In this document: positions 1-47,476 of the stretch, piece after piece
Position numbering within the stretch: position 1 is the stretch's first letter
How the letters are laid out: each line of letters opens with the position of its first letter
Assembly (NCBI GenBank): GCA_016875015.1
Contig: VGSJ01000014.1
Coordinates: 1-47,476 of the forward strand
Direction: 5' to 3'
DNA: 47,476 nucleotides
DNA from: Deltaproteobacteria bacterium
Lineage (GTDB): Bacteria; Desulfobacterota; Desulfobaccia; Desulfobaccales; 0-14-0-80-60-11
Notes under the pieces: model-generated
Told to the model about the DNA's origin: nothing
Seen by the model: only the letters and a program-made list of their open reading frames with translations
Databases searched by the model: none
Made by a program: the position numbers and the translations under genes

Positions 1-352
1 CCCGGAAACCCGGCAAGGCTGTCAACGCCCGGGAAACGAAGGCCTGGCGTGGAGGCGGTGCCCCGGAGGCGCCGGACAACCCCCGGGCGTTACCTCTGAG
101 AAATTTCTCCGGCTCGCAAATCTTGATCTTTCCCGGTAAGGTGAGGCGCCAGGCGCCCCTGAGATTTCGTCCCTAATTTTTCCCGGGACGATTGTCCGCC
201 AGGGTAGTCGCTCCGGCAAATTTCTCTGATCTTTTTCTCCGGGGCCTTGCAATGGTGATATTCAACCTTAAAATAAACCGTGGGGAGACCCGGAATCGCG
301 GGGAGACCCACCGGCTGACGGAAGCCGGAATATCCTGAAGGAGGTATTAGCC

Positions 353-562
353 ATGTCAGGTACCAATGTCGCCAGGATAACTCATGTTATCGCTGAATCC
401 CCCAAGGGCTTTGATGATGCGGTGCAGGTGGGGTTCGCCCGGGCCGCCAGCACCCTCAGGGGCATCACCGGCCTGCGCATCGTCGAGCAGCGGGTTTCGG
501 TCAAGGATAACAAGATCAACACGTACCGGGTGAAGATGGAGGTTATTTTTATCCTGGATTGA
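353..562 (+). CDS. Dodecin family protein
   Basis: 69 aa; ArithVI..SPKGFDDAVQVGFARAASTLRGITGLRIVEQRVSVKDNKINTYRVKMEVIFILD matches the dodecin pattern (small, single beta-alpha-beta-beta fold, characteristic C-terminal strand). SD-like aaggagg upstream. Confidence 0.88.
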   Translation: MSGTNVARITHVIAESPKGFDDAVQVGFARAASTLRGITGLRIVEQRVSVKDNKINTYRVKMEVIFILD

Positions 563-628
563 GTTGCCCCGGGTCCCAAGAGTTCATGGACGGAGAGTAA
601 GATCTAAGGTTGCCTCCCTGGTGAAGAG

Positions 629-936
629 ATGCGCTCTCTGGACGGTTCTTACGGCGAGGGGGGCGGGCAGATTCTGCGCACCGCCTCTCCCTGGCCGCTT
701 TGACGGGGGCGCCGGTCCGGATCGAAGGCATCCGGGCCAAGCGCTCCAAGCCGGGGCTCAGGCCCCAGCACCTCACCGCAGTTCAGGCCGTAGCCCGAGT
801 CTCCCAGGCGGAAGTCACCGGTGCCCGCCTCGGCAGTCAAGCCCTTACCTTCAGACCCCGCACCATTCAGGGGGGCCGCTACCGCTTCGACGTGGCGGAG
901 ACGACCGGCAGCGCCGGGGCCGCCAAAGCCGCATAA
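629..936 (+). pseudogene. rtcA: RNA 3'-terminal phosphate cyclase (RtcA) N-terminal remnant, frameshifted and truncated
   Basis: ATG at 629 gives [19 protein letters not shown] and hits a stop after a 1-nt frameshift. The next frame continues [75 protein letters not shown], which is the RtcA N-terminus, then stops at 936. The C-terminal majority is absent. Confidence 0.8.
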
Positions 937-946
937 AGGAAATTCC

Positions 947-1789
947 ATGAGCCCAGAAATGACCGAACCGGAAATCCAGAAGGTGCAGCAAGGCATCAAG
1001 GAGAAGTACGACCGGGTGGCCGCGGCCGGCTCCGGCGGCTGCTTCCAGTACCCCACCGGCAAAGCCGGCATGGAACTGCAAGGCTATTCCCCGGAGCTTA
1101 TAAAAATTTTTCCCCCGGAGGTCCTGGCCGCCTTCTGCGGCGTGGGCAATCCCTTCAGCCTGGGGTCCCTTGCTCCCGGGGACGCCGTCCTGGACATCGG
1201 CTGCGGCGCCGGGGTGGACTCCCTGGTGGCGGCCCATCTGGTGGGGGCCGGCGGCCGGGTGATGGGCCTGGACGTCACCCCGGCCATGGTGGAGCGCGCC
1301 CGAGCCCACCAGGCGCGGCTGGGTCTAGCCAATGTCACGTTTCAGGTGGGCGAGGCCGAGGCCCTGCCCTTCCCGGATGCCACCTTCGACGCCATCATCA
1401 GTAACGGCGTCTTCAACCTGACCCTGGATAAGGAGAAGGCTCTTAACGAAGCGCACCGGGTCTTGAAACCCGGAGGCAGGTTGATGCTCGCCGACATGGT
1501 CCTGGTGGCGGCGCTTCCCCCAGACCTGGGCGACAAAGTGGAAAACTGGTTCCAGTGAATCGGCGGGGCCATGCCGGGAAAGGATTTCCTGGCCCTCATG
1601 CTCCAGGTCGGCTTCCACCGGGCGGGTCTGATCAGATACACCGGCTTCAAAAGCTCGCCTTACACCGAAGGGGCCTTGCTTTACGGGGAAAAGCTCGTAC
1701 CCGGCCAGGCCCGGGACGACGTCGCCTCCCAGGCCGAACCGGCGCCGGCCCTCCTTAAAGAGCCGACCTGCGAACCCGGCGGGACTTGA
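947..1789 (+). CDS. ArsM/UbiE-like SAM-dependent methyltransferase with in-frame TGA (candidate selenocysteine at codon 204)
   Basis: SAM-binding motif VLDIGCGAGVDSLVAAHLVG. The frame is interrupted only by TGA at 1556-1558 (..KVENWFQ-TGA-IGGAMPGKDFLALMLQVGFHRAGLIRYTGFKSSPYTEGALLYGEKL..) and then continues in the same frame to TGA 1787-1789. Confidence 0.75.
1574..1592 (+). promoter_or_regulatory. Candidate bacterial SECIS hairpin
   Basis: CCGGGAAA-GGA-TTTCCTGG: 8-bp stem (one G-T pair) with a G-initiated apical loop at 1582-1584, 23 nt after the in-frame TGA. Confidence 0.55.
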
Positions 1790-1899
1790 AAGCCGAAATA
1801 ACCCGCCCGGGTGGGGCGGTGGACATTGTTAATTTTCTAATCTACTATCTTATATTTATATATTAGGGTGAATTATATCACCGGTAGGGAGGTGGAGAT

Positions 1900-2376
1900 A
1901 TGCCTATTCTCAGGGATTTCAAATTCTTCCAGGTTTTCCTGGTAATCTTGGTATCTTTGGTTTCCCTAACCACACTTACCTCAATGGGGTATTGTGAAGA
2001 TGATTGGGTTTATGTAGTAGAAAATGAGGATTATATTATGTATTACAAACCATCCTCAGTAAAGATAGATAAACAAAAAAAGATTTATGAAGTATTACAG
2101 AAACGAGAATTTACTGAAAAAGGAAAAGTTAATTTTTTAAATTTATATGATATTTTGAAAAAACATAAATACAATGATATTAATCACACGGAAATGTTGT
2201 ATTCAGTAGATTATAATAAAAAGAAATATAATCGGACTCATATAACATATTATTCTAAATCAGGTAATGTATTATTTGATGGTAAACCACCTATTAAATG
2301 GAATGATATAAACATTAATACTTTGGGTAATGAAATTTTTAATAAAATAATGGAGGATTACAACATACAAAGGTAA
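1900..2376 (+). CDS. AT-rich secreted protein, surface-adhesin-E-like
   Basis: N-terminal signal/TM segment followed by DWVYVVENEDYIMYYKPSSVKI...VLQKREFTEKGK, resembling the PF16747-type domain. Much more AT-rich than its neighbours. Confidence 0.55.
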   Translation: MPILRDFKFFQVFLVILVSLVSLTTLTSMGYCEDDWVYVVENEDYIMYYKPSSVKIDKQKKIYEVLQKREFTEKGKVNFLNLYDILKKHKYNDINHTEMLYSVDYNKKKYNRTHITYYSKSGNVLFDGKPPIKWNDININTLGNEIFNKIMEDYNIQR

Positions 2377-2660
2377 ACATTGTTTTTACAATCTTATCAA
2401 CTAAATGGTAATAATCTATCCCTCTTCACCCTCAATTTTGTTGGTTATCTCTTATAAACTATTATCAGCCGAGATTATGCCGCAGGCTTTGCCATTGCGG
2501 TCAAAAAATTGTTTTTTGGACCTCTTACTTGGTAAAAATACCCTGAAGTAAAATGTAGGGCGGGCACTGCCCGCAATTATTTTGGTGGGCGGTACCCGTC
2601 CTGCATAAGCTGAATGTTGGCCGGGGCGTTTCCATAAGTGTCTTTGCTGAAAGCTTTTTT

Positions 2661-3771
2661 TTACTCCTCCCCCGGATTAAGCAGGTAGGCCTCCACGAAG
2701 CGGTCCAGATCGCCGTCTAGGACCGCGTCGACGTTGCCCTCTTCGTGTTTGGTGCGGTGGTCCTTGATCATGCGGTAGGGCTGGAGAGTGTAAGAGCGGA
2801 TCTGGCTGCCCCAGCCGATCTCTTTCTGGGTCTCCTGCATTTCCTGCTTCTTCTCGTCCTGCTTGCGTTTTTCCAGGTTATAGAGGCGGGCCCGGAGGAC
2901 CTTCATGGCCAATTCCCGGTTGCGGTGCTGGCTCCGCTCGGACTGGGAGGAAACCACGAGGCCCGTGGGCAGGTGGGTCAGGCGCACCGCCGAGGAGGTC
3001 TTGTTGACGTGCTGGCCCCCGGGGCCGGAGGCCCTAAAGGTGTCGATGCGCAGGTCTTTTTCCTGGATGTCGATGTCGATGCGGTCGTCCACCTCCGGCA
3101 GCACCTGCACCGCTGCGAAGGAGGTGTGGCGGCGGCCGCTGGCGTCGAACGGCGAGATGCGCACCAGGCGGTGGATGCCGTTTTCGCTCTTCAGAAAACC
3201 GTGGGCGTAAGGGCCGCTGGCAGTGAAGGTGACGCTCTTGACCCCGGCCTCGTCCCCAGGAAGCAGGTCGATGGTCTCGGTCTTGAAACCCTTGCGCTCG
3301 GCGTAGCGCAGGTACATGCGCAGCAAAATCTCGGCCCAATCCTGGGCCTCGGTGCCGCCGGCCCCGGCGTGGATGGTGACGATGGCGTTTTTGTCGTCGT
3401 CTTCGGCCCCGAGGAGCAGCTTAAGTTCCCAATCGGAGAACTCACGCTCCATGGCCGTCAGATCCCGGGCCACTTCCTTCAGGGTCTGGTGGTCCTCTTC
3501 CTCCAGGGCCATATCCAGCATCAGCCCCAGGTCTTCCAGCTGCTGGCGGCGCGCCTCATATTCTGCCGTCGCCTGGATGAGGGAGGCCCGCTCCCGGAGG
3601 ATGTCCGCGGCCCGGGCCTGGTCGTCCCACAACTCCGGGGCGGCCAGCAGTTCTTCTAGATGCCGCAGTCTGACCTGTTTGCCCGCCAGATCAAAGATGA
3701 CCTCGGAGGGTTTCCAACCGGTCTTGTAAACCCTTTAATTTGGTTTTGAGTTCGACGCTGTCCGGTAACAT
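2661..3771 (-). CDS. prfB: Peptide chain release factor 2, expressed by programmed +1 frameshift
   Basis: Downstream frame carries GAGGTEAQDWAEILLRMY and the GGQ motif (RASGPGGQHVNKTSSAVRLTHLPTG). Upstream 26 codons begin at ATG 3771-3769 and end ..ETLRGHL-TGA at 3693-3691. Shift at CTT TGA T restores DLAGKQVRLRHLEELLAAPELWDDQAR. Confidence 0.95.
3691..3705 (-). promoter_or_regulatory. RF2 +1 programmed frameshift site
   Basis: Minus strand ..CGAGGTCATCTTTGAT..: SD-like element, CTT slippery codon, in-frame TGA, as in bacterial prfB. Confidence 0.88.
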
Positions 3772-4406
3772 GGTGACCTCCTGAGTTTTTATAAAACCGC
3801 GCTAAGCCGTCCACCTTCAGCCAAAAGCTGGGCTGGGCGAAGGGTGCGCACTGCGCGCCAGGAACATCCTTGGACGGCGGTTCCCCATTTTCCTGCTGCG
3901 TGGCGGGCGCTATCCATGGATGTTAGCTGAGGAATTATGACTTGGGAGTAAACCGCGGCGGGGGCGATTAATTCCGCCTCAACCTTAATCAAACTCCAAT
4001 TATAAATTTTATCAGAAAAATCCTGGATTAGGAAGAGCGTGGCGGCGTCTTTGCCTGTCGGTCGGGCCACGGCGCGGCCATCTGTTCTGAAAGCTCTTTC
4101 CGGGGGGGAATAAAGAAGTTTATACGAGGACCTCAAAGTTTATTTTGGCCAATCCACCGCCTCAGAAATTTTACACACTGCAAAAAATCCTGACAGAAAA
4201 ACGCCCCACCCTTTGGGTAAAAATGCCCCTTGCCACTTTTATTTTGTTTGCTTTCACATAGTTAATTGATGTCCCATTTTCCCTATTGCTTGGCGCGGGC
4301 ATTGCCTATATAATCCACCAAGCAAAAATTAGGGAAGCTGGCGGCCCGGTTTGCCGGGCGGCGGCTATCGTTATAAATTCGACCGATTGAAGGGAGGTGA
4401 ATAACA

Positions 4407-4700
4407 TTGAAACGGCTATGGACAATCATTATTAATCTCTTGCTGCTGACCGCGCCGGCCCTGGTTTGGGCCGCTGACCCTGGGGAAAAGATGGTCGATA
4501 TGGGCACCCGCCAGGTAGCCACCGCCGGCCTTTCCGCGATCAACTTATTTTTCGCCGGGTGGTACAACGATAACAAGTGGGTCTTTGCCATTATCGTCAC
4601 GGTGCTGATGGGGCTTGTAGGAGGCATCATCGCCTTTATCACCGACATCTTCCTGAAGGCCGCGGGTTTGGACGTCAGCAAAATGGACCATCATGAATAG
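4407..4700 (+). CDS. Small membrane protein adjacent to a TauE/SafE transporter
   Basis: TTG start with strong SD (agggaggtga). Signal peptide plus one TM helix (WVFAIIVTVLMGLVGGIIAFITDIFL). Confidence 0.6.
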   Translation: MKRLWTIIINLLLLTAPALVWAADPGEKMVDMGTRQVATAGLSAINLFFAGWYNDNKWVFAIIVTVLMGLVGGIIAFITDIFLKAAGLDVSKMDHHE

Positions 4701-4723
4701 CTGGGAATGGGAGGAATCATCAC

Positions 4724-5764
4724 ATGCTTGATATCTTAAACTTCACCGTATATCTGCCCATTGCCGAGTTGCATTTCCCTGTCCTCATCTTGATCGCCAT
4801 CGGCTTTTCCGTGGGGGTGTTGGGCGGCTTCTTCGGCGTGGGTGGGGCCTGGGTAGTCACCCCGGCCCTTAATATCTTCGGCTTCCCCATGGCATACGCC
4901 ATCGGCACCGACCTGGCCCACATCTTCGGCAAATCCATCGTGGCCACCGCCAAGCACCGCAAAATGGGCAATGTGGACGTGAAGTTGGGCCTCGTATCCA
5001 TCGTGGGCTCGGTCGTCGGCCTGGAAATCGGCGCCCAAAACGTCATGTGGCTCACCAGGATAGGGCTGGCTGGTCCGGTGGTGCGCTACACTTACATGCT
5101 CTTGCTCTTTGGCCTGGGCTTTTACATGCTCTATGATTTCGCCACCAAAGACAAGCGGGCCGCGGCTCAGGCCGCCAAGATGGCGGCGGCGACCCGGAGC
5201 GGCATCGCGATTGAACCGAAAAAAGGCTGGCAACTGCCCCCCATGATGCACTTCCCGACCTCGGGCATCACCATCTCCTTTTGGACCGTCACCGGGGTCT
5301 TCCTCTTCACCGGTTGGCTCTCCGGCTTCCTGGGGGTGGGCGGCGGCTTCATCCGCATGCCGGCCCTCATTTATCTTATCGGCTGTCCCACGGCCGTCGC
5401 GGTGGGTACCGACCTGTTCGCGGTGCTGTTCGCCGGAGCCTACGGTTGTTGGACTTACGGGGTAAAGGGCGCGGTGGATGTCACCGCCGCGGTCTTTATG
5501 CTGATCGGCGCCTCCATCGGGGCCCAGATCGGCGTCACCGCGGTTAAGTATATCCGGGGTTACGGCATCCGGCTGCTCTTCGCCATTATGATCATCCTGG
5601 CCGGGGTCTCCGTGGTCTTCAAACAGATGGAACTCACCACCATCGCCGCCTGGGTGGTCATGTCCGCCGCCCTGGGCATGTGCGTGGTAATCATGGCGGG
5701 CTTGTGGAAGGGCTTTAAAAAGGAGAAGGCCGAGAAGGCCGCCTATACTAAGGAAGGGTCATAA
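4724..5764 (+). CDS. Sulfite exporter TauE/SafE family protein
   Basis: Multi-TM; duplicated glycine-rich motifs GVLGGFFGVGGAWVVTPAL and GWLSGFLGVGGGFIRMPALIYLIG, characteristic of TauE/SafE. Confidence 0.9.
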   Translation: MLDILNFTVYLPIAELHFPVLILIAIGFSVGVLGGFFGVGGAWVVTPALNIFGFPMAYAIGTDLAHIFGKSIVATAKHRKMGNVDVKLGLVSIVGSVVGLEIGAQNVMWLTRIGLAGPVVRYTYMLLLFGLGFYMLYDFATKDKRAAAQAAKMAAATRSGIAIEPKKGWQLPPMMHFPTSGITISFWTVTGVFLFTGWLSGFLGVGGGFIRMPALIYLIGCPTAVAVGTDLFAVLFAGAYGCWTYGVKGAVDVTAAVFMLIGASIGAQIGVTAVKYIRGYGIRLLFAIMIILAGVSVVFKQMELTTIAAWVVMSAALGMCVVIMAGLWKGFKKEKAEKAAYTKEGS

Positions 5765-5766
5765 CC

Positions 5767-5928
5767 CTGAAGATCCTGGTACCCGTGGATGGCTCAGCCT
5801 ATTCCCTGAAAGCCGTGGAAACGGCCTGCGGCCTGGCGGGCAAGACCCGCTCCTTCCTGGGCAGCACCGCCTCCCAGGTGGTAATCTACTCTCCCTGTTC
5901 GGTCCTGGTGGTCAAGACCCAGGATTGA
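5767..5928 (+). pseudogene. UspA-like universal stress protein remnant with internal deletion
   Basis: 53 codons: (L)KILVPVDGSAYSLKAVETACGLA (Usp N-terminus) joined to GKTRSFLGSTASQVVIYSPCSVLVVKTQD (Usp C-terminal GSxxxxVxxxxPCxVLVV). About two thirds of the domain is missing; only a CTG start is available. Confidence 0.75.
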
Positions 5929-5958
5929 GTTAATCACAAGCTCTACTCCTCAGTAAGC

Positions 5959-5988
5959 AGGCGGCTCCAGTCGGGGCCGCCTTTATTG
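5959..5988 (+). terminator. Probable intrinsic terminator
   Basis: AGGCGGC...GCCGCCT stem (5959-5965 / 5976-5982) followed by TTATT. Confidence 0.55.
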
Positions 5989-6247
5989 CGATTGCCAAAA
6001 GTTCCTTCCTTTTCTCCCCTCTCCCCCAATGGGGGGGCAGGGTGAGGGGCGAATGAGAAAAAAAACTTTGGGCAATTGCTCATTGCCCTAGGTTATGACC
6101 ACGGAACTGGGCTCGCGGGAGGTTGCCTGAGGCTGGGACTTCGAGGCCTTATACTAGGTCGCTCTCGGAAAAGTATTTTCAGGTCCGGAGAATGGCTCCT
6201 CAAGGCGCTAAAATCCGGCGCGTCTCACGCGCCATTCTTGGTGCGTA

Positions 6248-6384
6248 ATACCAAGTTGCGCTCATAGAAGTAAGAAAAGCTGTTGTCGGGGCGCACCTGC
6301 GTGTGCGCCCTCTTGTGGGCGGACACATGGGTCCGCCCCTACACAAGAAAAAGGTAAATTACCTGTATGATCGCAACTTGGTAT
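6248..6384. repeat. MITE-like element, type A (TIR ATACCAAGTTGCG / CGCAACTTGGTAT)
   Basis: Perfect 13-bp terminal inverted repeats at 6248-6260 and 6372-6384 with palindromic internal segments. A second right-end copy (GCAACTTGGTAT) lies at 6421-6432. Confidence 0.75.
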
Positions 6385-6431
6385 AAGACGCACCCTTGAA
6401 GGGGAATTACCTTTTTGACGGCAACTTGGTA

Positions 6432-7598
6432 TTAAGCCGCCCGCAGGGCATCCAACAGCGGCAGGCGGGCCGCCTTGAGGGAGGGCAGCAAGCCCCCCAC
6501 CAGGCCCATGCCCACGCCGAAGAGCAGGCTTTTGACCATGATGTCCGAAGTCAGGGCGAACTTGAAGGTGATCTCGGCGAAGCTGGACCAGTTGATGGTG
6601 GAGAGCGTCAAGAAGTTCAGGAGGGAGGCCGGCGCCAGACCCAGGAGCCATCCCAGGAACCCGAGGAACATGGACTCCAGGAGGAAGGCGGCCAGGATGT
6701 GATGCCGTTTGAACCCCAGGGCCCGGAGGGTGCCGATCTCGGAGACCCGGGCCCCCACCTGGGCGTACATGGTGACCATGGCCCCCAGGATGGCCCCCAC
6801 GCCGAAAATCCCGGTGAGCACCAGCCCCAGGAGGCGGATGAAGGTGGCCAGGCGCCGGGACTGGTTTTCATAAAATTCCACTTCCCGGAGCACCTGCACC
6901 GGCAGGCGGGGGTCGCTCTCCAGGCGGGCCTTGAGCGCGTCGAAGGCCGCGGGGTCCCGGAGGCGCAAGATCACCGAAGAGAAGGCCGTGCGCCGGAAGG
7001 CGGCGAGCAGGGTCTCCACGTCCCCCCAGAGCTCCGAAGAAAAGCCGGTGTTGCCCGCATCCATGACGCCCACCACCTGCCACTGGCGCATGGCGAAGCG
7101 CAGGGTCTCCCCCAGCCCGGCCCCCTGAAAGCGCCGGGCGATCTGGGCCCCGGCCACGATCTCAGTGGACCCGGGCGAAAGGAATCGCCCGGCGCTCAGG
7201 CGCACCTCCCGCCGCAACTCCGGCGACACCGGCTGCACCCCCCGGATGATGACGTTGGCCGGGTTGCCGCTGCCCCGCTTGGGCAGGTTGATGAGCACGA
7301 TGGCCTCGCCCGCCACCAGGCGGCGGCCCTCCTTATCCAAAGCCACTTCGGGCTGGGCATTGATGATCCCGGCCTGGTTGCGGTCGATGGCGCTCTGTAC
7401 CTCGGATTCGGACCCGGCCCGGAGCACCACCACGTTGTCAAAGGAGCCGGTGGCCACCAGGGTGCGCCGGAGCCCCTCGGAGAGCATGAGCACCGCCGCA
7501 AAGACGAAAACGACCAGCGCCATGCCCGCGGCGGTGAGAAAGGTGGTAAGCCGCCGGGCCAGGAGGTTACGATAGCTGTATGAGATGGGAATGGGCAT
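6432..7598 (-). CDS. ABC transporter permease, FtsX/MacB type
   Basis: N-terminal TM, large extracytoplasmic MacB_PCD-like region, C-terminal FtsX domain (RVSEIGTLRALGFKRHHILAAFLLESMFLGFLGWLLG...LPSLKAARLPLLDALR). Confidence 0.88.
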   Translation of the reverse strand: MPIPISYSYRNLLARRLTTFLTAAGMALVVFVFAAVLMLSEGLRRTLVATGSFDNVVVLRAGSESEVQSAIDRNQAGIINAQPEVALDKEGRRLVAGEAIVLINLPKRGSGNPANVIIRGVQPVSPELRREVRLSAGRFLSPGSTEIVAGAQIARRFQGAGLGETLRFAMRQWQVVGVMDAGNTGFSSELWGDVETLLAAFRRTAFSSVILRLRDPAAFDALKARLESDPRLPVQVLREVEFYENQSRRLATFIRLLGLVLTGIFGVGAILGAMVTMYAQVGARVSEIGTLRALGFKRHHILAAFLLESMFLGFLGWLLGLAPASLLNFLTLSTINWSSFAEITFKFALTSDIMVKSLLFGVGMGLVGGLLPSLKAARLPLLDALRAA

Positions 7599-7712
7599 CA
7601 GGGATCATCGGAGAGATGTATTAGCAATCTGCTGATATCTATCAGCTAACTTGCCGCGAGTAGCTTCTGTAATATAATCATTTTATAAACTTACTGTCTT
7701 TACTTTTTTCTA

Positions 7713-8339
7713 GCCGTAGGGCGGGAAAGCGAAGCGCATCCCGCCTTCAGCATTAGGGCAACCTAAAATCATGCCGCAATATATTCGCGCCTTTCTTCCG
7801 GGAGGCACGTTCTTTTTCACGGTTACGCTCCTGGAACGCCACCGAAAACTTTTGACCGAACACATTGACGATCTTCGGGCTGTGTTCAAAGCGGCTCGTC
7901 AACGTCGACCTTTTACGGTCGAGGCCGTGGTCATCTTGCCCGATCACCTGCATTGCATCTGGACATTGCCTCCCGGGGACGCCGATTTCTCCACGCGATG
8001 GCATGATATTAAAGCGCGATTTGCCGCACAAATTCCCGGAGGGGAAAGACTTTCAGCGCGGCGGCTACAGAAGGGAGAGCGAGGCATTTGGCAGCGACGT
8101 TTTTGGGAGCACGTCATCCGCGACGAGCGGGATTATGAGCGTCACGTTGATTACATCCATTACAATCCAGTAAAACACGGTCACGTGACCAGGGCTGCGG
8201 ATTGGCCTTATTCAAGCTTTCATCGTTACGTACGATCCGGTATTTATGACCTTGAGTGGGCGGCAGATGATGATGTTAGGCGTCTGGAGATGGAATGAGG
8301 CGAAAGGCGGGATGCGCTTCGCTTTCCCGCCCTACGGGC
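7713..8339. mobile_element. REPtron-like unit: RAYT gene flanked by inverted REP palindromes
   Basis: Left GTAGGGCGGGAAAGCGAAGCGCATCCCGCCTT (7716-7747) and right AAGGCGGGATGCGCTTCGCTTTCCCGCCCTAC (8304-8335) are exact reverse complements flanking the transposase ORF. Confidence 0.85.
7771..8298 (+). CDS. REP-associated tyrosine transposase (RAYT, TnpA_REP / Y1 family)
   Basis: FFFTVTLLERHRKLL..., VEAVVILPDHLHCIWTLPPGD (HUH-type HLH), RDERDYERHVDYIHYNPVKHGHV (catalytic Tyr region), DWPYSSFHRYV. Confidence 0.93.
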   Translation: MPQYIRAFLPGGTFFFTVTLLERHRKLLTEHIDDLRAVFKAARQRRPFTVEAVVILPDHLHCIWTLPPGDADFSTRWHDIKARFAAQIPGGERLSARRLQKGERGIWQRRFWEHVIRDERDYERHVDYIHYNPVKHGHVTRAADWPYSSFHRYVRSGIYDLEWAADDDVRRLEME

Positions 8340-8701
8340 TGCCTATTTAATTTGACTGCCATCTCTCCCAATTCAGAAGATCCCATAAGTTCCTCCAGAA
8401 ATTGATACTATCTGAAATCATGCGGCAACCATGGTCACCGAAGTCAAAAAGTGGTCTTAGGACTTCTTCCCCCGTCGCAAGATCCCTCAAAGTTTCTGTT
8501 ATTGAATCCTCTTCTCGGCGGAATGATAACACAAATTCCAGTTTTAAAGTATTTTTCCATAGCCATTAATTTTATGCTCTATAGAGACTCACTTGCCAAA
8601 ACCGCGACTGATCAAAAAAATTAGAAAATTAGAGCTATGACCGGCATCATGAAATGCCCTTTTGGTGGGGAAGATGCTGGAATGTCGCGGGGGAGGAATC
8701 C

Positions 8702-8992
8702 TCAATCCGGAGGAGGCGTCGGCGGGGTAATTTCGCAATACTCCCGGATGAGGCGGGCGGGAAACTCGTGGGTGAAGCGGACCGTCAGTTTAGCATGCAG
8801 TTCCCAGGCCTCGCCCGGGGTAGAGGTCGCCACGGTGAACTCCGGTTGTTTCAAGCGCCGGGGCAGATAGAAGAAATTGGCCTCAAAGATGGCGGTCTCA
8901 AAGAGGTTCTCGTCCTTGCGGATGGTGGACACCACGAATCGCCGCCGGGTGGGCCGGTTTTTGACTTTATTGAATAAGCCTTTTTCGGTCAT
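8702..8992 (-). CDS. Conserved hypothetical protein
   Basis: 96 aa, plausible composition, directly upstream of the dacA-like gene on the same strand. Confidence 0.4.
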   Translation of the reverse strand: MTEKGLFNKVKNRPTRRRFVVSTIRKDENLFETAIFEANFFYLPRRLKQPEFTVATSTPGEAWELHAKLTVRFTHEFPARLIREYCEITPPTPPPD

Positions 8993-9020
8993 AACGTCGG
9001 AGGCCCCCGGCCTCTCGGGA

Positions 9021-10013
9021 CTATTGCGGGATGCTCCTGGATTTTTTCTTGACGGACGATTTTTTCTTGACCGGCGCCGACCCCGCGCCGCTCATCACCA
9101 CCGCGCGCCGCTTTTGGCTGGACCCCTTGGCGATGCGGGCCTTGCCTTTGCTGGCCTTAGCAAACCAGAGCTTCTCTTCCGCCGGCGGCAGCTTGGCGAT
9201 GGGCGTCCCCGCCAGCTCGAAGCCCTTTTCAATCAGCGGCCGCAGATCGGCCCACTTCTTCGTGCTCCCCATCATGGCGACGATGATTTCCTGGTCGCCG
9301 TTTTTAAACAGCCCCACATAGGTGTGCTTGGAGGCCCGGGTGTACCCGGTTTTCCCCGCCACCGCCAGGGGCGTGGTGAAGAGGAAGCGGTTGTGATTCC
9401 TCAGTTCCCGGTCGCCCTGGATGGTGAAATACTTGGTGGACATAATCTTGGCCAGTTCCGGGTCGCTCATGGCCCGGCGAAACATCAGGGCCAGGTCCTG
9501 GGCGGTGGAGTACTGATTCTCGGCCGGCAGGCCGTTGGCCGTGGCCAGGGTCGTGCGATAGGCGCCCCACTGCCGCACTTCCTGGGTGAGCTGATGGGCG
9601 AAGGCCGACTCGCTGCCGCTCACCTTTTCCGCCAGGGCCCGGGCGGCGTCGTTGGCCGAAGACAGCAGGAGGGCGTAGAGCAACTCCTGCACGGTGTAGG
9701 TCTCTCCCGGTTTGATGCCGATTTTGGACGCCGGCGCCGCCGCCGCATAAGGGCTGACACCCACCTTGTCGTTCATCTTCAGGTGCTCCACCACCGACAA
9801 AGCGGTCATGACCTTGATGGTGCTGGCCGGAGGAAAAAAGAGCTGGGGGTTGAGGGCTAGTAAAATCTTGCCGGTTTTGGCATCCATAATGACAAAGGAG
9901 CGGGCGGAGATGTTAAATCCTTCCTCATCCTGACCTGCGGCAAATCCTGCGGCCACTGTCAAAATTGCCAGAACCACAATAACCGAAAGTCCATATTTGA
10001 CGCGAAAACTCAT
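9021..10013 (-). CDS. D-alanyl-D-alanine carboxypeptidase (PBP5/6, DacA/DacF family)
   Basis: Signal peptide; SxxK in PASTIKVMTAL, SAN in LLSSANDAARAL, KTG in VAGKTGYTRASKHTYVG. Confidence 0.93.
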   Translation of the reverse strand: MSFRVKYGLSVIVVLAILTVAAGFAAGQDEEGFNISARSFVIMDAKTGKILLALNPQLFFPPASTIKVMTALSVVEHLKMNDKVGVSPYAAAAPASKIGIKPGETYTVQELLYALLLSSANDAARALAEKVSGSESAFAHQLTQEVRQWGAYRTTLATANGLPAENQYSTAQDLALMFRRAMSDPELAKIMSTKYFTIQGDRELRNHNRFLFTTPLAVAGKTGYTRASKHTYVGLFKNGDQEIIVAMMGSTKKWADLRPLIEKGFELAGTPIAKLPPAEEKLWFAKASKGKARIAKGSSQKRRAVVMSGAGSAPVKKKSSVKKKSRSIPQ

Positions 10014-10396
10014 GTGACCCCTTACACACGGTAATGATCTTCGGACCCGGCGGCCTCGGTAAAATCTGCAACCTTATACTATAAAAAAATTCCCCGCTTG
10101 GCAAATCAGAATAGCCGGGAGGGGACAGGAAAACCGCAGGAAGGATGAATTTACCGGGATGGCGTCCGGAGGCCGATTACGGCAGGTGGGCGCTGGTAGG
10201 GCGCGTCTCACGCGCCATTCTTGATGGTTTCGCAAAAAGTCCAAATTCCCTCCCCCTTGATGGGGGAGGGTTAGGGTGGGGGTGAAATAATTAATATCTT
10301 CGATTGGTTATATTCCCCCTCCCCTTAATCCCCTCCCACCAGGGGAGGGGATTAAGACTTTTTACGAGGTCATCATTCTTGGGGCGCAGCTTCGGA

Positions 10397-10735
10397 TTAG
10401 CCGGCTTTCTCCAGTTCTTTCAAGTAGTCCAACGGCGGGTAATAACCGGGAAACCGGTGCAGTTCCTGGCCATCGGCCCCGAAGACCAGGGTGGTGGGCG
10501 CCCCGGTAACGTTGAATTTTTTCACGATGTCCATGTTTTTGCGCCCGTCCAGGCGCACCGGGATGTACTTGGAATTTACCTCCTGGACAACTCCCGCATC
10601 CACATGAGTCTCAGTGTGCAGGTGCGTACAATGGGGGCACCCATCCATATACAGTTCCAGCAAGACGCGGCGGTTTTCTTTTTTTGCCTCGTTAAGAGCC
10701 GAGTCCCAGCTGTCCCGCCAGTTTATTTCTCCCAT
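10397..10735 (-). CDS. Thioredoxin-fold protein (CPHC motif)
   Basis: RRVLLELYMDGCPHCTHLHTETH...VKKFNVTGAPTTLVFGADGQELHRFPGY. Start chosen at the ATG preceded by AGGAGTCACGTA. Confidence 0.85.
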   Translation of the reverse strand: MGEINWRDSWDSALNEAKKENRRVLLELYMDGCPHCTHLHTETHVDAGVVQEVNSKYIPVRLDGRKNMDIVKKFNVTGAPTTLVFGADGQELHRFPGYYPPLDYLKELEKAG

Positions 10736-11011
10736 TACGTGACTCCTTTCCTTCAGGGAATTTTTACCGTAACTCCAGGCCGGCAATGGCCGCGCTCCGA
10801 CTGCGGCGTATGGTTTCAGCCCCTACCGCCCGTATGACTTGAAACATAAGATAAGGTGCGTCTCAGCAAAGGCAAGGACTAAAAGCAACGTCCGGCTCTC
10901 GGCTGTCTTTTTCCCGGGGAGATGGTATGATGGTTGAGCCTTGCCGGCAGTTTACTCCATGACCTTGAGCAGCTCACGCCGGGGCTTGAACCGGCGCCGA
11001 CCTGAAACCTG

Positions 11012-12166
11012 ATGGGTGCCATGGTTTATCTGGTTTTTCTCCTTCTGACGGCCGCCTGGTTCTACCAGTTCCTGGCCCTGGTCTGTCTGGGGCGATTTTT
11101 TCGCCCCTCGCCCTCGGCCCCACCGGTGGAAACCGGCCCCGGCATCACCGTGTTCAAGCCCCTTAAGGGCCTTGCACCCCTCTCCCGGGAATGCCTGACG
11201 AGCTTTCTGACCCAGGATTACCACCCCTACCAGGTGCTCTTCGGGGTGCGGGACCCGGATGACCCGGTGCTGGCGCTCCTCCGGGAATTGTCCCGGGCTT
11301 ATCCCCGGTGCGACCTTTCGGTGGTCATCTGCCCGGAAGATCTGGGCCTCAACCCCAAAATCAGCACCTTGCGCCAGCTTCTGCCCCGGGCCCGGTATGA
11401 CCTCCTGGTGATCGCCGACGGGGATGTCAAGGTGGGCCCCGATTACTTAGCCCAGGTGGCCGCGGCCTTCAGGCAGCCGGGGGTGGGCCTGGTGAGCTGC
11501 CCCTACCGGGCTGGCCCCAGCCGCACGCTGGGTTCCTTGCTGGAGGCCCTGACCGTCACCGCCGATTTTATCCCTTCGGTGGCCGTCGCCAACTACGTCG
11601 AGGGCGTGCGCTTCGCCCTGGGGGCCACCATGGCCCTGACCCGGCAGGCCCTCGCCGCCATCGGCGGCCTGGCCCCCCTGGCCGACTTCCTGGCGGACGA
11701 CTATCAGCTGGGCTTTCGCATCGCCCAGACCGGGCTTCAGGTCAAAATTCTCCCTTACGTGGTGGAGACCAACAACCCGGAGATGAGTTTCTCGGATTAT
11801 CTGGCCCACCAGCTCCGCTGGGCCCGCACCTACCGGGTCTGCCGCCCGGCGGGTTATCTGGCCTACGGCATCACCCACGCCCTGGTGTACAGCCTCGCCA
11901 TCCTGCTGGCAACGGGCCTGGCCCCCTGGGCCTGGGGGCTGGCCGCGGCCACTCTGGTCCTCCGGGGCGCCCTGGCCGGGTTCTCCGAGCGCCGCTGTCT
12001 CAAGGGCGACCTGCCCCTTGCGGCCTTTGCCCTCCTGCCTCTGAAAGACCTGCTCGCCTTCGGACTCTGGCTCGCAAGTTTCCTGGGCCGCCGGGTCAAT
12101 TGGGGGGGGCGCTCTTTCCGGGTGACCCCGGAGGGTAATTTGGCGCCCCGGACAGACTCCCCGTGA
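11012..12166 (+). CDS. hpnI: Ceramide-glucosyltransferase-like GT21 (HpnI-type hopanoid-associated glycosyltransferase)
   Basis: GITVFKPLKGLAPLSRECLTSFLTQDYHPYQVLFGVRDPDDP, LVIADGDVKVGPDYL, LADDYQLGFRIAQTG, HQLRWARTYR motifs typical of the HpnI/GT21 group. Confidence 0.7.
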   Translation: MGAMVYLVFLLLTAAWFYQFLALVCLGRFFRPSPSAPPVETGPGITVFKPLKGLAPLSRECLTSFLTQDYHPYQVLFGVRDPDDPVLALLRELSRAYPRCDLSVVICPEDLGLNPKISTLRQLLPRARYDLLVIADGDVKVGPDYLAQVAAAFRQPGVGLVSCPYRAGPSRTLGSLLEALTVTADFIPSVAVANYVEGVRFALGATMALTRQALAAIGGLAPLADFLADDYQLGFRIAQTGLQVKILPYVVETNNPEMSFSDYLAHQLRWARTYRVCRPAGYLAYGITHALVYSLAILLATGLAPWAWGLAAATLVLRGALAGFSERRCLKGDLPLAAFALLPLKDLLAFGLWLASFLGRRVNWGGRSFRVTPEGNLAPRTDSP

Positions 12167-12205
12167 ATTTGACTTTCGCGCCGGTCTCAGTTAAGGAATA
12201 ATTCT

Positions 12206-12958
12206 ATGGATAGCAAAGTTCTGCAGCAGTTGCTCAAGGAGGTTCAGGCCGGGCGCCTGCCGGTGGCCGAGGCCGTTGAGCGTCTCCGAACCCTGCCCTT
12301 CGAAGACCTGGGGTTCGCCCGGGTGGACCATCACCGCCAGCTCCGCCAGGGTTTCCCCGAAGTGGTGTTCGCCGCGGGCAAGAGCCTGGAGCAGATCCGG
12401 GGCATCCTCACGGCCCTCTGCGCCCGGGCCGACCACGTCCTGGTGACCCGCCTGGCCCCTGAGGCGGCGGCGGCGCTCACGCTTGACTTTCCCAACGCCC
12501 GCTATTACCGCGATTCCCAGGCGTTGACCCTCAGCCGGGGAGAAATCCCCGACCGGGGCCGGGGCCTGATCCTGGTGATCTCGGCCGGAACCTCCGATAT
12601 CCCCGTGGCCGAAGAAGCCCTGGTCACCGCCCGAATCATGGGCCACCGGGCCGAAGCCCTTTACGACGTGGGGGTGGCCGGCCTGCACCGCCTCCTGGCC
12701 CACCAGGAACTGCTGGCCCAGGCCACCTGCTGCATTGTGGTGGCAGGCATGGAAGGGGCGCTGCCCAGCGTGGTGGCGGGGCTGGTGGACCGGCCGGTGA
12801 TCGCGGTCCCAACCAGCGTGGGCTATGGCGCTTCCTTCGGCGGCCTGGCGGCGCTGTTGGCCATGCTCAACTCCTGCGCCGCCGGCCTGGCGGTGGTCAA
12901 CATCGACAACGGTTTCGGCGCCGGCTACCTGGCGGCCCTGATGAACCGAAAGGATTGA
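12206..12958 (+). CDS. larB: Nickel pincer cofactor biosynthesis protein LarB
   Basis: AIR-carboxylase-like protein; ISAGTSDIPVAEEALVTA, YDVGVAGLHRLL, VVAGMEGALPSVVAGLVDRPVIAVPTSVGYGASFGGLAALLAMLNSCA, VVNIDNGFGAGYLA. Confidence 0.93.
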   Translation: MDSKVLQQLLKEVQAGRLPVAEAVERLRTLPFEDLGFARVDHHRQLRQGFPEVVFAAGKSLEQIRGILTALCARADHVLVTRLAPEAAAALTLDFPNARYYRDSQALTLSRGEIPDRGRGLILVISAGTSDIPVAEEALVTARIMGHRAEALYDVGVAGLHRLLAHQELLAQATCCIVVAGMEGALPSVVAGLVDRPVIAVPTSVGYGASFGGLAALLAMLNSCAAGLAVVNIDNGFGAGYLAALMNRKD

Positions 12959-12977
12959 TTCAGAGGAGAGTAAGGGC

Positions 12978-13709
12978 GTGTTACAAACTCTGGCAGCAGT
13001 CACCCTGGGACTCAGCATCATGCTATCAGGCTGCGCGGCGTTGAAGGCGGCCCCTTCCAAGGGCGCGGGCTTTGTGCCGGTGGCGCAGATGGCGAAGCAG
13101 GAAGATCTCCCTTTCCAGAAGGTCTGGTTCAAGGACGGCGTAGATTTTAAGCGCTATAAGAGCATATATATCCCGGAGGTGCACACCGATTACCTCCTGC
13201 AGTCCAACTGGTGGCAGCAGAACTTCCGCCAGGGCCGGATGAAGGAAGATATGGCCACCATGGCGCAATACCTGCGGCAGGAATTCAAAACCGCGTTCGG
13301 CAACGATCCTTACCACCGTTTTCAGGTGGTGGAAGTCCCGCAGAAAGATTCCCTGACCCTTGAGCTGGCGCTCACGGAACTGGTTCCCAGCAATGTGGCG
13401 CTCAGCGTGTTGGAGTATGCCCCCTATGGCGGCGGCACCGCGGTCAGGGTTATGGAAAGAGCCACGGGCGCCGAGAGCACGGTGGCCTTCGAGGCCAGGA
13501 TGAAGGATTCGGGCACCGGCGACACTCTGGCCATGTTCGCCGACCGCCAGGTGAAAAAAATCAGGATCATTGATTTCAAGGCATTCACCTGGTATGCCCA
13601 CGGCAAGGACATCATCAAGGAGTGGGCCGAACAGTTCGTGAGGCTCGCCAATCAGCGGCCGGGAGAGGTCATCGAGGGTTCCAGCGCCTTCACCCTGATG
13701 CCCTGGTAA
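12978..13709 (+). CDS. Lipoprotein, DUF3313-like
   Basis: GTG start; lipobox LSGCAA; YKSIYIPEV... WAEQFVRLANQRP pattern of DUF3313-type lipoproteins. Confidence 0.6.
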   Translation: MLQTLAAVTLGLSIMLSGCAALKAAPSKGAGFVPVAQMAKQEDLPFQKVWFKDGVDFKRYKSIYIPEVHTDYLLQSNWWQQNFRQGRMKEDMATMAQYLRQEFKTAFGNDPYHRFQVVEVPQKDSLTLELALTELVPSNVALSVLEYAPYGGGTAVRVMERATGAESTVAFEARMKDSGTGDTLAMFADRQVKKIRIIDFKAFTWYAHGKDIIKEWAEQFVRLANQRPGEVIEGSSAFTLMPW

Positions 13710-13807
13710 AGACAGGCCGCGGCTTGCCGAAACCAGGCTGGAGGCCCAGGCGGTTGGGTTGACCGCCCCTTAGGAAAAAATCTCCGACTGCGGAGGCGTG
13801 TGCATCA

Positions 13808-14629
13808 ATGGCGCCAGATCGACCGGAAACCTTGTCTCTCTACCAGCAGATCGACCAGGCAAGCCTGGCCCTGGACAGCAGCTTCAGGTTCCTTTGCCAG
13901 GCCGATTTGCCCTGCTTCAACCAGTGTTGCCGCACCCCCACCATCATCTTAAGCCCTTATGACCTCCTGCGTCTGAAACAGGGTCTGGGCATCACTTCCA
14001 CGGCAGTGCGGGAGCGCTACACCCGGCAGGAAATTGAACCCAATTCAAATCTTCCCCTGGTCTTAATCGATGCTTACCGATCCCCGGAGGGGGGCTGCCC
14101 TTTCCTGGGGGAGCACGGCTGCACGGTTTATCCCCATCGGCCCGCGGCCTGCCGCCTCTTTCCCCTCACCATGGGCAGCCGGCTCACCGCGGACGGCGTC
14201 GTGGACTATTACTTTTGCCGCGGGTTGGATTATTGCCGGGGATTCGCCGCCGGGGTCGAATGGACCGTGGCCTCCTGGATGGCCAACCAGGGATTTCCCG
14301 AGTATGATCAGGGGCGTCGCGCCTGGCTCGAAATTCTCCTTAAAGCCGCTCTGACGGAGCCGCCCGTGGTCGACGCCCAGATGCAGGACCTCTTTGCCAC
14401 CCTGGCTTATGACCTGGACAAATTTCGCCGGTTGGTTTTTGACCCGGTGTTTCTCGAGGCTTACGAGGCTTACGATATAAAGGCCGGGGCCATGGAAGAT
14501 CTCAGGACGGACGACCTGGCCCTCCTCAAGTTCAGTTACCGCTTGCTGCCGGCCGTCCTGTCCGCGGCGGGAGCTCAAAAGATGACTGCGGTTATCCGCG
14601 GGTCAACCAAATTTTTCGAGGTGGACTGA
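13808..14629 (+). CDS. YkgJ family cysteine-cluster protein
   Basis: CNQCCRTPTIILSPYDLLRLKQ... GGCPFLGEHGCTVYPHRPAACRLFPL. Confidence 0.85.
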   Translation: MAPDRPETLSLYQQIDQASLALDSSFRFLCQADLPCFNQCCRTPTIILSPYDLLRLKQGLGITSTAVRERYTRQEIEPNSNLPLVLIDAYRSPEGGCPFLGEHGCTVYPHRPAACRLFPLTMGSRLTADGVVDYYFCRGLDYCRGFAAGVEWTVASWMANQGFPEYDQGRRAWLEILLKAALTEPPVVDAQMQDLFATLAYDLDKFRRLVFDPVFLEAYEAYDIKAGAMEDLRTDDLALLKFSYRLLPAVLSAAGAQKMTAVIRGSTKFFEVD

Positions 14630-14868
14630 GGCAGGGGAAGAGGACTCCATAAGCACTGCGAGCTATTTCTGAGAGCTATTTCAAAACCTCGTCGGCTCAA
14701 TGCAGGTCATTCTGAGCGGAGCGAAGAATCTTGCATTTTCAATGAGTTGGGATTGTTCACTTTCTCAAAAAAGCCGTCACCAGCAGCGCGCCGTCTTGAA
14801 AAAGAGTGGCGGCACAGGCTTTCAGCCTGTGCCGTAGGGCGCGTCTCACGCGCCATTCTTGGTGCGTA

Positions 14869-14970
14869 ATACCGTGTTCGTTTTGTAGGGGCGGGTTTGA
14901 AACCCGCCCCTACGAGAGATATCAATAGGTTATCTGGATGGTTTGTTTCATTTCAAAGGGAACACGGTAT
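14869..14970. repeat. MITE-like element, type B copy 1
   Basis: 102 bp with ATACCGTGTTC / GAACACGGTAT TIRs and an internal GTAGGGGCGGGTTTGAAACCCGCCCCTAC palindrome; identical to 35791-35892. Confidence 0.9.
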
Positions 14971-15067
14971 AAGACGCGCCCTTGAAGGAAAATTACCTTT
15001 TTGAGCGCAGATTGTTGTTACAGGGCCGCCTTCCCGACCCGGCAGGGGATGAGGCGGGGAAACCTCA

Positions 15068-15721
15068 CTATACCGCGGCCACGCCGTTGACGCCGCCGTT
15101 AACCAAGCGCACCACGGCCATGTCGGGGAAATAGTCGATGACGTTGAGGCAGCCGTAGTTCTGGTCCAGGCGGAACAGGTGGTCCAGGGGCAGGCCCAGG
15201 GCCTCGCTGAGGATGACCCGGTTGACCCCGGCGTGGGCCACGATGATGAAGGCCTCCTGAAGATGCTGATTGATGAGGTCGTTCAGCCGGGGCAGGACCC
15301 GGGAACTCAGGTCCAGGAGGCTTTCGCCCCCGGGAATGCGGAAGGTGGCGAGGTCCCGGAAGCGGGCCTCGAGTTCGGCGGGGTAGCGTTCGGCGATCTC
15401 GGTGAAGCTCAGGCCTTCCCAGGCCCCGAAGTGGATCTCCCGGAACTCCGGGATTATTTGTAGAGGCGCCTCCCGCCCCCGTCTGATAATCTCTGCCCCG
15501 GTCAAGGCCCGGCTGAGGTTCGAGGCATAGACCCCCGCCAGGGGCACGCCCGCAAGCTGCGCCGCCAGGTCTTCGAACTGGCGCACCCCGTTATCCGACA
15601 AGCCGATGTCGTTGTTGCCGTGGTACCGGTCGGTATGGCCGTCGGCCACCTGGCCGTGGCGCACCAGGTAGACGCGGGTGGGGGTCAGGGAACCCTTGAT
15701 GCGTTGAGCTTGGAGACGCAT
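15068..15721 (-). CDS. Histidine phosphatase family protein (phosphoglycerate mutase / CobC-like)
   Basis: TRVYLVRHGQVADG (RHG motif), YASNLSRALTGAEII, FREIHFGAWEGLSFTEI, AHAGVNRVIL. Confidence 0.9.
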   Translation of the reverse strand: MRLQAQRIKGSLTPTRVYLVRHGQVADGHTDRYHGNNDIGLSDNGVRQFEDLAAQLAGVPLAGVYASNLSRALTGAEIIRRGREAPLQIIPEFREIHFGAWEGLSFTEIAERYPAELEARFRDLATFRIPGGESLLDLSSRVLPRLNDLINQHLQEAFIIVAHAGVNRVILSEALGLPLDHLFRLDQNYGCLNVIDYFPDMAVVRLVNGGVNGVAAV

Positions 15722-16308
15722 TATGGACTTAAATATTTGCGGCCAAAAAAATTATCATGGGGAAGATTTCTCATCAACCTTATTGCAATTGAGTATATTG
15801 TTTCAGGATCATAATTCTGAGTAAACCTTTTCTCCCAGCATCTCCCATGAGCAAGCCAGTCTCGTAAGGGCAACAGGTCCATTAGATTTTTAATTGATTT
15901 TTCTAATTCTCTGCTATCTGTTATATTTTTCCAAGTCTTAAGTATATCGTCCCCAAATCTTGACCACTCGCCTTTCTTTTTATTAGGAGACAATTGATAT
16001 AATTTCCGACTAATTCCATCACTCTTTTTACCCGTAAGACGGATTTGATGATCAATTCTAAAGGCAGCCTCTATTGCACTGATTAGACTTAACATTGTAG
16101 CATATTTCAATTCTTTCATGCCATTGCTGAATTGGTCAGCAATTTCTTTAGGAGATTTGAACATAAATTCAATAGGTAGAGCTTTGCCACTTCTAACCTT
16201 TTCTTTTATTTTTTGCCTTGAATCTAATAATGCACTCTCAGAATCTCTATACCATTTCCACACATTATTAACTGCGGCTGCATGTTTATACGAGGCTGAC
16301 ACTTTCAT
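15721..16308 (-). CDS. Putative HEPN-like protein (RX4H motif)
   Basis: AT-rich, 195 aa, helical; LSLISAIEAAFRIDHQIR ... LMDLLPLRDWLAHGRCWEKR, where R-D-W-L-A-H matches RX4H. ATG overlaps the upstream gene stop as ATGA. Confidence 0.5.
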   Translation of the reverse strand: MKVSASYKHAAAVNNVWKWYRDSESALLDSRQKIKEKVRSGKALPIEFMFKSPKEIADQFSNGMKELKYATMLSLISAIEAAFRIDHQIRLTGKKSDGISRKLYQLSPNKKKGEWSRFGDDILKTWKNITDSRELEKSIKNLMDLLPLRDWLAHGRCWEKRFTQNYDPETIYSIAIRLMRNLPHDNFFGRKYLSP

Positions 16309-16853
16309 TTGCTAATCACTTTCATTAACGCATTATAAAAGACCTCTCTAGTTAATACTCGATATTTTCTAGGCCTTCCTTTTTCGGTTGGTAAAATCCA
16401 TTCAGTATCCATTTGATTGTAGTTAGGTGGTTTGGGTTGTTTCTTTGACTTTAATATTCCTTCTTCACCCATATACACCCTGATTTGGGGGCGATGCCCC
16501 TTTTGTTCCAATATGATCATTACAGATCCTTCATCACCAATCAAATCGACTCTTCCTAGTCCTCCTATAATAATAGTACCTATAGGAATCAACTTAACTA
16601 CTTCAGTATGAAGATTAATTTTAAGTTGAGGTGCCTCATAACTACCTAACCGCTCCTCATAAACCTCTATAGTATCTTCTTCAATATATAAGTCCTCTGG
16701 AACTAATGGTGCTAACCATTCTTTTACATCGTTGTATAGGTGATTAATTTTGCCAAGCCACCAGGTTTTCCTTGTCTCCCAATCCACAGCTTGCTTTAGT
16801 TGATCATCCTTCCGTTTCTTCTCACGCAGGAAATTTTCCAAGGTTTCTGCCAT
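16305..16853 (-). CDS. Conserved hypothetical protein, partner gene of the HEPN-like ORF
   Basis: 182 aa, AT-rich, SD aaggag upstream of the start; 4-nt ATGA overlap with the next ORF. Confidence 0.6.
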   Translation of the reverse strand: MAETLENFLREKKRKDDQLKQAVDWETRKTWWLGKINHLYNDVKEWLAPLVPEDLYIEEDTIEVYEERLGSYEAPQLKINLHTEVVKLIPIGTIIIGGLGRVDLIGDEGSVMIILEQKGHRPQIRVYMGEEGILKSKKQPKPPNYNQMDTEWILPTEKGRPRKYRVLTREVFYNALMKVISK

Positions 16854-16915
16854 AGTTGATCTCCTTACTTTATCCGTAATTTTTCTACCGTGGATACTCT
16901 AAATTTGACATCCTG

Positions 16916-16933
16916 ATGTTTATATTCAAACAT
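16916..16933. promoter_or_regulatory. Candidate operator inverted repeat ATGTTT-N6-AAACAT
   Basis: Perfect 6-bp arms about 60 nt upstream of the 16853 start. Confidence 0.3.
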
Positions 16934-16978
16934 AGAAAAGAAGATAAATCAAGAGGTTGCTCTGGCTTATCGTGATCG

Positions 16979-18196
16979 CTACCCCTCCATAACCGCATTG
17001 TTAGGCACCACCACGATACCGTCTTCGGTGAGGTGGAAGCGGGAGGCGTCCCATTGGGGGTCGTAGCCGATGGAAAAGCCCGGCGGCACCCGCACCCCGT
17101 CTTCGATAATCGCCCGCCTCACCTTGGCCCGGGGGCCGATGACCACCCCGTCCCAGAGGATGGCGTCTTCCACCGATGCGTCCGGCCCCACCCTGACCCC
17201 GGGGGAGAGGATGGACCGGGTCACGGTCCCTTCGATGATGCAGCCCGAGGCGATGAGGGAATCCTCCACCGTCACCGGCATCCCCCCGGTAATAAATTTG
17301 CTGGGGGGCAGGAGCTGGGGCCGGGAGCGCATGGGCCAGTCCGGATCGAATAACTCAAAGGTGGGCGCGGCGCCCAGGAGATCCTGGTGGGCCTTGAAGT
17401 ACGCGTCCAACAGCCCGATATCCCGCCAGTACCGGATAGCCCCGCTGGCCGGGTCCTGAAAGTTGTAGGCATAGACCTTTTTCCGCTCCACCATCTGGGG
17501 GATGATGTCCCCGCCGAAATCGTGCTTGCTGGTCTTGTTTTTGGCGTCCTTGATGACCTCCTCCACCAGGACCCCGGCGTTGAAGATGTAAACCCCCATG
17601 GACACCAGGGAGAAGTCGGGGTTGTCGGGCAATCCCGGCGGGTCCTGGGGTTTTTCCAGGAAATTCTCCACCTCGCCGGCCCCGTTCACCTTGAGAATGC
17701 CGAAGGAACTGCCCTCCGCCCGGGGCACCATGACCGCGGCTACCGTCAGGTCCGCCCCCTGGCGCAGGTGAAATGCCAGCATCTCCCGGTAATTCAGCTT
17801 GTAGACGTGATCTCCGGACAGGATCAACACATGCCGGGGCCGCTCGGCCTCCAGGAGGTTGAGGTTCTGGAAAATGGAGTCCGCGGTGCCGCGGTACCAG
17901 CGGCTCACCATGATCTGCTGGGGCGGCATGGAGTAGATGAACTCGTCCAGGTCAGGGTGCATGATGTCCCAGGCCCGGCGCAGGTGCTGATCCAGGGAAA
18001 AACTGCCGTACTGGGTGAGCACGTAGATGCGGCGGATGCCCGAATTGAGGCAGTTGGACAGGGTGAAGTCGATGATCCGGTAAAGGCTCCCGAAGGTGAT
18101 GGCCGGTTTGGCCTTGTCCCGGGTCAGGGGAAAGAGGCGCTCGCCCTTGCCGCCGGCCATGATGATGGTGGTAAGATTTTTCATCGAGTCCGTCAT
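16979..18196 (-). CDS. glgC: Glucose-1-phosphate adenylyltransferase
   Basis: TTIIMAGGKGERLFPLTRDKAKPAITFGSLYRIIDFTLSNCLNSGIRRIYVLTQYGSFSLDQHL; VLILSGDHVYKLNYREML; C-terminal beta-helix. Confidence 0.96.
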   Translation of the reverse strand: MTDSMKNLTTIIMAGGKGERLFPLTRDKAKPAITFGSLYRIIDFTLSNCLNSGIRRIYVLTQYGSFSLDQHLRRAWDIMHPDLDEFIYSMPPQQIMVSRWYRGTADSIFQNLNLLEAERPRHVLILSGDHVYKLNYREMLAFHLRQGADLTVAAVMVPRAEGSSFGILKVNGAGEVENFLEKPQDPPGLPDNPDFSLVSMGVYIFNAGVLVEEVIKDAKNKTSKHDFGGDIIPQMVERKKVYAYNFQDPASGAIRYWRDIGLLDAYFKAHQDLLGAAPTFELFDPDWPMRSRPQLLPPSKFITGGMPVTVEDSLIASGCIIEGTVTRSILSPGVRVGPDASVEDAILWDGVVIGPRAKVRRAIIEDGVRVPPGFSIGYDPQWDASRFHLTEDGIVVVPNNAVMEG

Positions 18197-18546
18197 CGAG
18201 TTACCAGTTCTTTAATTTTCTCTTTGAGTTCCGTGAGATCGGAAGACTTCACCACGTAGGCGTCCGCGGCCCAACTCATGAAGCTTTCCTGATAGTGGGT
18301 ATAGGCGCTGTTCAGGATCACCGGCAGGCCCTCCTTGATCCCCAGGATGCGGGGCAGGGCCTCCAGGCCGTCCATACCGGGCATGCGAATGTCTAAAATA
18401 ACCAGGTCCAGGGGTTCGGTTTCCACCATCTTCAAGGCATCCCGGGCATTGATGGCGATCAATACCTTATAGCCTTCTTCCTCCAACTCCTCTTTCAAAA
18501 GCATCCGGATCGCCTCGTCGTCATCCACTACCAGGATCGTCTTCAT
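18193..18546 (-). CDS. CheY-like response regulator receiver protein
   Basis: MKTILVVDDDEAIRMLLKEELEEEGY...DLVILDIRMPGMDGLEAL; ATGA overlap with glgC start. Confidence 0.92.
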   Translation of the reverse strand: MKTILVVDDDEAIRMLLKEELEEEGYKVLIAINARDALKMVETEPLDLVILDIRMPGMDGLEALPRILGIKEGLPVILNSAYTHYQESFMSWAADAYVVKSSDLTELKEKIKELVTR

Positions 18547-18637
18547 CAACCGCCTCTTGCCTCGCGCTTTTGGCTTAATACTAAGTCTTCTTGGGGAAAG
18601 GGGCAACCGTGGGCCAAAAAAATCCCCCGGGCGACGT

Positions 18638-19270
18638 TCAGGAACCCCCCGGCGGCTGCCAGCCGGCTTCTCCCAGGAACAGGGGCAACTCCGCGATGCA
18701 GATAGGCCCCACCCGGATATCCCAGCCGGTGTAGGCGGCCAGTTCCTCTTTCAGGGGGGCCACCACCCCGGGGATGATGAGCTGCCGGCGCCTGAGCCTC
18801 GAAGCCAGGCGGTGGGTGGTAAGTCCCTGGTCCAGGCGCTGGGGGGCAAAGCTGCGATAGACCATGGACATGTCCGCCGTGTCCCCCCGGGTGTCCACCA
18901 GCAGCAGGTAAAACGGGCTGATGGTTAAGGCCAGGAGCCCGGTGACCACCGCCAGGGTGAATTCGCTGTTGCCGGTGACCAGGAGCGGGGCGTCGGGCCC
19001 GGGCTCGTTGATCTCGAACAAATCCGCCGGCGCGGGCCGGGGCAGCTCCAGAGACTGCACCACCGGCAGGATTTCCAAAGCGCGGACCGCCAGGGACAGG
19101 GCGTAGCGCTTCGCCGGGGTCAGGGCCAGGCAGTCCTCAGGTTTAAGGCTCCCTGCCTTTAGCCGGGCCGCCACCTGGGCGCAATCAGGCCCCCCCAGCT
19201 CCCGGCACTCCTCCGGGGTCAGGTACGGCGCGATGTCGATTCGATCCACATAGAGATTCGCTTTCAGCAT
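18638..19270 (-). CDS. Stand-alone AcsC/CdhE (corrinoid iron-sulfur protein large subunit) C-terminal-like protein
   Basis: APLLVTGNSEFTLAVVTGLLALTISPFYLLLVDTRGDTADMSMVYRSFAPQRLDQGL...HRLASRLRRRQLIIPGVVAPLKEELAAYTGWDIRVGPICIAELPLFL resembles the AcsC C-terminal domain. N-terminal Cys-containing segment, no TIM barrel. Confidence 0.6.
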   Translation of the reverse strand: MLKANLYVDRIDIAPYLTPEECRELGGPDCAQVAARLKAGSLKPEDCLALTPAKRYALSLAVRALEILPVVQSLELPRPAPADLFEINEPGPDAPLLVTGNSEFTLAVVTGLLALTISPFYLLLVDTRGDTADMSMVYRSFAPQRLDQGLTTHRLASRLRRRQLIIPGVVAPLKEELAAYTGWDIRVGPICIAELPLFLGEAGWQPPGGS

Positions 19271-19762
19271 GTGGCGCCCCCTGCCCAACCTTAATCTACC
19301 CTAACAAGATTGGCGTCTCAGGTCAACGCCTTAGGGGACCGTTACCGGGACGGCGGGGGAAATAAAGGGAGGAACTATTGGAGTTCATTCGAATTAGGTG
19401 TCCCGCGGTCTCTTTAATTTTCTGGCCGCGACGCCTCTGGACCCGGAAACAATGCGGGAACTTTGCCGTTTGGGCCGGAAATCGCTTGATTTTCTTGGCA
19501 ACTTGGGGTATAAAAATAAAGTTAAAATAAAAATCAAATCCAATCAGACAACATAAAGGAGCTGGGCCCAAGAGTAACCGGCTAAAATCAAAGCTGAAAT
19601 AGGGTAAAGGAGACAAACCCGCCCGCGACCCCGGTAGTCCCGGCGAGGGAGTCTGGTCTGAGATTTCCATCAACCTAGCGCCTGCTACAGCAGTCCTCTG
19701 TTCTCTTTTTCCCTTTACCTGAAGCCTTCCCAGGCTCCGGAAACCCTTGGTAATCACTTTAT

Positions 19763-20878
19763 ATGACGGCCAGCATCCCCTTTACCTCTCTCATATTGCC
19801 TCACCTCACCCGACTCACGCCATACCAGGCCGGCAAACCTCTGGAGGAACTGGAAAGAGAACTGGGACTCACCGATGCCATCAAGCTGGCCTCCAATGAA
19901 AATCCCCTGGGGCCTTCTCCCCTGGCCCTGGCCGCCATTCGGGACACCCTCGGGAGCTTGCACCGCTATCCCGACAGCCACGCCTATTATCTCAAGGCAG
20001 ACCTGGCCCGGCATCACGGCCTGACGCCGGCGCAGTTGATCCTGGGCAACGGTTCCGATGAAGTCCTGGACCTGCTGGTCCGGGCCTTGGTGCCGCCGGG
20101 GGGCGAGGTGCTGAGCACCGCCCACACCTTTTTGATGTACGGCCTGATGACCCAGGCCGTGGGCGGGGTTTTCCGCCCGGCGCCGTTGAAAGACATGCGG
20201 GTGGATCTCGCGGCCATGGCCCGGGCGGTCACTCCCCAAACCCGGCTGATCATCCTGTGCAACCCCAACAATCCCACCGGCGCCGCGTTTAAGCGCCGGG
20301 AGTGGGAAGACTTCCTGGCCGCGGTCCCCGCCACGGTTACCGTGGTTCTGGATGAGGCCTACATTGACTTTGCCGATGACCCCCAGGTGCCTTCCTGCCT
20401 GGAATATCTGGCGGAAGACCGCCCCCTGGTGGGGTTGCGCACCTTTTCCAAGACCTATGGGCTGGCGGGCCTGCGCATCGGCTACGGCTTCGGCCCCAGC
20501 GAACTGATGGACTGCCTGAACCGCCTCCGGATGCCGTTCAACGTCAACCGGCTGGCCCAGGTGGCCGCCCGGGCGGCGCTTCACGACGCCGATTTTCTGG
20601 CCCGGACCCGGGAGCTGGTGCTGGAAGGCAAAGACCTGCTCTACCGGGAACTGGCGCGCCTCGGTCTGACGTTTGTACCCAGCCAGGCCAATTTCGTGCT
20701 CATCCGGGTCCCCCGGCCGGGACGAGAAGTCTATCAGGCCATGCTGCGGGAAGGAGTCATCATCCGGGCCATGGACGCCTACGGTTTCCCCGATTATATC
20801 CGCGTCAACGTGGGATTGCCGGAGGAAAACCGGCGTTTCCTCGAGGCGTTACAAAAGGTGCTGGGGCCGGACAACTGA
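19763..20878 (+). CDS. hisC: Histidinol-phosphate aminotransferase
   Basis: KLASNENPLGPSPLALAAI, HGLTPAQLILGNGSDEVLDLLVRA, NPNNPTGAAF, DEAYIDFA, RTFSKTYGLAGLRIGYG. Confidence 0.95.
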   Translation: MTASIPFTSLILPHLTRLTPYQAGKPLEELERELGLTDAIKLASNENPLGPSPLALAAIRDTLGSLHRYPDSHAYYLKADLARHHGLTPAQLILGNGSDEVLDLLVRALVPPGGEVLSTAHTFLMYGLMTQAVGGVFRPAPLKDMRVDLAAMARAVTPQTRLIILCNPNNPTGAAFKRREWEDFLAAVPATVTVVLDEAYIDFADDPQVPSCLEYLAEDRPLVGLRTFSKTYGLAGLRIGYGFGPSELMDCLNRLRMPFNVNRLAQVAARAALHDADFLARTRELVLEGKDLLYRELARLGLTFVPSQANFVLIRVPRPGREVYQAMLREGVIIRAMDAYGFPDYIRVNVGLPEENRRFLEALQKVLGPDN

Positions 20879-23410
20879 GTGGGCCTCCGGGGAATCATCA
20901 CCATCGACGGTCCGGCCGGGGCCGGCAAAAGCACGGTGGGCCGCCTCTTGGCCCAATCCCTGGGTTACCTCTACCTGGACAGCGGCGCCCTTTATCGGGC
21001 CGTGGCCTGGCAGGCCCAGCGGCTGGGTCTGGACCTGGACCGCGACTCGACCCTGGAAGAATTCCTGGCGGGCTTTGCCCCAACGGTAACCGCGGATTCC
21101 CGGGGGTTTCACCTGGTGATCGACGGCGCCGAAGTGAGCGAGGCGCTCAGGTCCCCCGCGGTGACCCGGGAGTCCTCCCGGCTGGCGGTTAAGCCCCTGG
21201 TGCGCCGGTGGGTCAAAGCCCGGCTGCGCCAACTGGCGGCCAACGGCGGGGTGGTGGCCGAAGGCCGGGACCAGGGCACCGTGGTCTTCCCCGGGGCCAC
21301 CCATAAATTTTATCTCTCTGCGGCCCTGGCCACCCGGGCGGCGCGCCGGCGCCGGGAGTGGCAGGGGGAGGGCGAACCGCCCCCTCTGGTCAATATGATG
21401 GCGGACATCGCCGCCCGGGACCTGCGGGATGAAACCCGGGATGAGGCGCCGTTGCGCGTCCCCGAGGACGCCGGCGTCATTGATACCACCGATTTGAGCA
21501 TCGCCGCGGTGTTACAGCAGTGCCTGGCCAGGATCAGAGGCGTTGACCCGGCAGGTTGGAACCTAAACCCAGTAAACTTGTCTAAGGGGGCTAACATGGA
21601 CGGTATGGAAAAAAATGAACTGACCAACCACACCCGGCCGGAGGAAATTGAAGAAGACCGGCCGCAACCCGCAGAGGTCGCAACTTCGGAGCCAGATTTC
21701 CCATCCCCGGCGGAACCCGCCGCGGAGATGCCGGATATGGAGTCCATGAGCGAACTCTACGAAGAAAGCTTGAGGCGAGTCCAGGAAGGGGAAGTCGTTA
21801 AAGGCCGCATCGTGTCCATCACCAAGGATTACGTCATGGTGGACATCGGCTACAAGTCCGAAGGCCAGATCCCCATCCACGAATTCACCGCCCCCGACGG
21901 GGAAGTCACCGCCCGGGTGGGGGAGGACGTGGAAGCCCTGATGGAGAGCCGGGAAGATGAAGAAGGCGCGCTCATGCTCTCCAAGAATAAAGCCTCCAAG
22001 ATCAAGGTGTGGGAAGAGGTCGGTTCGGCCTACAACGACGATGGGGAAGTGGAGGGCACCATCGTGGCCAAGGTCAAGGGGGGCCTCTCCGTGGACCTGG
22101 GAGGCATTATCGCTTTCCTGCCCGGCTCCCAGGTTGACCTGGCGCCCATGCGCCATACCGACCATCTCATAGGCCAGCGTAATACCTTTAAGGTCTTGAA
22201 ATTCAACCGCAAACGGCGCAACGTCGTCCTTTCCCGGCGAGCCCTGCTGGAGAAGGAGAGAAACGAAGCCAAAACCAACCTCCTGTCCTCTCTGGAAGAA
22301 GACAAGATCGTGCAGGGGGTGGTCAAAAATATCACCGATTACGGTATCTTCGTGGACCTGGGCGGTCTGGACGGTCTGCTGCACATCACCGACCTCTCCT
22401 ATGGCCGGGTGCGCCATCCCGCGGACCTCTTTAAGGTGGGGGACACCATCACGGTCAAGGTCATGAGCTTCGATCTGGAAAAAGAGCGCATTTCCTTGGG
22501 GCTGAAGCAACTCACGCCGGATCCCTGGAGCGTGGTGGAGGAGAAATTCCCCCTGCTCAGCCGGGTAACCGGCAACGTGGTCAGCCTCACCGATTACGGG
22601 GTCTTTGTGGAACTGGAGCCGGGCGTGGAAGGGCTCATACACATCTCGGAGATGTCCTGGACCCGGAAGGTGCGCCATCCTTCCCAGGTGCTGAGCGTGG
22701 GCGACGTGGTGGAAGCCACCGTCCTGGAGGTGGAGCCCCAGCGGAAGCGCATCTCCCTGAGTCTGAAACAGGTGGAGCCCAATCCCTGGGAAGTCATCGG
22801 GGAAAAATACCCGGTGGGCTCGGTGATCGAAGGCAAAATCAAGAATATCACCGATTTCGGCATCTTCATCGGCATCGATGAAGGCATCGACGGCCTGGTG
22901 CACATCTCCGACATTTCCTGGACCAAGCGTTTCAAGCACCCCTCCGAGCTCTTCAAGAAAGGCCAGGTGATCCAGGCCAAGGTCCTCTACATCGACAAGG
23001 ACAACGAGCGCTTTTCCCTGAGCATCAAGGATCTGGCCGACAACCCCTGGCAAACCATCGACCAGCGTTTCCCCATGGGTTCCATCGTCTCCGGCCCCAT
23101 CACCAACATCACCGATTTCGGCCTCTTCGTCGAGGTGGAGGAAGGCATCGAGGGCCTCATCCACATCTCGGAGCAGAGCCGGGATAAGCAAAAAATGGCG
23201 GCCCTCAAGGTGGGAGACACGATCCGGGCCAAGGTGATTCACGCCTCGCCCACGGAACGCCGCATCGGCTTGAGCATCCGGAAACTGGAGACCGATGAGG
23301 AGCAGTCCCACTACCGGGATTACCTCCACTCCCGTACCGAAGCCACCTCCAACCTGGGGGATATTCTCCGGGAGACCCTGGAAGAAAAGCAGGGCAAGGA
23401 CAACAACTAA
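20879..23410 (+). CDS. cmk-rpsA: Cytidylate kinase / 30S ribosomal protein S1 continuous ORF (843 codons)
   Basis: Residues 1 to ~225 are CMP kinase (IITIDGPAGAGKSTVGRLLAQSLGYLYLDSGALYRAVA, EGRDQGTVVFPGATHKFYLSA). From ~M240 it is ribosomal protein S1 with repeated S1 domains (GVVKNITDYGIFVDLGGLDGLLHITDLSYGRV etc.). No in-frame stop between; internal ATG at 21596 with SD aaggggg. Confidence 0.9.
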   Translation: MGLRGIITIDGPAGAGKSTVGRLLAQSLGYLYLDSGALYRAVAWQAQRLGLDLDRDSTLEEFLAGFAPTVTADSRGFHLVIDGAEVSEALRSPAVTRESSRLAVKPLVRRWVKARLRQLAANGGVVAEGRDQGTVVFPGATHKFYLSAALATRAARRRREWQGEGEPPPLVNMMADIAARDLRDETRDEAPLRVPEDAGVIDTTDLSIAAVLQQCLARIRGVDPAGWNLNPVNLSKGANMDGMEKNELTNHTRPEEIEEDRPQPAEVATSEPDFPSPAEPAAEMPDMESMSELYEESLRRVQEGEVVKGRIVSITKDYVMVDIGYKSEGQIPIHEFTAPDGEVTARVGEDVEALMESREDEEGALMLSKNKASKIKVWEEVGSAYNDDGEVEGTIVAKVKGGLSVDLGGIIAFLPGSQVDLAPMRHTDHLIGQRNTFKVLKFNRKRRNVVLSRRALLEKERNEAKTNLLSSLEEDKIVQGVVKNITDYGIFVDLGGLDGLLHITDLSYGRVRHPADLFKVGDTITVKVMSFDLEKERISLGLKQLTPDPWSVVEEKFPLLSRVTGNVVSLTDYGVFVELEPGVEGLIHISEMSWTRKVRHPSQVLSVGDVVEATVLEVEPQRKRISLSLKQVEPNPWEVIGEKYPVGSVIEGKIKNITDFGIFIGIDEGIDGLVHISDISWTKRFKHPSELFKKGQVIQAKVLYIDKDNERFSLSIKDLADNPWQTIDQRFPMGSIVSGPITNITDFGLFVEVEEGIEGLIHISEQSRDKQKMAALKVGDTIRAKVIHASPTERRIGLSIRKLETDEEQSHYRDYLHSRTEATSNLGDILRETLEEKQGKDNN

Positions 23411-23416
23411 GGCGTT

Positions 23417-24304
23417 ATGAAATCGCGCTCGCTGTGGACCGGTTGCCTGGTCACGATCCTGGCGGTCCTCTTTTTCCTGGGACTCTCCGGGATAGTTCTG
23501 GCGCTCCTGGGGAAGGGCATGTTCTTCAGCCCCCGGGAGCGGGTGGGGGTGGTGGAGATCAAAGGATTGCTCACCGACTCCAGCACCGTCATCCGGCAAC
23601 TGGACCGCTACCGGGACGATGACAGCATCAAGGCCATCGTGATCCGGATCAACTCCCCGGGCGGCGCGGTGGGGCCCGCCCAGGAGATCCTCCGGGAGGT
23701 GGAGAAGGTCCGCACCAAGAAAAAAATCGTGGCCTCCCTGGGGACCGTGGCTGCCTCCGGGGGCTACTACATCGCCTCGGGGGCCAACCTCATCATGGCC
23801 AACCGGGGCACCGCCACCGGCAGTATCGGCGTGATCATGCAGTTCGCCAACGTGGAGGGCCTGACCAAGAAGATCGGACTGGATTTCTTCAACCTGAAGG
23901 CCGGGCGCTACAAGGACGTGGGCTCGCCCTTCCGCCCCATGACCCCGGAAGATAAGGCCTATCTCCAGGGTTTTCTCGACAATATCTACCAGCAGTTTTT
24001 AAGCGACCTGGCCCACAACCGCAAGATTCCCCTGGCCAAGATGAAGGAGTTGGCGGAAGGCCGCATTTACTCCGGCGAGGAAGCCAAGCAGGTGGGCCTG
24101 GTGGACGAGATCGGCAACCTCCCCGACGCCATCGAGCGCGCCGGCCGCCTGGGCGGCATCACGGGCAAGGTGAAAGCCGTTTACCCGGAGAAGGAGGGCT
24201 ACTCGCTCCTGCGCCTCTTCCTGGGTCAGGAAACTGAAGAGTCCCTGAGCCGGCTGGCCTTCCCCTACCCTGAACCCGCGTTTCTGCCGCCCTGGTTTAA
24301 GTAA
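23417..24304 (+). CDS. sppA: Signal peptide peptidase SppA
   Basis: N-terminal TM; IVIRINSPGGAVGPAQEI, SLGTVAASGGYYIASGANLIMANRGTATGSIGV, GRIYSGEEAKQVGLVDEIG. Confidence 0.93.
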   Translation: MKSRSLWTGCLVTILAVLFFLGLSGIVLALLGKGMFFSPRERVGVVEIKGLLTDSSTVIRQLDRYRDDDSIKAIVIRINSPGGAVGPAQEILREVEKVRTKKKIVASLGTVAASGGYYIASGANLIMANRGTATGSIGVIMQFANVEGLTKKIGLDFFNLKAGRYKDVGSPFRPMTPEDKAYLQGFLDNIYQQFLSDLAHNRKIPLAKMKELAEGRIYSGEEAKQVGLVDEIGNLPDAIERAGRLGGITGKVKAVYPEKEGYSLLRLFLGQETEESLSRLAFPYPEPAFLPPWFK

Positions 24305-24483
24305 GGCCTGGCAGCCTCAAAGCGGTTCTGGTCTGGAAAGTTTTCAAGGGTGCGTCTTACGCACCACTTGGCCTGGTTGACGGCGACTACGGAGGCCTGC
24401 CCCACCGGTCTTTTCATGATTTGCGGGTGTGCCCAAGGCCCATGCATGACTGACCTGGAACGTTCCTAAGTTTTTCGTAGCCC

Positions 24484-25230
24484 ATGAAAGCGAAGATAAA
24501 AGAGATTACCCCCCAGGAGCTGGCCGGGATCATTCGCCGGCATCCCCGGGTAGTGGCCTTAACCGGGGCCGGCATCTCGGTTGAGTCGGGCATCCCCAGT
24601 TTCAGGGGCGCGGGCGGCCTCTGGGACCGCTTTGACCCCATGGAATACGCCCATATCCAGTCCTTCCGCCGCGACCCGGCCAAGGTCTGGCAACTCCTCC
24701 AGGAGCTGGACGCGACCATCGCCCGGGCCCGGCCCAACCCGGCCCACTACGCCCTGGCGGCGCTGGAGGCCAGGGGGTTTCTGACCGGCATCATCACCCA
24801 GAACGTGGACAACCTGCACCAGGCCGCGGGGTCCAAACGGGTGGTGGAGTACCACGGGAACGCCCTGCACTTCGTCTGCGATACCTGCCGCGGCCGCCAC
24901 CCCCGGGAAACCCTGGATTTTTCCGCCACCCCCCTCTATTGCCTGTGCGGCGGCCTGATCCGGCCCGATGTGGTCTTCTTCGGGGAGGCCATTCCCCCCG
25001 CGGCCCAGGCCGAGGCCGAAGAACTGGCCCAGCACTGCGACCTGATGATCGTCATCGGCACCTCCGGCGAAGTAGCCCCGGCCAGCTACATCCCCCACAT
25101 CGCCAAGGAATGGCGCGCGGTCATCGCCGAAAGCAACCTGGAACCCACCCGCCTCACCTCTAGCCTCACCGACCACTTCCTCAAAGGCTCCGCCGGGAAA
25201 CTGCTGCCCCAGGTTATAGAATACTTATAA
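24484..25230 (+). CDS. cobB: NAD-dependent protein deacylase, SIR2 family
   Basis: [48 protein letters not shown], CxxC zinc ligands, [27 protein letters not shown]. Confidence 0.93.
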
Positions 25231-25266
25231 AAATGAAAAAGCCCCTGGGCCCCTCCCCTAACATAA

Positions 25267-27855
<2,589 letters not shown>

Positions 27856-28274
27856 TATTTTCCAAACCTCCGCTTAATATGCTAACCTTGAGAAATTACT
27901 TATAAAAAGTTAAACATCAAAGTAACCTTGTCAAGTCCATGTGAATATGTGACAGGGTAAATCCCCAAAAAGCGCTTTCGGCGAATAATATTGACAGGAA
28001 GTGATTTTTTGATTAATATGAAATTGTTACAAACAATAATCTTTTTTAGCGCAGATTTTAATTAGTTATCTGACTAGGAATTAATGTGTGCGTAGATAAT
28101 TTTAACTCAGAAAGTGGCTATGGTGATTATGGGGTGATAATCCCGCATAAGGCAGGCGACCTGCTCGGACCCCAAAACGCGGGGGTGCGTTGGGGCGCAA
28201 GGGAAATGCCCCAAAATGATTGCTGGTTGATACGAAATTAATACGAACAATCCCGTGGATAGTCAGGAATAACC

Positions 28275-29498
28275 ATGGATAGAGCCGATTTGTATAAATC
28301 ATTTCAGGATAGATATCTGAACAAGATAGAGATCGGCTTTAGACTGCCGGGTGAATTTCCTTTGCCGGAGGTTTGGCAGGAGATCCGGAAGGAGAGGAGG
28401 TCAAAGGCGGAGAACCTGGCCTTGAAGGATGAAAAGGGGGAAACTTTCTGGTACGTCAATACCAAACCCCTGCAGGCTAAACTCCATCAGATCGACAGTC
28501 GCGGCAAAGATTCATTATATAGTTACATTAACCCGGATATTGAAAATGAGTTGGCTCTTGACTCCATTATAGAAGAGGCCTGGGCTTCCAACATAATCGA
28601 GGGAGCGTTCACTACACGTAAACGCGCCCAGGAACTGGTGCGCCGCAACCTGACCCCCAAAGACAAAAACGAATTGATGATGAAGAATAATCATCAAGCT
28701 ATGACGTTTATCCTCGAAAATCGGGAATCTGACTTCAGCATTGATTTCATCCTGAATATTCATCGAATTATAACTCAAAATACTTTGGATGACTCGGAAT
28801 ATGCAGGCAAATTCAGAGATGATGAGGTGTTTATTTGGGACAAGACCAACACTGTAATCTTTAAACCCATGGCGGAGGAAAACATTAAGGAAAGTTTAAA
28901 CAACTTAGTCGTCTGGGTAAATACTCATTCTGAAGAAGACTTTATTCACCCGATTCTCAAAGCCTCAATCATCCACTTCTTCTTAGTCTATGTTCATCCT
29001 TTTTTTGACGGCAATGGCAGGACTGCAAGAGCTATTTTCTATTTATATTTGTTAAAACATAAGTATGATTTCTTCAAATATTTTTCTATTTCAGCATTAA
29101 TCGCCAAGCAGAAAGAAAAATATTATAAAGCTATCAAAGAGGTAGAGGATTATGAGAACGACTTGACATATTTTCTGTTATATTCGGCTGATGTTGTTTT
29201 AAAGTCAATTGACGAGATACTTGTTAAGATCGCCAAAAAATACCAATCGGATAGAATTTCTAAAAATTTAAATTTGAGGGGGGTACATCTTAATAGAAGG
29301 CAAAAGAGGTTGATTAAGATACTCATAGACCAGGATCAAAAAACCATGACAACCAGGAGATATGAGAAAATATTCAAAGTATCGTATGGAACTGCGAGAA
29401 GCGATTTAAATGAATTATCGGAAAATGGACTTTTGCAAAAAAGAAAGTTGGGCAAAGGATTTATTTATTCCACCAATTTTGATTCCTTCTTAAGCTAA
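28275..29498 (+). CDS. Fic family protein with N-terminal inhibitory motif
   Basis: Fic core HPFFDGNGRTARAIF; SNIIEGAF fits the inhibitory (S/T)xxxE(G/N) motif; winged-HTH-like C-terminus (YEKIFKVSYGTARSDLNELSENGLL). Confidence 0.93.
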   Translation: MDRADLYKSFQDRYLNKIEIGFRLPGEFPLPEVWQEIRKERRSKAENLALKDEKGETFWYVNTKPLQAKLHQIDSRGKDSLYSYINPDIENELALDSIIEEAWASNIIEGAFTTRKRAQELVRRNLTPKDKNELMMKNNHQAMTFILENRESDFSIDFILNIHRIITQNTLDDSEYAGKFRDDEVFIWDKTNTVIFKPMAEENIKESLNNLVVWVNTHSEEDFIHPILKASIIHFFLVYVHPFFDGNGRTARAIFYLYLLKHKYDFFKYFSISALIAKQKEKYYKAIKEVEDYENDLTYFLLYSADVVLKSIDEILVKIAKKYQSDRISKNLNLRGVHLNRRQKRLIKILIDQDQKTMTTRRYEKIFKVSYGTARSDLNELSENGLLQKRKLGKGFIYSTNFDSFLS

Positions 29499-29517
29499 AT
29501 CAAATTATCGTGATATT

Positions 29518-30252
29518 ATGAAAACCATCGCCATCATCCCCGCCCGCTTCGGCTCCAGCCGCTTTCCGGGCAAACCCCTGGCGCTTATCCTGGGGAAACC
29601 CCTGATCCAGTGGGTTTACGAGCAGGCGCTTAAGGTTAAGGATTTGGACGGGGTCTGGGTGGCCACCGATGATGCGCGCATCAAGGAGTGTGTGGAGTCC
29701 TTCGGAGGCCGGGCCCTCATGACCCGGGAGGACCACCCCTCGGGGAGCGACCGCCTGGCCGAAGCCGCCGGGCTGCTCAACCTGGCGCCCGAGGACATCG
29801 TCATCAATATCCAGGGGGACCAGCCGGTCTTTCCCCCGGACCTCATCTCCCAATTGTCCGCGGTCCTCGCCCGGGACCCCGGGGTGGTCATGGTCACCCC
29901 GGTCAAACGCCTGAGCGACCCCGCGGCCGCGGCCAACCCCAACACCGTCAAGGTGGTGTTCGACCGGGCCGGGCGCGCCCTCTACTTCTCCCGCAGCCCC
30001 CTGCCCTTCTGGCGGGACGGCGGCCACCCCTCTTATTATCGGCACATCGGCATCTACGCCTACCGGGTGCAGTTTCTCAAGGAGTTCGTGCACCTTTCCG
30101 TCGGGCGCTGGGAAGCGGCCGAGAAGCTGGAGCAGCTCCGGGGCCTGGAGCACGGCTTTCCCATTCACATCGTGGAAACGGACGGGGACACCCGGGAGGT
30201 GGATAGCCCGGACGACGCCCGGCAGGTGGAAGAGTTTCTCCGGCGGCCATAG
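29518..30252 (+). CDS. kdsB: 3-deoxy-manno-octulosonate cytidylyltransferase
   Basis: AIIPARFGSSRFPGKPLALILGKPLIQWVYEQA, DHPSGSDRLAEAA, INIQGDQPVFPP, HIGIYAYRVQFL. Confidence 0.96.
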   Translation: MKTIAIIPARFGSSRFPGKPLALILGKPLIQWVYEQALKVKDLDGVWVATDDARIKECVESFGGRALMTREDHPSGSDRLAEAAGLLNLAPEDIVINIQGDQPVFPPDLISQLSAVLARDPGVVMVTPVKRLSDPAAAANPNTVKVVFDRAGRALYFSRSPLPFWRDGGHPSYYRHIGIYAYRVQFLKEFVHLSVGRWEAAEKLEQLRGLEHGFPIHIVETDGDTREVDSPDDARQVEEFLRRP

Positions 30253-30483
30253 TCTGACTAATTCCGGATCCGATCCCTCATTCCCAAGCAGTTGCTCATG
30301 ATCCTTTGGCTCACCCGTAAAAAAGGAAAGTTCGGTGGGGCGGGCCTCCGTGCCCGCCTCTGGCGCAGGGTAGCATTGGTGGCACAGGCTTTCCAGCCTG
30401 TGCGCCCCCACCGGCAAGATGCCGGTGCCACCAAGAACTTTTCAGACCAGGAGCTTGGGAACCATAAACAAAAAGTCGGGAGA

Positions 30484-31686
30484 TTAGGGGGCGGCAGCTT
30501 GGGGAGCAGACGATCCCCGATAATACCCCGGGAATTTCTGGGCCAAGAACGGCGTTAATTGGGCGGCAACGATGTCCGCCATCCGGGCGGCGCCGGCGTT
30601 GGTGTAGTGCATCAGGTCGTAATAGTAGGCGGAGTTTTTGGGCATCTCCCGGGCCAGGTCGATCACCACCACGCCCCCTTCCCGGCCCACTTCCCGGGTG
30701 ACGCCGTTGTAGAGGTCCAGGACCTGCCAGGCCGTGGCGCCGTCCATGTCCCGGGCCACAAACCGGTGGCCCAGGTCCACCCCGCTGGCCTCATCCACGC
30801 CTTCGCCGTAGAGCACCGGCTGCGTCAACAGCACCGGCAGGATATTATGCTCCCGGCAAATGGCCAGGAGTTTTTCCAGTCTGGCTTTATACGGCCGCAC
30901 GTAATGGTCTTGATGGTCTTTAATAATAGCGGCCCTGGCCTCTCCCGAGACTTCGAACTGCGGCAGCTTTTTAAAGTCGATCTCCTGGGGGTCGTTCTGG
31001 TTGTTAATCATGACGGTCTTGGGAAAGTAATAGCGGTACAGGTTCACGCCGGCGGCGGCCAATTCGCTGTGCACCGCCGCGGAAGCCAGGAAGCGCTCCA
31101 GGGAGCGGAGGTTAACCCCATGAATCCGCTGGTCAAAATCACGTTCGCCCCGGATCCCCAGGTCATTAATCCCCACCAGGAAGATCACCACCTTGGGGTT
31201 TAACTTCACCAGGTAATCCTGCATCAAGATGCCGTGGCCGAAGGTGGAATTACCGCTGAGACCGGCATTATTGAGCCAGAGGCGCGTGAAGCGGCGCTGT
31301 AAGTTCACGCCCAACACGTGGGGCCAGGTCTTATCCTCCGCCAGGCCGAAACACTCGGTGGTGCTGCCGCCCACCGTAACGATCGTCAGATCCCGGGAAA
31401 AATCGGCGGACGGCTCCGGGCCCCGGAACCCCAAAGAATTGCGTTGATGAACCACGATCTTATCCAGTTTCCCCAACCCGTGTTCATGATGGATGATTTC
31501 CTTCTTATTGACGGGCAAAATGATTTTGTTACCTTTGATTCTGAAGCCTAACGGATTATAAACTCTTAAGATCAGTTCACAGAAACTCAAAACTACAACA
31601 AAGCTTACCAATAAAACCAAAAGGTTCTTGGCAACGTCACCTAATCTGGCCCGCATTGTTGTTTGCGACACTTCTTTTCGTGTCAT
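30484..31686 (-). CDS. SGNH/GDSL hydrolase-like membrane-anchored protein
   Basis: N-terminal TM; VTVGGSTTECFGL (GxS block I), VVIFLVGINDLGIRGE (GxND), DLMHYTNAGAARMAD (DxxH). ATG at 31686 with AGGAG. Confidence 0.85.
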   Translation of the reverse strand: MTRKEVSQTTMRARLGDVAKNLLVLLVSFVVVLSFCELILRVYNPLGFRIKGNKIILPVNKKEIIHHEHGLGKLDKIVVHQRNSLGFRGPEPSADFSRDLTIVTVGGSTTECFGLAEDKTWPHVLGVNLQRRFTRLWLNNAGLSGNSTFGHGILMQDYLVKLNPKVVIFLVGINDLGIRGERDFDQRIHGVNLRSLERFLASAAVHSELAAAGVNLYRYYFPKTVMINNQNDPQEIDFKKLPQFEVSGEARAAIIKDHQDHYVRPYKARLEKLLAICREHNILPVLLTQPVLYGEGVDEASGVDLGHRFVARDMDGATAWQVLDLYNGVTREVGREGGVVVIDLAREMPKNSAYYYDLMHYTNAGAARMADIVAAQLTPFLAQKFPGYYRGSSAPQAAAP

Positions 31687-31913
31687 TACTTGCCACTCCT
31701 GACCTCTTTTATGTATCATGAGTTACTGAATTGTCAAGGGGAATTCTGTCCCGGCGCCAACACGGTTTCTGCTATTGCGGCAAATCCTCGGGTAACAACA
31801 GGCACTGCTTAATTGCTGCGGCGCCGGCTTAAGCCCTTGCCAGGGGAGCCGGATATGACTATAGTTGCGTAAAAGGGCGCCTCAATGCTAACTGATCAAC
31901 GCCACAGGCTTTT

Positions 31914-32822
31914 ATGATCCCGTCCGTCCAACGGCAAATTTCCCCCGTGGCCATCTCCACGGCCCTGGGGCATGATGGCCGGGGTATCTTCCCCTACACC
32001 CTGCTCCCGGGCTACCGCCGGCTCCTGGCCGCGGTCAGGGATACCGGGGCCACGGTGTTCACCAAATCCGCCACCCGCGATAAACGCCGGGGAAACTTCA
32101 TCCCCGCCAACCCCCTCACTTGGAAATACATCCGGCGGCTCCCGGATTTGGGCATGCTCAACGCTTACGGCCTCACCAACGACGGGGTGGAAGCCTGCGC
32201 CCCGGATATCCGGCGGGCCTGCGACCTGGGGTTCAAAATTATCCCCAATCTCTATCCCGAGTTCGTCAAGGGCACGGCCATCGCTATCCAAGAGACCCTG
32301 GCGGCCGTCGAGACCTACCGGCAGCACCTGGGCCCCCTCTTCCGGGCCCTGGAACTCAATTATTCCTGCCCCAACTCCGAGGAGGCCATTGCCAAAAATG
32401 TGGTCCAGGCTCTCCAGTGCACGCGAAAAGTGCGCAGCCTCTATCCGAAGCTGTTCCTAATCGCCAAGCTCAGCATCTGCCACCCCTACGAATTCGCCCA
32501 GGAACTGCAGCGCATCGGGGTCAACGCCCTCCACGCCGTCAACACCATCCCCTACAATATTGTCTTTCCGTTGCAGCGCTCCCCCCTGAACGAGGTGGGC
32601 GGCGGCGGCGTCTCCGGGGGTCCGGCCGGCCCCCTGGCTTTAAGGTATAATCGGGAATTGCGCCAAAAAGTTGACCTGTTCCTGATTATGGGCTGCGGCG
32701 TCACGGGCGCAGACGACGTTAAGCGCTACTTCGACCTGGGCGCCGACGCGGTCAGCCTGTGCACCCTGGCCCTCAGAAAACCGCAGGCCGCGGCCAGGAT
32801 CGTGCTCAAGTTTAACGGCTGA
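31914..32822 (+). CDS. Dihydroorotate dehydrogenase-like FMN TIM-barrel protein
   Basis: VFTKSATRDKRRGN...LELNYSCPNSEE...LIAKLSI...NALHAVNTIPYN...LFLIMGCGVTGADDVKRYFDLGADAVSLCTLAL. Confidence 0.75.
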   Translation: MIPSVQRQISPVAISTALGHDGRGIFPYTLLPGYRRLLAAVRDTGATVFTKSATRDKRRGNFIPANPLTWKYIRRLPDLGMLNAYGLTNDGVEACAPDIRRACDLGFKIIPNLYPEFVKGTAIAIQETLAAVETYRQHLGPLFRALELNYSCPNSEEAIAKNVVQALQCTRKVRSLYPKLFLIAKLSICHPYEFAQELQRIGVNALHAVNTIPYNIVFPLQRSPLNEVGGGGVSGGPAGPLALRYNRELRQKVDLFLIMGCGVTGADDVKRYFDLGADAVSLCTLALRKPQAAARIVLKFNG

Positions 32823-33082
32823 GGCGGGGGCCGTAAGAAAGGGGGCAATGGAGCACCTGAAATCCATCGCCATCAGGTTCTCCCGGGCAGCCGGGAGGCC
32901 CCCTGGGGCCAGGAGGCCATCCGGCTCCTCCTGGGGGCAACCGCCCGCCCACCGAGACCACCTGGCCCACTTCGACGGCGACACCGGCAGTCTGGAGATT
33001 TTACCCCTGGCATGATTGCCGGCGGCATTTTTGTTTTTGTATCGGATGTTCCAGGCGGCCGTTTTTTATTTTTTGCGGTCCC

Positions 33083-34027
33083 ATGTCCAGAGGAAGATCA
33101 GCGGTGCCTACTGAAATTATTTCCAAGAGTAACCGAGGGCTTATCTCAGAAAACCATCCCCTGGCCCCCCTGACCACCTGGCGGATCGGCGGGGCCGCGG
33201 CGCGTTTGGCGGTTCCGGCGGACCTGGAGGACGTTTGGGGCCTGATGCGCCTGGCTTTGGACCGGGGTTGGCCGCTCTTCTTCCTGGGCCGCGGCTCCAA
33301 CGTGCTCATCGACGACGCCGGGCTGCCGGGGCTCACGCTGCATCTGGCGAAAAGCCTCCAGGGCTTGGAACGCCATGGCGACACCTTGAGGGCCGGGGCC
33401 GGCGTGTCTCTGCCCCGGCTGGCCCAGGCCGCGGCCCGGCTGGGTTTCTCCGGCTTTGAGTTCCTGGCCGGCATCCCCGGCACCGTGGGCGCGGCGGTGC
33501 GCCTCAACGCCGGGGCCGAGGGCGACACCCTGGCCGGGGTCCTGAAACGGGTGTGGGTGGCCACTCCCCAACTGCAACTCCTGGAATTGCAGCCCGGTGA
33601 ACTGGACCTGGGCTACCGCGCCTCTCTCCTCCTCAACTTTCCCCACTGGCTGGTGGTGGAGGCGGAATTTAACCTGGCGCACCCCGCCGGCCCCGAAGCC
33701 ATCAAGACCCGCATGGCGGAATTAATCGCCCAACGCAAAACCCGGCAGCCCGCTAACCCCAAGAGTTGCGGCAGCGTCTTCAAAAATCCGCCGGGGGGGC
33801 CGGCTGCGGGGTGGCTCATCGAGGCGGCCGGGTTCAAGGGACGCCGCCTCGGGGACGCCCTGGTCTCCCGGAAACACGCCAACTTCATCCTCAACCACGG
33901 ACGCGCCACCGCGGCCCAAGTCAAGGCCCTGATCGCCGATATTCAGGAAAAAGTCTGGCGGACCCAGGGGGTCGCCCTGGAGCGGGAAGTGGTCTTGCTG
34001 CCGGAGGATTTGGCGTGCGCGGTGTAG
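33083..34027 (+). CDS. murB: UDP-N-acetylenolpyruvoylglucosamine reductase
   Basis: LAPLTTWRIGGAAARLAVP, FFLGRGSNVLIDD, GFEFLAGIPGTVGAAVRLNAGA, CGSVFKNPPGGPAAGWLIEAAGFKG, HANFILNHG. Confidence 0.96.
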   Translation: MSRGRSAVPTEIISKSNRGLISENHPLAPLTTWRIGGAAARLAVPADLEDVWGLMRLALDRGWPLFFLGRGSNVLIDDAGLPGLTLHLAKSLQGLERHGDTLRAGAGVSLPRLAQAAARLGFSGFEFLAGIPGTVGAAVRLNAGAEGDTLAGVLKRVWVATPQLQLLELQPGELDLGYRASLLLNFPHWLVVEAEFNLAHPAGPEAIKTRMAELIAQRKTRQPANPKSCGSVFKNPPGGPAAGWLIEAAGFKGRRLGDALVSRKHANFILNHGRATAAQVKALIADIQEKVWRTQGVALEREVVLLPEDLACAV

Positions 34028-34079
34028 GGCCGGCGCCCTTACCGCCCCTATGTCCCCCCCCCGGCCCTCGCCTCGGTGA

Positions 34080-35552
34080 TTAGGCCGAAACGATTGGCAG
34101 TCGGATAGTGCAGGTGGTGCCGCGGTCCACGACGCTCTCGATGGTGATCTCGCCCTGATGTTGGGCAATGAGGCCCCGGCAGATGATCAGGCCCAAACCG
34201 GTGCCCCCGGGCTTGGTGGTGAAAAACGGGGTAAAGAGGTTGTGCAACTGCTCCGGGGGGATGCCGTGCCCGGTGTCGGTGATTTTGAGCACCAGGTCGT
34301 CATCCTGGACTGTGGCGCTGACGGTCAAGTCGCCGCCCTCGGGCATAGCCTCCAGGGCGTTCTTGAAGAGATTGATCAGCACCTGGCGGATCTGACCGCA
34401 GTCAAAGGCAAACGGCGGAATCCGCTTCTGGGCGTGGAGGTGGAAGACCACGGCCCGCTCTTTGAAGCCGCTGTCCATGAGTTCCGCCACTTCCCGAATC
34501 AAGGCCGGGAGGTCCCCCACGGTTTTTTGGGGCGGCGCGCCCCGGGTGAAGGCGCTCATGTCGGTTAAAAACTTCTCCAACCGCTGCACCTCCTGATGGA
34601 TGAGGTTCAAGCGGCGCCGGGCGTCCTCGGGGAGATCGGGCAGCCGCCCCAGTTGGGCGGCAAACCCCCCGATGGTGATCAGAGGATTCTTGATCTCATG
34701 GCTGATATGGGCCACCATCTTGCCCAGGGTGGCCAGCCGTTCGCTCCGCAGGAGTTCCGTCTCCAGCCGCCGCCGTTCCCGGAGGTCCCTGAAATAGCCG
34801 ACAATACCGACCTCCCGGCCGTCTTCGTGCAAGAGGCGGGCCGACAGCCAGATGGGCACCAGGGAGCCGTCTTTATGACGGGCCTGGGTTTCATAATTTT
34901 CCAGAATGCCCGCGCCCCCATGGGCCGGGTCGTAAATCAACCGTTTAATTTCACGAGCGGTGTTATTAGGATAGAATTTATAGACCTTGATTTTGCCGAT
35001 GGCCTCTTCCGGGGTGTAACCCAGGATTTTGCCGGCGCCGTCGTTGAAAATGAGGACGTTTCCCAGCATGTCATTGACGATGATCCCATCCATGGAGGCC
35101 TGGACCAGGTTGCGCTCCAGTTCGTCCATCTGCCGGACCCGGGATTCCAGCCGGAAGCGGTCGGTGACATCCCGGAGAGACCACAGGGTCCAGGCGGCTC
35201 CGCGCCTGCCTTCCAGGTGGTTCAGGGTGCACTCATAGACATGGACCTTGTCCTGGGCCTCTCGGGTCATGAGGGTGCGGGCCGGATACCAGGGGCTCAA
35301 CTCCTCGGGGCAGAAACCCAACTTCAGGGCGTCGGTGCCCAGAAAGGGCGTCCCCAAATCCTGACAGGGACGGCCGATGATCTTTTCCCACTTGAGCCCG
35401 AAGTGCTTCAGGAACGAGACATTAGCATAGGTAATGCGGAGATCATCGTCCAGCACCAGGGCATACGTGTCGGCGAGGCTGTCCAGGAGCCGGGCAAAAA
35501 GCCTCTCCGGCGGCTTGCGCGTCAAACTCCGGGGTGTGCGGGAAGAAGTCAT
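34080..35552 (-). CDS. PAS-domain sensor histidine kinase
   Basis: PAS regions; H-box KMVAHISHEIKNPLITIGGFA; N-box LINLFKNALEAMPEGG; G boxes DTGHGIPPEQ, GGTGLGLIICRGLI. Confidence 0.95.
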   Translation of the reverse strand: MTSSRTPRSLTRKPPERLFARLLDSLADTYALVLDDDLRITYANVSFLKHFGLKWEKIIGRPCQDLGTPFLGTDALKLGFCPEELSPWYPARTLMTREAQDKVHVYECTLNHLEGRRGAAWTLWSLRDVTDRFRLESRVRQMDELERNLVQASMDGIIVNDMLGNVLIFNDGAGKILGYTPEEAIGKIKVYKFYPNNTAREIKRLIYDPAHGGAGILENYETQARHKDGSLVPIWLSARLLHEDGREVGIVGYFRDLRERRRLETELLRSERLATLGKMVAHISHEIKNPLITIGGFAAQLGRLPDLPEDARRRLNLIHQEVQRLEKFLTDMSAFTRGAPPQKTVGDLPALIREVAELMDSGFKERAVVFHLHAQKRIPPFAFDCGQIRQVLINLFKNALEAMPEGGDLTVSATVQDDDLVLKITDTGHGIPPEQLHNLFTPFFTTKPGGTGLGLIICRGLIAQHQGEITIESVVDRGTTCTIRLPIVSA

Positions 35553-35669
35553 ATCCGTCTCTTGCCTTAAATGTAGTGCCGCTCCACGGTGGATGCAAGG
35601 TTATTTTGGCCCGGGGCCTCGCGCCACCCGCTCCCCTGGCCGGGGCCGGGGGCCAAACCTCTCCTGCTT

Positions 35670-35789
35670 ATACCGAGTGGCGGTCAAAAATTTACAGACG
35701 AGACGTAGAAGCGCACCTCTGTGCGCGCCCTCAGGGGGGGACACAGATCCCCCCCCTACAAAAATTGTCCATTGAGCGCTAATCGGTAT
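35670..35789. repeat. MITE-like element, type C
   Basis: Imperfect TIRs ATACCGAGTGGCGGTCAA / TTGAGCGCTAATCGGTAT (15/18 match) with internal palindromes; separated by 1 nt from the type B copy. Confidence 0.7.
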
Positions 35790-35790
35790 T

Positions 35791-35892
35791 ATACCGTGTT
35801 CGTTTTGTAGGGGCGGGTTTGAAACCCGCCCCTACGAGAGATATCAATAGGTTATCTGGATGGTTTGTTTCATTTCAAAGGGAACACGGTAT
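35791..35892. repeat. MITE-like element, type B copy 2
   Basis: 102 bp, identical to 14869-14970 by eye. Confidence 0.9.
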
Positions 35893-36124
35893 TAGAGGTT
35901 CTTTACCATAAGACTGTTATCATGTCGGGTTTATGAAAGATTGGACTGCATGAGCAGGGGGTTTTGTGGGTTTGAGAGCCGACGCGTGGTGACCGAGCCG
36001 GAACTGCCCACCGAAAGCATTTCCGGCAGGGCCGTTTAGGTTATGGCGGTGGCCCAGGGAAGGGTAGGGTGACCGTTCTCTTCACCATCTCCTGATTCTT
36101 CCTCCCTTCCTTGCCACTTGCTCT

Positions 36125-37555
36125 TTAGACTTTATCCGGGCGCCAGTAATCGTCCTCCAGGCGCTGGATATCGTCTTCTTCCAGGTAGGCCCCGGTCTGG
36201 ACCTCGATGAGCTGAATGGGCTCCACCGTGGGGTTTTCCAGGCGGTGCGGGGTCTTTTGGGGGATATAGACGCTCTGGTTGCTCCCCACCAGCCTGACCT
36301 CCTGACCGATGGTGACCCGGGCCGTGCCCGTGACCACCACCCAGTGTTCGGCCCGGTGCTGGTGCACCTGGAGACTGAGCTTTTGGCCCGGGTCCACCAC
36401 GATCCGTTTGACCTTAAAACCCGGCCCCTCGTCCATGACCGTATACCGGCCCCAGGGACGCTCCACCGTGGTATGCTGCACCGACTCCACCAGATGCTGC
36501 CGGTGCAACTCCGTCACCAGGTCTTTGACCTCCTGGGCCCGATCCCGGTGGCAGACCAGCGTGGCATCCGGGGTATCCACCACGATAATCCGCTCTAAAC
36601 CGATGGTGGCCACCAGGCGGTTTTGGGCAAAGAGGATGCAGTCCTGGCTGCCCCGGTCCTGCACCCGGCCCAGGAGCACGTTACCTTGTTCATCCCGGGG
36701 AAAGAGCTCGTGCAGGGCTTCCCAGGTCCCCACGTCGTTCCAGCCCATGGAAACCGGCACCACCGCCACGTTCTCGGCCTTCTCCAGGATGCCGTGATCC
36801 AACGAGATGCTGGGGCAATGTTGATAGACTTCGGCAAGGGGTGGCCGGTTTTCCTTGACCTGCAACCGGGCCAGTTCCCGGTGCAGGTCCGGCAAATAAC
36901 GGGCCATGGCGGCCAGCAAGACATCCCGGCGAAAGACAAAGATGCCGCTATTCCAGTAGTACCCCCCTGCGGCCACAAACTCCCGGGCCCGGTCCAGGGG
37001 GGGCTTCTCGATAAACCGGGCGGTCCGGTAAACCCTCCCCTGGTCATCCAGGGGAGCCCCCTGCTTGACGTAGCCGTAGCCCGTCTCCGGACGGGTGGGG
37101 GGGATGCCGAAGGTCACCAGGTAGCCGGCCTGGGCCCAGACGGCGCCCAGGTCCAGGGCCTGGAGCAGACTGGCCAGGTCTTGGATAAAATGGTCGGACG
37201 GGAAGACCGCCATGACGGCATCCTCGGCCTCCCCTCCTAGGTAAACCGCGGCCAGCCCCACCGCCGCCGCGGTATTCCGGCCCTCGGGTTCAATCCAGAT
37301 GCGGACCTCGTCCCAGCCCTGGCGGTGTAATTCCCGGTGAATAAGTTCGGCCTGGCCGGCGTTGGTCACCACCGCCAGACGCTTGGCGGGAATCCGGGGG
37401 AGCAGGCGCTCGACGGTGGTTTGCAGCATGGACTCGGAGCCCAGGAGGCGCAGGACCTGCTTGGGGTACTGGGAGCGGCTCAAGGGCCAAAACCGGGTCC
37501 CCCACCCCCCGGCCAGAATTACGCCATAGAGAGGAATCGTCGCGGCATCAACCAT
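36125..37555 (-). CDS. manC: Mannose-1-phosphate guanylyltransferase / mannose-6-phosphate isomerase
   Basis: YGVILAGGWGTRFWPLSRSQYPKQVLRLLG; MAVFPSDHFI; C-terminal type II PMI cupin (ERPWGRYTVMDEGPGFKVKRIVVDPGQKLSLQVHQHRAEHWVVVTGTA). Confidence 0.96.
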   Translation of the reverse strand: MVDAATIPLYGVILAGGWGTRFWPLSRSQYPKQVLRLLGSESMLQTTVERLLPRIPAKRLAVVTNAGQAELIHRELHRQGWDEVRIWIEPEGRNTAAAVGLAAVYLGGEAEDAVMAVFPSDHFIQDLASLLQALDLGAVWAQAGYLVTFGIPPTRPETGYGYVKQGAPLDDQGRVYRTARFIEKPPLDRAREFVAAGGYYWNSGIFVFRRDVLLAAMARYLPDLHRELARLQVKENRPPLAEVYQHCPSISLDHGILEKAENVAVVPVSMGWNDVGTWEALHELFPRDEQGNVLLGRVQDRGSQDCILFAQNRLVATIGLERIIVVDTPDATLVCHRDRAQEVKDLVTELHRQHLVESVQHTTVERPWGRYTVMDEGPGFKVKRIVVDPGQKLSLQVHQHRAEHWVVVTGTARVTIGQEVRLVGSNQSVYIPQKTPHRLENPTVEPIQLIEVQTGAYLEEDDIQRLEDDYWRPDKV

Positions 37556-37748
37556 GGTTGCTTCATTCCCCGAACAACGGATTTCGTTGTGATAACTTAT
37601 AGATGGCCTGGCGGAAGCTGGGTTCCGGGAGGCTTACCGTGAGGGAGGATGGGCAAAAGACACCCCCATCCCCGGCTTCACCGGCCACCGGGTTCTCGCC
37701 GCGGTGGAACAGGTTTTAAACCTGTTTCGGTGTCTGACTGAGAACTGA

Positions 37749-40169
37749 CTATTTCCCTTCGGCGGGAAGACTGTCCAGCAGCTTTTGGGCCGCTTCCCGC
37801 TCGGCAAATTTGGTCTTGGTCGCCAGCGCCTTGGTTAAAGCTGCCCGAGCCGCGGCCGTCTCTCCCAGTTTGGCTTCACACCACGCCAAATGGTACAGCA
37901 TGGCAGGTTGACCGGGAGCGTGCTCCAACGCCTTTTCCAGGTAGGTCTTGGCCTGGGCGTATTTTGCCTGTCTAGCCAGAATCCAGCCCATGGTGTCCAA
38001 AAAGCTGGGTTCTTCGGGGTGATCCTCCAGGGTTTCAGCTGAGAGTTTCTGAGCCCGGGCGAGGTTGTCCGGCGTGGGCTGGTGTTCCGCCAGCATGTAA
38101 GCCAGATTGTTGCGAGACAAAGAGGTAAAGAGGTTTCGGGCCAGCAAGCTGTTATAGAGGTTGATAGCCTTGTCAAACTGTTGCTGCCGCTCATAGACCG
38201 TGGCCAACACCAGGGAGAAGGTCGGTGCAGATTTGGGGTCCGCGGCCTTGGCTTCCAGTTGCTCCAGGGCCTTGTCGGCACTGGGCATTTGTTGGTAGGC
38301 CAGGGCTAACAGTTGCAGGGCGGACACCTGCTGGGGATTCAGGCTCAGGGCTTCTTCCAGCGGGGCGATGGCGGCCTGGGGCTGCTTCTGGATCAACAGC
38401 AGTTCGCCCAACATCTGGTGCAACTGCGGATTTTTAGGACTGCGCGACAGAGTCCGGCGTACTTCCGCCAAGGCCTTTTCAGGCTGCTGCTGCTCCTGGT
38501 AGATGCCCACCGCGACTTGCAAGGCGGGCAGGAAGTCCGGTTGGACCTGCAAGGCTTTGTCCGCGTACTTGAGGGCCACATCCGTCTTCTTGGCCTTTAA
38601 CCCTAGCCGCGCCATTTGAAAATAGCCTTGGGGATTCTTGGGCTCCAGATCAATGATTTTCTGGAAGGCGGCCCTGGCCTGGGCATCATCGCCTTTACCG
38701 GCATAGACCTCCCCCAGGGTGACAAGATTGGCGATATCTTTGCCGTTGAGTCGCAGATAACCCTGGATCGTATTGATGGCGCCGTCATAATCCTTGGCCT
38801 GGAGAAACATGCCGTACAGGAATTTCCTGGCATCCATATGGTCCGGTTTGATTTCCAGCGCCTTTTTGGCATTTTCCTTGGCCTGTCCCTCCTCTTTGTT
38901 CAGCAGGTTGGCCCTGGCCAGGAGCAGCCAAGCTTGAGGGTCTTGGGGCCGATCTTGGGTGAGGAGACGGAAACTGTTCACCGCGGTCAAACCGTCTTTT
39001 TTTTGCAGGGCGATGATCCCCTGGGTTTCAGTGGCGTGCATGTCCTTGGGGTTTACCTTCAGGACTTCATTTACCAGCTTCTCGGCCGCAGCGATATGGT
39101 CCTGGGCTAACTTAAGACGAGCCAGTTCATTTTTGGCTTGCACCCCTTTAGGCCCGTCGGGGTCCAGTTTGATGATTTCCTCCAGCACTTGCGCGGCCTG
39201 TCCCTGCCGCCGCAGGGCCAAATAAAATTCTGCCAGCCCGAAGCGGGCCGGATAATTGTCCGGGTGCCCGTGAATAAAATCCTTGAGGGTTTTCTCTGCG
39301 TCCTGGCGCCGGCCTTGACTGACCAGGAAGCGAGCCAGCAAGATGACCGGTTTCTCGCTGTCCGGCTCCAGGCTGACGATCCGGCGGAGAGCCGTCTCGG
39401 CTTTATCCCCTTGCCCGGCCATCGCATAATGGCGGACTATCTGGTTATAAAGGCCGGTATTCTTGGGTTCCTGGTCGATGGCTTTCAGCAGGAACGACTC
39501 CCCGACTTCGAACTGCTTTTGGTTGTCAGCCAGGCCGGCTCTGGCGACATAGAGGTTCAGGGCTTTGGGATTGGTCTTAATGCCGTTCTCCAAAATGGCC
39601 GCCGCTGCTTCTAATTTCTTCTCTTTCGCCAGGATGGAGGCCTCCAGAAGATAGGCGGAGATCTTGCCGGGGTCCAGGCGGCGCACTTCGGCCAGCACCT
39701 CCAGGGCTTTCTGGGGCTGTGACTGGGCCATGGATAAGGAAGCGGACAACAGTAAGGCGTCGGTGTTTTGGGGCTCCTGCTTCAGGACGAGATCGGCCTT
39801 TTCCTTGGCCCTGTCCAGTTGCTTGGCCATCAGGAGGATCTCCCCCAGCAGTATTTGGGCCTCCGTGAGATTGGGGTCGAGTTCCACGGCTTGATTCAAG
39901 GCCCCGTATGCCCCCCGGGGATTTTGCGTTTTGAGTTCGGTTTTGCCCAGCCACATGAAGGCTGGGGCAAATTTGGGGTCAATCTGCATGGCGTTCCGGA
40001 ATTGCAGGCGAGCCCGGACATAGTCTTCCTGCTCATATAATGCCTGCCCGGAGGCCAGGAATTTATCCCGTTTCTCCTCCATGCTGCTGCAGGCGCACAA
40101 AGAGACGGCCACGAGCAGGGCCACTACCCAGACAGCTTTATTCCACCGGAAAATCTGTTTTTTTTGCAT
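37749..40169 (-). CDS. Large TPR lipoprotein, PEP-CTERM-system PrsT-like
   Basis: Lipobox VSLCACSS; about 20 TPR-like units including LASGQALYEQEDYVRARLQFRNAMQIDPKFAPAFMWLGKTEL, as in PrsT. Start taken at MQKKQIFRWNK. Confidence 0.8.
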   Translation of the reverse strand: MQKKQIFRWNKAVWVVALLVAVSLCACSSMEEKRDKFLASGQALYEQEDYVRARLQFRNAMQIDPKFAPAFMWLGKTELKTQNPRGAYGALNQAVELDPNLTEAQILLGEILLMAKQLDRAKEKADLVLKQEPQNTDALLLSASLSMAQSQPQKALEVLAEVRRLDPGKISAYLLEASILAKEKKLEAAAAILENGIKTNPKALNLYVARAGLADNQKQFEVGESFLLKAIDQEPKNTGLYNQIVRHYAMAGQGDKAETALRRIVSLEPDSEKPVILLARFLVSQGRRQDAEKTLKDFIHGHPDNYPARFGLAEFYLALRRQGQAAQVLEEIIKLDPDGPKGVQAKNELARLKLAQDHIAAAEKLVNEVLKVNPKDMHATETQGIIALQKKDGLTAVNSFRLLTQDRPQDPQAWLLLARANLLNKEEGQAKENAKKALEIKPDHMDARKFLYGMFLQAKDYDGAINTIQGYLRLNGKDIANLVTLGEVYAGKGDDAQARAAFQKIIDLEPKNPQGYFQMARLGLKAKKTDVALKYADKALQVQPDFLPALQVAVGIYQEQQQPEKALAEVRRTLSRSPKNPQLHQMLGELLLIQKQPQAAIAPLEEALSLNPQQVSALQLLALAYQQMPSADKALEQLEAKAADPKSAPTFSLVLATVYERQQQFDKAINLYNSLLARNLFTSLSRNNLAYMLAEHQPTPDNLARAQKLSAETLEDHPEEPSFLDTMGWILARQAKYAQAKTYLEKALEHAPGQPAMLYHLAWCEAKLGETAAARAALTKALATKTKFAEREAAQKLLDSLPAEGK

Positions 40170-40290
40170 GATGTCATCGGACCTTTTTAAAAAAAAGTTA
40201 TACGCATCCCAGCGCCTTAGCCAAAAATTATCGAGCCCTTGGGGGGGCCGCAGAAAGCCTGTCAACCGAGAGGGGCAAGCCCCCCAAGGC

Positions 40291-41160
40291 TCAAAAAGGG
40301 AGCAGGGTGGCTTTCCAGCGGGGAGAGCCAAGCTTGCATTGCGGCGTCGCAATTCTCCATTGGGGCCGGGGGACCCTCCAGGCCAATCCCCGGGGGATCC
40401 CGGGGTCGATTACATCTTCGTCCATGAACGGACTTAAGCCGATGAGTTTCAGGCTTTCCCGAAGCGACTCCCCCGCATAGGCCTTAAGGATGGTCGCCAC
40501 ATAATGCCGCGTCTCGGCAAACGGCGGGCAACCCTGGTATTTCACCACATTACCCGGCCCGGCGTTATATGCGGCCAGGGCCAGGCAAACATCCTGGTTA
40601 AATTGGCTGAGGCACCGTTCCAGATATTTAATGCCCCCGGCAATGTTTTGCTCCACATCAAACGCGTCGGATACTCCCATCATGGCCGCAGTCCCCGGCA
40701 TCAACTGCATGAGCCCCATGGCGCCCTTGGGGGAGACGGCATGGGCATTAAACCCCGACTCCTGGCGAATGACAGCCCACACCAGGTCTTGGTCCACGCC
40801 ATACTGCTCAGCGTATTTCTCAATCACCATTTCCAGGTTTTGGCGCTTAACCAGGTTCGCAATCTGGGCCGGTAACCGGGGCGCCTGACCGGTTCCCTCC
40901 CTGACCGTTACGGGTAAGGTCTCGCCGGGGTTTTTCCGTTCACCCCCTGGCGGGGCCACTAGCGCCTGGGCCGCTTGCCTGTCAACCTCATCTTCTGCCG
41001 CGGCATTGGGGGGCGCGGGGGTGGGGCCGGCCAGCCGGGAGAAGGCTCGACCGCCTCCCATGCCCGGACGGGGTTCTCCGAGAGGACCTGGGCCCAGAAA
41101 CAGCAGTAACCCAATCAATCCGAGCCCCGCAACGACCTGTATGCCACGCGCCATCGGCAA
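40291..41160 (-). CDS. Lytic transglycosylase, SLT domain
   Basis: VDQDLVWAVIRQESGFNAHAVSPKGAMGLMQLMPGTAAMMGV...LALAAYNAGPGNVVKYQGCPPFAETRHYV. Confidence 0.92.
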   Translation of the reverse strand: MPMARGIQVVAGLGLIGLLLFLGPGPLGEPRPGMGGGRAFSRLAGPTPAPPNAAAEDEVDRQAAQALVAPPGGERKNPGETLPVTVREGTGQAPRLPAQIANLVKRQNLEMVIEKYAEQYGVDQDLVWAVIRQESGFNAHAVSPKGAMGLMQLMPGTAAMMGVSDAFDVEQNIAGGIKYLERCLSQFNQDVCLALAAYNAGPGNVVKYQGCPPFAETRHYVATILKAYAGESLRESLKLIGLSPFMDEDVIDPGIPRGLAWRVPRPQWRIATPQCKLGSPRWKATLLPF

Positions 41161-41827
41161 GCCTGATCCTAAAGGTTTTTTAAGAAATTTATTATACTAC
41201 AACTTTCACCATCCGTCTACTTTTTTAGCCGCGTGGTTGCAGGCGTTGCCTCTCGACGGTTTTCCCTTTTCCCCGGCAAAAAATTAGGTTTATTGAGCGT
41301 CAATATCAGGGAGTTCCGGATGGTGCCTGGTTGGCGGCTGGTTTAACTTCTTTTATAAAACAGCCCGGCGCCCCCCGGCATCAACCGAAAACCTTGATGG
41401 AGAGGGAGTATTTTTTCGGATTATTTTTTATGGCGCAACTGTTTCGACAACATCGGGGCCAGAACCTGGGGACCGTATCATGGTTTTAAGCGGCCGTGTC
41501 AAGGGGGATTTCTTGCTGACTCTCAAGCTATTATGGCATTCGCCGTTATGCCTTTCTGTACCGCTTGGCACCGCGCCTCAAGGGTCCGGATTACTCACCT
41601 TGCTGTGCACCTCCGGCGAACCAGAACTGGCAATCTTAGGCAATTCGAGCTTGATACTGGTTAAAAATTGAAAGAATGTTGGGGTTTTTGTTAGTTTTGT
41701 CTGCTCCTTTATAAAAAAACAGTTGACAAATAGAATGCAACCTCTACAGTACAAAAAAATACTATTGCTTTTGACTTTATGTGGCTCGAAAGAGGGGGAA
41801 AACTATCGAGCCGCGGGGGGGGATGCA

Positions 41828-43300
41828 GTGGTGAAAAGGCCAGCCCGAAGGTGGATGTGGCTGTGGTGGGGGATAATCCTGGGTCTTCTGGGCGCGGCGC
41901 CGGCCCAGGCCGCGGACCTGTTGGATCGGGTGAAGACCCAGGAGATCAACCAGATTCTCCGGCTGAAGGTGGGGCGCTCCAAAGTGTTGAAGACGCCCTT
42001 CGCCCTCACCCGGATCTCGGTGGCCGACCCGGACATCGCTGACCTGATTCTCATCAGCGAACGGGAGATTTACATCAACGCTCTGGCCCCGGGGGTGACC
42101 AATATCAGCATGTGGGGCAAGTCCCGCTTTACCTCCGCCACCGTCACGGTGGAGGCCGACCTGACCCTGTTGAAGGAGAAGCTCCACCAGATCCTGCCCA
42201 AGGAGAAGATCGGGGCGGAGGCCGCGGGGGACTCCATCGTCCTGACCGGGGAGGTCTCGGGGCCGGTGGCCCAGAGCACCGCCCTGGCCCTGGCCCTGCC
42301 CTTTGCCGGCGGTAAGAAGGAGAAGGTGGTGAACGTCCTGCACGTCGGGGGCGTGCAGCAGGTGATGCTGGAGGTGCGGGTGGCGGAGATCAACCGGCTG
42401 GTGGCCGAACGCATCGGCGTCAACTTCAACGCCCTGGCCCCCGGCGGCAATTTCGGGGTCAACCAGATCAACAGCCTGGCCGGCGTCACCGACCTGACCC
42501 GGGTTTTCACCGGGGTCACCCGCTCCTCTTCCACCACCTCCTTCACCCAGCTGCTCACCCCCGCGCTGACGGCCATGGGGGGCTGGACCGCGGCCGGGAC
42601 CCTGTGGACCGTCTTTTTGGACCTCCTGAAGCAGCAGAACCTGGGCCGGGTGCTGGCGGAGCCCAACCTGGTGACCACCAGCGGCCAGCAGGCCTCCTTC
42701 CTGGCGGGGGGCGAGTTTCCCATCCCGGTGCCCCAGAGCGGGTCCGGCGGGGCCACCACCATCACGGTGGAATATAAGAAATTCGGGGTGCAGCTGGAAT
42801 TCACCCCCACGGTGCTGAACGAAGGCAAGATCGCGGTGAAGGTGCATCCCACCGTGAGCGAACTGGATAATACCTTCGGGCAGTCCTTTGTCCTGCCGGG
42901 GGGCTATGTGGTGCCGGGCCTGCGCACCCGGGAGATGAACACTCACGTGGAGGTTAACGACGGCCAGACCTTCGCCATCGCCGGGCTGCTGTCGGACAAC
43001 TCCCGGACCATCATCAGAAAATTTCCGGTGCTGGGGGATATCCCCGTCCTGGGGGTCCTGTTCCGCTCCAACGAATACCAGAAGAACCTGACGGAGCTGG
43101 TGGCCCTGGTGACCCCCCACCTGGTGAAGCCCATGGCCCCGGGGGCGGCCCGGCTGCCCACGGATAAGTGGATCGATCCCTCGGACGTGGACTTCTACCT
43201 GCTGGGGCTGGACCAGGGCCGGCAGCAGCCGGCGGCGGCGGGCGCACCCGCACCCGCGGCGCCGCTGCCGCCGGGGTTCGGCCACCAGTCCCTGAAATAG
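41828..43300 (+). CDS. Tad/Cpa pilus secretin (CpaC/RcpA family)
   Basis: Signal peptide; N-terminal pilus-assembly domain (VGRSKVLKTPFALTRISVADPDIADLILISEREIYINALAPGVTNISMWG), secretin domain (VLAEPNLVTTSGQQASFLAGGEFPIPVPQ). GTG start preferred over ORF start 41723. Confidence 0.88.
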   Translation: MVKRPARRWMWLWWGIILGLLGAAPAQAADLLDRVKTQEINQILRLKVGRSKVLKTPFALTRISVADPDIADLILISEREIYINALAPGVTNISMWGKSRFTSATVTVEADLTLLKEKLHQILPKEKIGAEAAGDSIVLTGEVSGPVAQSTALALALPFAGGKKEKVVNVLHVGGVQQVMLEVRVAEINRLVAERIGVNFNALAPGGNFGVNQINSLAGVTDLTRVFTGVTRSSSTTSFTQLLTPALTAMGGWTAAGTLWTVFLDLLKQQNLGRVLAEPNLVTTSGQQASFLAGGEFPIPVPQSGSGGATTITVEYKKFGVQLEFTPTVLNEGKIAVKVHPTVSELDNTFGQSFVLPGGYVVPGLRTREMNTHVEVNDGQTFAIAGLLSDNSRTIIRKFPVLGDIPVLGVLFRSNEYQKNLTELVALVTPHLVKPMAPGAARLPTDKWIDPSDVDFYLLGLDQGRQQPAAAGAPAPAAPLPPGFGHQSLK

Positions 43301-43548
43301 GGTGACGCTGCATAAATAAGATGGATTTTCTATGTAAGAAAAAAGCCCCAATAAAGGCCAGTATTTTACCCCCCTTTTTTAAAGGGGGGCAGGGGGGATT
43401 ACATAACCGTCTGATAATCCCCCTAAATCCCCCTTTAGGAAAGGGGGACTTTCAATACCCGGTTATGGCTGCAAGCTTGTTTTATCGAGCGGTTATTTAT
43501 GCACCTAAGTACAGGATTTCATAAATACGCTAACGTCATATATCGCCC

Positions 43549-43690
43549 CCCTCACCCCAACCCTCTCCCCCCGAAGCGGGGGGAGAGGGGGTAGGTTAGG
43601 TCGTTGGGTTTTTTATGATGGCAGAGCATCAAATCGGTCTCATCTTTTCCCCTCTCCCCCAATGGGGGAGAGGGTTGGGGTGAGGGGGAA
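43549..43690. repeat. Pair of CCCTCTCCCCC/GGGGGAGAGGG intergenic palindromes
   Basis: ccccctcaccccaaccctctccccccgaagcggggggagaggggg and cccctctcccccaatgggggagagggttggggtgaggggg. Related units at 6016-6050, 10248-10283, 10315-10351, 47363-47470. Confidence 0.75.
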
Positions 43691-43914
43691 ATACGTCACC
43701 GTATTTATGAAATTGAGCAACTAAGCACTAGGCGCCCGGCGCCGGAGAGAGAGCCATGCATACCAACGATCATTGCCTCACGGCCACAACGAAAGATGAA
43801 AAATGGCTGGTGTTGGTGGGGCGGCCGTCCCTGGCCGCCTCTGGCTGGCGGGCACGGAGGCCCGCCCCACCGAGCTATTTTCATATAAAGGCAACGAAAA
43901 CCCTTCAAGCCCTG

Positions 43915-44172
43915 ATGCGCCTGGCGTTGGGGGTGGCGCTGCTGGCGCTGGCCGGGTGCTACCCGCCCAGCGCCCTGGAGACAGATTACGGCAATGCGGT
44001 GCGCAACAACGTCGCCCAGCAGGTGGTGAACCCCCGGGCCGGCTTCAACCCGAAGCCCGCGGTGGGGCTGCCGCCCCAGGCCGCGGCCGGCGAGATGGAG
44101 AGATACGACAAAACCTTTAAGGAAGAACCGAAGAAAATGGAGAAGCAATTAGATTATCAAAGAACTCAATGA
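43915..44172 (+). CDS. Small lipoprotein, pilus-locus associated
   Basis: MRLALGVALLALAGCYPPS lipobox; ETDYGNAVRNNVAQQVVNP. Upstream ORF extension to 43756 is repeat-derived. Confidence 0.7.
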   Translation: MRLALGVALLALAGCYPPSALETDYGNAVRNNVAQQVVNPRAGFNPKPAVGLPPQAAAGEMERYDKTFKEEPKKMEKQLDYQRTQ

Positions 44173-44223
44173 ACTGCACTCGCCGCATCACCAGGGGGAC
44201 CGAGGCGGGCCTGAAAGCCGCCA

Positions 44224-46143
44224 TTGGGGGAGAACGACATGGGTAACGGGGGGGAGCAAAAACCGGGCGCTGCTATGGGATCTCGGGATCGCGGCTACTG
44301 CCGTGGGCGCCGATCTGGGGTTGGGCAGGGATTGGCTCGTTCTGGCGGCCGCAGGTCCTCTGGCGGATATGGGCTGGCCGGTCTGGCGGTGCTGGCCCTT
44401 TGGGGAGCCTGGTCTTTGGGAGTGGTTGGCTGCACCGGCCCGGGGTCGGGCTATGGCCGGATAGAAGACACCCCCGGCTCTGCTTTGGCCAACATGCGTT
44501 TGTCTCCCGGGGAAATCTCCCGGTTGGAGCGGAATGCGCACTACTACAAGTTGATGGGGCGGCCCGAGTTGGGCCTCAAGGAATTGGAACTGGCCCTTCA
44601 ACAAAATCCTGACAATCTCCAGATCGCCAATTTCCTGGCCCAGAACTATGAAGGGCTGGGAAAATTCGAGGCAGCCCGCCAGCTTTACCAGGAGGCGCTC
44701 ACCCGGCACGGGTCCCATCCCGCCATGGCCAATAATTTATGCTTCTCTTATTACCAGGAGGGCCGTTGGCAAGAGGCGGAGACGTGCTTTCGCCAAACCC
44801 TGGCCCGTGATCCCGGCAATGTCGCGGCGCGCAACAACCTGGGGCTCCTGTATTGCCGTCTCGGCCGCCAGGACGAGGCCCGCCGGCTCTGGCAGGAAGC
44901 AGAGAATGGTGCGGCCGCGGACGCCAAAATGAGCCAGGTCCTGGCAGCTCTCGGGATGCCGGAGCGCGCCGTGTATGCCCAGAGGCCCGAACCCGCTCCG
45001 CCGGCGGCCAGGGTGACCCAAGCCCCAACGTCGAACGCGGCCGCCTCCCGTTTGCCTGCCCCTGTCCCAGCCAAGGATAACCCCCCGGCTCAACCTGTCA
45101 CCCCTAAAGAGTCCGCCGGACAGTTGGCCACCAAACCTGCGGCGCCGACGCCAGGGCCGGTCGCCGCCAGGCCGCGGCCGGAGGCCCGGAAGCAGGCTGC
45201 CGCCCCCAAGCAGGCCCTGGCGGCCGAAGCGCCGGGACCAGCCCCCCAGGCGGAGGCCCGCCCCCCTCACCCCCCCCGGACCACCGCCGAACTGGTGAAT
45301 ACGGCCGTCGAGGTCAGAAACGGCACCCATACCAAGAATCTGGCCCACCAGACCCGCGCCCTGCTCCACCGGGAGGGGTTCACCGTGGCCGGGATCGGCG
45401 ATCACCAGTATTCCGACGCGGCCAAGACCACGATTTATTATCGGCCCGGGGCGGAAAGAGTCGCCTGGGCGGTGGCCCGCACGATTTTCCCGGAGGCCGG
45501 ACTGGCCCCAAGCAAGAAGCTTAAGAAGGGTATGGACATCCTCGTGCTGCTGCGGCGCGATCTCCTGGAAAACTCGCAGTTCATGGCACGACTGGCCGAC
45601 GGCGCGCCGCCAGCCGCGCCGGTCTCCAAGACCCCTGCCGCCACCGATAAACTCATGGCCGCCAAGACCGAGGCGGAACGGCCCGCCGCCGGCCTTCAGG
45701 AACCTCTGGGAGAGAGCCGGGCCAAGGCCGGGCCGGGGCCGCCGCCCTTGCCGCCCAAGTCCACGGAAGTGGCGGCCCAGCCCCTCCCCGCAGCCGCGCC
45801 AACCCCCCTGACCGCAGCCGATCAGGTGGACACGGCCATTGAGGTCAGGAACGGCACCTGGACCAAAAATCTGGCCCGCCAGACCCGCTCCCTGCTCCAC
45901 CGGGAGGGGTTCACGGTGGCCAGGATCGGCAATCACGTGGATTTCGGCGCGGCCAAAACCATAATTTATTATCGGCCCGAGGCGGAAAAAGTCGCCCGGG
46001 CGGTGGGCCGCACGGTTTTCCCGGGAGCCGGACTGGAACCAAGCATGAAGCTTAAGAAGGGCATGGATATCAAGATCCTCTTAGGCGCGGATCTCCTCGA
46101 ACGCCCGCAACTGATGGCGCGCTTGGTTGCCGAGGCTAAATGA
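44224..46143 (+). CDS. TPR lipoprotein with two LytR C-terminal-type domains
   Basis: TM/lipobox-like VVGCTGPG, TPR units at ~N530-W900 nt, Pro/Ala-rich linkers, and two homologous domains (45298-45597 and 45829-46128) with VRNGTxTKNLAxQTRxLLHREGFTVAxIG. Confidence 0.8.
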   Translation: MGENDMGNGGEQKPGAAMGSRDRGYCRGRRSGVGQGLARSGGRRSSGGYGLAGLAVLALWGAWSLGVVGCTGPGSGYGRIEDTPGSALANMRLSPGEISRLERNAHYYKLMGRPELGLKELELALQQNPDNLQIANFLAQNYEGLGKFEAARQLYQEALTRHGSHPAMANNLCFSYYQEGRWQEAETCFRQTLARDPGNVAARNNLGLLYCRLGRQDEARRLWQEAENGAAADAKMSQVLAALGMPERAVYAQRPEPAPPAARVTQAPTSNAAASRLPAPVPAKDNPPAQPVTPKESAGQLATKPAAPTPGPVAARPRPEARKQAAAPKQALAAEAPGPAPQAEARPPHPPRTTAELVNTAVEVRNGTHTKNLAHQTRALLHREGFTVAGIGDHQYSDAAKTTIYYRPGAERVAWAVARTIFPEAGLAPSKKLKKGMDILVLLRRDLLENSQFMARLADGAPPAAPVSKTPAATDKLMAAKTEAERPAAGLQEPLGESRAKAGPGPPPLPPKSTEVAAQPLPAAAPTPLTAADQVDTAIEVRNGTWTKNLARQTRSLLHREGFTVARIGNHVDFGAAKTIIYYRPEAEKVARAVGRTVFPGAGLEPSMKLKKGMDIKILLGADLLERPQLMARLVAEAK

Positions 46144-47114
46144 CGGCGGCACTGCCTCCTCTCCGGCGGCTGGTCACCGCAGTTTTGGTATTGACCTTGC
46201 CGTTGCTGACGAGCCAGTGTTCCAAGAAATCACCACAGGCTCCTGCGGTGCAAGGCCTGACCCCGGATCAGGCGGAAAAATTTCAGGCCCTCCACGACCC
46301 CTGGCCTGACCAGAAGCCCAGGCCGCCGGAACAGTTACCCGAGGACCGCCTGGAGGCCCTGGGCGATTTAGCCCTGAAAAACCGGAACTTCGACAACTCG
46401 CTGATCAATTACCTGCAAATCCTGCAGAAGCACCCGGAGCGCTATGACCTGCACTACAAAGTGGGGGTCATTTTTCTCCTGTCCGGGAAGTTGGAGGCCG
46501 CCCAGAAAGAACTGGCCCTGGTCCTGGTGCACCGGCCGGAGATGCTCAAGGCCCACGAAGCCATGGGGCTGGTGCACCTCCAAGGCAAACAATATCCGTT
46601 GGCCATCGACGAATTTCAGTACGTTTTGAATCAGGACCCCAAGCGGGCCCAGACCTGTCACCTTCTGGGAGTCACCTTCCTGGAGTCCGGCCGGCCCGAC
46701 CGCGCCATTCTGGCGCTGAAAACCGCCACCGGGCTGGACCCTCGCCAGTTATCCTCCCACATCGCCCTGGCCCAGGCCTACCTGCAGCAGAAAGATTATC
46801 CGCAGGCCGTGGCCAGCCTCAAGCAGGCCCAAACCCTGGCCCCGCAGGATAAAAGGATCAACCGGCTGCTGGGACAGGCCCTGGGGGCCCAGAAGCAGTA
46901 TCCCCAGGCCCTGGAAGCCTTTATGAAGGCGGGGGACGAAGCTCAGGCCTATAACAATATCGGGGTGTTTTTCTTCATGGATGGGCAGTACGAGGAGGCC
47001 GCCAAATGTTTCCAGCGCGCCCTGGAGATCAGGCCCACCTTCTACCAGGAAGCCAAAACCAACCTGCAGCGGGCCCTGGAAAAAATGCAGGAGACCCGGA
47101 AAGACGGCAGTTAG
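46140..47114 (+). CDS. TPR lipoprotein (TadD-like)
   Basis: Lipobox LLTSQCSKK; multiple TPR units; ATGA overlap with the preceding gene. Confidence 0.8.
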   Translation: MTAALPPLRRLVTAVLVLTLPLLTSQCSKKSPQAPAVQGLTPDQAEKFQALHDPWPDQKPRPPEQLPEDRLEALGDLALKNRNFDNSLINYLQILQKHPERYDLHYKVGVIFLLSGKLEAAQKELALVLVHRPEMLKAHEAMGLVHLQGKQYPLAIDEFQYVLNQDPKRAQTCHLLGVTFLESGRPDRAILALKTATGLDPRQLSSHIALAQAYLQQKDYPQAVASLKQAQTLAPQDKRINRLLGQALGAQKQYPQALEAFMKAGDEAQAYNNIGVFFFMDGQYEEAAKCFQRALEIRPTFYQEAKTNLQRALEKMQETRKDGS

Positions 47115-47476
47115 CTCATCATTTCGGGTTAACCGGGCCGCGGCCAGGCGCAGGGGCGGGGAGAACCCGCCTTTACTTTTTGGTCCCGCACTCATGCCGG
47201 TGCTCCCTCAAGGAGCAGGAGCGGGATTATAGCGTTTGCCATAAATTCCTTCCGCTTGGAGGTTCTTAAATCCCCCTAAATCCAATGCTGTTCACTTAGC
47301 ACCCGAGCTTTCAAAAAATCCGGGAACGCATTTATCAACGACAGGGAGAAAGTGATTAATTCCCCCTCACCCTAACCCTCTCCCCCATTGGGGGAGAGGG
47401 AATAAAGAAGGATATCCGGTAATTCTCCCTCTCCCCCCGGCGGGGGGAGAGGGCTGGGGTGAGGGGGGGCACGCTC

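Follow-up and report, generated by a model that had tools for sequence, protein, structure and literature searches.

Two small genes of AT-rich composition lie between glgC and a histidine-phosphatase-type gene in the genome of a Deltaproteobacteria bacterium (contig VGSJ01000014.1), and the locus raises the question of what this pair does and how it came to lie there. A reading of the sequence alone had proposed a toxin-antitoxin (TA) or defence module, in which a HEPN-like protein with an R-X4-H motif is combined with a partner that could differ from the usual one. HEPN RNases belong to the most frequent effectors of bacterial conflict, and the best known dedicated HEPN antitoxin is the MNT nucleotidyltransferase. 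Plain coordinates below refer to the whole stretch of DNA that was analysed (47,476 nucleotides; the window).

The cassette and its insertion site

Both overlapping reading frames of the sequence-only reading were confirmed. The first gene of the operon (positions 16305-16853, minus strand) codes for a protein of 182 amino acids, here called the partner, and the second gene (15721-16308, minus strand) for the HEPN-like protein of 195 amino acids; the two genes overlap as ATGA. A good ribosome-binding site, the Shine-Dalgarno-like AGGAG (16861-16865, minus strand), is located 7 nt before the ATG of the partner gene. The AT-richness was also borne out, the GC fraction of the cassette being 0.365 as compared with 0.596 in the rest of the window. 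No sigma-70 promoter of consensus quality was found on the minus strand. The inverted repeat ATGTTT-ATATTC-AAACAT (16916-16933), to which attention had been drawn, does lie 63 nt before the ATG of the partner gene, but it does not stand out as a regulatory site: of random upstream regions matched in composition, 35% had an inverted repeat at least as good, and in the upstream regions of relatives the mean inverted-repeat arm (5.7) was barely above the null value (5.3). A role of the repeat as operator is thus not supported, the repeat being at chance level and showing no clear family-wide enrichment. At 29560-29604 a 24-bp unit occurs twice in tandem; no other tandem repeat was found in the window.

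In relatives, glgC and the phosphatase gene are adjacent, and in the window the cassette sits exactly between the two (glgC, 16979-18196; phosphatase gene, 15068-15721). The gap between them is approximately 16 nt in a genome of the same genus (G166, locus L170), and in other members of the family, which have no cassette (L182, L183, L184 and L186), the stop codon of glgC overlaps the start codon of the phosphatase gene as TAATG or TGATG. One edge of the insertion in the window has the same form, the stop codon of the HEPN gene overlapping the phosphatase start as TAATG (15719-15723, minus strand). Because the two flanking genes adjoin or overlap in relatives, and because of the TAATG junction in the window, the preferred reading of the cassette is a clean gain of 1.25 kb where two genes meet. 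Transposon terminal repeats around the cassette were rejected, since its two ends had no direct repeat of at least 7 nt in common and the inverted matches were A/T-rich and just 7-8 nt long. The pair was missing from every genome sampled within the same genus and family.

Distribution and joint inheritance of the pair

The window HEPN protein as sole query led to two pairs in a second genome of the window's phylum, to one in a third genome, and to 18 Klebsiella/Raoultella plasmid records with the pair, several of which are ColRNAI plasmids of 3.7-4.7 kb with the pair as their largest cargo. An alignment of five HEPN sequences, used as the next query, yielded 11 IMG/VR contigs and 80 genome loci. 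In 93 of the 94 resolvable loci found via the HEPN gene (about 88 of the 94 are non-redundant), the partner gene immediately precedes the HEPN gene on the same strand, and the overlaps between the two genes are short, mostly 8, 14 or 4 nt. The expected co-occurrence of the pair across genomes was thus observed, and it extends across phyla. No HEPN-partner fusions were present among the loci.

The loci are spread over about a dozen phyla, viral contigs and the Klebsiella plasmids. The pair occurred in 5 of 395 genomes of the window's phylum and in 18 of 399 genomes of Pseudomonadota. On the HEPN tree the phyla are interleaved (20 changes against a minimum of 12), a pattern that is consistent with transfer but is not proof of it. 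Scans of viral contigs with the window proteins as sole queries gave no relative, and E. coli genomes and phage records queried with close relatives gave no match. The immediate neighbours of the pair are mostly ordinary genes, and a minority match defence models (DarG, AbiP2, Drt4, PtuB, PD-T4-6 and type I specificity subunits); in this survey of immediate neighbours the pair was not concentrated in defence islands.

In three of the Klebsiella records (L005, L006 and L233) the pair consists of WP_064279389 or WP_044525166 together with WP_040173808, annotated just as hypothetical proteins. The Klebsiella pair is carried by tiny ColRNAI plasmids and by larger IncFIB plasmids. Since the two hypothetical genes that lie downstream of the pair on the small plasmid are found on the IncFIB plasmids too, the arrangement suggests that a small ColRNAI plasmid was integrated into the latter.

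Whole genomes were also searched with the partner alignment alone, a search free of bias towards the active site of the HEPN protein. It yielded 34 further loci, two of which were cut by contig ends. Among the remaining 32, there was an intact adjacent downstream gene in 21, a HEPN remnant in two (L134 and L142) and no adjacent HEPN gene in nine. Because of these nine relatives, the partner may have other roles. Three partner genes (L147:2478-2996, L160:1474-2079 and L141:1986-2426) stand beside ordinary genes with no HEPN neighbour, and could be either orphan antitoxins or proteins with another function. At L137:1107-2453, in Candidatus Thiomargarita nelsonii (G420), the partner domain follows an N-terminal region of approximately 280 amino acids with KAQKPE/RAQKPE repeats, and no HEPN gene adjoins this fused partner; the same genome has ten partner matches altogether.

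The pairwise distances of the two proteins are correlated (Spearman 0.66; the best of 2000 permutations gave 0.25). Six loci combine an intact partner gene with a broken HEPN gene (L031, L050, L058, L063, L097 and L134), and two combine an intact HEPN gene with a broken or absent partner (L026 and L065), the counts being small and including breaks in metagenome bins some of which may be assembly errors. At L134:1760-2612 an intact partner gene is followed by the N-terminal half of the HEPN gene, from which the active site is gone. This imbalance would fit a TA module in which the toxin is lost before the antitoxin.

The two protein families

The LRDWLAHGR segment of the HEPN-like protein, singled out in the sequence-only reading, was found as described, the codons of R149-D-W-L-A-H154 being at 15847-15864 (minus strand). 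R-X4-H is present in all 76 aligned HEPN members, but the scan with the five-sequence alignment demanded R..W..AHG words and this conservation is therefore not independent evidence. The sample obtained with the partner alone is free of this bias: all 21 intact downstream genes code for R-X4-H near the C-terminus, in forms such as RHWLAH, RNWLAH, RNDLAH, RDWVAH, RSDIVH, RNEIAH, RNNFAH and RNHCAH, whereas such a motif was found at the same place in 11% of 231 neighbour proteins of similar size. The conservation of R and H thus held. Four of the 21 (L140, L148, L161 and L164) are HEPN-like proteins that have kept RX4H but are too diverged for the HEPN profile, and for this reason several HEPN subfamilies appear to share this type of partner.

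The AlphaFold2 model of the HEPN-like protein (pLDDT 88.7) is all helical, and its helix 133-153 has R149 and H154 at the C-terminal end. The model is compatible with a HEPN fold, but the similarity to solved HEPN toxins was not significant (E about 1): in a Foldseek search of the PDB, chains of HepT, Csm6 and Csx1 were among the top matches with E values of 0.96 or worse and TM scores not exceeding about 0.41. In a profile-profile comparison with RiboL-PSP HEPN proteins gathered in this analysis, a local P of 8.5e-4 and a global P of 5.3e-6 were obtained, with R and H in register, as compared with 0.16-0.36 for reversed-profile nulls; HepT proteins aligned at the same motif without reaching significance. 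The Pfam families matched by more than one HEPN member were exclusively two HEPN families. On the strength of the motif and of this profile similarity, the second protein is assigned to the HEPN proteins, its predicted nearest family being RiboL-PSP HEPN. The window protein itself belongs to no family in Pfam, NCBIfam, PADLOC or PHROGs, a weak similarity to RTasHEPN of PADLOC (E 0.008) being noted. Two conventional HepT-like HEPN genes (PF01934) are present elsewhere in the same genome (G000:C48:19297-19569 and G000:C95:515-799).

In the partner family, Y72, P90, G92, R101 and D103 are invariant among 75 aligned relatives, and E66, G70 and G100 are nearly so. The AlphaFold2 model (pLDDT 89.5) consists of two long helices, a seven-strand meander and a C-terminal helix. 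No family was found for the partner in Pfam, NCBIfam, PADLOC or PHROGs, and this confidently modelled fold had no match in the PDB or among viral folds. The absence of the MNT motif, noted before for the window protein, holds for the whole family (0 of 75); an MNT-type pairing was rejected and the earlier suggestion of a different pairing is supported. Two other assignments were tried and rejected. A PD-(D/E)XK nuclease (D103 and E118-x-K120 of the window protein) is at odds with the predicted strand meander and with the lack of conservation of the E, and for a PH-like fold all Foldseek matches were insignificant.

Function of the pair and comparison with known systems

The traits of type II TA modules found here are two small overlapping genes with the putative antitoxin gene first, joint inheritance, carriage by mobile elements and patchy distribution. 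Because the antitoxin gene comes first and the toxin gene overlaps it, and because the pair is mobile, is co-inherited and appears to lose its toxin first, the best explanation is a horizontally acquired type II-like TA module made up of a HEPN RNase toxin and a new, non-MNT antitoxin family, to which we assign a probability of roughly 0.7. The module is possibly used in abortive infection. The operon, the joint inheritance and the conservation of R and H all speak for the earlier proposal of a TA or defence module.

For RNase activity, toxicity, neutralization by binding and the trigger we infer the following. The first gene would code for an alpha/beta antitoxin of an unrecognised family, and the second, overlapping and probably translationally coupled, for a HEPN endoribonuclease toxin, which like HEPN toxins in general is probably dimeric and in which R149-X4-H154 would provide the catalytic residues. 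The partner would bind the HEPN protein and keep it inactive; the conserved glycine-rich P-x-G-T...G-x-x-G-R-V-D segment of the partner may mediate the contact. If the partner is lost or disabled, as by plasmid loss or phage infection, the freed HEPN protein would cleave RNA and arrest growth. RNA cleavage is the likely toxic act, because RX4H has an established role in HEPN RNases (PMC3710099, PMC7641770). Among modes of neutralization, direct binding is the simplest. More tentatively, and with somewhat less than even confidence, we suggest that the partner is a new antitoxin family, possibly with a new fold, which binds directly to, and so neutralizes, HEPN RNases of several widely different subfamilies.

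The main rival, which we regard as unlikely, is an abortive-infection pair with the partner as sensor or activator: on binding a phage product or nucleic acid, the partner would turn the HEPN RNase on, the HEPN protein alone being non-toxic. In defence, HEPN RNases often act as regulated effectors (PMC3710099, PMC13092281, PMC13405049), copies of the pair occur on viral contigs, some neighbours match defence models, and both the size and the degree of conservation of the partner are high for a simple antitoxin. Nevertheless, an antitoxin agrees better than a sensor with the partner-first order, with the tiny plasmids that have no larger cargo than the pair and with the partners that persist without an intact HEPN gene, and no strong concentration in defence islands was seen.

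A type VII-like enzymatic antitoxin, modifying the HEPN protein chemically as MntA modifies HepT, is improbable. The conserved E66, Y72, R101 and D103 could form an active or ligand site with the glycine-rich segment, and a Y stands three residues after the H in 69 of 76 HEPN members, but the window member has C at this position (157), HXY with Y at H+2 occurs in none of the 76, and GSX10DXD in none of the 75 partners. Since the HepT-type tyrosine and the nucleotidyltransferase motifs are missing, the enzymatic route appears less likely than direct binding. Most improbable of all is a non-toxic pair for host RNA processing with no role in conflict, with which the mostly ordinary neighbours would agree, but not the patchy presence (5/395 and 18/399), the carriage by plasmids and viral contigs, the interleaved phyla and the clean insertion.

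Several known systems can be compared with the pair. HepT/MntA (HEPN/MNT, type VII) is likewise a two-gene operon with the partner first and a HEPN-like second protein containing RX4H. It differs in that its partner has the GSX10DXD nucleotidyltransferase motif and its HEPN motif is RX4HXY, with the modifiable tyrosine, instead of RX4HGRY; the HEPN protein described here is also larger, and its profile similarity to HepT insignificant. The nearest families are RiboL-PSP HEPN (PF18735) and MAE_28990/MAE_18760 HEPN (PF18737), weakly matched by 5 and 3 of the 76 members, respectively (best E for PF18735, 2.5e-4), whereas the window protein matches neither Pfam model. Their described contexts, a fused L-PSP, ParB, a methylase and a ParA/Soj ATPase (PMC3710099), do not include the present partner. 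The predicted TA dyad of MAE_18760 HEPN and the ParA/Soj ATPase (PMC3710099) shares with our pair a HEPN toxin with an upstream non-MNT partner, but the partner described here matches no ATPase family. RTasHEPN is weakly similar to the window HEPN protein, but no reverse transcriptase gene lies beside the window pair, and in contrast to the type IX retron HEPN, which is without the canonical motif (PMC13405049), the motif is present here. In a literature search that covered largely open-access papers, neither the pair nor the protein accessions from Klebsiella were named in any paper found. Taken singly, the parts belong to known kinds, a HEPN RNase and a two-gene module, and it is the partner family and the pairing that are absent from the libraries and literature searched. 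If the TA reading is correct, a second widespread partner family would represent a new way to silence HEPN RNases, and many pairs of hypothetical proteins, including those on clinical Klebsiella plasmids, would be explained.
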